From: Bacteroidales bacterium
GTDB taxonomy: Bacteria; Bacteroidota; Bacteroidia; Bacteroidales; UBA932
NCBI GenBank assembly: GCA_017620335.1
Contig: JAFZQO010000012.1
Span: 1-64,000, forward strand
Direction: 5' to 3'
DNA: 64,000 nt
The position numbers and the translations under genes were made by a program. The notes beneath the pieces were generated by a model, which was given only the letters and a program-made list of their open reading frames with translations, searched no databases and was not told the origin of the DNA. This document shows positions 1 through 64,000 of this stretch, piece by piece; the first letter of the stretch is position 1, and each line of letters opens with the position of its first letter.

Positions 1-57
1 GTTCTTGTCCTTTCCGTAGGCAAAGAGACGGAAAGCTGCATTGCGCTTGATTTTCAT
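1..57 (-). CDS. N-terminus of a probable tyrosine integrase (partial)
   Basis: An ATG at 57 opens a frame that runs off the left edge; only 19 residues are visible (MKIKRNAAFRLFAYGKDKN). The basic start followed by a beta-strand-like stretch resembles the N-terminal arm-binding region of Bacteroidetes tyrosine recombinases, but this is too short to prove the family. Context supports it: a promoter facing the gene lies at 134-164, and a displaced tRNA 3' end lies at 195-215, which is the usual position of an integrase next to its attachment site. The rest of the element would lie left of the window. It could also be an unrelated short protein. Confidence 0.45.
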   Translation of the reverse strand, partial: MKIKRNAAFRLFAYGKDKN

Positions 58-133
58 TTTGCGACCCCTCCGCTAGTTAAAATCGTATCCCAAAAATATC
101 CCAAAAACGCTCAAAGGTGAGCGAACCCGTTTG

Positions 134-164
134 CAAAGATAGGCAATAGAAACCATTCCTGCAA
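134..164 (-). promoter_or_regulatory. Promoter of the integrase-like gene
   Basis: On the minus strand TATCTTTG (134-141) is a perfect Bacteroidetes -7 box, with TTG at 162-164 twenty bases upstream. Transcription would start near 127, leaving a leader of about 70 bases. That leader holds two tandem copies of TATCCCAAAAA (86-96 and 97-107) and a small inverted repeat GCTC/GAGC near 109-122. These could be recombinase arm sites or a leader structure; neither is proven. Confidence 0.5.
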
Positions 165-194
165 GGGTTTATGAAGGGTGTTGTACTTGGTTTA

Positions 195-215
195 CGATTC
201 TCGTCCTCTCCGCCA
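195..215 (+). other. Displaced tRNA 3' end, candidate attachment site
   Basis: The stretch CGATTCTCGTCCTCTCCGCC plus a final A reads like the last part of a tRNA: half a T-loop, the 3' side of the T-stem (200-204), the 3' side of the acceptor stem CCTCTCC (205-211), discriminator G and CCA. The upstream bases do not pair with it, so there is no intact tRNA here. A CTCTCCGCCA end is typical of tRNA-Ser. A strong terminator follows six bases later. A tRNA tail separated from its body, next to an integrase-like start, is what an element integrated into a tRNA gene leaves at its far boundary. Confidence 0.5.
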
Positions 216-220
216 AGGTA

Positions 221-258
221 AAAACCCCTTCTGATGCGCTCAGAAGGGGTTTTCTTTT
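221..258 (+). terminator. Intrinsic terminator, probably of the disrupted tRNA gene
   Basis: A perfect 13-bp stem, AAAACCCCTTCTG (221-233) and CAGAAGGGGTTTT (241-253), with a 7-base loop, is followed by CTTTTT. The A and T flanks make it work in both directions. Since no gene ends just upstream on the plus strand, it is best read as the original terminator of the tRNA whose tail lies at 195-215. Apart from the promoter, the tRNA tail and this hairpin, I see nothing else in the gene-free stretch 58-303. Confidence 0.8.
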
Positions 259-303
259 TGCCTCCCCCAATAATATAGCCAAAGAATCACAACAAATGGG
301 GAT

Positions 304-319
304 TTCGCGCGTGCGCGAA
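304..319 (+). promoter_or_regulatory. Palindrome inside a promoter, candidate operator
   Basis: TTCGCGC (304-310) and GCGCGAA (313-319) form a perfect inverted repeat around GT. It lies between the expected -33 position and the -7 box at 326-333 of the small membrane protein gene, a typical repressor position. No regulator gene is adjacent, so the ligand protein is unknown. Confidence 0.35.
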
Positions 320-325
320 GTGCCA

Positions 326-333
326 TAACTTTG
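326..333 (+). promoter_or_regulatory. -7 box of the small membrane protein gene
   Basis: TAACTTTG fits the Bacteroidetes -7 consensus; TTTC at 303-306 stands 19 bases upstream as a near match to the -33 box. The start codon follows 29 bases later at 363. A second, unrelated CAAAGTTA lies just before the ATG, as an inverted copy of the box. Confidence 0.55.
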
Positions 334-362
334 CGTCTATATAACTAAAGACTCTCAAAGTT

Positions 363-746
363 ATGGAAAAGAAAAACAGAATCATCCTCTTCTGGACCCT
401 CACCATCCTCGGTTTCCTCGCACACTCCCTCGCTGACGCCCTTCCCGCCTTCTGGGGACAGAGCATCGCCGCCCAGCAGGGTCCCGCCCCCGTGGGCATG
501 ATGGCATTCATGGTCTGCCTGACCTATCTCGTGCCCATAGTCGGCATCCTTCTCATGGTTTACGGAGGCAAGACCGCCAGGGTCATCAACGCCGTTCTGG
601 CCTGCTTCATCGCCCTGTTCACGCTGCTGCACATGAGTGAACTTATCGAGGGCTTCAACCCGGTCCAGCTCCTCATCATGCCCATGATGTTCGTCCTGGC
701 GCTCCTGATGGCCATCGACTCCGTGAAGCTCTGCAAGCAGAAGTAG
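363..746 (+). CDS. Small four-helix membrane protein of unknown function
   Basis: The 127-residue product has about four hydrophobic segments (roughly residues 6-28, 44-66, 72-90 and 97-118), a basic start (MEKKNR) and a basic end (KLCKQK), so both ends probably face the cytoplasm. It has no signal-peptide cleavage site and no motif I recognise. It is followed two bases after its stop by the methyltransferase gene, so the pair is probably one transcript driven from the box at 326. Function is unknown; a small integral inner-membrane protein is all that can be supported. Confidence 0.7.
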   Translation: MEKKNRIILFWTLTILGFLAHSLADALPAFWGQSIAAQQGPAPVGMMAFMVCLTYLVPIVGILLMVYGGKTARVINAVLACFIALFTLLHMSELIEGFNPVQLLIMPMMFVLALLMAIDSVKLCKQK

Positions 747-748
747 CG

Positions 749-1390
749 ATGGGGCTTCTCAGCAAGATATTCAGCAACACCCGCAAGCCGGAAGGCTTCT
801 GGGGCCGCATGATGGTGGCCGGGATGAACGGCGGTTCCCATGCGGCGATGGCCTCATGGGGCCTGGACCTCGCCGGCGTCCCCGCTGATGGCGAGATCCT
901 TGACATCGGCTGCGGCGGCGGGGCCAACCTCGCCCGCCTGATGGACCGGAGCCTCCGCGCCAAGGTGACCGGCGTGGACTATTCGACCGTCTCCGTGGAG
1001 AAATCCCGGAAGGTCAATGCCGACGCGATAGGCAAAGGACGCTGCACGGTACTTGAGGCCAGCGTCTCGAGCCTTCCTTTCAAGGACGGCACATTCGTCA
1101 TGGCCACGGCCCTCGAGACGGTCTATTTCTGGCCGGACATCGTGAAGAGCTTCGCCGAAGTGCGGCGCGTCCTGGTCCCGGGCGGAAAGTTCCTCATCGT
1201 CAACGAGGACGACGGCCTTTCCGGCAACAACGATAAATGGGAGAAGATGATCGAAGGGATGCACACCTACACCCCCGATGAGCTGAATGCCCATCTCACC
1301 GCCGCGGGATTCAAGGACATCACCGTCCACCGCGACGGATCAAAGCACTGGCTCTGCGTTACGGCCGTAAAGCCTTCTCGCACAAACTAG
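749..1390 (+). CDS. Class I SAM-dependent methyltransferase
   Basis: The 213-residue protein has the Rossmann methyltransferase motifs: motif I EILDIGCGGGANL near residue 50, an acidic GVDYS at the end of strand 2, and the FAEVRRVLVPGGKFLIVNE segment of the Methyltransf_11/25 type. The first 45 residues could bind substrate or membrane. The substrate cannot be told from sequence; small-molecule, quinone or lipid targets are all possible. Its TAG stop overlaps the stop of the convergent ogt gene within the four bases CTAG. It probably shares the transcript of the preceding small membrane protein. Confidence 0.85.
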   Translation: MGLLSKIFSNTRKPEGFWGRMMVAGMNGGSHAAMASWGLDLAGVPADGEILDIGCGGGANLARLMDRSLRAKVTGVDYSTVSVEKSRKVNADAIGKGRCTVLEASVSSLPFKDGTFVMATALETVYFWPDIVKSFAEVRRVLVPGGKFLIVNEDDGLSGNNDKWEKMIEGMHTYTPDELNAHLTAAGFKDITVHRDGSKHWLCVTAVKPSRTN

Positions 1391-1893
1391 AATATCGACA
1401 TGCCGGCCCCTTCCAGCCGGAGGAGGCCGGCTTTTATGTCGAGACCGCAACCATATCCCGTGAGATTGCCGCCGGCGCCCACCACCCGGTGGCACGGAAC
1501 GATCAGTGGGACGGGATTGTGCCCCACTGCGCCCCCGACCGCCTGCGCGGACATCCGCCCGACGCCCTGCTGCCGCGCTATCCTCCCCGCAACCTCCCCG
1601 TATGTCACCGTCTCCCCAAAGGGAATGGTCAGCAGGATCTCCCACACAGCCTTCCGGAAAGGGGTTCCCTCCAGCCGGAGCTGCGGAATGAACCCCGGCT
1701 CCCGCCCGCTGAAATAGATGTCCAGCCACCGGCACGTCTCCGCAAACACGGGAAGGTCCCGCTCAAGGGCCTCATCCCCAAGGTCGTCCCCATAACGCCC
1801 ACGACCGTCGAACCACAGCCCAACTAGCGCCTCGCCGTCACTGGCAAGCGTAATCCCTCCTAGCGGAGAATCATAATGGTGGACGTATTTCAT
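1387..1893 (-). CDS. ogt: Methylated-DNA--protein-cysteine methyltransferase
   Basis: This repair protein moves alkyl groups from O6-alkylguanine in DNA to its own cysteine, a single-turnover reaction. The 168-residue sequence has the Ogt layout: a short N-terminal ribonuclease-like domain, then the DNA-binding helix region FGETVTYGEVAGRI and the active-site PCHRVV motif (cysteine near residue 134), followed by GxLTGYGCGLDIKAGLLRLEG. There is no Ada-type regulatory domain, so it is the stand-alone form. The ATG at 1893 gives a standard start. It converges on the methyltransferase gene, with the two stop codons sharing bases. Confidence 0.93.
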   Translation of the reverse strand: MKYVHHYDSPLGGITLASDGEALVGLWFDGRGRYGDDLGDEALERDLPVFAETCRWLDIYFSGREPGFIPQLRLEGTPFRKAVWEILLTIPFGETVTYGEVAGRIARQQGVGRMSAQAVGGAVGHNPVPLIVPCHRVVGAGGNLTGYGCGLDIKAGLLRLEGAGMSIF

Positions 1894-1954
1894 CGATTAC
1901 TATAATGGAATTCAGGCTTGTCCACAACAAATATAATCAAATAGGAAGTTTTTT

Positions 1955-1962
1955 TATCTTTG
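1955..1962 (+). promoter_or_regulatory. -7 box for the 1978 gene
   Basis: TATCTTTG matches the -7 consensus exactly. It contains the possible TTG start at 1960, which rules that start out and leaves the ATG at 1978 with a short leader of about 10 bases. No convincing -33 box is seen. Confidence 0.6.
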
Positions 1963-1977
1963 TATCAGCGATTAATC

Positions 1978-2172
1978 ATGACAAGACTCATCTACACCGG
2001 AACCAACTATGACGAGGTGAAGCGGCTGTGCGGGGACAAGGTGCTTGCGCCTTATTTCTGCATGGGGTTTTCGATGCTGTCGGTGGACACGGGCGAAGGG
2101 TTCGTCTCCGTCAACGAAGGGGACGCCATCGTCCGTGAGGACGACGGTTCCCTGCGGATTGAGAAACAATAG
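1978..2172 (+). CDS. Small protein with a phage-type YTG/GDxI fold motif
   Basis: The 64-residue product starts MTRLIYTGTNYDEVKRLCG and ends with VSVNEGDAIVREDDGSLRI. This two-part pattern (an xYTGxNxxEV start and a T-x-x-GD-x-I end) resembles small beta-rich proteins that are common in phages and scattered in gut bacteria, and whose role is unknown. I chose the ATG at 1978 because an in-frame TTG further upstream falls inside the promoter box. The HD-domain gene follows after 26 bases in the same direction. It may be a phage relic or a domesticated small protein. Confidence 0.6.
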   Translation: MTRLIYTGTNYDEVKRLCGDKVLAPYFCMGFSMLSVDTGEGFVSVNEGDAIVREDDGSLRIEKQ

Positions 2173-2198
2173 AATTTTATAACCTGACAGATTATCAT

Positions 2199-2777
2199 AT
2201 GGAAAAGCACATTTCTCGGGAGGCGGCGCTGGAGCTGCTGAAGAAATACAACAAGGACCCGTTCCACCTGCACCATGCGCTGACGGTGGAAGGGGTGATG
2301 CGCTGGTACGCGAAGCAGTTGGGCTTTGCCGACGAGGAGGATTTCTGGGGGATCGTGGGCATGCTGCATGACATTGACTTCGAGATGTACCCGGAGGAGC
2401 ATTGCATCAAGGCGCCCGAGTTGCTGCGCGAAGGCGGCGTGGGCGAAGAGATGATCCACGCCATCTGCAGTCACGCCTACGGCATGCACGTGGATGTGAA
2501 GCCCGAGCACCTGATGGAGAAGGTGCTCTTCACCACCGACGAGCTGACGGGTCTGATCGGCGCCGCCGCGCTGATGCGCCCGTCGAAGAGCGTCCAGGAC
2601 ATGGAGCTGAAGTCCCTCAAGAAGAAGTACAAGGTCAAGGCGTTCGCCGCCGGCTGCTCCCGCGAAGTGATCGAGCAGGGAGCGGAAATGCTTGGCTGGC
2701 CCCTCGACGAAGTGCTGCAGAAGACCCTCGACGCCATGAAGGCCTGCGAAGCCATCGTCGCGGAGGAGAGTCTTTAG
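2199..2777 (+). CDS. HD-domain phosphohydrolase-like protein
   Basis: The 192-residue protein belongs to the HD superfamily of metal-dependent phosphohydrolases. The metal ligands are visible: a first histidine in FHLHHALTVEGVM, the HD pair in GMLHDIDFEMYPEEH, and a later histidine plus aspartate in ICSHAYG and TTDELTGLI. The pattern is that of the small cytosolic HDIG hydrolases that Bacteroidetes and Firmicutes share, whose substrates are mostly unknown (nucleotides are likely). It is in a co-directional run with its neighbours. Without a fused partner domain, the substrate cannot be named. Confidence 0.85.
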   Translation: MEKHISREAALELLKKYNKDPFHLHHALTVEGVMRWYAKQLGFADEEDFWGIVGMLHDIDFEMYPEEHCIKAPELLREGGVGEEMIHAICSHAYGMHVDVKPEHLMEKVLFTTDELTGLIGAAALMRPSKSVQDMELKSLKKKYKVKAFAAGCSREVIEQGAEMLGWPLDEVLQKTLDAMKACEAIVAEESL

Positions 2778-2802
2778 AGGTAAACTCTTAATTCTATCAC
2801 GC

Positions 2803-3279
2803 ATGACCGAATTCAGACCATTGAGAAGGATCAAGCAGGCGGCTGCTGAGGAGGAGTGCATCTCCATCCTGGAGACCGCCCGGCGGGGCATCCTGGCCGT
2901 TCACGGAGAGAACGGCTATCCCTACGGGCTGCCTGTCAATTATATTTTCCAGAACGGAAAGATTTATTTCCACTGCGCCAAGGCCGGGCATAAGCTTGAT
3001 GCCGTGCGGGCTGACGACAAGGTTTGCTTCACTGTGCTTTCAGAGCCCGTCAAGAATCCCGGAGAGTGGTGGTACTGCTTCACGAGCGTCATCTGCTTCG
3101 GGCGCATCGCCGAGGTGACGGACGAACAGGAGAAAGACAGGCGTCTGAGACAGATCGGGGCCAAGTATTTCCCGGAAGGTTATGACCTGGAGAAAGACAT
3201 GGCGCACAGTGCCCACAATGCGCTGATCATGGAAATCACTATCGACCACATGTCCGGCAAGCACGTCCGGGAGAAATAA
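2803..3279 (+). CDS. Pyridoxamine 5'-phosphate oxidase family protein, Nim-like
   Basis: The 158-residue protein has the split beta-barrel of FMN-binding PNPOx-like proteins and the typical pattern of the nitroimidazole-resistance (Nim) group: RRIKQAAAEEECISILETARRGILAVHGENGYPYGLPVNYIF, then IYFHCAKAGHKLDAVRADDKVCFTV, then WWYCFTSVICFGRIAEV. Nim proteins reduce 5-nitroimidazoles to amines, but most chromosomal relatives have no proven resistance role and may reduce other compounds. The CDF transporter gene begins five bases after its stop. Confidence 0.85.
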   Translation: MTEFRPLRRIKQAAAEEECISILETARRGILAVHGENGYPYGLPVNYIFQNGKIYFHCAKAGHKLDAVRADDKVCFTVLSEPVKNPGEWWYCFTSVICFGRIAEVTDEQEKDRRLRQIGAKYFPEGYDLEKDMAHSAHNALIMEITIDHMSGKHVREK

Positions 3280-3284
3280 TAGAT

Positions 3285-4388
3285 ATGAACCGTAGCGCCC
3301 AAATCATTCGTACCAGCGTCATCGGGATTGTCGCCAACGTGCTGCTGGCGGCATTCAAGGCCATTGTCGGCATCATCGCCAGCAGCGTCGCCATCGTGAT
3401 GGACGCCGTGAACAACCTGAGCGACGCCTTGTCCAGCGTCATCACCATTATCGGCACGAAACTGTCGCAGCGGCCTGCGGACCGGGAGCATCCCTTCGGC
3501 TTCGGGCGCATCGAGTATTTCAGCGCCATCATCATCGCCGTCATCGTGCTTTCGGCGGGTATCACGTCACTCATCGAAAGCGTAAAGAAGATATTCAATC
3601 CCACGGAACCCACCTACACTACGGCGACCCTGATCGTCATCGTCGTGGCCATAGTAGTGAAACTGATTCTGGGATGGTATGTCAAGAATAAGGGCAAGCA
3701 GCTTAACAGCGATGCCCTGATCGCTTCCGGCTCAGATGCCCTTTTCGACGCAATCATCACGGCCGCCACACTTGTATCGGCAGGCGTCATGCTGATCTGG
3801 GGCTTTTCCCTGGACGGAATACTCGGAGCTCTCATTTCCATCCTGATTATAAAGGCGGGTATCGAGATGCTCGCATCGCCGGTCAATGAACTGCTGGGAG
3901 CCAAGGTGTCACCGGAACTGGTCAAGGAAATCAAGCAGGAGATCATGGGCTTCGACGGTGTCCGCGGGGTGTATGATATCATCCTCCACAATTACGGTCC
4001 CGATGTGATGATCGGCTCGCTGCATATCAGTGTGCCGGACACGATGTCTGCCCATGAAATCCATGGCCTTACCCGCCGGATTTCCACTTCGATGTACGAG
4101 AAACACGGCATTATCATGACCGAAGGCATCTACGCCGTGGCCACTGGGGAGAACCAGCGTGCCGAACTGCAGTCCAAGGTCATGAAGGCCCTGGCCGCCC
4201 ACAAGGAGATCGTCCAGGTTCACGCATTCTACTATTCTGAGAAGGACAGGATGCTGTCCGTGGACGTGGTGCCGGATATCGGATGCCACGACGATGCCGC
4301 CTTGTGCAAGCAGTTGACGGAGGAGATCCAGGCGCTGGTGCCCGACCTGCAGGTCGGCATCGTCATAGACCACAACTACAGCGACTGA
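3285..4388 (+). CDS. Cation diffusion facilitator family transporter
   Basis: This is an inner-membrane proton/metal antiporter exporting divalent metals (Zn, Fe or Mn). The 367 residues show six membrane helices followed by a cytoplasmic domain from about residue 210. The metal site of helix 2 is seen as VMDAVNNLSD (D40, N44, D47), and that of helix 5 as SGSDALFDA. The D-x-x-x-D arrangement, instead of the H-x-x-x-D of strict zinc exporters, leaves the metal open. It is translationally close to the Nim-like gene. A GC-rich hairpin (4391-4407) follows it, without a T-run. Confidence 0.9.
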   Translation: MNRSAQIIRTSVIGIVANVLLAAFKAIVGIIASSVAIVMDAVNNLSDALSSVITIIGTKLSQRPADREHPFGFGRIEYFSAIIIAVIVLSAGITSLIESVKKIFNPTEPTYTTATLIVIVVAIVVKLILGWYVKNKGKQLNSDALIASGSDALFDAIITAATLVSAGVMLIWGFSLDGILGALISILIIKAGIEMLASPVNELLGAKVSPELVKEIKQEIMGFDGVRGVYDIILHNYGPDVMIGSLHISVPDTMSAHEIHGLTRRISTSMYEKHGIIMTEGIYAVATGENQRAELQSKVMKALAAHKEIVQVHAFYYSEKDRMLSVDVVPDIGCHDDAALCKQLTEEIQALVPDLQVGIVIDHNYSD

Positions 4389-4419
4389 ATCTCCCCTGTC
4401 CGGGGAGCGATTGTCAAAA

Positions 4420-4470
4420 ATATCGTTTGCGATATAAAATATTTGTCGTATATTTGTATCGCGAACGATA
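4420..4470 (+). promoter_or_regulatory. OhrR-type operator pair embedded in the gpx promoter
   Basis: A near-ideal promoter is seen: TTTG (4426-4429), 19 bases, TATATTTG (4449-4456). Two palindromes of the same sequence lie on it. ATATCG-TTTG-CGATAT (4420-4435) covers the -33 box, and TATCG-CGAA-CGATA (4457-4470) covers the start site. On opposite strands both read TATCGTTYGCGATA. Their centres are 36 bp apart. The third base pair of evidence is the neighbour: the regulator encoded two genes on is of the OhrR type. Binding here would block the polymerase directly. Confidence 0.75.
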
Positions 4471-4484
4471 TAAATAATTGATAT

Positions 4485-5027
4485 ATGGCAAAGATTTACG
4501 ACTACAAGGCCCTGAGCAACAAGGGCGTGGAGGTGGACCTCGCACAGTATGAAGGCAAGGTTCTCCTCATTGTGAATACGGCATCAAAGTGCGGTTTTAC
4601 CCCTCAGTATGACGGTCTGGAGGACCTCTACCAGAAGTATAAGGACCAGGGTTTGATGGTCATCGGCTTCCCCTGCGACCAGTTCGCCCACCAGGAGCCG
4701 GGCAGCGACGAGCAGATCGCCGAGTTCTGCCGCATCAACCACGGCGTCACCTTCCCGCTGATGAAGAAGATCGAGGTGAACGGCCCGGACGAGGACCCCG
4801 TTTTCACTTACCTGAAGTCTGCGGCTCCGTCCGAGGAATACAAAGGGCTCAAGGCCAAAGCTACGCAGAAACTGCTCAAGGGGCTCAGCAAGAGCGTCGA
4901 GAAGGACAGCGACATCCTGTGGAACTTCACCAAGTTCCTGATCAATCGCGACGGCACCGTCGTCAAGCGCTTCGCGCCGGTCGCCGAGCCCGCCTCTTTC
5001 GAGAAGGATATTGAAGAAATGCTGTAA
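4485..5027 (+). CDS. Glutathione peroxidase family protein (cytoplasmic)
   Basis: The protein reduces hydroperoxides through a catalytic cysteine. The 180 residues show the family signature NTASKCGFTPQYDGLE (cysteine C36), GFPCDQFAHQEPG (glutamine Q70, and C64 as a likely resolving residue) and ILWNFTKFL (W146, N147). Bacterial forms with cysteine instead of selenocysteine usually use thioredoxin rather than glutathione. There is no signal peptide. It is the first gene of the gpx-ohrR-gpx operon, starts 14 bases after the second operator palindrome, and its TAA overlaps the ATG of ohrR. Confidence 0.93.
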   Translation: MAKIYDYKALSNKGVEVDLAQYEGKVLLIVNTASKCGFTPQYDGLEDLYQKYKDQGLMVIGFPCDQFAHQEPGSDEQIAEFCRINHGVTFPLMKKIEVNGPDEDPVFTYLKSAAPSEEYKGLKAKATQKLLKGLSKSVEKDSDILWNFTKFLINRDGTVVKRFAPVAEPASFEKDIEEML

Positions 5028-5479
5028 TGGACGGACGTTTCAAACTGGATAACCAGCTCTGCTTCAGGCTCTACACTGCGTCGCGCCTGATCACCCAAGC
5101 CTACCATCCGCTGCTGTCGGAACATGGCCTGACCTATCCGCAGTACCTGGTGCTGATGGTCCTTTGGGAGAAGGATGCGCAGCCGGTCAACGACATCGCC
5201 AAGCGGCTGATGCTTGAGACCAACACCGTCACTCCCCTTCTCAAGCGTATGGAGGCCGAAGGCATCCTGACCCGGGTCAAAGGAGAGAAGGACGCCCGTC
5301 AGATGATCGTCAGGCTCACCCGGAAGGGGCACGGGCTTCAGACCAAACTGATGAATGTCCCCGAGGCAGTCGGCAGCGCCGTCCTCTGCGAAAGCATCAC
5401 GCCGGAGACGGTCCCCGGACTCTTCGGGATGCTGGACGATATCATCAATCAATTGAATGATAAACACAAAACCAATTAA
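5027..5479 (+). CDS. ohrR: MarR-family organic-hydroperoxide sensor OhrR
   Basis: The 150-residue repressor starts LDNQLCFRLYTASR, and then has HGLTYPQYLVLMVLWE, the hallmark of OhrR. C12 is the peroxidatic sensor cysteine, and Y26 and Y37 hold the same spacing from it (14 and 25 residues) as the two tyrosines that bond the cysteine in Bacillus OhrR. A winged helix-turn-helix follows (NDIAKRLMLETNTVTPLLKRMEAEGILTR, KGEKDARQMIVRLT). A further cysteine (in AVLCESI) could give a two-cysteine mechanism. It lies between two gpx genes, and probably represses all three through the palindromes at 4420-4470. Confidence 0.93.
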   Translation: MDGRFKLDNQLCFRLYTASRLITQAYHPLLSEHGLTYPQYLVLMVLWEKDAQPVNDIAKRLMLETNTVTPLLKRMEAEGILTRVKGEKDARQMIVRLTRKGHGLQTKLMNVPEAVGSAVLCESITPETVPGLFGMLDDIINQLNDKHKTN

Positions 5480-5482
5480 GAT

Positions 5483-6094
5483 ATGTCACTTAGAAGAACC
5501 CTCATGATCATCGGCGCCGCCATCTGCGCCCTCAGTTGTGCGAATGATGCGGACACCATCTACCAGTTCAAGGCCGAGTCCAACAGTGGCGAAGAAGTGA
5601 GCTTCGCCGACTACAAGGGCAAGGTCCTCCTGGTCGTCAACACCGCCTCCAAGTGCGGCTTCACCCCGCAGTACGAGGGGCTGGAAGCGCTCTACAAGAA
5701 ATACAAGGACAAAGGCTTGGTCGTCGTAGGCTTCCCCTGCGACCAGTTCGGTCACCAGGAGCCCGGCACCGACGAGGAGATCGTCGAGTTCTGCAAGTTG
5801 AACTACGGCGTCACATTCCCGCTGATGGCCAAGTCAGACGTGAACGGCGATAACGCCAACGACATCTTCAAATGGCTCTATGCCGAGAAGCCTTTCGCCG
5901 GATTCGGCGACAGCGACAGGGGCAAGGCCATGGACGGCATGCTCTCCCGCGGCAACCCTGACTACGCCTCCAACCCGGACATCAAGTGGAATTTCACCAA
6001 GTTCCTCATCGATCGCAAGGGCCATGTCGTCGCCCGCTTCGAGCCTGTCGTGACTCCGGAGGATCTGGAGTCCGAGATCGAGGCGCTGCTGTAA
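5483..6094 (+). CDS. Glutathione peroxidase family lipoprotein
   Basis: This is a second peroxidase, 203 residues, with an N-terminal lipoprotein signal (MSLRRTLMIIGAAICALSCAN; the lipobox cysteine is at about residue 19). It is therefore exported and anchored in the envelope, while the first copy stays in the cytoplasm. The catalytic region NTASKCGFTPQYEGLE, the GFPCDQFGHQEPG block and KWNFTKFLID are all intact. The gene starts three bases after the ohrR stop. The operon thus places one peroxidase on each side of the inner membrane under one regulator. It also carries DUF-free extra residues around 125-155 compared with short GPx forms. Confidence 0.92.
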   Translation: MSLRRTLMIIGAAICALSCANDADTIYQFKAESNSGEEVSFADYKGKVLLVVNTASKCGFTPQYEGLEALYKKYKDKGLVVVGFPCDQFGHQEPGTDEEIVEFCKLNYGVTFPLMAKSDVNGDNANDIFKWLYAEKPFAGFGDSDRGKAMDGMLSRGNPDYASNPDIKWNFTKFLIDRKGHVVARFEPVVTPEDLESEIEALL

Positions 6095-6122
6095 TCGCAA
6101 CCGGTTTGCAAAGGTATTTTAG

Positions 6123-6130
6123 TATCTTTG
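6123..6130 (+). promoter_or_regulatory. -7 box directly before the ZIP transporter ATG
   Basis: TATCTTTG matches the consensus, and the ATG begins only four bases later at 6135. Since Bacteroidetes transcripts start about six bases after the box, the message would begin at or inside the start codon. Either it is leaderless, or the next ATG at 6159 is used. Confidence 0.5.
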
Positions 6131-6134
6131 CACC

Positions 6135-6899
6135 ATGAGTCCGGTATTTACAGCATTGATGATCCCTTTCCTGGGGACAGCCCTGGGATCCGCCTTCGTG
6201 TTCTTCATGAAGCGGGATATGCCGGCGCTGGTGCAGAAGGTCCTTCTGGGCTTCGCGTCAGGAGTGATGGTGGCCGCTTCCGTGTGGTCGCTGCTCATCC
6301 CGGCAATGGAGATGGGCGAAGGGGGCAAGGCGGTCGTGGCCCCGGTCATAGGCCTGCTGGCGGGTTTCGCCTTCCTGCTCCTCATCGACTACGTCACCCC
6401 GCACATCCATCCCGGAGGCGAGGCGGAAGGCCCGCGCAGCCGCCTGTCCCGTACGGCGAAACTGGCCCTGGCCGTCACCATCCACAATTTCCCGGAGGGA
6501 ATGGCCGTGGGCGTGGCGATAGCCGGAGCCCTGACGGCGGACTTCAATATGGCCGGAGCGCTGGCACTGTCGCTGGGTATCGCCATCCAGAACGTCCCGG
6601 AAGGGGCGATCATTTCGATGCCCCTCCGGGCCGAAGGCAACTCCCGCTGGAAGGCCTTCGGTATCGGGGCCCTCAGCGGGATCGTCGAGCCCGTTGGCGG
6701 AGCGCTGGTGCTCCTGCTCGCTTCGGCCGTGCTGGGCATTATGCCCTTCATGCTGGCATTCGCCGCAGGCGCCATGCTCTATGTCGTGGTGGAAGAACTG
6801 GTCCCGGAATACTCACAGGGAAAGCACTCCAACATCGGCACCATAGGATTCGCCCTCGGCTTCGCCCTGATGATGGTGCTGGACGTGGTGCTGGGGTAA
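6135..6899 (+). CDS. ZIP family metal transporter (ZupT-like)
   Basis: The inner-membrane importer of zinc and other divalent metals has 254 residues and eight predicted helices. The metal-binding helix pair is clear: TIHNFPEGMAVG (residues 115-126) and AIQNVPEGAIIS (150-161), with the histidine-rich loop THIHPGG between helices 3 and 4 reduced to TPHIHPGGEAEG. A short N-terminus is typical. The promoter box sits four bases before the chosen ATG; the alternative ATG at codon 9 would still keep the first helix. It converges on the esterase gene, with a small shared hairpin over its stop codon. Confidence 0.9.
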   Translation: MSPVFTALMIPFLGTALGSAFVFFMKRDMPALVQKVLLGFASGVMVAASVWSLLIPAMEMGEGGKAVVAPVIGLLAGFAFLLLIDYVTPHIHPGGEAEGPRSRLSRTAKLALAVTIHNFPEGMAVGVAIAGALTADFNMAGALALSLGIAIQNVPEGAIISMPLRAEGNSRWKAFGIGALSGIVEPVGGALVLLLASAVLGIMPFMLAFAAGAMLYVVVEELVPEYSQGKHSNIGTIGFALGFALMMVLDVVLG

Positions 6900-6913
6900 C
6901 CGGGATTCCGGTT
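6898..6913. terminator. Small hairpin between convergent genes
   Basis: AACCGG (6898-6903) and CCGGTT (6908-6913) form a 6-bp stem with a GATT loop, overlapping the ZIP stop codon and ending one base before the esterase stop. The following TTCTATTTC is T-rich. It is short for a terminator, and could serve both directions weakly. Confidence 0.35.
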
Positions 6914-6914
6914 T

Positions 6915-8018
6915 CTATTTCTTCTTGAAGAGTCTCTGGGCCTCGTCGTAGAGGTTGATCTTCCAGGTGTACCAGGTGTGGCCCTCGCCGACTTCCTGAT
7001 ACTCATAGTTCAGGCCGACCTCGTCGAAGAGTTTGTTGGCCCTTTCTCCCGAGACATAGGTGATGTCCGTCGGGCCTCCCTGGGTCATCACGAACTCCTT
7101 GCAGTTCTTGTTGATGATGGCTGCGTTAGTCCTGACGTTGAGCCTCTCTGCCTCCTTCTGGATGTCGACGCCGGGGTTGAAGCCGCCGGAGAGGCACCAT
7201 ACATAGCCGAACTTGTCAGGGTTCTGGAATATGACCTCGAGGGTCTCGATGCCGCCCATCGAAAGGCCGGAGACAGCCCTGTGGTCCTTGTCCGCGAGGA
7301 CCCTGTAATTGCTCTCTATGAAGGGGATGACGTCGGCCATGAGGTCCTTCTCGAACATCGAGATGTCGCAGGAACCGTCGGGCATCACGACGATCATCGG
7401 AACCATCTTGCCGTCTGCGAGGAGGTTGTCGAGGATATCTCCGGCGCATCCCACCGTCGGCCAGGCCACGTCAGTGTCGCCGCCGCCGTGGATGAGGTAG
7501 AGGACGGGAAGCTTCGCCTTGCCGGCCTCGTAACCCGCAGGGGTCCAGACCCTCATCGTCCTCGTGCGGCCCAGGGTCTTGCTCCAGTAGGTGCGTACCG
7601 CCAGTGCGCCGTGCGGGATATCGGGCCTGTAGGAGAAGAACTCGTTGCCGGCGGGATCCACGACGGCCAGGGCCGTATTCTGCGTGGTAGTGGGGCTCTT
7701 GGGGTCATAGACCTGCACTCCGTCCACGATGAAATGATACCTGTAGGAGCCGGGCTTGACGTTCGGTATGCTGAACGACCATACGCCGTCCTTCTCGACA
7801 GGGGTGATTGGCTGGCCCCAGGGCATCATGTCGCCCGTAAGGCTGACGGTCCTCGCCTTCGGGGCGTAGATGCTGAAGACGGCCGTTCCGTCGGGAAGCA
7901 CCCTCACGCTCTTGAGGGTGTCGTTGGGAGTGATTCTTCTCTGCGGCTGCTGCGCGCTCGCGCTGAATGAAAACAGGAGGGTTGCCAGGGCAACGGAAAG
8001 GGCGATTGTCTTTCTCAT
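6915..8018 (-). CDS. Secreted CE1-type esterase with N-terminal CBM48-like domain
   Basis: The 367-residue protein has a signal peptide (residues 1-22), then an immunoglobulin-like E-set/CBM48 domain (about 35-120, with the pattern AVFSIYAPKARTVSLTGD and SYRYHFIVDG), then an alpha/beta-hydrolase of the esterase D / feruloyl esterase type. The nucleophile elbow GLSMGG has S253; the histidine is in GEGHTWYTWK near the C-terminus. Such proteins in Bacteroidetes remove acetyl or feruloyl groups from plant xylans, but no other polysaccharide gene is nearby. I used the ATG at 8018, as the longer frame has no signal peptide start. Confidence 0.88.
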   Translation of the reverse strand: MRKTIALSVALATLLFSFSASAQQPQRRITPNDTLKSVRVLPDGTAVFSIYAPKARTVSLTGDMMPWGQPITPVEKDGVWSFSIPNVKPGSYRYHFIVDGVQVYDPKSPTTTQNTALAVVDPAGNEFFSYRPDIPHGALAVRTYWSKTLGRTRTMRVWTPAGYEAGKAKLPVLYLIHGGGDTDVAWPTVGCAGDILDNLLADGKMVPMIVVMPDGSCDISMFEKDLMADVIPFIESNYRVLADKDHRAVSGLSMGGIETLEVIFQNPDKFGYVWCLSGGFNPGVDIQKEAERLNVRTNAAIINKNCKEFVMTQGGPTDITYVSGERANKLFDEVGLNYEYQEVGEGHTWYTWKINLYDEAQRLFKKK

Positions 8019-8048
8019 ATCAGTTTGTGTATTGTTTGATGTCCTGTA

Positions 8049-8079
8049 CAAATTTAATACAATGCAGGATAAACTACAA
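8049..8079 (-). promoter_or_regulatory. Promoter of the esterase gene
   Basis: On the minus strand TTG (8077-8079), 20 bases, TAAATTTG (8049-8056) form a good match to the Bacteroidetes consensus. The leader is about 25 bases. The promoter begins exactly at the base of the upstream tonB terminator hairpin (8080-8104). Confidence 0.65.
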
Positions 8080-8104
8080 GTATCCCCGGCGGCGCCGGGG
8101 ATAC
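8080..8104 (-). terminator. Terminator of the TonB-like gene
   Basis: GTATCCCCGGC (8080-8090) pairs perfectly with GCCGGGGATAC (8094-8104) around a 3-base loop. On the minus strand it follows the stop of the TonB-like gene by 23 bases and is trailed by TTGTAGTTT, a moderately T-rich end. The 11-bp GC-rich stem is strong. Confidence 0.65.
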
Positions 8105-8127
8105 TGCAGTTACGGTTGCATCAGGGA

Positions 8128-8811
8128 CTAGCGGAGCTGGAATACGACCGGGAAGGTATAGGTGACGTTGACGGCACGGTCGCGCTGGCGGCCGGGTTGC
8201 CATTTCGGGGAGGCGGATACGACCCGCATGGCCTCCTTGTCCAAGGACGCGTCAATGCCGCGCAGCAGCTTCACGTTTCCGACGGTTCCGTCCTTCATCA
8301 CGGTGAACTGGAGCACCACGCGGCCCTGGATGCCAAGTTCCTTGGCGACTTCGGGATACACGAGGTTATTGCCGATCCAGCGGCTGAAGTTATTGGCGTC
8401 CCCACCCTGGAAAGTGGGCTTCTGCTCCACTATTACATAGGGGAGTTCCTCCTCCACATCTTCTTCTTCCACAACTTCCTCCCGGTATTCATATACGGGG
8501 ATGTCGATCTTGATGTCGTCGAAGCTGATGATTTCAAGGGTCTCGATCTCGTCGTCGACAATCTCAAGGACGTCGGACAACTGGGGAAGGGAAGGCGCCT
8601 GAGGAGGCTCGGGCGGAGTTTCCTGTGTAATCGGGACCATTTCTACAATGTCGATGACAGGGGTGGTATCCAGCAGGGCGGTCGTGCTCTGAACCGAGGA
8701 GCTGTAGGAGAAGGCGCCGAAGACGGCGAGCAGGGACATGATGAGTCCGAGTTCCATGAAAAGGACCCTCTTGTTCTCGAGGGTGGCTTTGGGTGATTTC
8801 TTCGTTTCCAT
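8128..8811 (-). CDS. TonB-like energy transducer
   Basis: The 227-residue protein has a short cytoplasmic start (METKKSPKATLENKR), one membrane helix (about residues 17-37), a proline- and acid-rich periplasmic linker (PPEPPQAP, then an EEVVEEEDVEEE run), and a C-terminal TonB domain (GDANNFSRWIGNNLVYPEVAKELGIQGRVVLQFTVMKDGTVG...). It couples the proton motive force to outer-membrane import. No exbB/exbD genes adjoin it, as is common for the many extra TonB paralogues of Bacteroidetes. The ATG at 8811 gives the standard start, 29 bases below a -7 box. Confidence 0.9.
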   Translation of the reverse strand: METKKSPKATLENKRVLFMELGLIMSLLAVFGAFSYSSSVQSTTALLDTTPVIDIVEMVPITQETPPEPPQAPSLPQLSDVLEIVDDEIETLEIISFDDIKIDIPVYEYREEVVEEEDVEEELPYVIVEQKPTFQGGDANNFSRWIGNNLVYPEVAKELGIQGRVVLQFTVMKDGTVGNVKLLRGIDASLDKEAMRVVSASPKWQPGRQRDRAVNVTYTFPVVFQLR

Positions 8812-8840
8812 AACTTTGCGGTGTTTGTGGTTGTCCGATG

Positions 8841-8848
8841 CAAAGTTA
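8841..8848 (-). promoter_or_regulatory. -7 box of the TonB-like gene
   Basis: TAACTTTG on the minus strand fits the consensus; the -33 region (TTTTTAGG, near 8869-8876) is only a partial match. Two palindromic TTGATTATCAA sites lie further upstream at 8914-8987 and could regulate it. Confidence 0.5.
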
Positions 8849-8913
8849 GGGCTGCACATGCGTGCATTCCTAAAAATCACGCGTGTAAAAAATCTCGCGA
8901 GGCGGCCATAAAT

Positions 8914-8987
8914 ACTTGATTATCAAGTAAATAGAAACTCGAAGGGCGCGCAAAAATCTCGCACTCTCCAAGTTGTTGATTATCAAC
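8914..8987. repeat. Paired TTGATTATCAA palindromes 60 bp apart
   Basis: ACTTGATTATCAAGT (8914-8928) and GTTGATTATCAAC (8975-8987) share a perfect palindromic centre. Each is preceded by a copy of AAAAATCTCGC (8888-8898 and 8952-8962), so the whole looks like a roughly 60-bp unit present twice and partly diverged. It lies between the end of the TPR gene and the tonB promoter. The spacing of six helical turns suggests cooperative binding of a dimeric protein, but no regulator is known. Confidence 0.45.
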
Positions 8988-8998
8988 GATTTACGGAA

Positions 8999-10657
8999 TT
9001 ACTCCAGACAGCCCAAAAGGAGGTCCTTGTCAGGGGCGTCGGAGTCCGCGATGCGTCCCTTGAGGCGCCAGAGGCGGTTGTTGACCACGCCCTTTTCCTT
9101 GTCCATCAGCGTGGCCATCGCGGTGCGGCTGAACCCGGACGCCGCCAGCACGAACAGGCGCACGTCCTCTTCCTTGCAGTTGGGCAGCTGGGCGCGGAGC
9201 TTGGCAGCGGCCCCGTCATGCGCGGCATCCACGGAGCGCTCCAGGCGGGTCTGGACCTTCCTGTCATTGCGGAGTCCTTCGACCGCCTGCTTGACCTCCT
9301 TCAGGAGATTGTACTGCAGTTTGTCCGTTCCCTCGAACACGTAGTACTGCTCGCACAGGCGTTCCAGGACTTCTTGCTTGCCTGCGGCGGTGTCGCGCAG
9401 ACGCCTGGAGGTCTCCCCCAGCCGCGCCTGCAGCTCTTCCGCGATGCTGATATAACGCTCGGTCTCGGCCCTTTCCTCCGCTAGGGCCTTCTCATTCTCC
9501 ATGCGGCGGGCGCGCAGGTACCAGAGCGCCGTGCTGCACACCGCCACCAGAAGCAGGATCAGCGCGATCTGCTCCAGGCGCTGGGTCCGGAGCCGCTCGG
9601 AGGCCAGGGCCTCGCGGTCCTGAAGATAATCCTCGCGGGCCAGGCTGACGGCGCTCCGGAGCGCGGAAATGTCCTCCTCGTTGCCGGAGGCCGTTACGCG
9701 CTCCAGGGCCTGGAGCGCCTGGGACGTCCGTCCGGCGCGGGACGCCACCTGATATTCGCGGAAATGCAGCCTGTTGCGGTCGGAGACCGTTTCCGCCCGG
9801 GCGCGGGCCTGCGCGAGGCAGCGCTGCGCCTCGGCGTCCTCGCCGAGCAGCGCGGAAGCGTAGGCCAGCACCCCCCAGTCCGCGCTGCCCAGCGGGTAAT
9901 GCAGCTCGTCCGTCACGCGGACGAGCATGTCCCGAGCCAGACCCGGATCGACCGGGTCCGTCTCCAGCAGCATGGCGGAGTAGTTCTGGAGACAGCGGAC
10001 CTGTGTGAGTGTATCCTTTGCCTCAATGGCCTGCGCAAGCACGGTGTTGAAGATGGTCGCCGCCTCGTCGTAACGTTCGAAGTTGTACCACGCCTGCCCG
10101 TATTCGAGCAGTGTCCGGCGACTCTCCCCGTCCATTGAGGCGCGGTTGAAAGCCTGATAGGAGTCATACAGCAGGCGCGCAGCGGCGACATGCTGGCCGG
10201 ACGCGTTGTAAGCATAGGCGAGCTGGCGGCAGATCTCTCCGCGGGCGCCGTCGTCCTTCAGCTCCGCCGCCGCGGAAAGCGCGTGTTCAAAGGAAACTAC
10301 GGCACGGTACAGGGCGTCGTCCGCCAGCTGGACCTTGCCCAGCAGATACCAGGCCGTGAGCCGTTCCTCCCTGGAACCATTTCTCTCGAAATACTCAGCC
10401 GCCGAGGTCAGCCTGTCCCCCTCTTCCGACGGCACGAAGCCGTACACGGCGTCCTGCGCCCGCGCGCTGAGCAGCGCGAATCCCGCTTTCAGCCATCTGG
10501 AGCGCAGGTCCGTCTCCCTGATCCGGTCCAAAAGGACAAGCGTGCTGTCCGGCGCTTCCGGCAGCAAGGCCTCCGCCTCCCGGACCGCCTTGTCAGCCGG
10601 ACCGGAGCAGGCCATGACGCCTGCGGCAAGCAACAGGATCAGGATTTCCTTTCTCAT
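8999..10657 (-). CDS. TPR lipoprotein with membrane helix and C-terminal helix-turn-helix-like region
   Basis: The 552-residue protein has a lipoprotein-type signal (LLAAGVMACSG), a long alpha-helical TPR region (about 20-340), a membrane helix (about 362-382, IALILLLVAVCSTALWYL), a coiled coil (385-440) and a C-terminal part (LPNCKEEDVRLFVLAASGFSRTAMATLMDKEKGVVNNRLWRLKGRI) like the LuxR-type helix-turn-helix in Bacteroidetes TPR regulators. The layout suggests sensing outside and DNA or protein contact inside, but a lipid anchor plus a membrane helix makes the signal ambiguous. The -7 box stands only four bases before the ATG. No kinase domain is present. Confidence 0.75.
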   Translation of the reverse strand: MRKEILILLLAAGVMACSGPADKAVREAEALLPEAPDSTLVLLDRIRETDLRSRWLKAGFALLSARAQDAVYGFVPSEEGDRLTSAAEYFERNGSREERLTAWYLLGKVQLADDALYRAVVSFEHALSAAAELKDDGARGEICRQLAYAYNASGQHVAAARLLYDSYQAFNRASMDGESRRTLLEYGQAWYNFERYDEAATIFNTVLAQAIEAKDTLTQVRCLQNYSAMLLETDPVDPGLARDMLVRVTDELHYPLGSADWGVLAYASALLGEDAEAQRCLAQARARAETVSDRNRLHFREYQVASRAGRTSQALQALERVTASGNEEDISALRSAVSLAREDYLQDREALASERLRTQRLEQIALILLLVAVCSTALWYLRARRMENEKALAEERAETERYISIAEELQARLGETSRRLRDTAAGKQEVLERLCEQYYVFEGTDKLQYNLLKEVKQAVEGLRNDRKVQTRLERSVDAAHDGAAAKLRAQLPNCKEEDVRLFVLAASGFSRTAMATLMDKEKGVVNNRLWRLKGRIADSDAPDKDLLLGCLE

Positions 10658-10661
10658 ATCA

Positions 10662-10669
10662 CAAATATA
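10662..10669 (-). promoter_or_regulatory. -7 box directly before the TPR lipoprotein ATG
   Basis: TATATTTG on the minus strand ends four bases before the ATG at 10657 (TGAT, then ATG). As with 6123 and 41064, the transcript would start at the initiation codon. Confidence 0.5.
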
Positions 10670-10687
10670 AGAAAAACTGAGGGAACC

Positions 10688-12625
10688 CTATGAATAAGAA
10701 TGCATGCCTCCCAGCAGGAGGTTCACCCCGAAGTACGTCACCAACACGCAAACGAAAGCCGCGATGCAGAACCAGTGGAAGAAACGGGGATTGCGGAAAG
10801 GTCTCAGTATCGTGCCATGAAGGGCGAACGAATAGACCATGAAGGTTATCAGCGCCCAGGTTTCCTTCGGGTCCCATCCCCAGTAATTGCCCCAGGATAT
10901 GTTGGCCCATACGGCGCCGATGAAGGTTCCGAAAACCAGCAGGAAGACCGCCGGGTACAGAACAACGAGGCTGACGTCCTTCAGGCGCAAAGAAGCTTCC
11001 TTCGGAACGATCAATCCCATGATGCCGTTAAGGGTGACCATGCCGAGCAGCGTGTATGAGAGCATCATGGAAAGGACATGTATCGACAGCAGGGGGGACT
11101 GGAGGACCGGCATGACATGCGATATACGGGGATTCGCACCCGCCATGGAGGCCATCAGCATGGTAAAACCCGCCAGGAGGAAGCCCAGGGGAAGCACTAA
11201 GGGATATCTCTTCCATAGCAGGCACATCACCAGGGAGGACAGCCATGCCATGAGCATCATCACGGAATAACTGCCGGAGAAAGGGGCATGGCCGGAAACG
11301 AACCAGCGAAGGCCAAGCGTCACAGTGAGATACGCCAGAAGCAACCCGGCCATACAGGCCGAAAGCACCGCGACCTTTCTTGGGAAAGCCCGTTTCCGGG
11401 ACAGGGTGACTCCCAAAAGGATGAACAGTATAAGACCCCAGGTTATGGATGCCATGAACGGAATCCTCGGACGGGAAAGCCTGTTGTAGGCCTTCTCGGC
11501 CAGGACCGAAGTCCTGGAAGGCAGGACGGGACCGGCCACCTTGACCTGATAGTCCCTGATTCTGCCGACAATATGTTTCACCTCCTCCCAGTCCTCTTCC
11601 CGGACGGACTGTTCCACCAGGTCCATGGCCTTTCGGATGAATATCCAACGGTCATAGTCGTTGACGATTTCGTCCGGAAGCGTGTCATTGGCGGAATACC
11701 AGCGTACGACTCCGGCGGAGTCGGCGACCGGATACAGTTTCCAGGCATCGAAGCCAGTCCAGTAGGATTTGCCATCGGCCTTCCGGGTATAATCCCCGGC
11801 CATGGTCTCGAATGGACAGACCCGGTCGATGTAATAGACATATAATTCTCCGAAGGTATCGGCTACATCCTGCGGCAGCGCCTTCGGAATTTCCTGCGCA
11901 CGGGCCATGCCCGGGAACAGGAGGGCAAGTGCAACGACCAGGGCGGACGACCGTGCAATCCGTTTCAACGTGCTCCTGAAAACGGTGTTCCGCTGGAAGA
12001 AGAAGCCCAGCATCGACAGGAGCAGGAGTACATAACCCGTGTAGGTGATGCCGATTCCCCAGGGGTCGTGATTGACACTCAGGATGGAAGCCTCGTCGTC
12101 GTAGTCGGCCTGATAGAAGCGATAGCCTTCTATCCGCGCTATGTTGTTCATGGAAATCTCCTGCCGTTCACCATTCACAAGGATGACGCTGCGGTAGTCG
12201 GAAGGTGCCTGGGATCCGGAATAATACTGGATCTCGAACTCCTCCAATGTCATCGGGCAAGGGAGAGGCCGCAGCGTACCGTCGCTCCGCTCCCATTGGC
12301 TCACCTCCTCCCCGCGGGGCAGGCGTACGAGGCCGTCTTCTCCGGTCAGATGCGTCGTCAGAGCTCCGGCAAGGATGATCACGAAGGAGACGTGCAGCAG
12401 CAGGGTCCAGGGACTTTTTCCAGCCTTGCTGGATACGAGCAGGCATAACCCGGTGACGGAAAGCACCGCCCACAGGATGAAGAACAAAGGATTATGGTAA
12501 ACCCATCGGAAAGAGAAGTCTGATCCGTTCGTTCTTTCAAGGACGGTGGCCGCCATCATCATAAGGATAACGGCAGCCAGCGTACTGTAACTGATTATTG
12601 TCAATATTCGCTTCCTGTTCTGCAT
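10688..12625 (-). CDS. Cytochrome c assembly protein CcsBA (ResB-ResC fusion)
   Basis: This inner-membrane haem exporter and haem-lyase attaches haem to CxxCH motifs outside the cytoplasm. The 645-residue chain has an N-terminal ResB/CcsB-like half (helices near 8-30, 48-66, 75-92 and 195-215, with a periplasmic domain between) and a C-terminal CcsA half with the tryptophan-rich haem-binding motif WGNYWGWDPKETWALITF. Conserved histidines flank it (SIHVLSMMLSY and FALHGT). The ATG overlaps the stop codon of the upstream di-haem oxidase remnant (TGATG), so the two were translated together. The likely client is that cytochrome. Confidence 0.92.
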   Translation of the reverse strand: MQNRKRILTIISYSTLAAVILMMMAATVLERTNGSDFSFRWVYHNPLFFILWAVLSVTGLCLLVSSKAGKSPWTLLLHVSFVIILAGALTTHLTGEDGLVRLPRGEEVSQWERSDGTLRPLPCPMTLEEFEIQYYSGSQAPSDYRSVILVNGERQEISMNNIARIEGYRFYQADYDDEASILSVNHDPWGIGITYTGYVLLLLSMLGFFFQRNTVFRSTLKRIARSSALVVALALLFPGMARAQEIPKALPQDVADTFGELYVYYIDRVCPFETMAGDYTRKADGKSYWTGFDAWKLYPVADSAGVVRWYSANDTLPDEIVNDYDRWIFIRKAMDLVEQSVREEDWEEVKHIVGRIRDYQVKVAGPVLPSRTSVLAEKAYNRLSRPRIPFMASITWGLILFILLGVTLSRKRAFPRKVAVLSACMAGLLLAYLTVTLGLRWFVSGHAPFSGSYSVMMLMAWLSSLVMCLLWKRYPLVLPLGFLLAGFTMLMASMAGANPRISHVMPVLQSPLLSIHVLSMMLSYTLLGMVTLNGIMGLIVPKEASLRLKDVSLVVLYPAVFLLVFGTFIGAVWANISWGNYWGWDPKETWALITFMVYSFALHGTILRPFRNPRFFHWFCIAAFVCVLVTYFGVNLLLGGMHSYS

Positions 12626-13304
12626 CAGATGGAGTCTATGAATTTCACCACGGCGTCACGTTCTTCCTTGCTCAGATTATAGAACTTCTCCGCGCTGCTG
12701 TACGCATCGCTTTCCTTGGAAAAACCATGCCACATTATCGCTTCCACAACGTTTCTCGCCCTGCAGTCATGAAGGCGGTCGCTGCGCCCCGTATTGAGTG
12801 CGGAAAGGCCGCGTCCCCATAGCGGAGTGGTACGGCACCAGGTCCCGTGGATGTCATTTTTCATCCACAACCGGTGCTGGATGAAGTCGGAATAGGGCCA
12901 TATAGTCTGGTTGGCATAGCGAGGGAGGGGTTTCGTTCCGTTCATGGCCGGGGTCCAGTAATTATCGTCACCGGTGGTCCAGGAAGGCCTGTGACAGGTG
13001 GCGCACCCCATATCGGTGAACAGCCGTTTACCTTTCTGGACGTCGGGGTCGTTCAGGTTACGTGCCCGGGGGATGGCAAGGCCACGATGCCATACCATAA
13101 AATCATAGTACTCGTCCCCCGTCATCTCCGGTTCGAAGTTGTGGTAGGGATTGTCGAACTGGTTGGTCTTGGGACTCAGCAGGGCCAGCACGGCCTCCGA
13201 TATTTCGGCATCCGTGACTGTCCCGTCCTTGTCGACGTCCACATAATAAGGCGATCCGGTGCCTTCTGCGAAGCTGAATTCAATGCCTGATAGAGTTTGT
13301 CGGA
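12625..13304 (-). pseudogene. C-terminal part of a di-haem oxidase (DUF1111/thiol oxidoreductase type)
   Basis: About 210 residues match the C-terminal half of Bacteroidetes di-haem oxidoreductases: YYDFMVWHRGLAIPRARN, a haem-binding CATCH motif, HRPSWTTGDDNY, IWPYSDFIQHRL, WCRTTPLWGRG, LHDCRARNVVEAIMWHG. The N-terminal half with the first haem site is absent. The frame opens after a TGA near 13305 and includes an EF-hand-like loop DVDKDGTVTDAE; only a weak GTG (13242) could start it. The frame upstream on the same strand is an imelysin start in another phase. I read this as a deletion junction, not a working gene. Confidence 0.7.
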
Positions 13305-13481
13305 CTCATCTGCGAGTGCCTTATAGGTGTTGTACACGACATTGGGGACATAGTTCTCGACCGTAGCGGCCATCTTCTTCTGATTATCGGTAAGGCCGTT
13401 ATCGGTAGGATTGTCTTTCTCGCAAGCGGCAAGCATGGCACCAAGTGCCACGACTGCCAGTGTTTTGACCACGTTCTTCAT
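13176..13481 (-). pseudogene. N-terminal remnant of an imelysin-like lipoprotein
   Basis: The first 70 or so residues carry a lipoprotein signal (MKNVVKTLAVVALGAMLAACEK, lipobox cysteine C20) and the opening helix of imelysin/M75 iron-regulated proteins (ATVENYVPNVVYNTYKALADESDKLYQAL). After that the frame turns into nonsense, and the other phase continues with the di-haem oxidase. Full imelysins have about 350-400 residues, so about 80% is missing. Imelysin and di-haem oxidase genes are often neighbours in Bacteroidetes, which makes a deletion between them plausible. Confidence 0.65.
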
Positions 13482-13502
13482 TGTCTTTATCTTTTTTATG
13501 GA

Positions 13503-14749
13503 TTATCGGTTGAAAAATGCCATGTAAGTGACTCCGAGACTGATGGAAGGCTCGGGATTGTATGGGGGTTTCAGGAAGCGGTAGGAATACTCTCCCTTGA
13601 TTGCGATTTCCGGAATCGGGAACCAGTTGAATCCCGCCGCGACCCGGTGCCTGTCCGTATAGGGATAGTCCTGCTGGTCCGCCGAAGGGATATAGCTGTC
13701 ATAGTATTCATATCTTCCAAAGATAAATAACTGGCTGTCAGCGGCTCCGAACCATGGAAGGATGTCATAGCCCGCCTCCAGTCCCGCCGCCAGGGCCTGC
13801 TGCCCTACCGGTGTCTTTTTGTAGGGAGCATTGTTGGATGACAGGTTACGCTTGATGGTGGATATCGTGGCGGCGTCTCCCACATTGCCGTAGTCGGCAT
13901 TGCCCCTTACGATGAGCCGTTCCCCCTTGTAGGCGAAGTCAACGGCTCCGATGAAAGTCCTGCCCTTGACATCGGCATAGCGCGTGTCATGCAGGTCATT
14001 GGGATAGGAATTGTGCATGGCCCTGCCGTAGAAGGCGCTCAGGCCGACACGTAATCCTTTCAGGCTGAAGTTATCCACGCGGGCGGCATAACCCAGCTGG
14101 TTGGCGACCCGGTATTCGTAGGGGGACTTGGCCCCGTAGTGGACGAAACGGTCGCGGTCGAACATGAATCCGTCCAGGCCTGCCGTCACCAGCAGTTCAT
14201 AACGCCAGTTGTCCGTCCTTCCCCACAGACTGACACCCGTATCATGCCATGTCGAAGGGAGGATCGTATACTCCCCTTCCGGACGATAGACGGTAAAATA
14301 GTTCAGGGGTTCATGGGCATAATTGAGACCTCCCACCGGGACGACGATATGCCCGGCTCGGACATTGAATTCCGGCCTGAAAGACTTCTGGATCCAGAAC
14401 TGTTCAAGCTCCAGCTCTCCGCCCTTTTCGATCTCGGATTCCCATTCGCCGGCTTCCGTGAACTCCTTTTCCACGGCGCTTCCGGTCCCGGTATGCTCGA
14501 ACTCGATCTCCGTCTGCATGCTCCAGCCTTTACCGAAGTCATACCTAGATAAATGACCGCATGGGGGATATCGAAGCGGCCGTGGGAGGGATCGTTTGCA
14601 TATTCGGAAGGGCGGGAATAGCGATAGACGTTGTCGCTGAAGAAGTTTCGCGTATAAGCGGCTTCGCCATATCCTCCTATCGTAAGATGCTGGGCATTAA
14701 GGGGTAAAGTCAGCAGGAGGAACAGTGCAACAAATCCGGAACGACACAT
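13503..14749 (-). pseudogene. Outer-membrane porin, broken by one missing base
   Basis: A signal peptide (MCRSGFVALFLLLTLPLNAQ) leads into a beta-barrel porin of the phosphate-selective type: GGYGEAAYTRNFF, then SHGRFDIPHAVIYLG. Here, near 14544, the frame shifts, and YDFGKGWSMQTEIEFEHTG continues in the next phase to the terminal GVTYMAFFNR, ending in the aromatic residue expected of barrels. Restoring one base (GG-C-TAT) gives an unbroken protein of about 415 residues. The promoter at 14774-14804 is intact. It heads the operon porin-imelysin/di-haem-ccsBA. The lesion could be real or an assembly error. Confidence 0.75.
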
Positions 14750-14773
14750 ACTAACTAGTTTCTTAATTTTTAG

Positions 14774-14804
14774 CAAAATTATGCCCCTGCCGAATCCCGG
14801 TCAA
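14774..14804 (-). promoter_or_regulatory. Promoter of the porin-di-haem-ccsBA operon
   Basis: On the minus strand TTG (14802-14804), 20 bases, TAATTTTG (14774-14781) is a full match to the consensus. The transcript would start near 14768, with a leader of about 20 bases to the ATG at 14749. Confidence 0.65.
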
Positions 14805-14880
14805 TCCCAATTTGTGGGGATTTTACACCAGAGCAGGCGTGTGAATCGCACCAGACTGTTTTTTCATGCGAATTATTCCG

Positions 14881-14888
14881 TATATTTG
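14881..14888 (+). promoter_or_regulatory. -7 box of the nitroreductase gene
   Basis: TATATTTG matches the consensus, with a T-run (TTTT at 14858-14863) near the -33 position. It diverges from the porin promoter 77 bases away. The leader to the ATG at 14925 is about 30 bases. Confidence 0.55.
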
Positions 14889-14924
14889 TTCCAGGTTAAA
14901 CCATCATTATTAATGACATATACA

Positions 14925-15554
14925 ATGAAAAAGATCGCTGTCTTCGCCGCCTTTATGGTGGCTTTCCTCATCACCGGATGCAATGGCAAGGCCCAGGAGT
15001 CCGCCCCTTCGGCCCTGGACGTCATCATGACACGTACCAGCATCCGCAGTTTTACAGGTGACCCCGTCTCCAAGGACCAGCTTGAGACCATCCTCAAGGC
15101 CGGTATGGCCGCCCCCACCGCCATGAACGGCCAGCCCTGGCGCTTCGTGGTCGTCACGGACAAGGACAGGATGGCTTCGGTGTTCGGATCCGGCCCCAGG
15201 AGCGAGATGTTCAATACCGCCGGTGCGGTCATCGTAGTCTGTGGACAGACCACCTCGAAGGGCCGTCCGTTCGGACAGCCTGACGGGCCCGAGCAGGAGA
15301 TGCCCAACATGTTCTGGTTTGAGGACTGCTCCGCCGCGGCGGAGAATATCCTGCTGGCTGTCAAGGCTTTAGGTCTTGGCGCAGTTTGGACTGCAGGATA
15401 CCCCGCTGAGGACAGGGTAGCCCCCATCGCCGCCGCTCTCGGACTTCCCGACAACGTCAAGCCGCTCTGCATCATCCCCGTCGGTGTCCCCGCAGAGGAC
15501 CCGGCTCCGAAAGACAAGTGGAATCCTGACAACATCCACTGGGAGCAGTGGTAG
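14925..15554 (+). CDS. Nitroreductase family lipoprotein
   Basis: The 209-residue protein has a lipoprotein signal (MKKIAVFAAFMVAFLITGCNG, cysteine C19), followed by an FMN-dependent nitroreductase domain: MTRTSIRSFTGDPVSKDQLETILKAGMAAPTAMNGQPWRFVVV (FMN phosphate and ring contacts), later SAAAENILLAVKALGLGAVWTAG and PLCIIPVGVP. It would use NAD(P)H to reduce nitroaromatics, quinones or flavins, but an envelope location for such a flavoenzyme is unusual. An upstream in-frame ATG at 14913 would only add MTYT. The next gene starts inside its last codons. Confidence 0.87.
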   Translation: MKKIAVFAAFMVAFLITGCNGKAQESAPSALDVIMTRTSIRSFTGDPVSKDQLETILKAGMAAPTAMNGQPWRFVVVTDKDRMASVFGSGPRSEMFNTAGAVIVVCGQTTSKGRPFGQPDGPEQEMPNMFWFEDCSAAAENILLAVKALGLGAVWTAGYPAEDRVAPIAAALGLPDNVKPLCIIPVGVPAEDPAPKDKWNPDNIHWEQW

Positions 15555-16627
15555 GAAGCAGGTTCGAAATAATCAAGCCGGCATCCGGGAATACGTTTCC
15601 GGATGCCCTTTTCTCTTTGTTCACCCGCCTCAGGCTGTTCTTCGCCACCGAAAGCGTAGAAGGCCGGATCCCCGCTTTCATCCGCTTCTTCCTGAGCGAC
15701 GCGCAGAACCAGGCCGGGGCCCTGCGGGCGGCCTTGGAAAGCCTACCCGCATGCCCGGCCGTTTCCATCGTGGAGCAGCCGCCTCTCGACGGCAGCCGTG
15801 TCGCGGCGCTGGTGCGGACTTCGCCTGAAAAGGAGGGATGCCTTTTCCACAGCCTGCGCCTTACGGAGGAGGAGGCGGAAGGGAGGGACTCCTTTGCCCA
15901 GTCCCGCCTGTTGTTCAGCAAGTATCTGGACATCATCCGCCCGCTAGGACTCGAAATGAAGACACATTGCGTACGGACCTGGATTTACGTGCGCGACATC
16001 GACTCCAATTATGCCGGACTCGTCAAGGCACGCAACGACGTATTCGCCGGGGAGGGGCTGAGCCACGATACGCACTATATCGCCTCAACCGGCATCGGTG
16101 GGGCGACTGAAGGCCGCCATGCCGTGGTGGCCATCGACTTTCTGACCCGGCCGGATATCAGCGAGTCAGACAAGACATACCTGAAAGCTCTCTCACACCT
16201 CAGTCCCACACACGATTACGGCGTGGCCTTCGAGCGTGGCGTGCGGCTCTCCGACGGGCACATTTATATCAGCGGAACCGCCAGCATCGACAACCGCGGC
16301 CATATCCTTCACGAGGGCGACGTCCTCGCCCAGACGGACCGGCTGCTGGAGAATATCTCCGAGCTGCTCCGCGAAGGCGGATCCAGTCTTGACAAGGTGC
16401 CATATTTCGTCATCTACCTGCGGGACATCTCGGATTACCAGGTCGTGGACGCCTATATGCAAGAACGCTTCCCCACCATCCCCCGCATCATCCTGGAGGC
16501 CCGCGTCTGCCGCCCGGGCTGGCTTATCGAGATGGAGTGCGAAGCCTTCGAGAGGGCGTATCACCCCCACTACCGCATCGTCGCAAGCGACATCTTCGAG
16601 AAAGAATTGAAGAACAGGCTATACTAG
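15548..16627 (+). CDS. Tandem Rid/chorismatase-like protein
   Basis: The 359-residue protein has a C-terminal YjgF/RidA-like domain (about 245-345: GHIYISGTASIDNRGHILHEGDV, then LDKVPYFVIYLRDISDYQVVDAYM) after a middle part (about 125-235: HCVRTWIYVRDIDSNYAGLVKARNDVF, HYIASTGIGG) that resembles the first Rid-like half of FkbO/Hyg5 chorismatases. Those split chorismate to pyruvate and dihydrobenzoate-type products. Whether this one acts on chorismate is not known. The start is uncertain: the GTG at 15548 overlaps the nitroreductase stop and suggests coupling, since the next ATG is far inside. Its stop overlaps the convergent next gene by nine bases. Confidence 0.7.
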   Translation: MVGSRFEIIKPASGNTFPDALFSLFTRLRLFFATESVEGRIPAFIRFFLSDAQNQAGALRAALESLPACPAVSIVEQPPLDGSRVAALVRTSPEKEGCLFHSLRLTEEEAEGRDSFAQSRLLFSKYLDIIRPLGLEMKTHCVRTWIYVRDIDSNYAGLVKARNDVFAGEGLSHDTHYIASTGIGGATEGRHAVVAIDFLTRPDISESDKTYLKALSHLSPTHDYGVAFERGVRLSDGHIYISGTASIDNRGHILHEGDVLAQTDRLLENISELLREGGSSLDKVPYFVIYLRDISDYQVVDAYMQERFPTIPRIILEARVCRPGWLIEMECEAFERAYHPHYRIVASDIFEKELKNRLY

Positions 16628-17044
16628 CGCGGCCAGCAGGTCGGCGGGGGTGCCGACGACCGCGTCGAAGAGTTTGTACATCAGCTCAGGTTCCACCATT
16701 TCAGGGATATAGGCGATTACGCGCCTGCCGGCGCCGGCCATCCATCCGGCTTCGGTGTGCGCGCTGCGCCCGCAGGGCAACACGAGCACGCAGGTGTCGG
16801 CCCATTCCAGGGCCTCCAGGTCGGCCGCGAACTGCCGCTCCGCCAGCGGATGGTGCAATCCTTCGGCGTACTGGTCGAAAACCCACTGGAAAGCATCAGG
16901 GTCGATGTCGGTCCAGCGGAAGCCGTTCCCGCCGTGGGGCGGGTTGCGGAAATCATAGACTTCATGCCCTGCATCTAGGAGCATCTTTACCACTTCGGGA
17001 TAGTATCGGTTCCTCCAGCTGGAGGCGACGTAGATCCTTGCCAT
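16619..17044 (-). CDS. Nucleoside 2-deoxyribosyltransferase-like protein
   Basis: The 141-residue protein starts MARIYVASSWRNRYYPEVV and has ALEWADTCVLVLPCGRSAHTEAGWMAGAG, the Rossmann-like fold and serine/glutamate motif of the nucleoside deoxyribosyltransferase and DUF4406 families. In those enzymes the glutamate of this late motif (here in HTEAGW) attacks the ribose. The true substrate is uncertain, since many small members are phage-related or of unknown role. It runs divergently from the Nudix gene 83 bases away; both act on nucleotides, so a shared pool-cleaning role is an inference. Confidence 0.7.
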   Translation of the reverse strand: MARIYVASSWRNRYYPEVVKMLLDAGHEVYDFRNPPHGGNGFRWTDIDPDAFQWVFDQYAEGLHHPLAERQFAADLEALEWADTCVLVLPCGRSAHTEAGWMAGAGRRVIAYIPEMVEPELMYKLFDAVVGTPADLLAALV

Positions 17045-17087
17045 GTCTCTAAGTTTTGGTTCAGACGAAGATACGAAGAAAAAGCAT

Positions 17088-17095
17088 TACCTTTG
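17088..17095 (+). promoter_or_regulatory. -7 box of the Nudix gene
   Basis: TACCTTTG matches the consensus and precedes the ATG at 17128 by 32 bases. No clear -33 box is seen. Confidence 0.5.
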
Positions 17096-17127
17096 CAACG
17101 ATCAATCATTATCCGGCCGTCATCAGT

Positions 17128-17562
17128 ATGAAAAGCATCGAAGTAGTCGCAGCCATTATCAGGAAGGGGGACAAGGTATTTGCCACCCAGAGGGGATATG
17201 GCGAATGGAAGGACTGGTGGGAATGGCCGGGAGGCAAGATGGAGCCCGGAGAGACCCCGGAGGAGGCACTTGTCAGGGAGATACGTGAGGAACTGGACGC
17301 AGAGATCGATATCCGGAAGTTCCTCCATACGGTCGAATGGGACTACCCTTCCTTCCATCTGACGATGCACTGCTTCATCTGCTCCCTGCAAAAGGAGGCG
17401 CTCCATCTCAACGAGCACGAATCGGCACGGTGGCTTGCCGTGGACGAGCTTGCGAGCGTCTGCTGGCTCCCGGCCGACCTAATCCTTCTCCCCCTCATCG
17501 AGAAGGAACTCGATTTACCTGCGGAAGACTCCGACGGAGTTGGGGACACGCCTCTCGCCTGA
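17128..17562 (+). CDS. Nudix hydrolase, MutT-like
   Basis: The 144-residue protein has the Nudix box GGKMEPGETPEEALVREIREEL (residues about 35-56), with an aspartate where the last glycine usually stands, a variation also seen in CTP- and dNTP-pyrophosphohydrolases. Upstream SIEVVAAIIRKGDKVFATQRG and downstream HECARWL-like ESARWLAVDELASVCWLPAD are typical of MutT/YfoO-type sanitation enzymes, which remove 8-oxo-dGTP or 5-methyl-dCTP. The ATG at 17128 fits family starts; the longer open frame overlaps the promoter. Its last 48 bases overlap the convergent gene. Confidence 0.87.
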   Translation: MKSIEVVAAIIRKGDKVFATQRGYGEWKDWWEWPGGKMEPGETPEEALVREIREELDAEIDIRKFLHTVEWDYPSFHLTMHCFICSLQKEALHLNEHESARWLAVDELASVCWLPADLILLPLIEKELDLPAEDSDGVGDTPLA

Positions 17563-18432
17563 GTGGTCGAAGACGCGGTTGTCGTAAGGGTGGTTGAGCA
17601 CGCCCAAGTTCTCATCCCACAAAGTAGATGAGCCGCCCCCGTCCAGATTCATGGCATCGTGCAGGCCCAGGATCCTGCAGATGAACGCCAGTTCGGGAAT
17701 CGTGGCCCCGTCGGCCTGCCCGGGAAACCTTCCGTCCACCACTACCAGATAAACCATCCTTCCAGAAGGCTTGTGAGGACCAGCCAGCGTGCCTTTGGGC
17801 ACCTCTCCGGGAAGTGTGTATCCCATGAAGGAACGTGGGTGGCGGCCGGCGTAGAAGTTTGTATCATCCTCTCCATTTACAAGCACTTTACCCTTCTCGA
17901 CCAGCATGGGGCCGGAGGAAAGGGCTTCGCGGCTCCGCCTCGAATCAGCGGCATTGTCAGGGGGAAGGCTGGTCATGATGCGGAGCCTGGTGCCACGGCG
18001 TCCTTTTATGAGCAGGAGGCCGTCGGCACGGTATTCCTCTTCCGGAGATGTGGAAGAAATGACCGTCCCGTCGTCCTTGACGAAGGTGGCCGGCGTGACA
18101 TCCCTGTTGAAATAGGATCCGTTCATAGCCATGTCCGCCCCGAAGTACGTCGCCATCTCGGAGGTGGAGCATGCGTCTTCCCCATCCCTTTCAAGTACCT
18201 CGACCTTCCATTTCCTCATGGGAAAACGGATGATGGAGATGGACTGGGTGGAGGAGAAAAGTTGAAGGGACGCAGTGCCGGCCTCGGCGCCGTCGCCGAG
18301 GTCACGCCACTGCCAGTCGGCGGTGACCAGGGCGAGGGAGTCGGCCGCCCCGGGCAGGGGGAACCCCTGCGCGGCGGCCCGCCCCGTGCCCGCAAGAACG
18401 AACGACAGGGTTATCAGAAGCGCCTTTCTCAT
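17515..18432 (-). CDS. Secreted phosphodiester glycosidase family protein (NAGPA domain)
   Basis: The 305-residue protein has a signal peptide (MRKALLITLSFVLAGTGRAAAQ), then a NAGPA domain, named after the enzyme that uncovers mannose 6-phosphate by removing N-acetylglucosamine. Motifs: GADMAMNGSYFNRD (mid-domain asparagine/phenylalanine), SGPMLVEKGK, RHPRSFMGYT, and the C-terminal AMNLDGGGSSTLW with the conserved aspartate. Bacterial forms probably cleave glycosyl phosphodiesters in wall or exopolysaccharides. It lies 62 bases after the DUF6565 lipoprotein gene and may be the last gene of that operon. The longer frame upstream codes only low-complexity arginine-rich sequence. Confidence 0.85.
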   Translation of the reverse strand: MRKALLITLSFVLAGTGRAAAQGFPLPGAADSLALVTADWQWRDLGDGAEAGTASLQLFSSTQSISIIRFPMRKWKVEVLERDGEDACSTSEMATYFGADMAMNGSYFNRDVTPATFVKDDGTVISSTSPEEEYRADGLLLIKGRRGTRLRIMTSLPPDNAADSRRSREALSSGPMLVEKGKVLVNGEDDTNFYAGRHPRSFMGYTLPGEVPKGTLAGPHKPSGRMVYLVVVDGRFPGQADGATIPELAFICRILGLHDAMNLDGGGSSTLWDENLGVLNHPYDNRVFDHSGERRVPNSVGVFRR

Positions 18433-18494
18433 ATTCTGGAAAGGATTATCCTGAGAAACACGGCCGCGCGGAGGCCGGGGAGGAGCGGGGGGCT

Positions 18495-18866
18495 CTACAG
18501 CCCCAGCTCCTCCAGGAAGCCCCGCGCGCCTTCTACGGCGGCGTCCACCGAATCGGGAATCTTCTTCAGGAGGGCATTGACCTCCTTGGCGACGTCCGCT
18601 ACGCCGCATTTGATTGCCGTTGCGGTGTATTTGCCGATGGCGGCGTTGGCCTTCTTCTTCTCGTCGGTGGAGAACTTGTCGTATCCGTCGACGTACTGCT
18701 TGACGAGTTTCTCGAACTGTGCATTGGCCGTCTGCCACTGTTCGGGAGTGAAGTCTGCGCCCTTTGCGGCTACCTTGTCAGCCGCCTGTGCTAACTTGTC
18801 AGGGATCGAAAACGCGCAGGCCGACACCAATACGGCGGCAAGCGCAAGCAAAAGAATTCTCTTCAT
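18495..18866 (-). CDS. Small DUF6565-type lipoprotein
   Basis: The 123-residue protein has a lipobox (LLALAAVLVSACAF, cysteine C17) followed by a helical body: ADFTPEQWQTANAQFEKLVKQYVDGYDKFSTDEKKKANAAIGKYTATAIKCG. The FTPEQW ... FEKL ... DEKKxxNxAIGKY pattern is that of DUF6565, found in many Bacteroidetes and of unknown role. It lies 21 bases after the OmpA-like gene, so it belongs to the surface operon that starts at 23933. Confidence 0.8.
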   Translation of the reverse strand: MKRILLLALAAVLVSACAFSIPDKLAQAADKVAAKGADFTPEQWQTANAQFEKLVKQYVDGYDKFSTDEKKKANAAIGKYTATAIKCGVADVAKEVNALLKKIPDSVDAAVEGARGFLEELGL

Positions 18867-18887
18867 GGTCTTGTCATTAATCTGTTA

Positions 18888-20864
18888 TCAGTCTGTGTCG
18901 GGAGGGGTTTCCTCGCCGTCGTAGCCGTTCAGGCGGTAGGTCTTGATCAGCTGGGAGATCTCCGGGTCGAGATTGCCGCGGTGGACGTAGGACGGCTCCT
19001 CACGGCAGGACTGGAGGTAGCGCGACACCGCCTCCTGCTCATCGCCGAGCCTTGAGTAGAGGATGGCCATCAGGTAGTTGACCGGAGCGGTCGGCTTCAT
19101 CTTCGAGAGTATCTCCATCGCACTCCTGTCGCGGTCAAGGCCCATGTAGGCGATTGCGGTGTTGAAGTCCTCGTAAGGCCTCAGCAACGCCAGGGCGGCT
19201 TCGTAATCCATGTTCAGCAGGGCGTTGACTCCGCGCATATACGTGGAGTCGAGGACAGTCGTATGGATGGTGTCCTTGACCATATCCTTGCGGTGCATGT
19301 GGAAGTCGAAAGCTACGTTGCGGAGTTTCGGATACAGCTCGTCGCGCAGGTATTGGTAGAACCTCTCCCTGGCGAGGAGCTCGTCCCTTCCGTCAAGGTC
19401 GGGGACGCGGCGGAGCAGGTCGTAGCGGGACTTGTCGCCTTCGGTCAGGTAGTCGTCGCCGTCCACGAGGATGTCCAGACGGTCCCAGTCCTCTCCCTTG
19501 TAACGGCTGACGAACGGAATGCGCACGCGCTCATGACGTACAAGCCGTCCGGAGGCGTCGTAACTCAGGCCCCTGGCGCGGTCCAGGGAGTCCTGAAGCA
19601 CCTTGATCTGGTCGTCGAGATACTTGGAAATGGACTCGCTGCGGGCCCTGGAAAGCCTCCAGTTGAGGCTTTCGCGGCCCTCCGGCGAGGCCGATGCCGT
19701 CACTATGATGGAATCCAGCAGGTAAGTGTCGTTGTCCAGCAGGGCCGCAAGGATGCGGCGTATCCTGCCCAGCTCGCGGCGGTTGTTGCCCATCGACAGG
19801 TCGATGTTGCTCTTTCCTACCTTGAAGTCGATGTTGCTGGTGGTGTTGGCGTCTGCATGACGCTCGATGACCTTGGAAACATACCGCTCCGTCTGGTCGG
19901 TGAGACCGGACACGGAGCTGATGTAGAAGGTGAGGGGCTCGCTCTCCGGGATACGGTACAGCCTGTTGTCAGACTCGTAAATGTCTCCGGAAAGTACTAT
20001 GTCCACCTTGCGCAGGCGCGGCCTGGTGACGATGGTCTGGACGTAGTTGTAGATGAAGTCTCCGCCCTTGCCCACCATAACGGTGTCCAGGCGGATGCCC
20101 TCGGTGACGATGGGAACCTTGACGTACCTGCGGTACATCTCGTCGAGCTTCTCCTTGCGCCTCTCGTTCACGCTGCGCGCCCTCTTGTTGGTATAATGCT
20201 CGATGGCCTGCTGCTCGGAAACGCCGTACATCGTATAGAACTGCTCGTCCGACACGAAGGTGCTGTCCGTCTTGAAGGCGTACAGGAGCGGGATGTTGCG
20301 CTTGAGGAAGATCTCCAGCGACTTGACGTTGATGAACCGGGTCGTGTCGGAGACTATCCTTGAAAGGAAACGTTCGTACTGCTGGTAACCCCTGAGCTGG
20401 GCCTTGCGGTAGGAATTGCCCGTGATGACCACCGGCTCGAGGCGCTCCACGTCACCCAGCATATACATGTCGGGGTAGAAGCGGAGCTGCCACTTGCTGT
20501 CCTGCATGGCCGCAGGCACGATGATCTGGAAGGCGAGGTCCACCTTGCCGTGACGCTCGGCGATGTTGCGGAACCGGGCGGTGACGCGGGCCGCCTCCAA
20601 AGTCTCCGTAGCGACCATCTCGCCGGAATCCTCGTCAAGGATGGCCTTCATCAGAATCAGTTCGGTGCCGTCGTCGTCCTTGATCCTCAGGGTGTCGCGC
20701 AAGGTTTTCGCCTCCTTGATCTCCGGGACGTAGACGTCCTTGCCAAGGACCAGCGAAGCCGCGGGATCCCCGCTCTTGATGGCGGCCAGCTTACGCTGCG
20801 AAGCGCAGGAAGAGATCAGCGCCAGGGCCACGAGAGTCCCTATGAGAACGATATTGGGTTTCAT
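18888..20864 (-). CDS. OmpA-like lipoprotein with TPR-like tail
   Basis: The 658-residue protein has a lipobox (LVALALISSCAS), a beta-rich N-terminal half with no family I can name, an OmpA-like peptidoglycan-binding region at about 330-420 (IDFKVGKSNIDLSMGNNRRELGRI, then DSIIVTASASPEGRESLNWRLSRARSESISKYL) and a helical TPR-like end (about 545-650). The SPEG...N..LSxxRAxxV motif binds diaminopimelate in OmpA proteins, here as NWRLSRARSES. The related arrangement in fimbrial operons (DUF3868 plus DUF3575) suggests anchoring of a surface structure to the wall. It starts directly after the stop of the DUF3575-type gene. Confidence 0.8.
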   Translation of the reverse strand: MKPNIVLIGTLVALALISSCASQRKLAAIKSGDPAASLVLGKDVYVPEIKEAKTLRDTLRIKDDDGTELILMKAILDEDSGEMVATETLEAARVTARFRNIAERHGKVDLAFQIIVPAAMQDSKWQLRFYPDMYMLGDVERLEPVVITGNSYRKAQLRGYQQYERFLSRIVSDTTRFINVKSLEIFLKRNIPLLYAFKTDSTFVSDEQFYTMYGVSEQQAIEHYTNKRARSVNERRKEKLDEMYRRYVKVPIVTEGIRLDTVMVGKGGDFIYNYVQTIVTRPRLRKVDIVLSGDIYESDNRLYRIPESEPLTFYISSVSGLTDQTERYVSKVIERHADANTTSNIDFKVGKSNIDLSMGNNRRELGRIRRILAALLDNDTYLLDSIIVTASASPEGRESLNWRLSRARSESISKYLDDQIKVLQDSLDRARGLSYDASGRLVRHERVRIPFVSRYKGEDWDRLDILVDGDDYLTEGDKSRYDLLRRVPDLDGRDELLARERFYQYLRDELYPKLRNVAFDFHMHRKDMVKDTIHTTVLDSTYMRGVNALLNMDYEAALALLRPYEDFNTAIAYMGLDRDRSAMEILSKMKPTAPVNYLMAILYSRLGDEQEAVSRYLQSCREEPSYVHRGNLDPEISQLIKTYRLNGYDGEETPPDTD

Positions 20865-21434
20865 CTAGAATACGTAAACAAAGCTGAGTGATACCGTGTC
20901 CGGATATATGAAGGTCTTTCGGCCTTCCTCGCGGACGTCATACTTCTTCGGGCTGCCGTAGTAGCCGTACTCCTGGAACACTCCGGCCCAGGCTCCCGCG
21001 CCGAGTTCGAAGTTGAAATGCTTGGAAAGCATGAAGGTATAACCCATGGAAAGACCGCCTCCGTATCCGTTCTTCCCTTCCTTGAGCGCGGCCCTCCAGA
21101 TACCGGTATTGGAGAAGGAGGCCATGTACTGGCCCTTAAAGGCTATCCACAGGCCGGAATTGACATACCAGGGCCAGTAGCGCACGCCCAGGTAGGCGGT
21201 CTTCTGCTGGTTGCGGATTATAGCGTCGTTCTTTTCATCCTGGAACTCCCAAGGATTGTAACGTCCTCCGGCCACAAGCGAGAAATGCTGTGACAGGGAG
21301 GCTCCGAGCTCGACGTTAGCCGTGCCGAGGGCCGCCCAGTCCAGGACGTTGGTCTGCACCGTCCATATCTGGGCGCCGCAGGTCAGGGGCAGTATCAGCC
21401 CGAGAACTCCGATGAGCAGTAATCTTTTCATCAC
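20865..21434 (-). CDS. DUF3575-type outer-membrane beta-barrel protein
   Basis: The 189-residue protein has a signal peptide (MMKRLLLIGVLGLILPLTCGAQ) and a small barrel: WTVQTNVLDWAALGTANVELGASLSQHFSLVAGGRYNPWEF, LGVRYWPWYVNSGLWIAFKGQYMASF, GYTFMLSKHFNFELGAGAWAG, ending in VSLSFVYVF with the terminal phenylalanine that directs barrel assembly. These features match DUF3575, which occurs with fimbria-associated OmpA-like genes. In this operon the partner is the OmpA-like lipoprotein that begins next to its stop codon. Confidence 0.82.
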   Translation of the reverse strand: MMKRLLLIGVLGLILPLTCGAQIWTVQTNVLDWAALGTANVELGASLSQHFSLVAGGRYNPWEFQDEKNDAIIRNQQKTAYLGVRYWPWYVNSGLWIAFKGQYMASFSNTGIWRAALKEGKNGYGGGLSMGYTFMLSKHFNFELGAGAWAGVFQEYGYYGSPKKYDVREEGRKTFIYPDTVSLSFVYVF

Positions 21435-21446
21435 CGGTCCTCCCCC

Positions 21447-22427
21447 TTATTCGCCTGAACCGGCGGCCGGTTCACTCTTCTCCACGAATGAGACTACGCG
21501 GGTGACGGAACGTCCGTTCCCGTCGTTGGCGGTGACGTAGACATATCCTCCCTCCGGGAAGACCTCGGGGCAGGTGACCTCCACCGTTCCGGTGGTCGCG
21601 GTCAGGCGGCGGATGGCCGTCTTGAGGCGGCCGTCGGTGCCGGCCACCACTACGGCATTCGCCGCACCGGTTCCGGTGATCTCATAGGCCAGCGTCACCT
21701 TCCCTCCGGGGGCGATGGGCACGTTCTCACCCACGCTCTCGCCATCCAGGGTCAGGGAAAGGCCGACCTCGATGAAACGGGGAAGAGTAAGGACCGTGCT
21801 GTCCGCGGCGAGGATGAGCTCGACCCGGTCGTCAAGTACATTGGCTCCGGAGAAGAACTCGTTCGCGTCCTTGCCCTTGACCTCCCAGTCCGTAGTCTCC
21901 CAGGTCTTTCCGCCGTCCCAGGAGATGCACCAGTGATCCTTTACGATTTCCAGAAGGGGGGTCTTTCCGTCCTTTCCGTCCACCATGAAGCGGTCTCCGT
22001 CAGCCGAGCGCATCCAGTCATCCTTCTCGTTGTCATACCAATACCAGTGGTCGCCGTCGGAGCGTACACCCAGGACGAAAGGCTTCGCGTCCTTTCCGTC
22101 CACACCGTTGTTGAGGTCGATGTGGTAGGTGTCATCCTTCACGACAGTTCCGTCAGGGCCGAGAGTTACGGTCCGGAAGAAGAGGGAGAATCCTCCATGC
22201 TCCTCGTCCTCGTACTCCTTGACATCGACTATATAGCCCTTCTCCGCCATCTGGGAGACTATGCCGTGGAGGTTGACGAGGCCGTTGTTCATGTCCTCGA
22301 CCTGCTCGTGGAGCCGGTCGATCTCGTTCTGCATGGAGATAAGCTCGTCACGGACGAACTGTCCGCAGCCGCTGACGAGGAGGGCGGCCGCCATGATGCC
22401 TGCTACGATATATCTTTTCATTTTCAT
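21447..22427 (-). CDS. DUF4988-type surface lipoprotein
   Basis: The 326-residue protein has a lipoprotein signal (MKMKRYIVAGIMAAALLVSGCGQ), a short coiled coil (ISMQNEIDRLHEQVEDMNNGLVNLHGIVSQM), then collagen-like and beta-strand repeats with paired tryptophans (VDGKDAKPF, VDGKDGKTPLLEIVKDHWCISWDGGKTWETT), as in the N-terminal DUF4988 region also found in PL29 lyases. The C-terminal part looks immunoglobulin-like. There is no lyase domain. The paralogue encoded next to it shares the layout. It is probably exposed on the cell surface; the function is unknown. Confidence 0.75.
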   Translation of the reverse strand: MKMKRYIVAGIMAAALLVSGCGQFVRDELISMQNEIDRLHEQVEDMNNGLVNLHGIVSQMAEKGYIVDVKEYEDEEHGGFSLFFRTVTLGPDGTVVKDDTYHIDLNNGVDGKDAKPFVLGVRSDGDHWYWYDNEKDDWMRSADGDRFMVDGKDGKTPLLEIVKDHWCISWDGGKTWETTDWEVKGKDANEFFSGANVLDDRVELILAADSTVLTLPRFIEVGLSLTLDGESVGENVPIAPGGKVTLAYEITGTGAANAVVVAGTDGRLKTAIRRLTATTGTVEVTCPEVFPEGGYVYVTANDGNGRSVTRVVSFVEKSEPAAGSGE

Positions 22428-22433
22428 GTATTT

Positions 22434-23933
22434 TTATCTTTGTAATACTTTGATTTCCGCATAAGTACGTTCTTCCATCATGGAAGTCGCCTTTATTGTC
22501 GTGGTACGGATTCCACCGGTCTCATTCTTGTCCGCATTCAGATACAGATGCCAAAATCCGTCCTCGGCATATAACTCCTGCTCAAGCCAATTGCAGTCTT
22601 CCGGTATGACGATCTTGAACACCACCTGACTGGTGAACCATAGTTCGCACTTGCCTCCCTCGGTGGGGATTTCGAGGGCTCCTATTACTTTTTCATCTTC
22701 ATCGTTTTCAATCTCCGTGTAATTGAACGACGATCCCGGCTCGATATCACAAGTTAAAGACGTCGTAGCCTGATGAACAACGATACGGGTATCGACGTGG
22801 TCGAACGTGGGTTCATTCACCACATCGATATATCCGACCCTGACCTCCGGCTCCGTATTCTCGGACAGTTCGAGGACAATGATTCCATCATCCAATTTTG
22901 CTGAGACTTTAATCCACTCAGGGGCGGATTTCACCGCAAAAAAGTTGCCGAAATCATATGGGATCTCTATGGTGTACTCAACGCTGGGGGCACGCACCGG
23001 GATGATCTGCATCTCTTCCACGGGAGGTGTAAAGATCTCGACAAAGGAGATCATCTTGACTGCGGAATAGCCGTTGCACCACGCCTGAAGCAGTATATAG
23101 CCTCTTACGAAGGGGTCCGGAACCTGGACTTCCACTACGCCGGTGCCGGGAGCCTCCCCTCCCACCACCTTGGAGAAGTACGTTCCATCGGTGCCGGAAG
23201 TGATGATCACCATGTCGAGCGCATCACCTTCAGTAATCAACTCGTAAGGGATGGAGAGGGTCTCGCCGGCCTTGACGGCCATGGTGTCGAGGACCGGGCC
23301 GCTGAAAGACATCTTGAAGTTGACGAAACGCGGAATCTCAATCTTGGTTCCGTCCCAGAGGACGAGGACGATCTTTGCAGGGTCGTCCATGATGACGTCC
23401 TTGAACACTCCGACGCCGTCCATCTCCTCGCAACTCCTGAGCTTCTCGAAGGTCTCCCCCCCGTCGGAGGAGATCCACCAGAAACCGTCTTCAACCTTGA
23501 TCACGGGCGCGATGCCATCCTCTCCTTCAGAGGCGCTGGCCCTCATCTTGTTGCCGTCGGCATCCAATAGCCATTCACCGTCGACAGTCCAGTAATATAT
23601 GCCGTCCTCGTCCAGGACTCCGACGGGGACCAGGGTCTTGCCGTCCTTTCCGTAATGGATGAAGACTTTCCTTCCATCCTGGAACGAGACCTCATATCCG
23701 TCCTCCGTCTCCACGAAGGAGGCCGGGAGGATGGTATGTGTGTCATCCAGTGCCTTGATGAGATTCTCGAGCGACTCCAGATTGTCGTTGGCTTCCGATA
23801 CAAGCCTTTGGAGCGCCTCAAGCTTTGCGTGGGTGTCTTCCAGCTCCTGCTTGACCATGTCCGTACAAGAATACAGCACAGTCATGAGGAGCGGCAGGGC
23901 GAGCAATGCCCCGACTCTTAGTACTCTTCGCAT
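22434..23933 (-). CDS. DUF4988- and BACON-type surface lipoprotein
   Basis: The 499-residue first gene of the surface operon has a lipobox (LPLLMTVLYSCTD), a coiled coil (KQELEDTHAKLEALQRLVSEANDNLESLENLIKAL), the YGKDGKTLVPVGVLDEDGIYYWTVDGEWLLD and DGFWWISSDGGETFEKL repeats of DUF4988 proteins, then a middle beta domain and two BACON-like domains at the C-terminus (NFFAVKSAPEWIKVSAKLDDG, VFKIVIPEDCNWLEQEL, with tryptophans at the expected places). BACON domains often bind mucin or glycan. The BACON part is missing from the shorter paralogue. Confidence 0.78.
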   Translation of the reverse strand: MRRVLRVGALLALPLLMTVLYSCTDMVKQELEDTHAKLEALQRLVSEANDNLESLENLIKALDDTHTILPASFVETEDGYEVSFQDGRKVFIHYGKDGKTLVPVGVLDEDGIYYWTVDGEWLLDADGNKMRASASEGEDGIAPVIKVEDGFWWISSDGGETFEKLRSCEEMDGVGVFKDVIMDDPAKIVLVLWDGTKIEIPRFVNFKMSFSGPVLDTMAVKAGETLSIPYELITEGDALDMVIITSGTDGTYFSKVVGGEAPGTGVVEVQVPDPFVRGYILLQAWCNGYSAVKMISFVEIFTPPVEEMQIIPVRAPSVEYTIEIPYDFGNFFAVKSAPEWIKVSAKLDDGIIVLELSENTEPEVRVGYIDVVNEPTFDHVDTRIVVHQATTSLTCDIEPGSSFNYTEIENDEDEKVIGALEIPTEGGKCELWFTSQVVFKIVIPEDCNWLEQELYAEDGFWHLYLNADKNETGGIRTTTIKATSMMEERTYAEIKVLQR

Positions 23934-23957
23934 ACGCAGTTTGAATATATATTAGAC

Positions 23958-23965
23958 AAATATAA
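23958..23965 (-). promoter_or_regulatory. -7 box of the surface-protein operon
   Basis: TATATTTG on the minus strand stands 25 bases before the ATG at 23933. The TTTG at 23980-23983 is too close (14 bases) to be a normal -33 box. The plus-strand promoter of the next transporter lies only 42 bases away. Confidence 0.5.
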
Positions 23966-24006
23966 GCATTTTCCTTCGCAAACGTGTAAAACTGGAGCGA
24001 AGATGT

Positions 24007-24014
24007 TATCTTTG
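24007..24014 (+). promoter_or_regulatory. -7 box of the dicarboxylate transporter gene
   Basis: TATCTTTG fits the consensus, followed by a 22-base leader to the ATG at 24037. It is divergent from the surface operon. No good -33 box is visible. Confidence 0.5.
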
Positions 24015-24036
24015 TAATGACCACAATTGAACAGTC

Positions 24037-25224
24037 ATGGCTGAAACTACCGTAAAGACAAAGGCGGGACGGCGCCTGGGGCTGCTACCCAGGGTCCTTA
24101 TCGCCATCGCACTCGGCATCGCGCTCGGGCTGGTGATGCCCGGATGGTTCGTAAGGATATTCCTGACCTTCAACGCGATATTCTCCCAGCTGCTGGGATT
24201 CCTCATTCCCCTGATCATCCTTGGGCTAGTCACAGCGGCCATAGGCGACATCGGCAGGAGCGCCGGCAAGATGCTCCTGGTGACAGTGGCCATAGCTTAT
24301 TTCGACACGGCGCTCGCCGCCGGCCTGGGATACGGCGTAGGGGAAGCCCTCTTCCCCTCGCTCGTATCCAAAGCCGGGACGGCGGACATCGCCGCGACGG
24401 AAGCGGGGCTGGAACCCTATTTTACCATCAACATACCGTCGATGATGGACGTCATGACGGCGCTTGTGTTTTCTTTCATCTTCGGACTCTGCATAGCCCA
24501 CATGGCACTTCCCGTCATGAAGGGCTTCTTCTCCGAGTTCCGCAGCGCCATCGCCAAGACCATCGAGAAACTCATCATCCCCCTGCTGCCCCTGTATATC
24601 TTCGGCATTTTCCTGGAAATGACCTGCTCTGGCAAGGTTTTCCCCGTCCTGAAGGTCTTCGCAATGATCATCCTGGTCATCTTCGCGCTGCACATCCTGA
24701 TTCTTCTCTATGAGTTCTGCATTGCCGGAGCCATAGCCCGGAAGAACCCTCTGAAGCTCCTGGGAGGCATGCTTCCCGCTTATTTCACCGCCCTGGGCAC
24801 TTCCTCTTCAGCCGCGACCATCCCCGTGACGCTGAAGCAGACCGTAGCCAACGGGGTACGCGAGGAGGTCGCGGGATTCACCGTCCCGCTCTGCGCCACC
24901 ATCCACATGTCCGGCAGCGCGATGAAGATCACCTGCTGCGCCCTGGCGGTCTGCCTGATGAACGGCATGCCGCATTCCTTCCCCATGTTCCTCGAGTTCA
25001 TACTGATGCTCGGGATAATGATGGTGGCGGCGCCCGGTGTCCCCGGAGGGGCCATCATGGCGGCGCTCGCCCCCCTCAGTTCCATACTAGGCTTCGACGC
25101 GGAGGCGCAGGCACTCATGATCGCCCTATACATCGCGATGGACTCCTTCGGCACCGCCTGCAACGTCACCGGCGACGGCGCCATCTCCCTCATCATCGAC
25201 CGCCTCTTCGCCCACAAGCCCTGA
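24037..25224 (+). CDS. Dicarboxylate/amino acid:cation symporter (DAACS family)
   Basis: The 395-residue inner-membrane transporter belongs to the glutamate/aspartate/dicarboxylate:sodium symporters. It has about eight helices, with the re-entrant loop motif ALGTSSSAATIPVTLK (serine-rich HP1) and the C-terminal substrate-binding region AMDSFGTACNVTGDGAISLIIDRL, in which the D of NVTGD normally contacts the substrate amino group. Asparagine/aspartate residues for sodium are kept. The gntP-type gene begins two bases after its stop, giving an unusual two-transporter operon. The substrate (glutamate, aspartate, succinate or fumarate) cannot be told. Confidence 0.9.
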   Translation: MAETTVKTKAGRRLGLLPRVLIAIALGIALGLVMPGWFVRIFLTFNAIFSQLLGFLIPLIILGLVTAAIGDIGRSAGKMLLVTVAIAYFDTALAAGLGYGVGEALFPSLVSKAGTADIAATEAGLEPYFTINIPSMMDVMTALVFSFIFGLCIAHMALPVMKGFFSEFRSAIAKTIEKLIIPLLPLYIFGIFLEMTCSGKVFPVLKVFAMIILVIFALHILILLYEFCIAGAIARKNPLKLLGGMLPAYFTALGTSSSAATIPVTLKQTVANGVREEVAGFTVPLCATIHMSGSAMKITCCALAVCLMNGMPHSFPMFLEFILMLGIMMVAAPGVPGGAIMAALAPLSSILGFDAEAQALMIALYIAMDSFGTACNVTGDGAISLIIDRLFAHKP

Positions 25225-25226
25225 TT

Positions 25227-26594
25227 ATGAGTGAAATCGTAGCGTTGGATCCGACACGGCTGGTGATCGCCGCCCTGATCGGGCTGGTGATTCTCCTGGC
25301 GCTGATCATACGCTTCAAGGTCCCGGCGATGATAGCCATTCTCATCGGAGCGGTGCTCATAGGCCTGGGCGCCGGGATGCCGCTGGACCAGATAGTGAAG
25401 GCGGTGGACGACGGAGTCGGCAACACCCTGAAGGGAATAGCGCTCCTGGTGGGTCTGGGGTCGATGTTCGGAGCCATATTGGAGATTTCCGGAGGGGCTA
25501 AAGTACTGGCTGTCACCATGGTGGACAAGCTGGGAGAGCGCAAGGCAGCTTGGGCCATGGCCATAACGGGCATGGTCATAGCCATACCGGTATTCTTCGA
25601 CGCGGGACTGATAATCCTAATACCTCTGGCGTTTTCGCTGGCCAGGCGGACCGGCCGTTCGACGCTGTCCTACGCCATACCGCTGCTCGCGGGCCTGGCG
25701 GTCGGACATGCATTCATACCGCCGACACCGGGTCCCGTGCTGGTGGCCACCATGCTCGGAGCGGACCTCGGCCGGGTCATCCTGGTCGGGCTGGTGTGCG
25801 GCGTCGCGGCCATCATCGTGGCCGGCGTACTCTGGGGAGCCCGGTGCGGCAGGAAGTATTTCGTGCCGGCGCCGGAAGAGGCCGGCGAAGCGACGGCGGA
25901 GCCGTATGACCACCCCGGCGCCAGGCTGCCGTCCTTCGGCACAGTAGTGACCATCATACTTATCCCGCTGATACTCATTATCCTGAAATCAATCACCGGA
26001 GTGGTCGACGCTCTCGCCCCTGCCCGCAAGGTCATCGGCTTCCTGGGCGAGCCGTTCGTGGCCCTGACCATCGCAACGGTAGCCGCGATGATCCTGCTGG
26101 GCCACCGGAACGGCTATACCGCCGCGGAACTCGAAAAAGTGATGACCAAGTCGCTGGAGCCCGTGGGGCTCATCCTCCTGGTCACCGCCTGCGGCGGGGT
26201 GCTGCGTTACATCCTGCAGTATTCCGGTCTGGGAGACATCATCGGCCACGCCGTCGCCTCCGCAGCCCTGCCGGTCGTGGTGGTGGCCTTCGTCGTTGCG
26301 GCCGTGGTCCGCATCTCCGTCGGTTCAGCCACCGTGGCCATGACCATGGCTGCCGGCATAGTGGCCGCGATGCCCGAGGTCGCCGGGCTGTCGCCCATGC
26401 ACCTCGCCTGCATCACGGCCGCCGTCGCCGGCGGCGCCACCGTCTGCTCCCATTTCAACGACTCCGGCTTCTGGCTGGTCAAGACCCTAATGGGAATGGA
26501 CGAGAAGACCACCCTCAAGACATGGACGGTCATGGAAACCCTTGTCGGCGGCACCGGCTTTCTGGTCGCACTCGTCATTTCATTCTTTGCGTAA
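25227..26594 (+). CDS. Gluconate permease family transporter (GntP)
   Basis: The 455-residue inner-membrane symporter has 12-14 hydrophobic segments with the family motifs LVGLGSMFGAILEISGGAKVLA, PVFFDAGLIILIPLAFSLAR, AHAFIPPTPGPVLVA (here GHAFIPPTPGPV) and CSHFNDSGFWLVK near the C-terminus. GntP proteins import gluconate or related sugar acids with protons; some carry fructuronate or D-serine. No gluconate kinase or sugar-acid dehydrogenase is encoded nearby. It shares a transcript with the dicarboxylate-type symporter and ends at a bidirectional terminator. Confidence 0.92.
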   Translation: MSEIVALDPTRLVIAALIGLVILLALIIRFKVPAMIAILIGAVLIGLGAGMPLDQIVKAVDDGVGNTLKGIALLVGLGSMFGAILEISGGAKVLAVTMVDKLGERKAAWAMAITGMVIAIPVFFDAGLIILIPLAFSLARRTGRSTLSYAIPLLAGLAVGHAFIPPTPGPVLVATMLGADLGRVILVGLVCGVAAIIVAGVLWGARCGRKYFVPAPEEAGEATAEPYDHPGARLPSFGTVVTIILIPLILIILKSITGVVDALAPARKVIGFLGEPFVALTIATVAAMILLGHRNGYTAAELEKVMTKSLEPVGLILLVTACGGVLRYILQYSGLGDIIGHAVASAALPVVVVAFVVAAVVRISVGSATVAMTMAAGIVAAMPEVAGLSPMHLACITAAVAGGATVCSHFNDSGFWLVKTLMGMDEKTTLKTWTVMETLVGGTGFLVALVISFFA

Positions 26595-26610
26595 ATTCCT
26601 GACGGATAAT

Positions 26611-26646
26611 AAAAAAGGAGAGAGCCACGGATGGTCCCCTCCTTTT
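26611..26646. terminator. Bidirectional terminator between gntP-type and DUF4890 genes
   Basis: AAAAGGAG (26613-26620, preceded by two further A) pairs with CTCCTTTT (26639-26646) around an 18-base interior. A-run before and T-run after make it usable from both sides, which suits the convergent genes ending at 26594 and 26680. Confidence 0.65.
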
Positions 26647-26679
26647 CGCTATATATACTAACTGTTCCTGTATAGTCTT

Positions 26680-27279
26680 CTAGAATCCAAAGCCGCCACC
26701 GGGCATTCCGCCACCGAAACCGCCGCCGGGCATGCCACCGCCGAAGCCACCGCCGGGCATTCCGCCGCCGAAGCCGCCCATGCCGCCGAACTGGGCCTCC
26801 ATCTTGATGCGCTGGTCGGTCTGGTAGTGCTTCTTGGCCTTCTTCCATTTCTTCATCTGCTTCTTGTCGAGTACGCTGGCGAGGGCGTTCTCATAAGCCT
26901 CCTGGTTGTCGGCGATGTCATTCATCCTCTCCTGCATGTCGTTCATCATGGACATCATCCTGTCGCGGTCTTCCTGGGAGAAACTGCCCATGTCGAAACC
27001 GGCGCCGCCCTGGCGGTTGCCCATGTTGTTCATGGCCTCCTCGGCCTCGGGAGGGAGGACGACGGGATACTCGACCTTGCCGAGATACTTCCTGTTGATC
27101 TCCAGGACCTGGGCGGCCTGGTCTTCATTAAGGCCGTAGTCGGCCACCATGCCGTTGGTATAGTTGACGATGGTCTCCTCGGAGAGTTCCATCTGCATGT
27201 TGGAGAAATCCATGCCGGGCATCTGCGCGTACATCACGAAAGGAAGCGCTGCCAAAACGAGAGTCATTAACTTTTTCAT
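26680..27279 (-). CDS. Secreted DUF4890-type protein with Gly-Met-Pro repeat tail
   Basis: The 199-residue protein has a signal peptide (MKKLMTLVLAALPFVMYAQ), a helical methionine-rich body (MSMMNDMQERMNDIADNQEAYENALASVLDKKQMKKWKKAKKHY) like the Spy/CpxP-related DUF4890 proteins, and a C-terminal tail of three GGGMPGGGF repeats ending in GFGF. The body could act as a small periplasmic chaperone or metal sponge. The tail is glycine-rich and probably unstructured. DNA of the tail is itself a 30-bp tandem repeat, so copy number could change by slippage. Confidence 0.75.
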   Translation of the reverse strand: MKKLMTLVLAALPFVMYAQMPGMDFSNMQMELSEETIVNYTNGMVADYGLNEDQAAQVLEINRKYLGKVEYPVVLPPEAEEAMNNMGNRQGGAGFDMGSFSQEDRDRMMSMMNDMQERMNDIADNQEAYENALASVLDKKQMKKWKKAKKHYQTDQRIKMEAQFGGMGGFGGGMPGGGFGGGMPGGGFGGGMPGGGFGF

Positions 27280-27303
27280 ATCTGCGAGAGTTTGATTGTT
27301 AGC

Positions 27304-27338
27304 AAAAATAATGTCCGGGAGTCATCGTCCGGACATTA
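27304..27338 (-). terminator. Terminator of the histidine phosphatase gene
   Basis: TAATGTCCGG (27309-27318) pairs perfectly with CCGGACATTA (27329-27338), with a 10-base loop. Read on the minus strand it ends in TTTTTGCT, so it is oriented to stop transcription from the phosphatase gene that ends at 27393. Confidence 0.8.
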
Positions 27339-27392
27339 TCTAAGACATGTATGGCTCCCGCGGGTTTAATCCTCCCGGGAAGAATTTTTAAA

Positions 27393-28661
27393 TCAGCGCT
27401 TGTAGCCCTCGAGATTGGCCTTGACGGTTTCCCATTTGTAATAAGGGCCCTGGAAAGGCTCCAGGCCGCGGAGGAGGCGCTCCTGCTCCTGGTAGAGGAA
27501 TTTCACCAGGACATCGCCCGCCTTGTTGCGGTAGAAGATGATCTGGAGGTTGCTCGCCATGGGGATGTTCCAGAATCCCAGCCATTTGTCGCAGATCTCC
27601 TCCGCGGGAATGCGCTCGCCCACGCCCTCGATGCCGAGGTAGTTGACCAGGGCCATCAGCGGGTAGTCGTGGCCGAAGCGGAGGTCTGCGCAGTATTTGC
27701 CGGTGGCGATGCACTCGTCAGCCTTGGCCACGATATCCTGCACGCAGGATTCGGCCATGGGGACGCGGTCGTTGCCGGACTCGACGGAGTTGCAGTGGCC
27801 GGTGTAGAGCATCACGTTGCTCTGCGCCCAGCGCTTGTACAGAGCGTCGAAGGGCAGGAAGCGGAAGAGGTTGTCCGGGATGTCGAAGTCCTCGGAGATG
27901 ATGGCGGTGTTCCAGACATTCTCCGTCAGGGAGCGGGCGCTCTTGACAAAGGTGCGGGCCTTGGGCACGTCGGTGAAGATGCGGGTGAGCACGCCGAGGG
28001 TGTCGTCAGGCAGGGCGCGGGTGATCTGCATGGCCTTCATCATGGCCGGACCGGTCTTCTGCTGCCAACCCTGCTCGTTGTTGATGTACTCCTGGAACTT
28101 CTCGCCGGTGTCGAGGTAGAAATAAAGCTTCGGATTCTGGCGTACAAGCGAGGTGGTGAAGGCGTTCATGCTGATCAGGCAGCGCTGCACCTGGCTTCCG
28201 AACGCACGTACCATCTTGTTGCCCTTGAACACTTCCGGGTAGCGCTTATACATGCGCTCCGCGATGGCGGTATGCTCACGGACGCCGCGCTGGGAAAGGC
28301 GGCCGTCCATGCCGTTGTAATTCGCGAGGACGAGACGGGCGGCGTTGAGAAGGGAGTCGCCGCCAGGGGTCAGGATGCCCATGCGCTGGCCCTCCTCGAG
28401 GGTGGCGATCAGGTCCTCGTAGGCCTTGCCGCCCCAGTTGGAACGTGAGCCATGACGGCCGTAATGGCTGATATAGAAAGGCTTATAACCCTTCGGGGGC
28501 TTAGTGTCGCGGATCTCGTGGAACTCGTATGAATTGGTGTTGTTACCGGCCCTGGAAGGATCCTCCATCAGGGCGCGGACGGCAGCCTCGGAACGATGCG
28601 GCTGCGCATATACGGCGGCCAGGCTCAACAGCATGGCCGCCATCATGGCTATCCTTCTCAT
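27393..28661 (-). CDS. Secreted histidine-type phosphatase (MINPP/acid phosphatase clan)
   Basis: The 422-residue protein has a signal peptide (MRRIAMMAAMLLSLAAVYAQ) and the branch 2 histidine phosphatase signature SHYGRHGSRSNW (R69, H70, R73; H70 takes the phosphate). The second active-site histidine is in LRFGHDYPLMAL near residue 335, with aspartate as proton donor. The nearest known types are inositol polyphosphate phosphatases and acid phosphatases of gut Bacteroides, so phytate or sugar phosphates are likely substrates. It starts three bases after the stop of the small membrane protein gene. Confidence 0.87.
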   Translation of the reverse strand: MRRIAMMAAMLLSLAAVYAQPHRSEAAVRALMEDPSRAGNNTNSYEFHEIRDTKPPKGYKPFYISHYGRHGSRSNWGGKAYEDLIATLEEGQRMGILTPGGDSLLNAARLVLANYNGMDGRLSQRGVREHTAIAERMYKRYPEVFKGNKMVRAFGSQVQRCLISMNAFTTSLVRQNPKLYFYLDTGEKFQEYINNEQGWQQKTGPAMMKAMQITRALPDDTLGVLTRIFTDVPKARTFVKSARSLTENVWNTAIISEDFDIPDNLFRFLPFDALYKRWAQSNVMLYTGHCNSVESGNDRVPMAESCVQDIVAKADECIATGKYCADLRFGHDYPLMALVNYLGIEGVGERIPAEEICDKWLGFWNIPMASNLQIIFYRNKAGDVLVKFLYQEQERLLRGLEPFQGPYYKWETVKANLEGYKR

Positions 28662-28664
28662 CTA

Positions 28665-28838
28665 CTAGATCCTGTCTTTGAGGAGGAAATAATACACTAC
28701 GAATCCGACCCAGCTGAATGCAAGGACTGCAATCGAAAGGAGGATCTTGCCGATAATACCGAGCTTGGGTTTCTTGAAGATGTCAAGTACGCACCAGATG
28801 GCGATGACAATACCGAGAATGTAAATGATCTTTGCCAT
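28665..28838 (-). CDS. 57-residue membrane protein, PLDc_N-like
   Basis: Reading the minus strand from the ATG at 28838 gives MAKIIYILGIVIAIWCVLDI..., two hydrophobic segments around a basic turn (FKKPKLG), and the ending WVGFVVYYFLLKDRI. This two-helix layout is the phospholipase D N-terminal (PLDc_N) type of small membrane protein, which often occurs alone. The stop TAG is followed by a second TAG and then the ATG of the phosphatase gene, so the two genes are probably cotranscribed. A weak -7 box TACATTTA lies at 28865-28872. Its role is unknown. Confidence 0.7.
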   Translation of the reverse strand: MAKIIYILGIVIAIWCVLDIFKKPKLGIIGKILLSIAVLAFSWVGFVVYYFLLKDRI

Positions 28839-28887
28839 TTTATTGGGGTTTTAGAAAATTCTTATAAATGTAAGCATTTTTCTGTAA

Positions 28888-28971
28888 TTTTCCCGCAGGG
28901 TACCCCATTTTTCTGCCTACCCTGCGGGCGTTTTCCCGCAGGGTACCCCGGTTTTCCCCTTACCCTGCGGG
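28888..28971. repeat. Two tandem hairpins built from four CCCGCAGGGTA arms
   Basis: CCCGCAGGGTA occurs at 28892-28902 and 28935-28945, and its reverse complement at 28918-28928 and 28961-28971. This gives two perfect 11-bp stem-loops with a 43-bp period. A direct repeat of 19 bases (28888-28906 and 28931-28949) includes the first arm of each. The last arm holds the hemW stop codon (PAG, stop). The loops differ. No T-run follows on either strand, so simple terminators are doubtful. Confidence 0.65.
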
Positions 28972-30117
28972 AAAGAGGCGGGCGATGATGTCGTCGGAGA
29001 CGAAGAAATGATCCTCAGGGATGCGGACGCGAGGCTCCCCGGATGAGGGGATAAGCCGAAGGGAGCCGGAAGCGAGCAGTTCGTCCACCGGCGCGGAAGG
29101 AGAGAGGCGGCGGAGCAGGGGCAGGGAAATGCCTGCGGCGGTGCGGAGTGCGAGCATGATGGTCTCCTCCGCGGCTTCGCGCTGGGAAAGCGTCTCGCTT
29201 CCGGAGCGCCAGCGGAGCAGGCGACCGGACGCATCGCGCCTGGCAAGCTCCGCGCTGTTCCACGAGCGGACGCCGGGCGCAGGAAGGGAGAAGGAATGGG
29301 CGGCGGGGCCGAGTCCGACATAGGGGACGCGGCGCCAGTAGGCGCTATTGTGGACCGCTTCGCGGCCGGGGAGCGCCCAGTTGGAAATCTCGTAATGGAC
29401 ATAGCCGGCGTCGGCCAGCATGCGGCACAAGGTGTCGTACTGGCCGCGGCACTGCTCCTCGGAGGCCTCGGCGTAGCGGCCGTCCTTCACCATTTCCGCC
29501 AGGGCGCTGTCCTCCTCGACGGACAGCTGGTAGGCGGAAATGTGCTCCGGATGCAGCGCAAGCGCCTCGGCCACAGTCTGCGACCAAAGACCGTCCGAGA
29601 GCTGTGACAGGCCGAAGATGAGGTCGATGCTGATGTTGTCGAAGCCGGCGGCGTGCAGGAGGCGGAACGCCTCACGCGCGCCTGCGGCGTCGTGCCGGCG
29701 GTTCATCCAGCGCAAGATGCCGTCGTCGAACGACTGCACTCCCATACTGACGCGGTTAACACCGAGGGTACGGAGCGCGGCGGCGTATTGCGCGCCGCCG
29801 GCCGCGACGTCGTCGGGGTTCACCTCCAGGGTGAACTCCGCATACGTCGCCGGCCCCAGAGCGCGCACGATGCGCTCCAGCACCTCGACCGGCAGCACGG
29901 ACGGGGTCCCGCCGCCGATGTAAAGGGTGTCAGGAGCGAAAGGGGCGGTGGCGGCGATTTCCGCCCGCCGCTCCCCTATTTCCTCGCAGACAGCGTCGGC
30001 ATAGTCCCCGAAAATGCGGCTCTGCACCTGCTGCGCCTCTTTCCGGGAACAAATCTCGGAATAGAAACCGCAATAGGTGCAGAAACTACGGCAGAACGGT
30101 ACGTGGACGTAGATCAT
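28960..30117 (-). CDS. hemW: Radical SAM haem chaperone HemW
   Basis: HemW binds haem and hands it to respiratory or other proteins; many copies are misnamed coproporphyrinogen oxidase. The 385-residue protein starts MIYVHVPFCRSFCTYCGFYS, with the CxxxCxxC cluster of C9, C13 and C16, and has TLYIGGGTPSVL, FTLEVNPDDV, RVSMGVQSFDD and GLGPAAHSF, and a HemN C-terminal domain. The fourth cysteine of true HemN after the cluster is replaced (F18 in the CGFYS context), consistent with HemW. It lies 21 bases after the coiled-coil gene. Its last four codons form part of the hairpin repeat. Confidence 0.9.
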   Translation of the reverse strand: MIYVHVPFCRSFCTYCGFYSEICSRKEAQQVQSRIFGDYADAVCEEIGERRAEIAATAPFAPDTLYIGGGTPSVLPVEVLERIVRALGPATYAEFTLEVNPDDVAAGGAQYAAALRTLGVNRVSMGVQSFDDGILRWMNRRHDAAGAREAFRLLHAAGFDNISIDLIFGLSQLSDGLWSQTVAEALALHPEHISAYQLSVEEDSALAEMVKDGRYAEASEEQCRGQYDTLCRMLADAGYVHYEISNWALPGREAVHNSAYWRRVPYVGLGPAAHSFSLPAPGVRSWNSAELARRDASGRLLRWRSGSETLSQREAAEETIMLALRTAAGISLPLLRRLSPSAPVDELLASGSLRLIPSSGEPRVRIPEDHFFVSDDIIARLFPAG

Positions 30118-30138
30118 GCCACGGCCTCCCGCCAGATA

Positions 30139-31053
30139 TTACCTCAGCATGGTCTCGGCGCTGCCGAGGAAACCCTGGGCCGTGTAAGCCTCAACGGTAT
30201 AGACACCCTTGACGCACCTGTCGGTCAGGTCGTTGAGATAGATGCTCAGCTCGACTTCCTTGCCTTCGTAATCAACCTCGCGGGAAGCCGACGCAGTGCG
30301 GGCCTCGCCTGCGGTCTCAAAACCGGTGCTGTTGGCGTTGGTAAGGATATTTCCATCAGGGTCCTTTACGATGATATAGACGCGCACCGGGCCCTTCGGG
30401 GCAAGGTCGTTCTCCACCAGGCTGAGAGTCGTCAGCATGCGGACAACGCGGCTGCTGCGGTCGGTGACCTTGTCCGCGGAGCTGTAAGGCTCAAGGATGA
30501 TGCCGCGGGCCTTGATTACGGAGCCGGCCGCCACCTGGCCGCTCAGCTCGTTGACCTGCTTGTTCAGCTGCTCGTTCTGGCGGCGGCTGGAGGCGGCGTC
30601 CTTGCGGGCCGCGTCAGCCTCGGCCGTCAGCTTCTGGTTGAGGGTGTTGAGCGAGTCTATCTGTACGATATAGTTGCGCATGATGCTGCGCAGAGTGCCG
30701 AGCTCTTTCTCGTACTGGCGCATCTTGGCGCGGTTCGTGGCGTCGGTCTGCTTGATGCGTTCCACGAGCTGCGAGACCTCCTCGCGGGAGGAATCGAGCT
30801 GCGAGTTGATGGACTCGTAATCCGAGGAAAGGTTGTCGTAATCCTGCTGAAGGGCGACGATCTGCTCGGTAAGCTCCTCCTTCTCTACGTTGAGGTCCTT
30901 GACCAGCGAACTCTTCTGGAACCAGACATAGGCCAGCGCCGCAGCCAATAGAAGGGCTATGGCGGCCAGTACGTACATGACGGTCTTCAGGCCGCCGTTG
31001 TTCTTCCTTTCACGCTCCTCGCGCTCCAGGCGCTCAAGGGGATCTTCTTTCAT
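30139..31053 (-). CDS. Single-pass membrane protein with long coiled coil
   Basis: The 304-residue protein has a charged cytoplasmic start (MKEDPLERLEREERERKNNGG), a membrane helix (about 24-45), a coiled coil of about 120 residues (heptads from VKDLNVEKEELTEQIVALQQDYDNLSSDY to NEQLNKQVNELSGQV), and a C-terminal beta domain (about 185-300: RVYIIVKDPDGNILTNANSTGF, EVELSIYLNDLTDRCVKGVYTVEAYTAQGFLG). This is a common Bacteroidetes envelope protein of unknown role, likely a periplasmic stalk or structural protein. The in-frame TTG at 31059 is less likely than the ATG at 31053. It precedes hemW in one transcript. Confidence 0.75.
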   Translation of the reverse strand: MKEDPLERLEREERERKNNGGLKTVMYVLAAIALLLAAALAYVWFQKSSLVKDLNVEKEELTEQIVALQQDYDNLSSDYESINSQLDSSREEVSQLVERIKQTDATNRAKMRQYEKELGTLRSIMRNYIVQIDSLNTLNQKLTAEADAARKDAASSRRQNEQLNKQVNELSGQVAAGSVIKARGIILEPYSSADKVTDRSSRVVRMLTTLSLVENDLAPKGPVRVYIIVKDPDGNILTNANSTGFETAGEARTASASREVDYEGKEVELSIYLNDLTDRCVKGVYTVEAYTAQGFLGSAETMLR

Positions 31054-31121
31054 AATCAAATCAATTTTATTCGGAATTCATCCGCGAAAGTAACAAATTT
31101 CGTGCAGATACCGAAATTTAT

Positions 31122-31129
31122 TATATTTG
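31122..31129 (+). promoter_or_regulatory. -7 box of the 31152 gene
   Basis: TATATTTG matches the consensus; TTCG at 31099-31102 is a partial -33 match with 19 bases between. The start codon follows after 22 bases. Confidence 0.5.
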
Positions 31130-31151
31130 TGTACACTAAAAACGAACCGCC

Positions 31152-31619
31152 ATGAAATATATCGTCAGAGCCGTCAAATACTTTATCTCCGTCTGCATCC
31201 TTGCAACCATCGTCATCCTTATCATGGTACTGCTGGGCTATGCATCGTTTGATGTCAACGACCTGTTCGACCAAGGTTGGAAATCAATAGGTTACATCGC
31301 CATAATGTTTGCCGTGATCTCCGCCGTATATCCCATGTTCGGATACAAGAAGCGGCTCGCGGGGGCGCTCGGCGACTTCGCCGACCTGCGCCCCGGCGTC
31401 GTCTCCTTCATGGAGGAGCACGGCTATGTCCTGGAGTCCGAAGACGATCAGGTCATGACTTTCCGCTCAAAATCGGCCGCCCACCGCATCTTCCGCCTGT
31501 GGGAGGACCGCGTCACCATAGAAAAGGCTCTCGGCGGATTCGAAGTCGAAGGACTCACCCGCGACATCACCCGCCTCGTCTACGGACTTGAGAACAAGTT
31601 AAGGAACCCCGACAATTGA
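31152..31619 (+). CDS. Two-helix membrane protein of unknown function
   Basis: The 155-residue protein has two membrane helices (about 9-31 and 45-63) and a cytoplasmic C-terminal domain of about 85 residues (DLRPGVVSFMEEHGYVLESEDDQVMTFRSKSAAHRIFRLWEDRVTIEKALGGFEVEGLTRDITRLVYGLENKL) that looks like an alpha/beta fold. I recognise the pattern as conserved among Bacteroidales without a known role. The DUF4380-type gene begins 20 bases after it. Confidence 0.65.
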   Translation: MKYIVRAVKYFISVCILATIVILIMVLLGYASFDVNDLFDQGWKSIGYIAIMFAVISAVYPMFGYKKRLAGALGDFADLRPGVVSFMEEHGYVLESEDDQVMTFRSKSAAHRIFRLWEDRVTIEKALGGFEVEGLTRDITRLVYGLENKLRNPDN

Positions 31620-31639
31620 AATCACAAATCATAAACGCC

Positions 31640-32524
31640 ATGATCAAAAGAATCCTCCTGCCGCTGGCAGCGGCACTTTCCCTCGGATGCCTACAGGTGT
31701 CCGCGCAGGGCATCAAGGCCCTTGAAAACGACCAGTACAGCATCTCCAACGGCGACGTCACCATGACTGTAGACGCCGCAAAGGGCGCCAAGATCCTTTC
31801 CTTCCAGTACAAGGGCAAGGAAGTCCTTTCGCAAAACCAGCGTCCCAACGCTTTCGGCAGCACCTTCTGGACCAGCCCCCAGGTCGAATGGAACTGGCCC
31901 CCGGTACCGGAGTACGACAGCCGCCCTTACAGCGCAGTCCAGAGGAACGGCGCCCTGATCCTCACCGGACAGACCTCGGAGAAGTTCAAATATCACATTA
32001 CCAAGGAGTTCAAGACCGACCCTGCTGACGGTGCCATCGTCGTCACCTACTCCATCACCAACGATGCGGCCGTCGAGCGCAAGGTAGCCCCCTGGGAGAT
32101 CTCCCGCGTCAACAACGGAGGAGTCATTTTCTTCGACGCCCCGTCGGAGACCATCACCCCGCAGGGCCTGATGCCCTTCAGCTTCGAGTACGGAGCCACC
32201 TGGTACGAGTGCGACGAAGCCCGCGCCAACCGCAAGATCAATGCCGACGGCACCGGCTGGTACGCATACGCCAACGACGGCCTGCTCTTCATCAAGTGCT
32301 TCCCCGACCTCGGCCCGACCTGCCCCGCCCCGAAGGAGGCTGAGATCCAGGTCTATGTCAATGCCGGCAAGACCTACATCGAACTCGAGGCCCAGGGCAG
32401 GTACACCAGCCTTAAGCCCGGCGAGTCCGTCAGCTGGACCTCCCGCTGGTACCTCCTCCCGCAGGACACCGAAAACGTCCCGTCCCAGGCCCTCCTCGAC
32501 CTGGTGAAGACCGTCGTGAAATAG
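31640..32524 (+). CDS. Secreted DUF4380-type protein, aldose-epimerase-like fold
   Basis: The 294-residue protein has a signal peptide ending in VSAQG (about residue 22), followed by a beta-sandwich of the galactose-mutarotase-like type: ISNGDVTMTVDAAKGAKILSFQYKGKEVLS, NAFGSTFWTSPQVEWNWPPVPEYDSRPY, then TYSITNDAAVERKVAPWEISRV. The WTSPQxEWNWPPxxEYD pattern is that of DUF4380. Catalytic residues of true mutarotases are not evident, so a sugar-binding or unknown enzymatic role is possible. I chose the ATG at 31640 because it starts the signal peptide. Confidence 0.78.
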   Translation: MIKRILLPLAAALSLGCLQVSAQGIKALENDQYSISNGDVTMTVDAAKGAKILSFQYKGKEVLSQNQRPNAFGSTFWTSPQVEWNWPPVPEYDSRPYSAVQRNGALILTGQTSEKFKYHITKEFKTDPADGAIVVTYSITNDAAVERKVAPWEISRVNNGGVIFFDAPSETITPQGLMPFSFEYGATWYECDEARANRKINADGTGWYAYANDGLLFIKCFPDLGPTCPAPKEAEIQVYVNAGKTYIELEAQGRYTSLKPGESVSWTSRWYLLPQDTENVPSQALLDLVKTVVK

Positions 32525-32525
32525 G

Positions 32526-33362
32526 CTAGAACCTCTTCCCTGGGGCCCATCTGCGCCGGAGGAGGAAGTACAGGCCGACTGCGATGAACGGGATGCTCAG
32601 CAGCTGTCCCATGTCCATTCCGACGGTCTCCCTCAGACCAATCTCGAAGGGCTCCTGGACCTCCTTGCAGAACTCTATCATGAATCTGGCATAGAAGATC
32701 AGCACGAGCGACAGACCGAAAAGCTGGCCGGGCCTCCTGGCTTTCCTCCTTTCGAGAAAAAGGCATAACAAAAAGAATATCAGCAGGTAAGCCACCGCCT
32801 CATAGAGCTGGGCCGGATGGCGTGGCAAGTTGTCCACCCTGTCGAAGACGACGCCGAAGGCAGACTCCGTCGGAGCACCGATGATCTCCGAATTGAAGAA
32901 GTTGCCCAGCCTTATGAACGCCCCTGTCAGTGGAGCGACAAAAGCCAGCGCATCCAGGAGGAACAGGAAAGGCAGCTTGTATTTCCTGTGATACAGGAAC
33001 AGGGCGGCGATGATTCCGGCCGCTCCTCCGTGGCTGGCCAATCCGGCGTAACCCGTAAAGGTCACATGACCGGAAGAGATTGAGACCGGGAGGATTATCT
33101 CCAGCAGATGGTGCCTGAAATACTCCCAGTCATAGAACAGGCAGTGCCCCAGGCGCGCTCCAATCAGGGCTCCGAGCACGACATAGACAAGCAGCATGTC
33201 GATCCTCTCCCCGGTCTCCCCCAGTTTCAGCAGTCTCCTTCTCGCGACAAGGTACGCCAGCACTATCCCTGCAACCCAGCACAGGCTGTAGTACCTGACC
33301 CCGAAGTCGAACACCCGGAAGAAAACGGGATCAAGATTCCAATGTATTACAAACTGCATCAT
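32526..33362 (-). CDS. lgt: Prolipoprotein diacylglyceryl transferase
   Basis: Lgt moves diacylglyceryl from phosphatidylglycerol to the lipobox cysteine of prolipoproteins, the first step of lipoprotein maturation, needed here for many lipoproteins. The 278-residue protein has seven helices and the family motifs VVLGALIGARLGHCLFYD, TFTGYAGLASHGGAAG, the signature GAFIRLGNFFNSEIIG, and HPAQLYEA. The start has two ATGs in a row at 33362 and 33359. The T-run of the efp terminator ends directly at the first ATG, so there is no room for a leader of its own. Confidence 0.93.
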   Translation of the reverse strand: MMQFVIHWNLDPVFFRVFDFGVRYYSLCWVAGIVLAYLVARRRLLKLGETGERIDMLLVYVVLGALIGARLGHCLFYDWEYFRHHLLEIILPVSISSGHVTFTGYAGLASHGGAAGIIAALFLYHRKYKLPFLFLLDALAFVAPLTGAFIRLGNFFNSEIIGAPTESAFGVVFDRVDNLPRHPAQLYEAVAYLLIFFLLCLFLERRKARRPGQLFGLSLVLIFYARFMIEFCKEVQEPFEIGLRETVGMDMGQLLSIPFIAVGLYFLLRRRWAPGKRF

Positions 33363-33391
33363 AAAAAAAAGGCGGCCGGAAAGGGCCGCCC
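33363..33391 (-). terminator. efp terminator whose T-run touches the lgt start codon
   Basis: Read on the minus strand: GGCGGCCC, a short loop TTTCC, GGCCGCC, then eight T (33370-33363) and at once the ATG ATG of lgt. It is a textbook intrinsic terminator in position for efp, which ends at 33416. lgt must therefore be expressed by read-through or from a message that starts within the hairpin. Confidence 0.85.
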
Positions 33392-33415
33392 CGGATAATT
33401 CTGTGTAAGGGTAAC

Positions 33416-33982
33416 CTAGACGCGCTGTCCGTAGGCGCGGTCGGTGGTGTTGACCGTGATGACGTCGCCCGTGTTGATGAAGAGCGGGACCATGATCTTG
33501 GCGCCGGTCTCGAGGACGACTTCCTTGAGAGCGGAGGTGGATGCGGTATTGCCCTTCACGGCAGGCTCGGAATAGGTAACCTCGAGGGTGACGTAGGTCG
33601 GAAGCTCGCATGTGAGGCAGCGCTCCTCCTCACCGGTGACGAACATCATCTCCACGTGCTGGCCCTCCTTCATGAGGTCGGAGTTGTCGACGGCCTCCTT
33701 GGGAAGCTTGATCTGCTCGTAGGTCTCCTCATGCATGAAATTGAATCCGTCCTCCTCGGCATAGAGGAACTGGTACGGACGGCGCTCGACCTCGATGGTC
33801 TCGATCTTTGCGCCCGCGGTGAAGGTGTTCTCCAGGATGCGGCCGTTCTCGAGGTTGCGGAGCTTGGTCTTGACGAAAGCGGGGCCCTTACCCGGCTTTA
33901 CGTGCTGGAACCATACGATCATGCACGGTTTGTCGTTGTATTTGAGATAAAGGCCGTTCTTGAAATCAGCTGTTGTTGCCAT
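33416..33982 (-). CDS. efp: Elongation factor P
   Basis: EF-P helps ribosomes through proline stretches. The 188 residues show the three-domain layout: KOW-like domain I with the tip loop VKPGKGPAFVKTKLRNL (lysine K32 at the modification position), domain II with EVERRPYQFLYAEEDGFNFMHEETYEQI, and domain III ending VTVNTTDRAYGQRV. A lysine at the tip is compatible with lysylation or another modification, but no epmA/earP gene is visible in the window. It is separated from ispH by 78 bases and followed by its own terminator. Confidence 0.96.
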   Translation of the reverse strand: MATTADFKNGLYLKYNDKPCMIVWFQHVKPGKGPAFVKTKLRNLENGRILENTFTAGAKIETIEVERRPYQFLYAEEDGFNFMHEETYEQIKLPKEAVDNSDLMKEGQHVEMMFVTGEEERCLTCELPTYVTLEVTYSEPAVKGNTASTSALKEVVLETGAKIMVPLFINTGDVITVNTTDRAYGQRV

Positions 33983-34060
33983 ATAATATCTTTTTTAATT
34001 AGTATTCAGATAAATCCATCCGCAAATGTAACAATTTGCCCGATATCTGCCAAAAAAACC

Positions 34061-34954
34061 CTACAAGGCCTCCACCGCGGCCGCCACTTTCTCCAGCAGC
34101 CACTTCGGAGTGGAGGTCGCGCCGCAGATTCCCACGCGGTCGTCGTTACCGAACCATTCGCTCTTTATGTCCGCCTCGGAACCTATATGATAAGTGCGGA
34201 TATTCAACGACTTGCACAGGTCGCAAAGCACCCTGCCGTTGGAACTGGTCTTGCCGGAGACGAAAAGTATGACGTCGTGGGACTGGGCGAAGGAGGACAG
34301 GCGCTCATGGCGCGTGGCCACCTGGGAGCAGACGGTGTTGTGCACGGTGAGAAGCCCGGCCGGAAGACGATACTTCAGCAAGGCGCAGACTTCGGCGTAC
34401 TCGTCGGGACTTTTCGTGGTCTGGGAGAAAACCTCGACGGGGGCATCCGTGCGGATGCGCCCGTCGGAGAGCGCCGCCTCGAGCATTTCCAGGTCCTCTA
34501 CGACGAGTGCGTCGCCGTCCGCCTGGCCGACCAGGCCAAGCACCTCGGCATGGCCTATCTTCCCGAAGATGACCACCTGCCCGCCCTGCGGGTGCAGCCT
34601 CGCATACGCCTCGCGTATGCTGGCCTGCAGCCGCAGCACCACCGGGCAGGTGCAGTCTATGACGTTGAATCCGAGTTCGGAAGCCCTGGTGTAGGTCGAA
34701 GGCGGCTCACCGTGGGCACGTATGAGCAGAGACTCGCCGCCCGCCTCCTGCATGTCCGCAAGGTCCTCGTAATCAATGGTTACGAGCCCCTTTCGGCCAA
34801 GCCGCGCGAGCTCCTCCTCGTTATGGACGATGGCCCCGAGCGAGAACAGGTGCCGCCCGGGCACGTCGTCGAGGAACTTCTCGGCGCTGCCGATAGCCCG
34901 GATCACCCCTCCGCAGAAACCGGATCCGGCGTCTATTTCGACTTTGAGGTCCAT
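34061..34954 (-). CDS. ispH: 4-hydroxy-3-methylbut-2-enyl diphosphate reductase
   Basis: IspH is the last enzyme of the MEP isoprenoid pathway, making IPP and DMAPP with an iron-sulfur cluster. The 297-residue protein has the three cluster cysteines: C14 in GSGFCGGVIRAI, C103 in DCTCPVV and C209 in HNTVCSQVATRH; also the acid/base region LIRAHGEPPS (histidine) and GATSTPKWLLEKV at the end. It starts two bases after the cmk stop, an arrangement frequent in Bacteroidetes. Confidence 0.95.
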   Translation of the reverse strand: MDLKVEIDAGSGFCGGVIRAIGSAEKFLDDVPGRHLFSLGAIVHNEEELARLGRKGLVTIDYEDLADMQEAGGESLLIRAHGEPPSTYTRASELGFNVIDCTCPVVLRLQASIREAYARLHPQGGQVVIFGKIGHAEVLGLVGQADGDALVVEDLEMLEAALSDGRIRTDAPVEVFSQTTKSPDEYAEVCALLKYRLPAGLLTVHNTVCSQVATRHERLSSFAQSHDVILFVSGKTSSNGRVLCDLCKSLNIRTYHIGSEADIKSEWFGNDDRVGICGATSTPKWLLEKVAAAVEAL

Positions 34955-34956
34955 CC

Positions 34957-35658
34957 TTATTCCAGGATGCCGAATTTACCCTGCAGGAGCCCGAGCATCC
35001 ACACGGTCTCCTCGTGAAGGGTCATGTCGGAATTGTCCATCACATAGGCGTCCGCGGCCCTGCTGAGCGGGGACACCTCGCGGTGCGAGTCGATGTAGTC
35101 GCGCTCCTGGAGATTCTTCATCACCTCCTCCATGTCGGGATTCTCACCCTTCATGACCAGTTCGTCGAAGCGGCGCTGCGCGCGCACCTCGGGCCTGGCG
35201 GTCATGAAAATCTTGACCTCGGCGTTGGGGAAGACGGTCGTACCTATGTCGCGGCCATCCATGATGACGCGTCCCGCCGCGCTGAACTGGTGGAGCTTGT
35301 CGTCCACGAAGTTGCGCACGAAGGCCACGGCCGACACCGGGCTGACCTGTGACGACACGCCCATGGTGCGGATGTCCTTCTCCACGCAGCGCTCGCCGAT
35401 GAAGGTCTTGCAACCGTCCTCGGTGTGCTCGAAATGTATGTCCAGGCCCTTGTCCAGGGCCGCCTTGAGCGCGTCCAGGTCGATGTTGGCGTCCGCGTCT
35501 ATCATGCCGTTCTCCTGCGCGAAGAGGGTGACGGCGCGGTACATGGCTCCGGAATCAAGGTAAAGGAAAGCGAATTCCTTGGCGACGAGTTTAGCGAAAG
35601 TGCTCTTGCCTGTGGCGGAATATCCGTCTACGGCGATGGTGATGTCAGGGATGATCAT
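34957..35658 (-). CDS. cmk: Cytidylate kinase
   Basis: Cmk phosphorylates CMP and dCMP. The 233-residue protein has the P-loop ITIAVDGYSATGKSTFAKLVAK (residues about 7-26), YLDSGAMYRAVTLFA (CMP binding), the NMP-binding region, and VIMDGRDIGTTVFPNAEVKIFMTARPEVRAQRR with the GRDIG motif and LID arginines. The ATG at 35658 fits the family; the longer frame overlaps the phosphatase stop. It is in one transcript with ispH. Confidence 0.95.
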   Translation of the reverse strand: MIIPDITIAVDGYSATGKSTFAKLVAKEFAFLYLDSGAMYRAVTLFAQENGMIDADANIDLDALKAALDKGLDIHFEHTEDGCKTFIGERCVEKDIRTMGVSSQVSPVSAVAFVRNFVDDKLHQFSAAGRVIMDGRDIGTTVFPNAEVKIFMTARPEVRAQRRFDELVMKGENPDMEEVMKNLQERDYIDSHREVSPLSRAADAYVMDNSDMTLHEETVWMLGLLQGKFGILE

Positions 35659-35668
35659 TACTGGACTG

Positions 35669-37135
35669 TTAGAACTTTGCAACCTTTCTGATGGTGGGCA
35701 CTATGAGGGAATTGTCTGTGACGACATTGAACTCGGTGGCGACGGCGCCCTTGATGTACAGGCCGAGCGGGGAGCCGGTGTGACTGCCGTGAGACCACTG
35801 GTAACCGGCCTTCTTGTCGGCGTACATGATGGCGTCGGAGACTATCCTGTTGCTGGTGGAGTACAGGCTCTCGACGATCTCCTCCTCATCGAGCTCGAAG
35901 GCGTTGTGGTACATCTCCCTGAACGCGGCTTCCTGGTCCTCGTCCACCTCGATGGTCTTCCAGAGGCCGATATACTGGCCGAGGAACTCCTTCACCTGCT
36001 CGTAGGTGGGGACTTTGCGGCCGGGCAGGGGCCTGCGGTCGGCGCCCACGCCAGCCAGGATCCTGAACTCCCTGTTGATCTCGTCCTCGCTGAGCTTGCG
36101 GACCTTCAAAAGCTCGGGATGCATCTCGTACTGGCCTGCGCCAAGCTGGAGGCCGCCGGTCTCGTGGTCGGCGGTGACGAGGATGAGGGTCTCGTCAGGG
36201 TGCTTGTCGTAGAACGCGAGGACCACGTCGATAGCGGCGGCGAAGTCGTTGGTCTCCTTGATGTTGCAGGCTGCATCGTCACCGTGGCCGGCGCCGTCGA
36301 TCTTGCCGCCCTCGACCATGAAAACGAATCCCTTCTCGGCGAAATGGCCGTAGAGATAGTCGATGCCGGCCTTCACGAAGTCGGAGAGGTTGGTGTCGCC
36401 GGGCTTCTGGTCCATGGCATATTTTAGCTCGGTCCGGGCGGGATCGACATTGAAGCAGAACACGCGGCCATTGTAATTGGACAGGTTGCCCCACTGCTCC
36501 TTGCCGTGGAAAACGCCGATGCCGGCTTCCTTGGACTTGTCCTCGAAGTACTTGCTGTCGCGTCCGGTCTTCCTGACCTCGTTGAGGAAACCGCCGCCGG
36601 CGGCGAAGTCGATGAAGTCGGCCTCGATCAGCTGGGTGGCGAGCTTGTCATATTCGTTGCGATGGTCGGCATGGCCGAAGAACGCCGCCGGGGTGGCGTG
36701 GTTGACACCCACGGTGGTGGCGACGCCGGCGCCCATGCCCGCCTGGTGGGCATAATAGCAGACGCTGTTTACTGGTTTATGGTCAGGATCAACGCCAAGG
36801 CCGTTGTTATAGGTCTTCACGCCCGTCGCAAGGGCGGTGCCGGCCGCCGCGGAGTCGGTCACGAGGGTTGAAGCGGAGAAGGTGGTTATGACGGTGCGGA
36901 CCGGGAACTGGGTGAAATTGATATACTCGGGGCCGTCGCCGGTGACCTGGTTGTAATTCTGGGCGCCGTATACCTCGTTGAAGCCCATGCCGTCACCGAT
37001 CATGTAGAAGATGTACTTGGGCGGCTGGGGACCTTCGACTGTTTTGGCTTTCTTGCGGGCCTCCGCGGGAAGGAGGACGAGGACTGACAGGATGGATACC
37101 AGGGTCAGTCTGAGGAGGGTCTTGGAGTTATTCAT
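35669..37135 (-). CDS. Alkaline phosphatase (PhoA family)
   Basis: This is a periplasmic metal-dependent phosphomonoesterase of 488 residues with a signal peptide (residues 1-26). The active-site elements are present: YMIGDGMGFNE (D48), TLVTDSAAAGTALATG (nucleophile S95), VGVNHATPAAFFGH, FVFMVEGGKIDGAGHGDDA (metal-binding E/D/H), LVTADHETGG and SHGSHTGSP (last zinc histidine). The form lacks the crown insert of long variants. It lies 10 bases upstream of cmk on the minus strand, so read-through into cmk is possible. No clear pho box was seen. Confidence 0.93.
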   Translation of the reverse strand: MNNSKTLLRLTLVSILSVLVLLPAEARKKAKTVEGPQPPKYIFYMIGDGMGFNEVYGAQNYNQVTGDGPEYINFTQFPVRTVITTFSASTLVTDSAAAGTALATGVKTYNNGLGVDPDHKPVNSVCYYAHQAGMGAGVATTVGVNHATPAAFFGHADHRNEYDKLATQLIEADFIDFAAGGGFLNEVRKTGRDSKYFEDKSKEAGIGVFHGKEQWGNLSNYNGRVFCFNVDPARTELKYAMDQKPGDTNLSDFVKAGIDYLYGHFAEKGFVFMVEGGKIDGAGHGDDAACNIKETNDFAAAIDVVLAFYDKHPDETLILVTADHETGGLQLGAGQYEMHPELLKVRKLSEDEINREFRILAGVGADRRPLPGRKVPTYEQVKEFLGQYIGLWKTIEVDEDQEAAFREMYHNAFELDEEEIVESLYSTSNRIVSDAIMYADKKAGYQWSHGSHTGSPLGLYIKGAVATEFNVVTDNSLIVPTIRKVAKF

Positions 37136-37262
37136 GGATTTGTGTGATTGGTTATCAAAAAAGTCCGCCGCTACAGCGGCGATAACAAACAAAGTTAAGT
37201 ATTTTTTCCTGATTGAGAGAAAAATGTCCGATATTTGTTGATGGAAACGAAAACACTTTTTT

Positions 37263-38408
37263 ATGAAGATACTTGTAGTCGATGACGAAAGGGCCATCCG
37301 CAACTCGCTGAAGGAGATACTCGGCGACGAAGGATACGAGGTGGACGTGGCCGAGGACGGCGCCATCGCCGTGCAGATGGTCGAGAAGGAGAAGTACAAC
37401 ATCATCTTCTGCGACATCAAGATGCCCAACATGGACGGCATGGAGGTGCTGGACAAGCTCAACGCCATGGGCGTCGAGGCCGCCATGGTCATGATCTCCG
37501 GCCACGGAGACATTGAGACCGCTGTCGAGTGCATCAAGAAGGGAGCCTTCGACTTCATCCAGAAGCCCCTTGACCTCAACCGCATCCTCATCACCATCAA
37601 GAACGCCACGGACAAGGTCACCCTCGTCAAGGAGACCAAGATCCTCAAGAAGAAGGTGTACGGCGCCGACATGATAGGAGAGTCGGCGCCCATGCAGCGC
37701 CTGCGCGAGATGATAACCAAGGTGGCGCCGACCGACGCGCGCGTGCTCATCGTCGGGCCCAACGGCTCCGGAAAGGAGCTCGTGGCCCGCAACCTGCACC
37801 AGCAGAGCCTCCGCAGCACCATGCCTTTCATCGAGGTCAACTGCGCCGCCATCCCGTCGGAACTCATCGAAAGCGAATTGTTCGGCCACGAGAAGGGGTC
37901 CTTCACCTCGGCCATCAAGCAGCACAAGGGCAAGTTCGAGCAGGCCGACGGCGGCACGCTCTTCCTGGACGAGATCGGCGACATGAGCCTTGCGGCCCAG
38001 GCCAAGGTGCTGCGCGTCCTCCAGGAGCGTAAGCTCTCGCGCGTGGGTTCGGACAAGGATATCGTGGTGGACGTGCGCGTCATCGCGGCCACCAACAAGA
38101 ACCTCCAGGAGGAGATCGCCAAGGGTAATTTCCGCGAGGACCTCTATCACCGTCTCAGCGTCATCGTCTTCAATGTTCCGAGCCTCGAGGAGCGCAGGGA
38201 CGACATCCCGCTCCTTATTGAGTACTTCAAGGACAAGTACACCGAGGGCGGCAAGCCGCGCAGCTTCTCACCCGAGGCGGTAAAACTGCTTCAGGAGAAG
38301 AAATGGCCCGGCAACATCCGGGAACTGGACAATGTGGTCGACCGTCTGCTTATTCTGGGAGATCCTGTGGTGTCGGCTCAGAATGTTCGGGACTTTGTGA
38401 ATCTCTAG
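37263..38408 (+). CDS. NtrC-type response regulator without DNA-binding domain
   Basis: The 381-residue protein has a receiver domain (about 1-115; [20 protein letters not shown] with phospho-aspartate D52, ISGHG, KPLDL) and a sigma-54 AAA+ domain (about 140-375; Walker [20 protein letters not shown], Walker [13 protein letters not shown]-finger region [12 protein letters not shown]). It ends at [18 protein letters not shown] with no Fis-type helix-turn-helix. The GAFTGA loop that contacts sigma-54 is altered to GSFTSA. Short forms like this are common in Bacteroidetes. The last 59 bases overlap the convergent lptB gene. Confidence 0.88.
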
Positions 38409-39186
38409 CGATTTCGGCGAGGCGGGCTTCATGCTCCGCCTTTGCTTTTTCCACTGCTACGGAACGCTTCAGGACGAAGCCTGATCCGAGGTACTTGGTG
38501 CGGACGTCCTCGTCCGCGGCAAGGCTCGTCGGGGTGCCTTCCTGGAGGATGGAACCTTCGTAAAGGAGGTATGCGCGGTCGGTGATGGCGAGAGTCTCGC
38601 CGACGTTGTGGTCGGTGATGATGACGCCGATGTTCTTGTATTTCAGCGTTGCGATGATGTACTGGATGTCCTCGACGGCGATGGGGTCGACACCTGCGAA
38701 AGGCTCGTCAAGCAGGATGAACTTCGGGTCTATGGCCAGGGCGCGCGCAATCTCGCAGCGGCGCCTCTCACCTCCGGAGAGCTGTATGCCGAGACTCTTG
38801 CGGACCTTCGAGAGGTTGAACTCGTCTATCAGCGACTCCAGGCGTTTCTTACGCTCCTCGCGGGGCATGCCGGACATTTCCATCACGGAGAGGATGTTGT
38901 CCTCGACGGACATCTTGCGGAACACGGAAGCCTCCTGCGGAAGGTATCCGAGGCCCTTCTGGGCACGCTTGTACATGGGCAGGCCGGTGATCTCCTCGTC
39001 GTCGAGGAAGATACGGCCGCCGTTCGGGACTATCTGGCCGGTGATCATGTAGAAACTCGTGGTCTTGCCGGCGCCGTTCGGGCCGAGGAAACCGACGATC
39101 TCACCCTGGTTAACCTCCATGGAGACGCCCTTGACCACAGTCCTGACGCCGTATTTCTTGACGAGATTCTCGCAACGAAGCTTCAT
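38350..39186 (-). CDS. lptB: LPS export ABC transporter ATPase
   Basis: LptB powers lipopolysaccharide extraction from the inner membrane. The 278-residue protein has Walker [10 protein letters not shown] (35-43), the Q-loop [19 protein letters not shown], signature [16 protein letters not shown], Walker [17 protein letters not shown], and the H-loop TDHNVGETL, all with the LptB-specific pattern. A C-terminal extension of about 30 residues ([38 protein letters not shown]) is rich in charged residues and overlaps the response regulator gene, so it may have been added by loss of an earlier stop. It follows dnaX by 12 bases. Confidence 0.93.
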
Positions 39187-39198
39187 ATCCTAACTCTG

Positions 39199-41022
39199 TT
39201 ATTTCAAGTCCAAACCCAGGTCGCTGATGATGTCAATCACCTCAGGGTTGTTCTCCATGAGGTACTTGGCCTTGTCTTCCGGGGTATATATCACTTTCTC
39301 TTCCACGAACTGTGCCGCAGCCACGAAGAGCTTTACGCCTCCGCGGCCAAGGAGCTTCTGGAAACGGCCCTCGAGTTCGTGGAGCTTGTTCTGCTCAATC
39401 CAGTTGCGCTGGGCGTCGTTGGTGACGATGAAGGTCACGGTAAGCCCGTCTTCGCGGGAAATCTCCACTTTGGCGTTGGCGAGGGCGTTGGCGAGGCGAA
39501 GCTGGGCCGGGTAGAGTCCGGGCATCTCCTTCCACTTCTCAAGTATCTGTTCGTCAGTGAGTTCCTCCAATGCAGCCGCCGGGGTATCCGCAGCGGGCCT
39601 GGCGTCTTCGGGCGCGTTCATGAGGGCGCCGAGCGAAAGCGAGGCGCCCGTCTTCGGGGCCCGGCGTCGCAGCGCGGGCTTCGCCTCCTCCGCTGCCGCG
39701 GCCTCCGGCTTCGGCTCGGGTTTCGGCTCAGGCTTCGACTCAGGTTTCGGCTCCGCCCGGAGGGTATGGGTGCCTGAAACGTCCTGCTCCGCAGGACCCC
39801 CCCCAAGCAAGCTTGGGTCCCCCCCTCTTACGTTGCCGAGGGTGGCACGGTTTCCGGCACCCATACCCTCCGGCCTTCCGCCTTCACCTGACACGGTAGG
39901 TGCAGGAACGGCGGTTGTAGCGGGAACTCCCTTCAGGAGGAAGGACAGCTTCATCAGGGCGAACTCGATGTGCAAGCGCTGGTTGATGGCGGCCTTGTAG
40001 CCCGCCTCGCACTGCGTCGTGATTGCCAGCGCATCATACAGGAACTGCAGCGAGCAGGCCTCGGCCTGAGCGCGGTAGCGCTGCTTCAGCGACGCGGGCA
40101 GGTCCAGCAGGGCATCCAGCCCCGCGGTGCGGCTCACGATGAGGTCGCGCAGGTGCGAACTGATGGCCGAAATAAAATGCTGGGCGTTGAAACCCTTCGC
40201 GAGGATCTCGTCGAAGGTCAGCATCGCCGCGGCGTAATCCCCGGCGCGGAACGCGTCCACCAGCCGGAACGAATACTCGTAGTCCAGGAAGTTGAGGTTG
40301 CGGATGACATCCTCGTAATGCACCTCGGTCCCGCAGAAAGCGACCGTCTGGTCGAAGATGGTCAGGGCGTCGCGCATGGCGCCGTCGGCCTTCTGCGCGA
40401 TTATGTGCAGCGACTCATCGTCGATCGTGACCCCTTCCTTTCCGGCTATGTCCCTGAGGTTCATGACAATGTCGGGGACGCTGATGCGGTTGAAGTCGTA
40501 GGTCTGGCAGCGGGAGAGGATGGTCGGAAGTATCTTGTGCTTCTCGGTCGTGGCGAGGATGAAAATCGCGTGTGCCGGCGGCTCCTCCAGGGTCTTGAGG
40601 AAGGCGTTGAAGGCCGACTGCGACAGCATGTGGACCTCGTCGATGATGTACACGCTGTATTTCCCGACCTGGGGAGGGATCTGCACCTGGTCCATCAGAG
40701 CCTTGATGTCGTCGACGCCGTTGTTGGACGCCGCGTCCAGTTCATGGATGCAGTACGAGCGGCCTTCGGCGAAGGAAACGCAGGACTCGCATTCGCCGCA
40801 GGGCTCCATGTCCGGCCCGGGGTGCGAGCAGTTTATCGTTTTGGCGAAGATACGCGCCGTGCTGGTCTTGCCGACTCCGCGCGGCCCGCAGAACAGGTAC
40901 GCATGCGCCAGCTGGCCCCTGAGGATGGAATTCTTCAGGGTCCTGGCGATATTGTCCTGACCTATCAGGGACTCGAACGAGTCCGGCCTGTACTTCCTGG
41001 CTGATACGATATACTGACTCAT
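39199..41022 (-). CDS. dnaX: DNA polymerase III subunit gamma/tau
   Basis: DnaX is the clamp-loader ATPase. The 607-residue protein has RKYRPDSFESLIGQDNI, Walker A FCGPRGVGKTST (46-53), zinc cysteines C65, C75, C78 and C81, Walker B SVYIIDEVHMLS, and the arginine-finger region TTEKHKILPTILSRCQ. Domain III runs to about residue 375. Residues 384-422 are the in-frame palindromic repeat element (NRATLGNVRGGDPSLLGG...), followed by a KPEPKPEPKPE linker and the C-terminal tau part. No obvious programmed frameshift slip site was seen. The promoter at 41044-41051 is divergent to the next gene. Confidence 0.95.
   Translation of the reverse strand: MSQYIVSARKYRPDSFESLIGQDNIARTLKNSILRGQLAHAYLFCGPRGVGKTSTARIFAKTINCSHPGPDMEPCGECESCVSFAEGRSYCIHELDAASNNGVDDIKALMDQVQIPPQVGKYSVYIIDEVHMLSQSAFNAFLKTLEEPPAHAIFILATTEKHKILPTILSRCQTYDFNRISVPDIVMNLRDIAGKEGVTIDDESLHIIAQKADGAMRDALTIFDQTVAFCGTEVHYEDVIRNLNFLDYEYSFRLVDAFRAGDYAAAMLTFDEILAKGFNAQHFISAISSHLRDLIVSRTAGLDALLDLPASLKQRYRAQAEACSLQFLYDALAITTQCEAGYKAAINQRLHIEFALMKLSFLLKGVPATTAVPAPTVSGEGGRPEGMGAGNRATLGNVRGGDPSLLGGGPAEQDVSGTHTLRAEPKPESKPEPKPEPKPEAAAAEEAKPALRRRAPKTGASLSLGALMNAPEDARPAADTPAAALEELTDEQILEKWKEMPGLYPAQLRLANALANAKVEISREDGLTVTFIVTNDAQRNWIEQNKLHELEGRFQKLLGRGGVKLFVAAAQFVEEKVIYTPEDKAKYLMENNPEVIDIISDLGLDLK
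39757..39873. repeat. 117-bp palindromic element, copy 1, in dnaX
   Basis: A 69-bp core (39781-39849) is flanked by 24-bp inverted arms (39757-39780 and 39850-39873) with one mismatch. The arms carry CCGGAGGGTATGGGTGCC and its complement, plus inner TGAAAC/GTTTCC. The core holds GTCCTG-CTCCG-CAGGAC, a run of eight C, the palindrome CCCAAGC-AA-GCTTGGG, a second run of C, and TGCCGAGGGTGGCA. It lies in the linker of dnaX and is translated from the minus strand without a stop. The core matches copy 2 in 68 of 69 bases, but the outer arms do not. Confidence 0.85.
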
Positions 41023-41043
41023 AGCACATCAAGCGTTAGCTTA

Positions 41044-41071
41044 CAAATTTAAGCATTATTTTGTAACTTTG
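41044..41071. promoter_or_regulatory. Overlapping divergent promoters of dnaX and the 41076 gene
   Basis: On the minus strand TAAATTTG (41044-41051) is the -7 box of dnaX. On the plus strand TAACTTTG (41064-41071) serves the next gene, whose ATG follows after four bases. The two boxes are 12 bases apart, so polymerases on the two promoters must exclude each other. Confidence 0.5.
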
Positions 41072-41075
41072 CTCC

Positions 41076-41933
41076 ATGAAACGCTTTTTCAGAATAGTCT
41101 GCATCGTGCTTTCCCTCGCCTGCTTCGCGCAGGCGACGGTAAGCGGACAGGCCAGGATAAATACGAAGAAACTGAAGATCGCGGACCTTCCGACGCGCAC
41201 GACCAAGGTCGTGCTCGGCTCGGGCGACATGATGGACAGCGCGCTGCGCGACGAAGTCGCCGCGCGCTGGCGCATCTCGCCCTACGAGTTCTGCACGGCC
41301 GAAGAGTACAAGGCCCTGAAGGAGGATTCCAACTATTATTTCCTGCTCATAGCCCGCTCGGACGAGAAGGAATACCGCGGCATCCGCACCCTTACCCTGA
41401 TGAAGGGAGGCAAGCCCAAGGCGGATGACCCACAGAAGCGGCCCGTGGAGGTCGCCAGCCTGCCTGTCTCCGCGTCCGGATTCCCCTCCGGGAGAGAGAT
41501 TGTATTCCTTCCGGCGCTGCTGGACATACTCCAGGACTACGTCACCCGTGCGATGCGCTCCGACGGGGCTGGGTACACCGGATTCGACATCTACGCCAGC
41601 CAGGTCCGCAAGACCGGCATCAAGCGCATCTTCTTCTCCGAGGATGACCTTGTGCCGGACATGGACGAGGCTTTCAAGAGGCAGTATTTCGACGAGGACA
41701 TGGTCATCATGAGCGAGGAAGAGGCGGATAAGGCCTTCCAGGACGCCACTTACAATACCCTCGTGAGTTACGTCGTGGCACCTTTCGACCCACAGAACGG
41801 TTCATGGTGCTACAAGATGCTGATCGACGCCGGGACGCACGAACTGCTCTATTACAAGCACCATCGCATCAGCGCCCGCAACTGGGCGGGATTCCTTCCC
41901 AAGGACATAAAAGTCATTTTCGCAAAAAGGTAG
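41076..41933 (+). CDS. Secreted protein of unknown function
   Basis: The 285-residue protein has a signal peptide (MKRFFRIVCIVLSLACFAQATVSGQ) and no lipobox. The mature part mixes helices and strands: RTTKVVLGSGDMMDSALRDEVAARWRISPYEFCTAEEYKALKEDSNYYFLLI, IVFLPALLDILQDYVTRAMRS, and a conserved-looking end LVSYVVAPFDPQNGSWCYKMLIDAGTHELLYYKHHRIS. I know no domain name for it; similar proteins occur in Bacteroidales. Its promoter box leaves no leader. The M16 gene starts seven bases after its stop, so the two likely form one transcript. Confidence 0.7.
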   Translation: MKRFFRIVCIVLSLACFAQATVSGQARINTKKLKIADLPTRTTKVVLGSGDMMDSALRDEVAARWRISPYEFCTAEEYKALKEDSNYYFLLIARSDEKEYRGIRTLTLMKGGKPKADDPQKRPVEVASLPVSASGFPSGREIVFLPALLDILQDYVTRAMRSDGAGYTGFDIYASQVRKTGIKRIFFSEDDLVPDMDEAFKRQYFDEDMVIMSEEEADKAFQDATYNTLVSYVVAPFDPQNGSWCYKMLIDAGTHELLYYKHHRISARNWAGFLPKDIKVIFAKR

Positions 41934-41940
41934 GTTTCAG

Positions 41941-43299
41941 ATGATTGCGGGGAAAACGGAGCAAGGGCTGCAATTCGCCGTCAGGCGTGGAGGTTCCTCG
42001 GTGGGCTACTGCGCGCTGAGCATACGCTGCGGCACCAGGGACGAGGAGGGATACCACGGCGGCATCGCACATTTCACTGAACATACCCTCTTCAAGGGCA
42101 CAGCCCGCAAGAGCGCGGCGGTCGTGAACGGCTATCTCGACAGGCTGGGCGGCGAACTGAACGCCTTCACCACCAAGGAGGAGATAGTCCTTCACGCCAC
42201 GGTGCTCAAGGAGGACTTGCCGAAGGCGGCGGGGCTCCTGTTCGAGCTCGCGACCGAAGCGACGTTCCCGGAGAAGGAGGTCGAGACAGAAAAAGGCGTC
42301 GTCATCGACGAGATCCAGTCCTACAAGGACTCCCCTGCGGACGAGATTTACGACCGCTTCGAAGAGATGCTTTACGAGGGGCATCCCCTGGGCCGGTCCA
42401 TCCTCGGGAAGCCGGCCTCAGTGCGCCGCATCACCTCCGATGAGCTGCGGCGCTTCGTACGGGAGAATTTCACCCCGGAACGGATGGCCTTCACCATGAT
42501 GGCCGACTTCAGCGAAGCGCGCATGGAACGGGACGTCCGCAAGCTCGCCAACCGATTCTTCCCTTCAGCCGGCGGGAGCATCGGAGCTGAAAACGTCCTG
42601 CTCCGCAGGACCCCCCCCAAGCAAGCTTGGGTCCCCCCCTCTTACGATGCCGAGGGTGGCACGGTTTTCAGCCCCGATGCTCCCGCCGTCGAAGATCTTT
42701 CCAGTAATTCCGGGCGAAGCGAAGATACTGCCGAATGTACTTGCAACCACTTCGACATGACGGTGGACAAGCGGAACCATGAGGTGAATGCCGTTATCGG
42801 CGGTCCAGCTCCGTCCCTCTACGAAGAGAAGGAGCGCATCGCCGCCATACTCCTGGCCAACATCCTCGGCGGCCCCGCCTCAAACTCCATTCTCAACGAC
42901 GTGTTGCGAGAGAAGAACGGCTGGGTCTATGGCGTCGAATGCGGCTACACCCAATACCGCGACACCGGCATCATGGCCGTCAGCCTAGGCTGCGACAGGG
43001 ACAACCTCGAAAAGTGCTTTGCCGCCATAGACAAAGCGGTCCGTGATCTTCAGGAGAAACCCCTGAGTGACAGGAAGTTGAAGGCAGCTAAGAAACAATT
43101 GCTGGGACAGCTGGCCATTAGTTCCGAATCCGGCGAGGCCCAGTGCCTGTCGATGGGCAAGAGCCTTCTCGCCTTCGGACGCGTCGCGTCCTCCGCCGAG
43201 AACAAGGCCGCCATCGAGGCCGTCACCGCAGCCGATCTCCAGGCCATGGCGCTCCGCATCTTCTCCCCCTCCAACCTCTCCCGCCTCATATACCTCTGA
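41941..43299 (+). CDS. M16 family zinc peptidase carrying two inserted repeats
   Basis: The 452-residue protein is a single-chain M16 peptidase (processing peptidase type) with the inverted zinc motif HFTEH (residues 44-48) and the third ligand in EVETEKGVVIDEI (glutamate near 119). The N-terminal half runs to about 208 (MERDVRKLANRFFPSAG), and the C-terminal half resumes at HFDMTVDKRNHEVNAVIGGPAPSLY. Between them about 60 residues are encoded by repeat DNA: residues 211-249 by the palindromic element and 250-272 by a second short repeat. M16 proteins usually have a linker here, so the fold may tolerate it. There is no signal peptide. Confidence 0.9.
   Translation: MIAGKTEQGLQFAVRRGGSSVGYCALSIRCGTRDEEGYHGGIAHFTEHTLFKGTARKSAAVVNGYLDRLGGELNAFTTKEEIVLHATVLKEDLPKAAGLLFELATEATFPEKEVETEKGVVIDEIQSYKDSPADEIYDRFEEMLYEGHPLGRSILGKPASVRRITSDELRRFVRENFTPERMAFTMMADFSEARMERDVRKLANRFFPSAGGSIGAENVLLRRTPPKQAWVPPSYDAEGGTVFSPDAPAVEDLSSNSGRSEDTAECTCNHFDMTVDKRNHEVNAVIGGPAPSLYEEKERIAAILLANILGGPASNSILNDVLREKNGWVYGVECGYTQYRDTGIMAVSLGCDRDNLEKCFAAIDKAVRDLQEKPLSDRKLKAAKKQLLGQLAISSESGEAQCLSMGKSLLAFGRVASSAENKAAIEAVTAADLQAMALRIFSPSNLSRLIYL
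42571..42687. repeat. 117-bp palindromic element, copy 2, in the M16 gene
   Basis: The core 42595-42663 (69 bp) is the same as in dnaX except one base, and lies in the same plus-strand orientation. Its 24-bp arms (42571-42594 and 42664-42687) again match each other with one mismatch, but their outer sequence (GGCGGGAGCATCGGAGC and complement) is unrelated to the dnaX arms. Only the inner CTGAAAAC/GTTTTCAG is similar. Here the plus strand is translated (NVLLRRTPPKQAWVPPSY...), the opposite strand to dnaX, again without a stop and with the same codon phase relative to the core. Confidence 0.85.
42688..42756. repeat. Second short repeat in the M16 gene
   Basis: Right after the palindromic element, GTCGAAG (42688-42694) and CTTCGAC (42750-42756) flank a stretch containing ATTCCGGGCGAAGCGAAGAT (42708-42727). 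This resembles the CCGAGCGAAGCGAAGGAAT motif found in metG at 45415-45442. It codes residues 250-272 of the peptidase (EDLSSNSGRSEDTAECTCNH), which have no counterpart in ordinary M16 proteins. It looks like a diverged copy of a second dispersed repeat. Confidence 0.5.
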
Positions 43300-43328
43300 T
43301 TCCCCTTCTTATCCCACACACCCCCACA

Positions 43329-43408
43329 TCCTTCTACCGTCGGTCGAAGGATAACGTACTTTTTGCCGAAAACGGCCACTTCCTTCTACCGACGGTCGAA
43401 GGATAACG
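43329..43408. repeat. Two hairpin repeats with 52-bp period
   Basis: A 28-bp sequence at 43329-43356 recurs at 43381-43408 with one mismatch. Each folds as TCCTTC...GAAGGA with an inner ACC/GGT, and ends in TAACG. The spacer holds GCCGAAAACGGC, a further small hairpin. It fills the gap between the convergent M16 and FGGY kinase genes and may act as a terminator for both, though T-runs are short. Confidence 0.65.
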
Positions 43409-43412
43409 CCAA

Positions 43413-44870
43413 TCAGAGGCCGGGGGTGTAGGTGACGGGAGTGACGGAGGAGGCGAGGGCGGCGCGGGTGAGGCCGGCCTGGACGAGGACGTTGCCGAGG
43501 ACGGCAGCGTCCGCGGGGCCGGCCGTGACAGGCACGGCGCACTCGTCGGCCACCATCTGGCACAATACCGGGTCCAGGGCTCCTTCCCCAATGACAGTCA
43601 GGGACTTGAGACGGAAAGGAGTGACACTCTGGAGCTTGGTGAAGGTATTGCCGATCTTTTCAGCAAGGGAGGAATAGATGAGGCGGACGACGGCGGCATC
43701 GTCCGCAGGAGCGGACATGCTGCGCAGCGAGCAGTAGCGTTTGATGGCTGCCGGCATATCGGAGGAAGACATGAGGGTGGCGTCCTCAGGGTCCAGCTGA
43801 GCATTGGTTTCAGCCCCTTCCAGGGCCATACGCGCAATGTCTTCTCCAGAATAGGACTTACCTTCCATGCCCCACTGTTTCAAGCATCTGTCAAGGATGT
43901 CGCAGCCGGAGATACGCTTGACAAGGAGGTTGACGCCTCCGACTCCGGCTTCGTTGGAGAAATTCATCTCGAAGGTCTGGTCATTAACGATCGGGGAGGC
44001 CGTCTCGATGCCCAGGACGCCAACGGCTCCTGTCAGGAGGAATGCGGTGCCTTCCGCGGAAGAAAAGACGCCCGGGAGGGATGCCTTGTCGGAGTCAGGC
44101 GTGACTGGAGAAACAGGGGCGGCGGCAGCGGCGGCGGACGCGAGCCCGTGGCCGATACCGGCCACGACCGGAACGCGTCCCAGCCCCGTAGCCTCAGCCG
44201 CCTCCTCAGTCAGCTTCGCCGGCTTGGAACCCTGCTGCACCACAGAAGGGAAACGCCTTGCCTTTACCTTGCAGGCGGACAGGACGTCCCTTGACAGTTT
44301 CTTCGTTCCGCGGTCAACCAGGCCTGCGGCATAAAGAGAGGTATAGTCGCAGACGCGCTTTCCCGTAAGCAGGTAAACCATGGCGTCAGGGATGAAGAGA
44401 AGGTTCTTCGCCATCTCAAGGGCTACGCTCTTGGAGCGGCGCAGGCCGTACAGCTGCAGCGCGGCATGCGAATCCAGCACGTTGACGCCGGTGGTTTCGT
44501 ACAGTTCGCGGCGTTCCATCCTCCTGAAAAACTTCGAATGATACGACTCCGACAGGATGTCCCCGCCCAGCTGCGGCAGATTGAGGAAACTGCCGTCGGA
44601 AGCCATGCAGACTACACCCGGTACCCAGGCGTCGACGCCTATGGACTCCACGGACACTTTCCTGGAACCGACAGCCGAGAGTCCTTCCAGCACTCCGGAA
44701 TATGCCGCATAGATGTCCCAATATGCCTGTCCGGCAATCGTGACACAGGGAATGGAGAATGAATGAACCGTCTCCGTCGTTACCTTTCCGCCGGCAACGG
44801 AAGCGAGGACGACCTTGCCGCCCGAGGCGCCAAGGTCGACCGCGACATAACGTTTAGTGCTGTCAGCCAT
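43413..44870 (-). CDS. FGGY family carbohydrate kinase (rhamnulokinase-like)
   Basis: The 485-residue sugar kinase has the ASKHA fold: phosphate-1 motif YVAVDLGASGGKVVLA (close to the AVDLGASSGR of rhamnulokinase), SIGVDAWVPGVVCM with the catalytic-aspartate region, the GIGHGLASA region, and an adenosine motif SLTVIGEGALDPVLCQMVADE. The usual GGG of the adenosine motif is altered to GEG. It is the last gene of a long minus-strand run after metG, with no rhamnose isomerase or aldolase nearby, so the substrate is uncertain. The central part (residues 240-265) is rich in alanine and proline. Confidence 0.82.
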   Translation of the reverse strand: MADSTKRYVAVDLGASGGKVVLASVAGGKVTTETVHSFSIPCVTIAGQAYWDIYAAYSGVLEGLSAVGSRKVSVESIGVDAWVPGVVCMASDGSFLNLPQLGGDILSESYHSKFFRRMERRELYETTGVNVLDSHAALQLYGLRRSKSVALEMAKNLLFIPDAMVYLLTGKRVCDYTSLYAAGLVDRGTKKLSRDVLSACKVKARRFPSVVQQGSKPAKLTEEAAEATGLGRVPVVAGIGHGLASAAAAAAPVSPVTPDSDKASLPGVFSSAEGTAFLLTGAVGVLGIETASPIVNDQTFEMNFSNEAGVGGVNLLVKRISGCDILDRCLKQWGMEGKSYSGEDIARMALEGAETNAQLDPEDATLMSSSDMPAAIKRYCSLRSMSAPADDAAVVRLIYSSLAEKIGNTFTKLQSVTPFRLKSLTVIGEGALDPVLCQMVADECAVPVTAGPADAAVLGNVLVQAGLTRAALASSVTPVTYTPGL

Positions 44871-44874
44871 ATGC

Positions 44875-47079
44875 TTATCCTATCTGGGAACCGTTATTCA
44901 GAACCTCTTGGGGAGTGATGAAGCGCATCTTCCCGTCGCCCTGCCTGGCCATCAGGATCATGCCCTTGGACTCGATGCCGCGGATCTTGCGGGGGGCGAG
45001 GTTGGCGAGGATGCATATCTGCTTGCCGAGCATCTGCTCGGGAGTGTAATACTCCGCGATGCCGGAAACTATGGTACGGGTGTCGATGCCCGTATCGATG
45101 GTCAGTTTCAAGAGCTTGTCGGTCTTCGGGACCCGCTCGGCCTCCAGGACCGTGGCGGTGCGGATGTCCATCTTCTCGAAGTCGTCGAAGGTGCACTCAG
45201 CCTTCTGCGGCTCGACGCGCTTCGCGGCCTCGGCGGCGGCAGCGGCGGCCTCGGCCGCCTCGCGCTCCGCCCTGACGGCCGCCAGCCTGTCGAGTTGCTC
45301 CTGTATGGCGTCGTCCTCAATCTTGGCGAACAGCAGCTCTGCAGCGCCGATCGCGTGCCCGACGGGCAGGAGGTCCGCCTCGCCGAGGCGGTCCCAGGTA
45401 AGGACCACGGGGAAAGATTCCTTCGCTTCGCTCGGAATGACAGAACCGGCGTGCACGGTGTGCAGCGCCGCGCCTTCGCCCTCGCGGTACGTGTTGACCG
45501 TCTCCTGCTCGCCCACGCGGTGGTCGAAGCCGGCGTCGAGGCCGACGCGCAGCATGCCGCGCAGCCTTTCCGCCGCGAACGGCGTGAACGGCTCGAAGGC
45601 CAGCGCCAGGTCGGCGCAGATCTGCAGCGACACGTTGAGGATGGTCGCGCAGCGGGCCATGTCGGTCTTGGCGACCTTCCAGGGCTCCGTGTCGGAGATG
45701 TACTTGTTGCCCACGCGGGCGATGCCCATCGCGTCCTTGAGCGCCTCGCGGAAATGGTAGGTGTCGAGGTTGCGCTCAAGCGAGGCCCGGAGTTCCGGGA
45801 TGGCGGCGAGCGCCTCGCGGTCCACGTCCAGGAGCTCCCCGCAAGCGGGGACCTTCCCCTCGAAATACTTATGCGTCAGCACGATGGCCCTATTGACGAA
45901 ATTGCCGAAGATGGCCACCAGCTCGCTGTTGTTGCGGGTCTGGAAGTCCTTCCAGCTGAAGTCGTTGTCCTTGGTCTCGGGAGCGTTGGCCGTAAGGACG
46001 TAGCGCATCACGTCCTCCTTTCCCGGGAACTGCTCCAGATATTCATGTGCCCAGACGGCCCAGTTGCGCGAAGTTGAAATCTTGTCGCCTTCGAGGTTGA
46101 GGAACTCGTTGGCGGGGACGTTCTCGGGCAGTACGTAGCCGTCGCCGTAAGCCTTCAGCATCGAAGGGAACACTATGCAGTGGAAGACGATGTTGTCCTT
46201 TCCGATGAAATGGACCAGCTTGGTATCAGGGCTCTTCCACCAACTCTCCCAGGACTGCGGAAGCAGTTCCCTGGTGTTGGAAATGTAGCCGATGGGAGCG
46301 TCGAACCAGACATAGAGGACCTTGCCCTCGGCGCCCTCGACGGGCACCGGAACGCCCCAGTCGAGGTCGCGCGTGACGGCGCGGGGCTGGAGGCCTCCGT
46401 CGAGCCAGCTCTTCACCTGGCCGTAGACGTTCGGACGCCACTCGGTGTGTCCCTCGAGTATCCATTCGCGCAGCCACTGCTCGTAGTCCTGAAGGGGAAG
46501 GTACCAGTGTGTGGTCTTCTTCTTCACTGGCTCCGCACCGCTGAGCTTGGACTTGGGGTTGATCAGCTCCTCGGGGCTGAGCGTGCTGCCGCACTTCTCG
46601 CACTGGTCGCCGTAGGCCCCTTCGTTGCCGCACTTGGGGCAGGTGCCGACGATGTAACGGTCGGCAAGGAAGGTCTTGGCCTCAGGGTCGTAGTACTGCT
46701 CCGACTCGCGCGTGACGAACTTCCCCTCCTCGTAGAGCTTGCGGAAGAAGCCGGAGGCGTTGTCCGCATGCACCGCGGACGAGGTGCGTCCGTAGATGTC
46801 GAAATTAATGCCGAGCCCGGTGAAGGACTCCTTTATGATGCCGTGGTACTTGTCGACGATGTCCTGCGGGGTGCAGCCCTGCTGGCGGGCCTTGATGGTG
46901 ATCGGCACGCCGTGCTCGTCGGAGCCGCAGACGTAGAGCACGTCCTCCCCGCGCATCCTCAGGTACCTGACATATATGTCCGCAGGTACATAGACGCCGG
47001 CGAGGTGGCCGATGTGGACCGGACCGTTGGCGTAAGGGAGCGCGCAGGTCACGAGGGTTCGTTTGTGATTCTTTTCCAT
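44875..47079 (-). CDS. metG: Methionyl-tRNA synthetase
   Basis: MetG charges tRNA-Met. The 734-residue protein has [14 protein letters not shown] (HIGH at 22-25), the zinc finger [18 protein letters not shown] (about 144-161), the KMSKS loop as [10 protein letters not shown] (about 333-342), an anticodon-binding domain, and a C-terminal Trbp111-like OB domain (about 620-734, [26 protein letters not shown]). An unusual insert near residues 525-565 includes [11 protein letters not shown], coded by a dispersed repeat at 45415-45442. metG starts four bases after the dnaG stop. Confidence 0.95.
45415..45442. repeat. Dispersed repeat inside metG
   Basis: Read on the minus strand this is TGTCATTCC followed by GAGCGAAGCGAAGGAATCT, a hairpin (ATTCC/GGAAT) of a form that I recall from many bacterial genomes as a dispersed repeat, coding [11 protein letters not shown]. 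It lies in a poorly conserved linker of MetG and keeps the frame. A diverged copy seems to lie at 42708-42727. Confidence 0.55.
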
Positions 47080-47083
47080 ATTG

Positions 47084-49087
47084 TCAATCGATTCTTTCTC
47101 TTCCTATTCTCTGTTTCACTGTCTTCTGGGCGGCGGATAGCTTCTGCATCTCGGCCATGATGGCCGTCTGCTGCTCCTCAGGCGCCGTTGCAAGCGACTT
47201 TATCAGCGTGGCCATCCTGTCCTCGATGCGCTTGCCGGCGTAGACGAGTATGGCCTTGGGCACGAAATTGACCAGCCAGGAGTCCTTCGTGGTCATCGCG
47301 TCCTCGAAGTTCTTCACGGTCAGCTGGTACTTCTCCATGGAAAGTTCGGCAGTGACGAAGGCGACCGTCCTGTCGGGAGAGTTGAGCAGCATGCGGACTA
47401 TCTCCTCCTGCTCGTAGCCTTCGTCGTACTCCTTCATGTAAGCGTCGTAGGCGTCCCGGAAGGCCTTGTTGGCGAATGAGATGCCGTCGGCCTCCAGCGC
47501 GGCGCGGATGAAATCAGCCACGGTGGGCTTGTCGTCCTCGCTGCCGGAATAGTAGTCCGAGTCGCTCTCGAAGTCCAGCTCGGAGGTACCGTACGACAGG
47601 ATGAAGGTCAGGAGCTCCCGCTCGGCGGGGGCAAGGGTCCGGTTCTCCTCCAGGGCCTGCAGGCCCTGCGCGGGGACCGGACGGGGCGCCTCCGGCGCTG
47701 GGGCGGCGGGGTCGTAGTCCGGCTGGAGGCCGGCCTCGACGCGCCGCCGCGCCCGCTCCTCCTCCTTCCGCTCGTCCTCGCGCATCTGCCGCCTGTCGGC
47801 ATTGATGCGCTCGAAGATGATGCGGGTCTCGACGCCGAAACGCTGCGATACGGCGTCGACGAAGACCGAACGCTTCACCGCGTCCGGAATCAACGCCACC
47901 GTATCCGCAATCACGTTGATGAGGTTCGCCCGCCCCAGCGGGTCGTTGTCCGCTACGGGATTGACCAGCGCCATGTACGACACGAAGTCCATCTCGTTCC
48001 GGGAAATGAAGTCCCGGACCTCCTCCAGGGTATGCTTGCGGCAGAACGAGTCGGGGTCGTCCCCGTCGGGGAACAGCACCAGGCTGACGTTCATGCCTTC
48101 CTTGAGTATCATCCCGATGGCCCTCTGGGCGGCATGTATCCCTGCGGCGTCGCCGTCATACATCACGGTGATGTTGTTCGTGAACTTCTTGATGATGCGT
48201 ATCTGCTCCTCGGTGAGGGAAGTGCCGCAGGAAGCCACGACGTTGCGCAGGCCCAGCTGATGCATCGACACCACGTCTACGTTGCCCTCCGCGAGGAAGC
48301 ACTTGTCCGACTTGGAGATGTCCCCCTTGGCCAGCCAGATGCCGTACAGCGCCCGGCTCTTGACGTAGATGGGGGTCTCGGGGGAATTGACGTACTTCGC
48401 GATGTTGGATTCACTGCTGAGCGTGCGTCCGCTGTAGGCGATGACGCGTCCGGCGAGCGAATGGATGGGGAACATCACCCTCGAGTGGAAGCGGTCCACG
48501 ACGCGGCCGTCCTCGTACTGGATGCAGAGACCGGCCTCGACAAGGTACTCGGCCTTGAAGCCTTCGGCCATCGCGGCGTCCGTCAGCGCGGTGCGCCCGG
48601 ACGGCGCCCAGCCCAGGCCGAAGCGCTCCACCGTCTCGTCATCGAGCCCGCGCTTGGAATGCAGGTAATTGAGACCGGTGCTGCGCCCCTCGTCAGTGTG
48701 CAACAGGCTGTTTACGAAGAACTTCTGCGCAAACTCCGACACCAGCATCAGGCTTTCCGTACGCTGGCGCGCGGCTATCTCCTCGACCGTCTCCTCCTTC
48801 TCCTTCACTTCGATATGGTACTTGTTTGCAAGGTACTTCAGGGCCTCCACGTAAGTGTAGTGCTCGTGCTCCATGACGAATCCGACCGCGGATCCGGCCT
48901 TGCCGCATCCGAAGCACTTGAATATGCCCTTGGAGGGAGAGACGTAGAAGGAAGGGGTCTTCTCGTTGTGGAAAGGGCAGCAGGCGACAAGGTTGGCTCC
49001 GCGGCGCCTGAGCGTCACGAAATCTCCTACCACCTCGTCGATCCTGGCAGCGTCCAGGATCCTGTCAACCGTTTCCTGAGGTATCAT
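47084..49087 (-). CDS. dnaG: DNA primase
   Basis: DnaG makes RNA primers at replication forks. The 667-residue protein has the N-terminal zinc ribbon C37, H40, C58, C61 ([30 protein letters not shown]), the RNA polymerase core with [19 protein letters not shown], Toprim motifs [14 protein letters not shown] and [18 protein letters not shown], the basic CGTSLTEEQ region, and a C-terminal helicase-binding domain. It is between recQ and metG, seven and four bases apart, which joins replication, repair and translation genes in one message. Confidence 0.96.
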
Positions 49088-49094
49088 GCACTTC

Positions 49095-51308
49095 CTATGA
49101 GGCTATCTCGCAGAGGAACTTGATGCGAACCAGGCGGATCTCCATCTCGTCGTAGTCCGCGCCGAGCTCCCTGATCGCGTCCGCGATCGAATCGGACTGG
49201 GCCTCTTCCTTGAAATAATCGTAAATCTCCTCCACCACATCCTCGTCGATGTTCTGCTCGATGAAGTAGTTGAGGTTGAGCTTGAGCCCGGACGAGACTA
49301 TCGCCTCTATCTCGGTCATGAGCTCGTCCATCTCCATGCCCCTGGCCTCCGCGATGTCCTCGAGGGACATGCGGCGGTCGATGCACTGGATGATATATAT
49401 CTTGCCGCCGGACTTGTTGGGCGCGGACTTGACCACGAAGTCGTCCGGGCGGGTTATCTCGTTCTCCTCCACATACTTGGAGATGAGGTCAAGGAACTCC
49501 TTGCCGAACTTGCGGGCCTTGCCCTCGCCCACTCCCTGGCAGTTCTTGAGCTCCTCGAAGCGCATGGGATACTGGATGGACATGTCCTCGAGCGAAGGGT
49601 CTCCGAAGATGATCCAGGGCTGGAGTTTGAGCCTGCGTGACATGTCCTTGCGGAGGTCCTTGAGCATGGAGAGCAGCACGGGGTCGCCGCCCCCGCCGCC
49701 GGACCGCATCGCGGCCGACGCGGCGGCCGTCTCCTCGTCCTCGTCGTCGTCCGTACCACCGGAGAACACCCTGTCCTCCACCAGCTCGAGGCGCTGGGGA
49801 TTGCGGAAGAACTCCTCTCCCTGCGGGGTCACGGAGATCAGCCCGTAGGTCTCGATCTCCTTGTCCAGCAGGTGCTTGATGATGCCTTGGTGCATGACGG
49901 TGCACCAGAACTTGTCGGAATGGGCCTTCCCGGCCCCGAAAAGTTTCAGCCTGTCGTGCTTGTATGACTGGATCCTGGCGTTCGACACTCCTGCAAGGAT
50001 GCACGCCAGGTGCTCTATCTTGAACTTCTCCGGCAGGGACTTGACCAGCTCTATCACCAGGCACATCTCCTTGCGGCCGTCGAAGGTGGCCTTGGGGTTG
50101 ATACAGTTGTCGCAGCATCCGCAGTTCTCCTGCTGGTACTCCTCGCCGAAGTAATTCAGCAGCAGGCGCCTGCGGCAGCTGCTGGACTCGGCGTAGGCGA
50201 CCACCTCGGAGAGCAGCTGCCCGCCGATCTCCTGTTCCGCCACGGGCTTGCCCTGCATGAACTTCTCCAGCTTGCGGATGTCCTTGTAGCTGTAGTATGT
50301 GATGCAGCGGCCTTCCTGCCCGTCGCGTCCGGCCCGGCCCGTCTCCTGATAGTAACTTTCGATGCTCTTCGGAATGTCGTAATGGATGACGAAGCGCACG
50401 TCCGGCTTGTCTATGCCCATGCCGAAGGCGATGGTGGCGACAATCACGTCAATCTCCTCCATCAGGAAGGCGTCCTGGTTTTCCGCGCGCGTCTTCGCGT
50501 CCAGGCCAGCGTGATAGGGGCGGGCCTTGATGTCGTTGATGCAAAGCAGCTCCGCCAGCTCCTCCACCTTCTTGCGGCTGAGGCAATAGACTATGCCGGA
50601 CTTTCCGGGATTCTGCTTGATGTAGCGGATGATGTCCTTCTCGGGATCGGACTTATCCCGGACCTCGTAGAAGAGGTTGGGGCGGTTGAACGAAGACTTG
50701 AACACCCTCGCGCCCGCAATGCCGAGGTTCTTAAGTATGTCGTGCTGGACCTTGGGGGTGGCCGTCGCCGTAAGGGCTATGATCGGGGCCCTGCCTATAT
50801 CTTCCACGAGCGAGCGGATCCGGCGGTATTCCGGCCGGAAATCATGCCCCCACTCGGAGATGCAATGGGCCTCGTCCACTGCATAGAAGGAGATCTTTAT
50901 CTCCTTGAGTATGGCGATGTTGTCCTCCTTGGTCAATGATTCCGGAGCCACGTACAGGAGCTTCGTGCGGCCTGCGAGCAGGTCCTCGCGCACCTCCAGT
51001 ATCTGGGTCTTGCTGAGCGAGGAATTCAGGAAGTGCGCAATGCAGTCATTGCCCGAGACGAAGCCGCGGATGGCGTCCACCTGGTTCTTCATCAGGGCGA
51101 TGAGCGGGGAGATCACGATGGCCGTCCCCGGCATCAGCAGCGCAGGAAGCTGGTAGCAGAGGGACTTCCCCCCGCCCGTGGGCATGAGCACGAAGGCGTC
51201 GTTCCCGGCGACGAGGTGGCTCACGATCTCTTCCTGGTCCGACTTGAAGGTATCGAACCCGAAGAATTCCTTCAACTTAGCGTGTATGGCTGCGGAATCA
51301 ATTGACAT
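49095..51308 (-). CDS. recQ: ATP-dependent DNA helicase RecQ
   Basis: RecQ unwinds DNA 3' to 5' in recombination and fork repair. The 737-residue protein has motif 0 FDTFKSDQEEIV, Walker A MPTGGGKS (43-49), DEAH box (145-148), motif VI YYQETGRAGRDG, the zinc region CRRRLLLNYFGEEYQQENCGCCDNC, an RQC winged helix, and an HRDC-like domain (about 555-640). A further C-terminal part (RRMSLEDIAEARGMEMDELMTEIEAIVSSG) looks like the helix-turn-helix tail of long RecQ forms. It precedes dnaG by seven bases. Confidence 0.95.
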   Translation of the reverse strand: MSIDSAAIHAKLKEFFGFDTFKSDQEEIVSHLVAGNDAFVLMPTGGGKSLCYQLPALLMPGTAIVISPLIALMKNQVDAIRGFVSGNDCIAHFLNSSLSKTQILEVREDLLAGRTKLLYVAPESLTKEDNIAILKEIKISFYAVDEAHCISEWGHDFRPEYRRIRSLVEDIGRAPIIALTATATPKVQHDILKNLGIAGARVFKSSFNRPNLFYEVRDKSDPEKDIIRYIKQNPGKSGIVYCLSRKKVEELAELLCINDIKARPYHAGLDAKTRAENQDAFLMEEIDVIVATIAFGMGIDKPDVRFVIHYDIPKSIESYYQETGRAGRDGQEGRCITYYSYKDIRKLEKFMQGKPVAEQEIGGQLLSEVVAYAESSSCRRRLLLNYFGEEYQQENCGCCDNCINPKATFDGRKEMCLVIELVKSLPEKFKIEHLACILAGVSNARIQSYKHDRLKLFGAGKAHSDKFWCTVMHQGIIKHLLDKEIETYGLISVTPQGEEFFRNPQRLELVEDRVFSGGTDDDEDEETAAASAAMRSGGGGGDPVLLSMLKDLRKDMSRRLKLQPWIIFGDPSLEDMSIQYPMRFEELKNCQGVGEGKARKFGKEFLDLISKYVEENEITRPDDFVVKSAPNKSGGKIYIIQCIDRRMSLEDIAEARGMEMDELMTEIEAIVSSGLKLNLNYFIEQNIDEDVVEEIYDYFKEEAQSDSIADAIRELGADYDEMEIRLVRIKFLCEIAS

Positions 51309-51316
51309 AAAAAGAG

Positions 51317-52558
51317 TTAGTCCAGCTTGTGAATGGCGAGTCCCGAGCGCAGTTTAGGCTCGAACCATGTGGTCTTGGGAGGCATGATGCTGCCGCTGTC
51401 GGCGATGCCCATCAGCTGCTCCATCGAGACAGGATAAAGGGCGAAGGCCACCTTCATCTCGCCGCTGTCGACCCTGCGGGAAAGCTCACCCAGACCGCGG
51501 ATGCCGCCCACGAAGTCTATGCGGTTGTCAGTACGCAGGTCCTTGATGCCAAGGAGCTTGTCGAGCACGAGGCGGGAGAGTATGGTGACGTCGAGCACGC
51601 CTATGGGGTCGCCGTCGTCATAGCGGCCGGGACGTGCGGTGAGCGAATACCACTTCCCCTCGAGGTACATCGAGAAGTTGTGCAGGCGCTGCGGACGGTA
51701 GATGTCCTCACCCATGCACTCCACCTCGAAGTCCCCGCCGAGGCAGGTCACGAGCTGCTCCGGCGTCAGGCCGTTCAGGTCCTTGACCACGCGGTTGTAG
51801 TCGATGATCTTGAGCTGGCTCTCGGGGAAGCAGACGGCCATGAAGTAGTTGTACTCCTCGGTGCCGTCGTGGTGGGGGTTGGATGCGCGGCGCTCGGCGC
51901 CAACGCGGGCGGCTGCCGCCGTCCTGTGGTGACCGTCCGCCACGTAGAAGGCCTCCACCTGAGTGGTGAAGAGCTCCGTGATGCGGGCTATGTCGGCGTC
52001 GTCATCCACCACCCAGAAGCAGTGGCCGAAGCCGTTCTCGTCGGTGAAAGAGTATTCGGGCTCGCCCGCGGCATAGCGCGCGACGATGGCGTTGATGCCC
52101 TCGTTGTCGCGGTAGGCGAAGAAGACGGGCTCGATGTTGGCGTTCTGGATGCGGACGTGGACCATTCGGTCGTCCTCCTTGTCCTTGCGGGTGAGCTCGT
52201 GCTTCTTGATGCGCCCCTCGGCGTAGTCGTCGGTGTGCGCGCAGAGGACGAGGCCGAACTGGGTGCGGCCGTCCATGGTCTGCGAATACACGTAATAGCA
52301 GGGCTTGGCGTCCTGGACGAGCCAGCCGCGGGCCTGCCACTCCTTGAAATTGACCACCGCGCGGTCGTAAACGCGCTGGTCGTGGTCGGGAAGAATGGGA
52401 TCGAAGTCGATCTCGGGCTTGGTGATGTGCAGCAGGGACTTCTCCCCTGCCATGTCCTTGGCCTCCTGGGAGTTCAGGACATCGTACGGAGGCGCCGCCA
52501 CCTCGGTGACGATGCCTTTCGGAGGGCGTACGGCCGCGAACGGTTTGACCTTAACCAT
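51317..52558 (-). CDS. DUF1015 family protein
   Basis: The 413-residue protein has the DUF1015 pattern: VKPFAAVRPPKGIVTEVAAPPYDVLNSQEAKDMAG at the start, SFLHITKPEID-type SLLHITKPEIDFD, then FYVADGHHRTAAAARVG in the middle. The DGHHR motif resembles the ParB/sulfiredoxin superfamily, where related kinases phosphorylate free serine. The gene follows serC and serA, with which it occurs in many bacteria, so a role in serine metabolism is likely, though unproven. The ATG at 52558 was chosen over an upstream in-frame TTG. Confidence 0.85.
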   Translation of the reverse strand: MVKVKPFAAVRPPKGIVTEVAAPPYDVLNSQEAKDMAGEKSLLHITKPEIDFDPILPDHDQRVYDRAVVNFKEWQARGWLVQDAKPCYYVYSQTMDGRTQFGLVLCAHTDDYAEGRIKKHELTRKDKEDDRMVHVRIQNANIEPVFFAYRDNEGINAIVARYAAGEPEYSFTDENGFGHCFWVVDDDADIARITELFTTQVEAFYVADGHHRTAAAARVGAERRASNPHHDGTEEYNYFMAVCFPESQLKIIDYNRVVKDLNGLTPEQLVTCLGGDFEVECMGEDIYRPQRLHNFSMYLEGKWYSLTARPGRYDDGDPIGVLDVTILSRLVLDKLLGIKDLRTDNRIDFVGGIRGLGELSRRVDSGEMKVAFALYPVSMEQLMGIADSGSIMPPKTTWFEPKLRSGLAIHKLD

Positions 52559-52569
52559 GGCTCCCAAGG

Positions 52570-53490
52570 TTATTTGTTGACCTGGAAACGGGTGCAGCCC
52601 GTGGCGAAGAAGCCGACGATCTGGCGCGCGGCGGCAAGGCCGGCGTTGACGTTGGCCTCGGAAGTCTGGGCACCCATCTTCTTGGGCGTCGCGAAGACGC
52701 GCAGGCCGAACTTCTCCTTCAGGACGGCGAGGTTGTCAGGGGCGACGTCGGTGACGTACTTGAGGTCCGGACGCTCCTCCAGGGCCTTCTCCAGGCCCGC
52801 CTCGTCGATGACCTCCTTGCGGGCGGTGTTGACGAGCGTGGCGCCCTTCGGCATCTTCGTGATCAGGTCGTATCCGATGGATCCGATGGTCGAAGGGAGC
52901 GCGGGGATATGGATGGAAAGGTAATCGGAAGTGCTGTAAAGCTCCTCTACGGAATGCACCGGATCGGCTCCGGCGGAGGATATCTGTTCGTCGGTGAGGA
53001 ACGGGTCGAGGGCGGAGATCTCCATGCCCAGGGCCTTCGCCTTCTGGCCGACGAGACGGCCGACGTTGCCGTAGGCCTGGACGCCGAGCCTCTTGCCGAG
53101 GAGCTCGGAACCGGTGGCGGGGGTGAACTGGTTGCGGGCCATGAAGATCATCATGGCGAGGGCCAGCTCGGCCACCGCGTTGGAGTTCTGTCCGGGGGTG
53201 TTCATCACCACCACGCCGTGCGCCGTGGCGGCGGCGAGGTCGACGTTGTCGTAGCCGGCGCCGGCGCGCACGACTATCTTCAGTTTCTTAGCGGCGTCAA
53301 GCACTTCGGCCGTAACCTTGTCGGAGCGGATGATCATGGCGTCGGCATCGGCGACTGCGGCCACGAGGTCGGACTGTTCTGCATATTTCTCGAGCAGGAC
53401 CACCTCGTGGCCTGCACCCTCTGCGATCTCCCTGATCCCGGCCACCGCCGAGGCTGCGAAAGGTTTCTGTGTTGCAAGCAATATTTTCAT
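52570..53490 (-). CDS. serA: Phosphoglycerate dehydrogenase, short form
   Basis: This NAD-dependent enzyme starts serine synthesis from 3-phosphoglycerate. The 306 residues hold only substrate and NAD domains, without the ACT domain of feedback-controlled forms. Seen: VRAGAGYDNVDL, the NAD motif GVQAYGNVGRLVGQ, VNTARKEVIDEAGL (arginine of the triad), then TPKKMGAQTSEAN. The last block normally reads TPHxGAxT, with the catalytic histidine; here lysine stands in its place. This change is also known from the Entamoeba enzyme, which groups with Bacteroides. It lies between serC (nine bases) and the DUF1015 gene. Confidence 0.92.
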   Translation of the reverse strand: MKILLATQKPFAASAVAGIREIAEGAGHEVVLLEKYAEQSDLVAAVADADAMIIRSDKVTAEVLDAAKKLKIVVRAGAGYDNVDLAAATAHGVVVMNTPGQNSNAVAELALAMMIFMARNQFTPATGSELLGKRLGVQAYGNVGRLVGQKAKALGMEISALDPFLTDEQISSAGADPVHSVEELYSTSDYLSIHIPALPSTIGSIGYDLITKMPKGATLVNTARKEVIDEAGLEKALEERPDLKYVTDVAPDNLAVLKEKFGLRVFATPKKMGAQTSEANVNAGLAAARQIVGFFATGCTRFQVNK

Positions 53491-53499
53491 GACATTCAG

Positions 53500-54573
53500 T
53501 TATTTATGCAATTTCTCAAAATCCTGCATGCAGGCCACGAGGGCTTCGACGTCCTCCTGGGTGCAGGCATTGTAAAGCGATGCGCGGAAGCCGCCCACGG
53601 AGCGGTGGCCCTTGATGCCTATCATGCCGCGCTCCTTCGCGAAGGCGAAGAACTCGTCCTGAAGCGCCTCGTAGCCGGGGGCCATGACGAAGCAGACGTT
53701 CATGATGGAACGGTCCTCGACCTCGGCTGTACCGGTGAAGAGGGGGTTGCGGTCGATCTCGGCGTAAAGGGTGGAGGCCTTCTTCCGGTTAATCTTTTGC
53801 ATCTCCTCGACGCCGCCCAGGGCCTTGAGCCACTTGAGGGTTTCGTTCATCACGAAGATGGAGAACACCGGCGGGGTGTTGAACATGGACTCCTTGTCGA
53901 TGTGGGTGCGGTAGTCGAGCATCGTGGGGAGGTAGCGGGAAACCTTGCCGAGGGCGTCCTTCCTGATGATGGCGAAGATGACGCCCGCAGGGCCGGCGTT
54001 CTTCTGGGCGCCGCCGTAGATCATGGTGTACTTGGACACGTCGACGGGACGGGAAAGGATGTCGGAGGACATGTCGGCGATGAGGGGGACGGGGCAGTCC
54101 ATGTCCTCATGGATCTCGGTGCCGTAGATGGTGTTGTTGGTGGTGATATGCAGGTAGTCCAGGTCGGCGGGAATCTCAAAACCCTTGGGGATGTAGGTGT
54201 AGTTCCTGTCCTTGGAGCAGGCGATGGCGTAGGCGTCGCCTATGCCCTGGGCCTCCTTGAGGGCCTTGTGGGCCCACACGCCCGTATCAAGATAGGCCGC
54301 CTTCTTCTCGAGGAAGTTCATGGCGACATAGAGGAACTCGAGGCTTGCGCCGCCTCCGAGGAATATGACTTCGTATCCTTCGGGAATATGGAGGAGCTCC
54401 TTCCAGAGAGCCCGGCATTCGTTCATCGTGGCCTCCCACTCCTTGGTGCGGTGGGAGATGGAGAGTACGGACACTCCCGTGCCCTTGAAATCTTTCAATG
54501 CTTCGATCGAAGCGTCATAGACGGACTGCGGAAGAAGGCAGGGGCCGGCATTGAAAACATGTACTTTAGACAT
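53500..54573 (-). CDS. serC: Phosphoserine aminotransferase
   Basis: SerC turns 3-phosphohydroxypyruvate and glutamate into phosphoserine, and also serves in pyridoxal phosphate synthesis. The 357-residue class V aminotransferase has [12 protein letters not shown] at the start, [19 protein letters not shown], the cofactor aspartate in [12 protein letters not shown], and the Schiff-base lysine K191 in [12 protein letters not shown], then [15 protein letters not shown]. It is the first gene of the long minus-strand run down to 43413. The longer frame start has no support; the ATG at 54573 is 36 bases below the promoter start. Confidence 0.95.
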
Positions 54574-54615
54574 AGTATGCAATAAACAATTGTTTGGTAA
54601 ATTTCTTAAAGTTAG

Positions 54616-54623
54616 CAAATGTA
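54616..54623 (-). promoter_or_regulatory. -7 box of the serC operon
   Basis: TACATTTG on the minus strand matches the consensus. No convincing -33 box lies 19-20 bases upstream. It is the only good box in the gap between the IMPACT gene and serC. Confidence 0.45.
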
Positions 54624-54646
54624 TTTGTCAAACACAACATTAAGTA

Positions 54647-55258
54647 TCAAATTCTAAGTTCCTCGCAGGACAATCCTTCTATTCCGGATATCCTTTCCAG
54701 GAAATCGGCCTCCTGCGAGAGCCGCACCCGCAGCACCATGCTGCAGTCCTCCGCGAAGAACTGCTCCCTCTGGGGCAGGGACAGGTCCTTCGCGACCTTC
54801 ATGACCGCGTTCATGGACAGGTAGGGAAACCACACACGGTAGTCCTTCCCCGCTATCTTCTCCACCACTGCGGCGTTCGCCAAGGCGTCGGCCGTGGAGG
54901 TCTTGTAGGCACGGATGAGGCCCGGGATGCCGAGCTTGATGCCGCCGAAGTAGCGGATCACCACCACGAGGATGTCGCTCAGCCCCGCGGAGTCGATCTG
55001 CCCGAGTATAGGACGTCCGGCTGAGCCGGAAGGCTCGCCGTCGTCGCTGGCGCGCCAGCACGAGCCGTCGAGGCCTATGCGGTACGCAAAGCAGTGATGC
55101 CTGGCATCGTGATACTCCTTGCGGATGCGCTCCACTATATCCTTCACCTCCCCTTCGCTTTCGACCGGATAGGCCTGCGCGATGAAACGGCTCCCGTTGT
55201 CCTTGAAGAGACCGTCCGAACGGGAGGCGATGCTCGCGTATGTGTCCTTAATCTGCAT
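54647..55258 (-). CDS. IMPACT/YigZ family protein
   Basis: The 203-residue protein has the UPF0029 signature: SRFIAQAYPVESEGEVKDIVERIRKEYHDARHHCFAYRIG, then ASDDGEPSGSAGRPILGQIDSAGLSDILVVVIRYFGGIKLGIPGLIRAYKTSTADAL, followed by the small DUF1949 ferredoxin-like domain (FPYLSMNAVMKVAKD). These proteins bind RNA or ribosome-linked factors; in eukaryotes IMPACT acts on GCN1. An in-frame TTG at 55312 falls inside the promoter, so the ATG at 55258 is used. Confidence 0.92.
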   Translation of the reverse strand: MQIKDTYASIASRSDGLFKDNGSRFIAQAYPVESEGEVKDIVERIRKEYHDARHHCFAYRIGLDGSCWRASDDGEPSGSAGRPILGQIDSAGLSDILVVVIRYFGGIKLGIPGLIRAYKTSTADALANAAVVEKIAGKDYRVWFPYLSMNAVMKVAKDLSLPQREQFFAEDCSMVLRVRLSQEADFLERISGIEGLSCEELRI

Positions 55259-55281
55259 CTGGGCGAAGTCCGTTGCTTTTT

Positions 55282-55312
55282 CAAATTTAGTCAATTTGTA
55301 CTTTATTTGCAA
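55282..55312 (-). promoter_or_regulatory. Promoter of the IMPACT family gene
   Basis: TTG (55310-55312), 20 bases, TAAATTTG (55282-55289) on the minus strand fits the consensus. The start site would be near 55275, 17 bases before the ATG. Confidence 0.65.
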
Positions 55313-55342
55313 CTCCGATGGCGCGTGTGTTGAAATAATTTG

Positions 55343-55350
55343 TACCTTTG
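55343..55350 (+). promoter_or_regulatory. -7 box of the pRiA4b-like gene
   Basis: TACCTTTG matches the consensus and stands 29 bases before the ATG at 55380. It diverges from the IMPACT promoter. Confidence 0.5.
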
Positions 55351-55379
55351 GACAGCGGAATGCAAGAAAACGAACGATT

Positions 55380-56015
55380 ATGGTTTACTCGTACAAGGTT
55401 ACCCTTACGGGCATCAAAGGATTCCACCGCATTTATCATCTGAGCGGGGACAATACGCTGTACACCTTCCACAAACAGATGAGGTCGGACATGGAGTTTC
55501 CCCAGGACCAGCTCATCCTCTTCAAGGCCTTCGACGCCTCCGGCGCCGTCATCGCCAGGTACGGACTCTTCGACCTCGGCAACGGGGCCGTTGACGACGT
55601 GACGATATCCGCAGCCGTGAAGAAAGGGATCAAGTCCTTCGTATATTTCTACGACGTCACCAACAAGAAAAGCGTCAACATAAGCTTCGAGGGGCCCGTC
55701 GAGGGCGCTTCGGAAAAGGGCCTCCCCCTGCTGGCCGACATCAAAGGACCTAACCCCATCGAGTTCGAGAACGGCTACATAGCCTTCGAGGACCTTCCCG
55801 ACGACCAGCGCCACCTCCCCAGCGAAAGCGACAAGAACCGCAGCAAAAAGAGCCTCGAGGCCCTTCTGAGCGCCCTCAAGGACGAGGATGACGGCGACGA
55901 CGACATCCAGCCCGAGGATGAGGACGAGGAGGATGACGACGACGAGACCGAAAGCATCCGCGACGACGAGGACGGCATGGAGATCTTCGACGGCAGCGAG
56001 GACCTCACGCTCTGA
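55380..56015 (+). CDS. Plasmid pRiA4b ORF3-like protein with acidic tail
   Basis: The 211-residue protein begins VYSYKVTLTGIKGFHRIYHLSGDNTLYTFHKQM, matching the PRiA4_ORF3 (IS1096 TnpR-like) fold: a ubiquitin-like domain to about residue 145. The tail of about 50 residues is almost only aspartate, glutamate and serine (DEDDGDDDIQPEDEDEEDDDD). The domain is found on plasmids and in chromosomes of Bacteroidetes next to miaA; its role is unknown. The acidic tail may bind basic proteins or mimic DNA. miaA follows eight bases after its stop. Confidence 0.78.
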   Translation: MVYSYKVTLTGIKGFHRIYHLSGDNTLYTFHKQMRSDMEFPQDQLILFKAFDASGAVIARYGLFDLGNGAVDDVTISAAVKKGIKSFVYFYDVTNKKSVNISFEGPVEGASEKGLPLLADIKGPNPIEFENGYIAFEDLPDDQRHLPSESDKNRSKKSLEALLSALKDEDDGDDDIQPEDEDEEDDDDETESIRDDEDGMEIFDGSEDLTL

Positions 56016-56023
56016 CCCCGGCC

Positions 56024-56887
56024 GTGGGCAGGAGGCTGATCATCGTCCTGGGACCGACCGCTGTAGGCAAGACCGACTACAGCATTGAACTCGCACTCAA
56101 ATACGGCTCTCCCGTAATATCCTGCGACTCCCGCCAGATATACAGGGAAATGACCATCGGGACCGCGGTCCCCTCGGCTGCACAGCTCTCCGCCGTGCAG
56201 CATTATTTTATCCACACCAAGTCCGTGACAGAGTATTACACCGCCGGCCTGTACGAAGCCGACGCGCTGGAACTAATCGCACGCCTGTTCGGGGAGGGGC
56301 ACGAAACCCTGGTGATGACCGGAGGCTCGATGTTCTACATCGATGCGGTCTGCAACGGCCTCGGACATGTCCCTACGGCCGACCTGGAGATCAGGAAGGC
56401 ACTTATGGAAAGACTGGAAAAGGAAGGAATAGAGGTGTTCCGGGAGGATCTGGCAAGGCTCGACCCGGAAGCCTATTCGACTATGGACCTCTCCAATGTC
56501 AACCGCGTCTTCCGCGCGGTGGAGATATGCATGACCACCGGGCGGCCGTATTCCTCGTTCAAGGAGAGGGCGGAGGCTCCGGCCAGGGACTTCGAGATAG
56601 AGAAGATCGGCCTGACCAGGCCGAGGGAAGTCCTTTACGACCGCATCAACCGCCGCGTCGTCAAGATGATGGACGACGGGCTGGTGCAAGAAGTGCGGTC
56701 ACTGGCGGAATACCGCCACCTGACCGCACTTCAGACCGTTGGTTATAAGGAGGTTTTTGATTATTTGGACGGGGCCTCCAGCCTCGACGAGGCGGTCAGC
56801 CTCATCCAGCGGAATACCCGCCACTATGCCAAGCGCCAGCTTACATGGTGGAGAAGGGACTCCTCCATCCGCTGGCACGAGATATAG
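56024..56887 (+). CDS. miaA: tRNA dimethylallyltransferase
   Basis: MiaA adds a dimethylallyl group to A37 of tRNAs reading UNN codons, using DMAPP (made by IspH, also in this window). The 287-residue protein has the P-loop LIIVLGPTAVGKTDYSIELA, SCDSRQIYREMTIGTAVPS (aspartate and DSRQ motif), HYFIHTKSVTEYYTAG, TGGSMFYIDAVCNG, and the tRNA-binding RNTRHYAKRQLTWWRR. It starts with GTG at 56024. Convergent to the DUF3127 gene, one base apart at the stops. Confidence 0.95.
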   Translation: MGRRLIIVLGPTAVGKTDYSIELALKYGSPVISCDSRQIYREMTIGTAVPSAAQLSAVQHYFIHTKSVTEYYTAGLYEADALELIARLFGEGHETLVMTGGSMFYIDAVCNGLGHVPTADLEIRKALMERLEKEGIEVFREDLARLDPEAYSTMDLSNVNRVFRAVEICMTTGRPYSSFKERAEAPARDFEIEKIGLTRPREVLYDRINRRVVKMMDDGLVQEVRSLAEYRHLTALQTVGYKEVFDYLDGASSLDEAVSLIQRNTRHYAKRQLTWWRRDSSIRWHEI

Positions 56888-56888
56888 C

Positions 56889-57308
56889 CTAGAACGGAAG
56901 GTCGTCCTCGCCCGTCCCGATGTCTATCGGCATGTCGTCGATGGTCGGGGCCGGGGCGGAATAGGCGGGCACCTGCGGCTGCGGGGCCGGCTGCGGGGCA
57001 GCCTGGGGCGCAGCCTGCTGCGCCGGCGCGCCGGCCGCACCGAGCCTCCAAACGCGGAGGTCGTTGTACCAGCGGCCGCCGTATTCACGTGCCCGCACGT
57101 TGAAGGACACCTTCACGGCATCCCCGTCGTTGAACCTGGCGAGCTCGTCCACACGTTCCTGTCCCCATGCGGAGAAGCAGGCTTCGGACATGTAGTTGCC
57201 GTCCTGGTATTCAACGACGAAATCCTGCCGGACCCAGGATCCTCGGGCGCTTGTCCCGCCCTGGGCCGGCAGCTTCGTCTTTATCCTTCCTTCGAGTTCG
57301 AGAGTCAT
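56889..57308 (-). CDS. DUF3127 protein with SSB-like C-terminal tail
   Basis: The 139-residue protein has a DUF3127 OB-fold (about 1-88: LELEGRIKTKLPAQGGTSARGSWVRQDFVVEYQDGNYMSEACFSAWGQERVDELARFNDGDAVKVSFNVRAREYGGRWYNDLRVWRL), a disordered linker rich in alanine, proline and glutamine, and the end DIGTGEDDLPF. This acidic tip is like the C-terminal peptide by which SSB recruits repair proteins. A single-stranded DNA binding role is thus an inference. It starts three bases after the FKBP gene stop. Confidence 0.88.
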   Translation of the reverse strand: MTLELEGRIKTKLPAQGGTSARGSWVRQDFVVEYQDGNYMSEACFSAWGQERVDELARFNDGDAVKVSFNVRAREYGGRWYNDLRVWRLGAAGAPAQQAAPQAAPQPAPQPQVPAYSAPAPTIDDMPIDIGTGEDDLPF

Positions 57309-57311
57309 GGT

Positions 57312-58091
57312 CTAGAACTCCTCGGGGTCGATCCTGGGATCGATGTAGGGGAACACATCCACGAGCTCCACGTCGAAGACGAGGGTGGAATTGGGCTCAA
57401 TGCCCTGGGTGCCGCCGGCGCCATAGCCAAGCTCGGAGGGGATGAAGAGAGTGGCCTTGCCACCCTTGCCGAGAAGCTGGAGGCCTTCGGTCCAGCCGGG
57501 GATCACGCGGTCGAGCGTGAGCCTGATGGGCTCGGAGTCATCACCCCAGACCTGGTCGAACACGGAGCCGTCCAGGAGGGAACCCTTGTAACGCACGAGG
57601 ACGGTGTCCTGGGGACCCGGCTTCTGGTCGTTTCCAGCCTCGATGATCTTGTACTGGAGACCGCTGTCGGTGGTCTGGACGCCTTCCTTCTTGGCGTTTT
57701 CGGCAAGGAACTTTGTCTCTTTGGCGAGGTTGAGCGCAGTCGTGTAATTGTTGCGCTTCTCAAGGAAGTCGTTGAAGAGGTCGTTCATCAGCTCGGGGTT
57801 GATCTTGAACTGATTGACGAACTCGGGGTCGTTCATGTTGCCCTCTGCCCTGACGAAATCGAGCATACCCTCCTTCATCTTGGCGAAGTTGAGGTCCTCA
57901 CCGAAATTGTAGGACTTCAGGAAGCTTCCGAAGTTGATACCAAGGAGGTAGCTGACGGAATCGACCTGGGCCTTGGAAGGGAGGATGTCCTTCGCACTGG
58001 TGCCGTCGGGAAGCTTGGCGTTGTTCTGTGAACATGCAACGGTAGCCACGCTCAAGGCGAGGGCTACGATCAGGAATTTTCTTGCTTTCAT
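57312..58091 (-). CDS. FKBP-type peptidyl-prolyl isomerase lipoprotein
   Basis: The 259-residue protein has a lipobox (LALSVATVACSQ, cysteine C20), an N-terminal helical FKBP_N dimerisation domain (about 40-130) and a C-terminal FKBP domain (about 155-255: VLVRYKGSLLDGSVFDQVWGDDSEPIRLTLDRVIPGWTEGLQLLGKGGKATLFIPSELGYGAGG). The active-site residues Y, F, D, W and the GYGAGG loop are kept. It is an envelope folding catalyst like MIP/FkpA. It lies in the operon of the sugar transporter and the ROK kinase. Confidence 0.93.
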   Translation of the reverse strand: MKARKFLIVALALSVATVACSQNNAKLPDGTSAKDILPSKAQVDSVSYLLGINFGSFLKSYNFGEDLNFAKMKEGMLDFVRAEGNMNDPEFVNQFKINPELMNDLFNDFLEKRNNYTTALNLAKETKFLAENAKKEGVQTTDSGLQYKIIEAGNDQKPGPQDTVLVRYKGSLLDGSVFDQVWGDDSEPIRLTLDRVIPGWTEGLQLLGKGGKATLFIPSELGYGAGGTQGIEPNSTLVFDVELVDVFPYIDPRIDPEEF

Positions 58092-58118
58092 TTCAATTAT
58101 GTTTTTTCGTTGGTTCCA

Positions 58119-59093
58119 CTAAAGCTCCCATGCGAGGGCGGAGGCGCCGAGGATGGCGGCGTCGGACTCCTTCAGCTGGGAAAATACGATCTTGACCTTG
58201 TCCTTCCAGATCTTGAGGACGTTGTCGTTCATCGCCTTCATCATAGGCTCATACAGGAACTCCTTGGAGCGGGCGAGGCCGCCGAACAGGACGATGGCCT
58301 CGGGTGCGCTGAATGCGATGAAGTCGGCGAACTTGCGGCCCAGGATGGTGCCTGTATAGTTGAAGATGCGGATAGCGAGGGCGTCGCCCCTCTTGGCGGC
58401 ATCGTAAACATCCTTCGAAGTGATGTTCTCAACGTCGCGCAGGAGAGATGGCTCATCGGTCGCCTCAAGCCACTCGCGGGCGGTACGTGCCACGCCGATG
58501 GCGGAGCAGTAAGCCTCGAGGCAGCCCGTGCGGCCGCAGCCGCAGGTACGGCCGTTGTTGCGGACGACGGTGGTGTGGCCGAGTTCGCCGGCGAATCCGT
58601 CATGTCCGTAAACGACCTTCCCGTCAATCACGATGCCGCTTCCGACACCGGTACCGAGGGTGATCATGATGAAGTTCTTCATGCCCCTGGCGGCGCCATA
58701 GGTCATTTCACCCACCGCGGCGGCATTGGCGTCGTTGGTGAGGCTGACCGGAAGTCCGCCGAGTTTCTTTGAGAGGGTGGCGGAGAACTTGACCGACTTC
58801 TTGGCGGCCCAGGCAAGGTTCGGAGCATAGGCGACTTCGCCTGTATAATAGTTGCCGTTGGGAGCTCCGACACCCACTCCGCGGACCTCTCCTTCCACGC
58901 CGGCTTCCTTGATGACGCCCTTAACGGCGTTGGCGAGGGCCTCAAGGAATGCATCGGCATCGTCACCGTACACGTCGGTGCGGATAACGGTCTGTGCCAG
59001 AACGGTTCCACGGGCGTCAACGACGCCGAGCTTGGAGGTCTGTCCTCCCACGTCGATACCTACGACGTACTGCTTCTCTTTATTCTCTTCCAT
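58119..59093 (-). CDS. ROK family glucokinase
   Basis: The 324-residue sugar kinase has the ATP motif GIDVGGQTSKLGVVD, GAPNGNYYTGEV, SLTNDANAAAVGEMTYGAARG, the catalytic region LGTGVGSGIVIDGKVVYGHDGFAGELGHTTV and the zinc-binding RTCGCGRTGCLEAYCS (three cysteines and the histidine). There is no helix-turn-helix, so it is a kinase rather than a ROK repressor. Glucose or N-acetyl sugars are likely. The MFS sugar transporter gene ends 24 bases upstream, so import and phosphorylation are coupled. Confidence 0.93.
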   Translation of the reverse strand: MEENKEKQYVVGIDVGGQTSKLGVVDARGTVLAQTVIRTDVYGDDADAFLEALANAVKGVIKEAGVEGEVRGVGVGAPNGNYYTGEVAYAPNLAWAAKKSVKFSATLSKKLGGLPVSLTNDANAAAVGEMTYGAARGMKNFIMITLGTGVGSGIVIDGKVVYGHDGFAGELGHTTVVRNNGRTCGCGRTGCLEAYCSAIGVARTAREWLEATDEPSLLRDVENITSKDVYDAAKRGDALAIRIFNYTGTILGRKFADFIAFSAPEAIVLFGGLARSKEFLYEPMMKAMNDNVLKIWKDKVKIVFSQLKESDAAILGASALAWEL

Positions 59094-59117
59094 ATGTGGT
59101 TATCTGTTATGCGGTTA

Positions 59118-60434
59118 TTATTCTACGGGAATGTCCTTGTTGACGTTCTTGCTGCCGATGAGAGCATAGAACACCATGTAGACGAGCACGGCGATCACGA
59201 TCACGTAGCTGATACGCAGCGATCCGATGGTGGTACCCACGATAGAGTTCTGGACCAGCGGAAGGATACCTCCGCCGACGACCATCATCATGAAGATGCC
59301 GGATGCCTTCTCGGTATACTTGCCGAGGCCCTCGGTGGCCAGGTTGAAGATGCAGCCCCACATGATGGAGGTGCAAAGGCCCATCAGCACGAGGAACACG
59401 GTGAAGAGGGGCACGTTGTTGATCGCGAACGAACCGTTGCTGAAGCCGACCATGGAAACACCGGTGGTGGCGGGGACGACCATGGAGATGAGCACCAGAA
59501 TGATACCGGCGATGGAAACGGCGAGTAGCTGCGTGCGGCTGGAGATCTTGCCGCTGATGAAGCTGGAAGTCAGACGGCCGACCAGCATCAACAGCCAGTA
59601 GAGGCCGGTCATGCCGCCGATGATGGCGGCGGCGTTGGCGGAATTGGCCGGGTCGAACAGGTTGAAGTTAACCTCCTTGCCCAGGAAGTTGCCGAAGGTG
59701 TTCGGGATACCGACCTCCATGCCGACATAGCAGAAGATGGCGATGGCGCCAAGCACGAAGTGACGGAAGCTCCAGGGGCTGTGCGAGTCCTTGACGGCGG
59801 CAGCCTCTGCCTTGCGCTGGTGAGGCTCCTCGATCTTGGCGAAATAGATGACGATGAATGCAACGACGAAGATGGCGATGGCACCAAACAGCATCGGGCT
59901 GACTTCGGTGATCTTGGTGCTCTTGGTGATGGCACCGACATAGGAACCCACCATGATCGGAGCGATGGTTCCGGCCAGGGAGTTGCAGGCGCCACCGAGC
60001 TGAAGCAGCTGGTTGCCCTTGGTGCCGCCGCCGCCGATGAGGTTGAGCATCGGGTTGACCACGGTGTTCAGCATACATACGCAAAGGCCGCAGACGAATG
60101 CGCCGAGCAGGTAGATGGCGAATCCGGGGATACCGGAGCTGAAGCCGGAGAGATACTGGATAAGCAGGCCGACGATACCTACCGCGATGGCGATCAGGGC
60201 GGTCTTCTTGTAGCCGACCTTCGTAAGCATGTTACCGGCGGGGATACCCATGAAGAGGTATGCCAGGAAGTTCATGAAGTTACCCATGAAACCGAGCGCA
60301 GGATTGTTACCTACCGCATCGTCCATTGTCCAGATGTTGCCAACAGGAGCTGCCATGTTGGTTACGAATGCAATCATCGCGAAGAGGAAAAACATCGTGA
60401 TGACAGCAACGAGATTGGTGTTTTTCTTAGCCAT
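59118..60434 (-). CDS. MFS sugar transporter (FucP/GlcP type)
   Basis: The 438-residue inner-membrane symporter has twelve helices and the FucP-like pattern: VTNMAAPVGNIW, FMGNFMNFLAYLFMGIPAGNMLTKVGYKKTALI, LNTVVNPMLNLIGGGGTKGNQLLQLGGACNSLAGTIAPI, and SIMWGCIFNLATEGLGKYTEKASGI. Such proteins carry fucose, glucose or galactose with protons; the glucokinase gene next to it suggests glucose. The ATG at 60434 is chosen since the longer frame runs through the promoter palindrome. A stem-loop at 60461-60488 lies upstream. Confidence 0.92.
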   Translation of the reverse strand: MAKKNTNLVAVITMFFLFAMIAFVTNMAAPVGNIWTMDDAVGNNPALGFMGNFMNFLAYLFMGIPAGNMLTKVGYKKTALIAIAVGIVGLLIQYLSGFSSGIPGFAIYLLGAFVCGLCVCMLNTVVNPMLNLIGGGGTKGNQLLQLGGACNSLAGTIAPIMVGSYVGAITKSTKITEVSPMLFGAIAIFVVAFIVIYFAKIEEPHQRKAEAAAVKDSHSPWSFRHFVLGAIAIFCYVGMEVGIPNTFGNFLGKEVNFNLFDPANSANAAAIIGGMTGLYWLLMLVGRLTSSFISGKISSRTQLLAVSIAGIILVLISMVVPATTGVSMVGFSNGSFAINNVPLFTVFLVLMGLCTSIMWGCIFNLATEGLGKYTEKASGIFMMMVVGGGILPLVQNSIVGTTIGSLRISYVIVIAVLVYMVFYALIGSKNVNKDIPVE

Positions 60435-60460
60435 ATCGTTATGTGTTAAAAAATAATTCG

Positions 60461-60488
60461 CGGGCTGCAGGACAAAAGTCCAATAGCC
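60461..60488 (-). promoter_or_regulatory. Nested inverted repeat upstream of the sugar transporter
   Basis: GGGCT (60461-60465), GGAC (60469-60472), AAAA, GTCC (60477-60480), AGCCC (60484-60488) form a two-part palindrome 27 bases before the ATG. It could be an operator or a leader hairpin. An imperfect -7 box TAAATTCG on the minus strand (60490-60497) would put it at and after the start site. Confidence 0.4.
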
Positions 60489-60530
60489 CACGAATTTACG
60501 AAAAAATTTGTAGAAATAAGGCCTTTTTCG

Positions 60531-61799
60531 TCAAATTTGAATCTCTCCGGCCCCAATACGCCGTTCAATACGCTCTTCGACCCCCTTGCGCACCTCTTCG
60601 ATGCGGTCCTTCCGCTTTATCACGAAGTTTTCCACATAGACGGCTCCGCAGGCAAGCAGGAAATAGACGATGCCCTGCAGGCACAGCGCCCTGAGCTGCG
60701 GGGCGACTATCTCAAGGTCTGCTCCGGCGGTGTTCAGGTTGATGAAGGCCTGGCAGCCGAAGGTCGAGGGGAACAGGTACGAGAACCATTTCCAGAAAGC
60801 CGGGAATGCAGTGGTAGGCCAGCTGCATCCCGTAAGGAAGATGCAGACGGGCGACATAAAGAGGAACAGGATGAATGCCGACTCGCGGCGTGTCACCAGA
60901 GTGCTCCAGGTCATACAGAAGAACACGCAGACGGTCACGAAAATCGCCAGCAGTATAATTATCTCCCAGAAGCTTCCGCGCTGGGGAAAGCCGAACATCG
61001 CAGGGACTATCACTCCTACATAGATGCCGATGGTCATAAATATCAGCCAGTAGACCGCTCCGCGGCCGAGCACCACGCGGCCGACGCCGCGGCCTTTCAG
61101 GGTGTCGGGCAGCGATGCGAAGCTGCGGTTCTCCTCGCGCATCGTTCCTACCGACATGCTCATCCCATAGAACATGACCTGCTGGATTATGAGCATAAGT
61201 ATTGCCGAGATGAGAAAGATACTGTAGGAGAATGCCCTGTTCCAAGGATTGTTGTCCTCGTACAGGACAGCGCCGACGGTGGCGCCGGCCTGCTGGTCGG
61301 TGAGGCCGTCGAGGCGCAGGCGCTGGACCTTTATGTTGTTGATTTCGTGGAGCATAACGAACTCGGAACCCATCAGCACGTTCTTGTAGTAGAGGAAGCT
61401 GCTCATATCGGCATAGATACTGAATACTGCGGTCTCCTGCCGGGCGACCTTCTCCCCGAAGTCGGCCGGGAAATATATTATTCCGTTGACCTTTCGCTTC
61501 TGCATAAGGTCCTTCGCCTCCTCCATATCGGTGCAGCGGTACGCCGTCGCCAGTTCCCTGGAAGCGTCGATCTCCCGTATCATCCTCCGGCTGTCGGAGC
61601 AGTCGGCATTGTCCACTACGGCGACGGGAGTGTTCTCCAGCACGCCGTTCCTGTACACGAAATTGTACAGTATCGGGTACAGGAATCCGGCCACGACGAA
61701 GATGATCATCACGCCGCCGTCCCGGAGCAGTCGCCCGAGCTCGAGGTTGAAAATGCCAAGCGCATCCTTCAGCCATCCTTTTGCATAAGTCTCTTTCAT
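60531..61799 (-). CDS. ABC-2 type transport permease, second copy
   Basis: The 422-residue protein has an N-terminal helix (about 25-42), a large periplasmic domain (45-170, PVAVVDNADCSDSRRMIREIDAS...), then five helices (about 180-400) as in the ABC2_membrane_3 and YhhJ/YbhS family. No ATPase is fused. It starts four bases after the stop of a sister permease; the ATG at 61799 was chosen over 61817 and 61832. The tail KRKDRIEEVRKGVEERIERR is strongly charged. Both permeases probably form one exporter with the HlyD protein. Confidence 0.85.
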   Translation of the reverse strand: MKETYAKGWLKDALGIFNLELGRLLRDGGVMIIFVVAGFLYPILYNFVYRNGVLENTPVAVVDNADCSDSRRMIREIDASRELATAYRCTDMEEAKDLMQKRKVNGIIYFPADFGEKVARQETAVFSIYADMSSFLYYKNVLMGSEFVMLHEINNIKVQRLRLDGLTDQQAGATVGAVLYEDNNPWNRAFSYSIFLISAILMLIIQQVMFYGMSMSVGTMREENRSFASLPDTLKGRGVGRVVLGRGAVYWLIFMTIGIYVGVIVPAMFGFPQRGSFWEIIILLAIFVTVCVFFCMTWSTLVTRRESAFILFLFMSPVCIFLTGCSWPTTAFPAFWKWFSYLFPSTFGCQAFINLNTAGADLEIVAPQLRALCLQGIVYFLLACGAVYVENFVIKRKDRIEEVRKGVEERIERRIGAGEIQI

Positions 61800-61803
61800 C
61801 GTT

Positions 61804-62973
61804 CTAATTCCTTTCATAATCAAGATATTCATAGGCGTGCTTCAGCCTCTTCATTACGAGGAAGGGCAGGAAGCAGAACAGGAGCAGCGCGACTACGCAG
61901 ATGTACCACTGCCCGAAGCCGCTTCCGAAGATTCCAGCCTGAACATAAATATCGTAGTAGTAGCGTAGAGGATACATCATCGTGAGGCCGCGGAGCCCGG
62001 TAGGCATAGCCTCGACGGGGAGGGTGAAACCCGTCATCGAAAGGCCGAGCACGCTGTAAAGCGCGCCTATGCTCAGGGCGAAGCGGCACACCGGCACGAG
62101 GCCTATGATGAACACCGCTACAGCTTCGGATGCCACGACCAGCAGGAAACAGGCGAGCAGCATCTGGCCGAGGCGTCCCGCCAGCGGGAAGTGCATCCAC
62201 TTGTACAGAATTACCTCGAGGGTCCATCCTATCAGCGTGAACAGCACTGTGTAGAGGGCCATCTTGCCGCTGACCGCGGCGTAGATGTCACCGTCGACGG
62301 CGTTGAGAAGGTGGCGGCTGGTGCCGTACTTGAGTTCGGTGCCGAGCGAATAGATCATCAGGATGACGACAACCATCTGGAGCATACCCGGGATCATCAT
62401 ATTTGCCAGGTATGCGCCGTAGTTCATTGTCGGATTGCCGATCTGGTGGACATCGACGTCGACAGGCTGGAGCTGACCCATAATAAGGCTCTCCGGGACA
62501 CCCTTCATACGCAGTACTTCGCGCTGGACGGCGCCGTTGGTAAGGTTCACCATCGTGAGGATGTCCTTCCAGGCGAGCGAGCCGCTCAGGAAATACAATC
62601 CGTTGATATAGAAGGAGAACGTGGGCTGGCGCTGGGCCTGGATGTCGCGGTTGAACCCTTCGGGGATGACGCAGACGGAGGTCACGCGGCCACCCTGCAT
62701 ATCGAAGCGCGCCTCGGCAAAGTCGTCGTACATCACGACTTTGCCGAGCTGCGTCGCATCGAGCTGGCGGCAGAATTCGCGTGACGTCGCGGTACGGTCA
62801 AGGTCGACTACGGCGATGGGCACGTCGGAGGGTACCCCGTCCCTGAGGAAGGAGAGATAGAACAGCGTACAGAACGCCATCACGAACACGGACCCGACTA
62901 TGTATACAGGCCTGCGAACCCATATCCGGATCTCGCGCCGGACGACACTCCGTATTTTCTCGAAGAATGTCAT
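61804..62973 (-). CDS. ABC-2 type transport permease, first copy
   Basis: The 389-residue protein is laid out like its neighbour: helix 1 at about 24-44, periplasmic domain with VPIAVVDLDRTATSREFCRQLDATQLGKVVMYDDFAEARFDMQ, and a C-terminal five-helix part ending RLKHAYEYLDYERN. The two share the AVVDxD...SRxxxRxxDA pattern, so they arose by duplication. In Bacteroidetes such pairs follow tolC and hlyD genes. An ATPase gene is not seen in this part; it may lie elsewhere. It starts one base after the HlyD stop. Confidence 0.85.
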   Translation of the reverse strand: MTFFEKIRSVVRREIRIWVRRPVYIVGSVFVMAFCTLFYLSFLRDGVPSDVPIAVVDLDRTATSREFCRQLDATQLGKVVMYDDFAEARFDMQGGRVTSVCVIPEGFNRDIQAQRQPTFSFYINGLYFLSGSLAWKDILTMVNLTNGAVQREVLRMKGVPESLIMGQLQPVDVDVHQIGNPTMNYGAYLANMMIPGMLQMVVVILMIYSLGTELKYGTSRHLLNAVDGDIYAAVSGKMALYTVLFTLIGWTLEVILYKWMHFPLAGRLGQMLLACFLLVVASEAVAVFIIGLVPVCRFALSIGALYSVLGLSMTGFTLPVEAMPTGLRGLTMMYPLRYYYDIYVQAGIFGSGFGQWYICVVALLLFCFLPFLVMKRLKHAYEYLDYERN

Positions 62974-62974
62974 A

Positions 62975-63961
62975 TCACTTCTCTACCAGGACGGTCATAC
63001 CGGGACGCAGGCCTGTCACGGACTCGGAAGGTACTGCCCTGACCTCGAAGGTCTTGGCATCGTACTGGTCGGTCTCCTTGGTGGCCTTCCAGGTGGCATA
63101 GGACTCGCGGACCGACATATAGTTGACTGTAGCCTTGAGCTTCGCTCCGTCGAGGGCGGGGACGCTGAGGGTCAGCTCGTCACCGACGTTCATCCCGTGG
63201 AGCTGGTCCTCGCGGATGTTGAAGGTGAACCAGATGTCCGAGAGGTCGGTCACTGTCATAACCGGGGAGCCCTCACCGACAAGTTCGCCCTGCTTGGGAT
63301 AGATGTTGGAGATGACTCCGTCGGCCGGGGAGGTAAGGTATAGCTGCTCGAGATAGGAGTCCACTTCCCGGACGGCGCCTTCGGCCTGGCGGACCAGGGC
63401 CGCGGCAGCGGCCTTGTCCTCGTCGCGGGCGCCGTTCATGGTCATCTCGTACTGACTCCTGGCAGCGTTTGCCTGGGCGACCGCGGCGTCATACTTAGCC
63501 TTGGTCTCATCGTATTTCTGAGCGGCGATGACTTTCTGTTCGTAGAGGCTCTGGACGCGCTCGAAAGACTTCTTCATTACGTCCTCCTGGACAAGGGCCT
63601 GCTGCCAGAGTTCGTAGGCGCCGGCAATCTGCTCCTGGCGGGCGCCGTTGCGCGCCTTGGCGCTCTGGGCCTGGGCTGCGCTTCGCGCTGCCTGGGCCTG
63701 CGCCAGCTTTGCGCGCACCTGGGGAGAGTCGATGAAGGCGACGGTGTCGCCCTTGCTCACGGTCTGGCCCTCACGGCAGTAGATCTCGGTGACGTGGCCC
63801 GGGACCATACAGGATATGCGGTATTCGGAGGCTTCGGCCTCGCCCTGGATGGCGTGCGGTTTAGGTTTGCTGACCAGATAGCCTACGAAGGCTATGATCA
63901 ATACGATGGCCACGAGGGCGGCAAGCCCTATGACCAGATTGTAATTCTTCTTCTTTTCCAT
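62975..63961 (-). CDS. HlyD family membrane fusion protein
   Basis: The 328-residue periplasmic adaptor has an N-terminal membrane helix (about 8-30), a first half biotinyl-lipoyl domain (VPGHVTEIYCREGQTVSKGDTVAFIDS), a long coiled hairpin (about 75-195: RAKLAQAQAARSAAQAQSAKARNGARQEQIAGAYELW...), the second lipoyl half (LTSPADGVISNIYPKQGELVGEGSPVMTVTDL) and a beta-barrel part ending SVTGLRPGMTVLVEK. It links an inner-membrane exporter to an outer-membrane channel. The gene is 12 bases after a partial upstream gene. Confidence 0.92.
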   Translation of the reverse strand: MEKKKNYNLVIGLAALVAIVLIIAFVGYLVSKPKPHAIQGEAEASEYRISCMVPGHVTEIYCREGQTVSKGDTVAFIDSPQVRAKLAQAQAARSAAQAQSAKARNGARQEQIAGAYELWQQALVQEDVMKKSFERVQSLYEQKVIAAQKYDETKAKYDAAVAQANAARSQYEMTMNGARDEDKAAAAALVRQAEGAVREVDSYLEQLYLTSPADGVISNIYPKQGELVGEGSPVMTVTDLSDIWFTFNIREDQLHGMNVGDELTLSVPALDGAKLKATVNYMSVRESYATWKATKETDQYDAKTFEVRAVPSESVTGLRPGMTVLVEK

Positions 63962-63973
63962 ATCGTTGTCTCT

Positions 63974-64000
63974 TTACTTGTTATCACTGATCTCTCCCTG
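63974..64000 (-). CDS. C-terminal end of an upstream gene (partial)
   Basis: The last eight codons of a minus-strand frame (QGEISDNK, then TAA) enter from the right edge and end 12 bases before the HlyD start codon. By position in this type of operon it is expected to be the tolC-like outer-membrane factor gene, but eight residues cannot show this. Confidence 0.35.
   Translation of the reverse strand, partial: QGEISDNK

Follow-up and report, generated by a model that had tools for sequence, protein, structure and literature searches.

Palindromic elements with matched arms and a core in either orientation, some in frame within housekeeping genes of uncultured Bacteroidales

How does a palindrome of more than one hundred base pairs come to lie inside dnaX with the reading frame kept open, and what holds its two arms in register? 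The window analysed here, a stretch of 64,000 nucleotides from a Bacteroidales genome, contains two such elements, one in dnaX and one in an M16 peptidase gene. A sequence-only reading of this DNA had described a common core between arms peculiar to each copy, and had proposed that one side of the host sequence was copied in inverted form across the core. Here the element was followed through the source genome, its sister species and the wider order; genomes are denoted by G-numbers (G000 being the genome of the window) and loci by L-numbers.

The element in dnaX and its copies in the source genome

The layout of the dnaX copy is given in Table 1. As the sequence-only reading had it, the dnaX and M16 cores are identical at 68 of 69 positions over 69 bp, the two copies have different arms, those of dnaX are complementary at 23 of 24 positions, and both host frames, dnaX on the minus and M16 on the plus strand, are uninterrupted across the insert. 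Five of the six frames of the dnaX core are free of stops. The dnaX copy is predicted to fold as one long stem bearing three hairpins, with an energy of −75.1 kcal/mol compared with a mean of −44.3 kcal/mol for 200 dinucleotide shuffles (z −7.8). Rfam gave no match at gathering in the window and, among nine loci, one match at chance level (E 0.95); on this search (window and nine loci) a known structured RNA family was rejected, and the earlier suggestion of a replicating structured RNA found no support.

Table 1. Coordinates of the dnaX copy, its parts, the second copy and the two host genes (positions in the window).
Feature	Position	Strand	Remark
Palindromic element, dnaX copy	39757..39873	+	117 bp; core orientation per alignment A1
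Left arm, terminal stem	39757..39780	+	ends CCGGAGG, inner TGAAAC; weak family consensus
69-bp core	39781..39849	+	
5' hairpin GTCCTGC-TCC-GCAGGAC	39781..39797	+	sequence and fold
Central hairpin CCCAAGC-AA-GCTTGGG	39802..39817	+	two pairs with both-sided changes in other copies
CCCTC	39823..39827	+	complementary to GAGGG at 39838-39842
Motif GCCGAGGGTGGC	39835..39846	+	most conserved
Right arm	39850..39873	+	inverted repeat of left arm, 23/24
Host gene dnaX (DNA polymerase III gamma/tau)	39199..41022	-	open across element; NCBIfam TIGR02397
Second element copy, in M16 peptidase gene	42571..42687	+	core 42595-42663
Host gene, M16 peptidase	41941..43299	+	open across element; PF00675/PF05193

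Fifteen copies were located in G000, 13 by DNA search and two more, of a second subfamily, by covariance model; the DNA-search count excludes L014 (a second piece of L007) and L015 and L016 (arms matching each other). Each of the 13 lies inside an open frame of a separate gene, both strands and several frames being represented, so that in-frame insertion into unrelated genes on both strands, as previously claimed, holds for every DNA-search copy of this genome. The host genes are dnaX, atpG, the M16 peptidase gene, ispE, uvrA, aroK, a pcrA/uvrD-type helicase gene, truB, tilS, ribF, fmt, mtaB and trmB, named by best NCBIfam/Pfam match, which for some was below the curated cut-off. Moreover, in all 50 of the listed site-species rows (12 genes) the distance from one protein anchor to the next was divisible by three; the rows for mtaB in four relatives are misanchored and uninformative. 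In two cases, ispE of G105 (L206) and the pcrA-type gene of G000 (L007), the core is itself split by a further insertion and the host frame is still open.

Within G000 the cores of dnaX, atpG, M16, ispE, uvrA and aroK are mutually 0.94-1.0 alike and those of truB and mtaB 0.97, with other pairs at 0.75-0.90. These last values led us to reject the strong claim that cores track the genome and arms the locus; core identity was 0.842 within the same genome and 0.876 at the same locus, and cores did not cluster by genome overall.

The second subfamily is represented in G000 by L263 (G000:C15:35386-35457) and L264 (G000:C5:41814-41885), with further members L266, L267, L269, L272 and L275. It is recognised by CCCGTTCACG or a similar sequence, a loop ACGGGC (CATGGGC in L266) and long arms (31/31 in L264). 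No frame runs open across L264, and the one that does so in L263 spans just 129 aa.

Across copies the core is about 60-90 nt long and consists of a 5' hairpin, a central hairpin and the CCCTC/GAGGG complementarity around motif GCCGAGGGTGGC; the whole element has a median length of 129 bp (5th-95th percentile 112-165 bp, 271 copies). The motif is exact in 52 of 53 full-length loci chosen by a covariance model, itself built from 32 cores (alignment A1) all collected by the exact motif, and BLAST matches in distant species centre on it. The sets of 178 and 271 copies used below were gathered by a looser form of the motif, which misses motif-less copies; conservation of the motif and of CCC/GGG is therefore partly by construction. 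Two pairs of the central hairpin have changed on both sides among copies. The CCCTC/GAGGG form occurs in 253 of 267 parsed copies and CCCGT/ACGGG in 13, only the two outer positions of this pairing being informative because CCC and GGG belong to the search pattern. The pairing may form either a nested stem or a pseudoknot with the GCC/GGC stem. CGTC stands at the 5' boundary of the core in 159 of 271 copies, scored by position only.

Distribution and the association with RAYT-like transposases

The core model matches 124 of 150 genomes of the genus (at least 85% complete), with from one to at least 32 copies per genome; these counts are lower bounds, since 20-33 candidates at most were scored per genome. 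Across the order it matches five of 247 genomes: the source genome, one from another genus of the same family and three from other families, the matches outside the family being diverged relatives of the element. The sampled genus may, to judge by its size, be Cryptobacteroides. Among the matches listed (80 of 119 stretches) one record is a Candidatus Coprenecus and the rest are assemblies of uncultured Bacteroidales or Bacteroidia, ruminants figuring in many of the names.

Since the named records are metagenome assemblies and others are partly fragmented and incomplete, an artefact of assembly or of chance was considered. The arms of L268 (G072:C199), 72-87 nt long, do run to the contig end and may reflect an inverted duplication of unusual length or a fold-back made in assembly, but many species agree, at orthologous sites included, which leaves this explanation a negligible likelihood. 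A repeat of known phages or plasmids was likewise rejected, as 50,697 phage and 72,556 plasmid records gave no match at E 0.001. The sole viral contig that matched the exact core pattern is L537 (IMGVR_UViG_3300050510_000058).

Residence in genes is not general. In the wider sample 41 of 117 copies had a frame open across the copy and 300 nt to either side of it, compared with 1161 of 2340 random positions from the same loci; a further 24 of the 117 copies had both flanks open and were not open through.

The element might be the REP of a RAYT (HUH/Y1 transposase) system and owe its dispersal to RAYT, a reading that we hold to be doubtful but worth keeping in view. It derives from the distribution of RAYT-like proteins of two core groups (A/B), which occur in 79 of 87 genomes with at least five copies, in 18 of 37 with one to four and in 3 of 23 with none (147 of the 150 genomes, three zero-copy genomes being left out; Fisher 1e-12, phylogeny ignored; calls by PF01797, partly below cut-off, and NF047646, below cut-off). 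This link is a correlation, obtained with statistics that ignore phylogeny, and eight of the 87 element-rich genomes lack both core groups. Furthermore, most of 12 RAYT genes read by eye (no statistics) carry their own, different hairpin repeats, and about 31 distinct RAYT neighbourhoods, drawn from 41 partly redundant loci, include four with the element, three of these having the same match score; no cognate RAYT gene flanked by the element was found in this set. Nor is there a constant GTAG tag in the 271 copies: at a distance of up to 6 nt, GTAG/CTAC lies near the 5' core boundary in 4, near the 3' one in 30 and near an outer arm end in 21. A REPtron with the element as its REP was rejected, RAYT genes rarely adjoining the element and most of those read carrying their own repeats.

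The RAYT-like HUH proteins at L370-L401 (e.g. L396 in G016, L388 in G089 and L382 in G000) are divergent and about 300 aa long, a single model giving as many as 14 matches in one genome. Several of their genes adjoin distinct hairpin repeats of their own, some in arrays.

Arms and cores at orthologous sites

Inverted arms (score of at least 24) were present in 169 of 178 unique copies (95%), compared with 2.3% of 600 random cross-copy pairings of left and right arms. The median score of real copies was 44, a value exceeded by none of the 600 cross-copy pairings, and the median arm length 29 nt. That arms match within a copy and hardly between copies, as first described, thus stands. The further statement that they are unrelated outside TGAAAC/GTTT does not, for 161 deduplicated left arms share a weak consensus, with C/T at −7 to −11, G at −17 to −20, the hexamers CGGCAG (22/161) and CGGAGG (18/161), often at the arm ends, and an inner AAAAC; arms as random host sequence were rejected on these grounds. 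The consensus is clearer at the level of the genome, where several copies in G089, G082 and G223 share CGGCAGCTCGCCCCTGAAAAC / GTTTTCTGGGGCGACTGCCG or close forms that show paired differences. The sequence-only reading had named in advance copies with shared arms as evidence against itself, and such copies do occur in part, namely those of G089, G082 and G223 and L258, L262 and L270 of G576. Given the weak family and clearer genome consensus, a stretch of some 20-25 nt in each arm appears to be, for the most part, a terminal stem belonging to the element itself. Complementarity extends past the terminal motif, 31% of copies scoring at least 12 over the next 15 nt compared with 4.4% of cross pairs (52 of the 271 copies, those with a recognisable terminal motif), so that an outer part of the arm is locus-specific.

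The corresponding loops of sister species are without the insert. Four sisters (G141, G105, G194 and G072) with about 81% DNA identity over dnaX-M16 were compared, 51 genomes being left out of scoring. The clearest recent insertion is at fmt, where G000 has the element and G141, G105 and G194 have an empty site. Sites in ispE and atpG are empty in G141, those in uvrA, aroK and tilS in G194, and the M16 site in G105 and G194 is empty or a remnant. No constant target-site duplication was noticed in the occupied/empty pairs inspected.

Empty sites bear on a derivation of the arms from the host, in which the nascent strand of the left flank would join the core, snap back through the inner GAAAAC/GTTTTC repeat, copy the left flank in inverted form and return at a microhomology. 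At fmt of G000, with its three empty sisters, 11 of the 12 outermost left-arm positions agree with the empty host sequence of G141; the left side is the host-like CGGCAGGTGTCC and the right arm its inverse ACACCTGCCG, ending in GCCG, a possible host microhomology. The atpG copy of G000 has nearly this outer arm too, however, so similarity-guided targeting is equally possible. At trmB the flanks of L347 and L200 agree at 94% over 200+200 nt, and the core-free member of this pair shows just a left arm, which speaks for snap-back; deletion between short GAA repeats would explain it too, and in a further relative, L201, both outer arms are present and the core is missing. Pairing beyond the terminal motif also agrees with a host origin, and the family consensus common to the arms argues against one. 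On balance we consider snap-back somewhat unlikely. The original proposal, inverted copying of the host flank, is compatible with the fmt insertion and the outer extensions of the arms; 20-25 nt of arm carry the consensus. Sites with both arms and no core, which the same proposal had counted against itself, occur in part, at L201 (trmB) and L188 (fmt region); the core-free member of the pair L520/L188 consists of a perfect palindrome of 18 nt, a form compatible both with entry of a copy into a hairpin and with arms that have collapsed.

Copies at orthologous sites differ in the direction of the core. With pairs defined by flanks at least 72% identical over 80 nt, the core had opposite orientation in 41 of 108, many of which share a locus and hence are not independent. 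Among 38 such pairs with similar arms, ten cores were flipped and 99 changes were two-sided and kept the pairing, compared with 52 one-sided changes, a class that is under-counted because arms were found by complementarity. The tilS copies of G000 and G105 illustrate both features: their arms are clearly orthologous (25 paired positions the same, six altered on both sides, no one-sided change), and their cores point in opposite directions. Flips were seen in none of three pairs with a mean flank identity of at least 93%. Elsewhere the arms at orthologous sites are unlike (e.g. ribF, M16 of G000, and atpG and ispE of G194), as though separate insertions had hit one permissive loop; some of the 41 flips may therefore reflect re-insertion.

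Joint changes of this kind would also arise as compensatory substitutions under selection for an RNA or single-stranded DNA structure, such as a transposase-binding stem, orientation then differing by independent insertion. The strong folding, the both-sided changes of the central hairpin, the replacement of CCCTC/GAGGG by CCCGT/ACGGG and an internal arm mismatch seen by eye in several copies of G089, G082 and G223 are consistent with such selection. We nevertheless judge it unlikely: in-frame copies of the wider sample occupy five of the six frames, on both strands, which makes a common mRNA function improbable, and the flips among similar-armed pairs would need an extra cause.

The repeatedly occupied and emptied loops are insertion hot spots in tolerant loops. 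The trmB loop is occupied, emptied or holds remnants across L013, L019, L026, L347, L200 and L201, and so does the loop of one further gene, presumably speA, in L029, L031 and L035. Other repeats are found at these places as well. In G141 the loops of tilS (L215) and truB (L207), which elsewhere hold the element, carry different repeats, a CCCGAAGGTAGAGC / CATCCTTCGGG palindrome and a minisatellite-like repeat. A further repeat, GTCATTCTGAGCGAAGCGAAGAATC with close variants, turns up within or beside such loops at L222, L223 (ribF), L055 and L114.

Proposed template switching and relation to known palindromic repeats

The explanation that we favour, with moderate confidence, is that these are small, non-autonomous, hairpin-forming mobile elements of uncultured Bacteroidales in which template switching keeps the arms matched and turns the core round. 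A structured core sits between terminal inverted repeats of 20-25 bp whose pairing is kept more than their sequence. Copies would enter between or within genes, the survivors within genes being those that keep the frame, and the in-gene inserts are presumably translated as a tolerated, probably neutral loop. After insertion, DNA-polymerase template switching between the arms would keep them matched as they drift, and the same process would invert the core between them. Dispersal may be due to a single-strand (HUH/RAYT-like) transposase or to template switching itself.

Template switching between inverted repeats in yeast genes is described as homogenising the arms and inverting the spacer (PMC8604942), and has been proposed to create and maintain hairpin stems (PMC8794818). 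Joint arm changes and inversion of the spacer are thus reported products of the process, which is why we think that it maintains the arms and flips the core here. The products in those accounts are mutations of resident repeats, whereas the present element forms a dispersed family. Template switching, as raised by the sequence-only reading, is the best account of the matched arms and inverted cores; host-side inverted copying at each insertion is the less certain part of that reading. Spread without a dedicated enzyme, in which a stalling hairpin core would cause ectopic template switching at replication forks, microhomology of the host with the inner or outer arm would pick the site and fold-back would make the second arm, appears distinctly improbable to us.

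The closest known kinds, by size or palindromic form and by in-frame residence, are RPEs and intragenic REPs. RPEs are described as palindromes of 105-146 bp lying in frame within conserved housekeeping genes (PMC2229807, PMC10969869), and R. conorii is reported to have RPE-1 in truB and REPs in uvrB (PMC3733652). The present element resembles RPEs in being palindromic, in its size (117 bp in dnaX, median 129 bp) and in its in-frame position in conserved protein genes; it differs in belonging to another phylum and in its CCCTC/GAGGG core, weakly conserved arms and core flips, the RPEs being compared by description only. The account of GTAG/CGTC REPs presents them as short palindromes, some within uvrA, uvrD/rep or truB of various species, reports CGTC REPs in Bacteroidetes without an adjacent transposase and places some REP dimers within longer palindromes (PMC3733652). 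REP units, as described, are single hairpins of 20-40 bp, whereas the element has a three-hairpin core and arms of 20-25 bp. A CGTC REP is recognised by its CGTC tag with a stem of 8-9 bp and a CCA tail; in the element CGTC stands at the 5' core boundary in 159/271 copies, judged by position only. MITEs such as RUP, Correia/NEMIS and ERIC are comparable in size, terminal inverted repeats and in-frame fusions (PMC2229807), but neither a fixed terminal sequence nor a constant target-site duplication was noticed for the element in the pairs inspected, and its arms covary. As far as tested, we regard it as a separate family with unusual behaviour of arms and core, set apart from RPEs by description.

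Protein-coding palindromes of this size are, in the accounts cited, described chiefly from Rickettsia and Wolbachia, and no paper on this family in Bacteroidales was found among the open-access papers searched. A comparable family is now seen in most sampled species of a very large genus, with at least 400 one-per-species genomes, and natural loop-insertion variants of DnaX, TilS, TrmB, UvrA and other proteins are on offer. Should spread without a dedicated enzyme prove true, a selfish family returning time and again to the same loops of essential genes would be kept going by replication errors alone, and the same process would later correct its arms and flip its core. Since these loops of housekeeping proteins are available by the hundred in occupied, inverted, remnant and empty form, how such palindromes move and how their arms stay matched can be tested by comparison.
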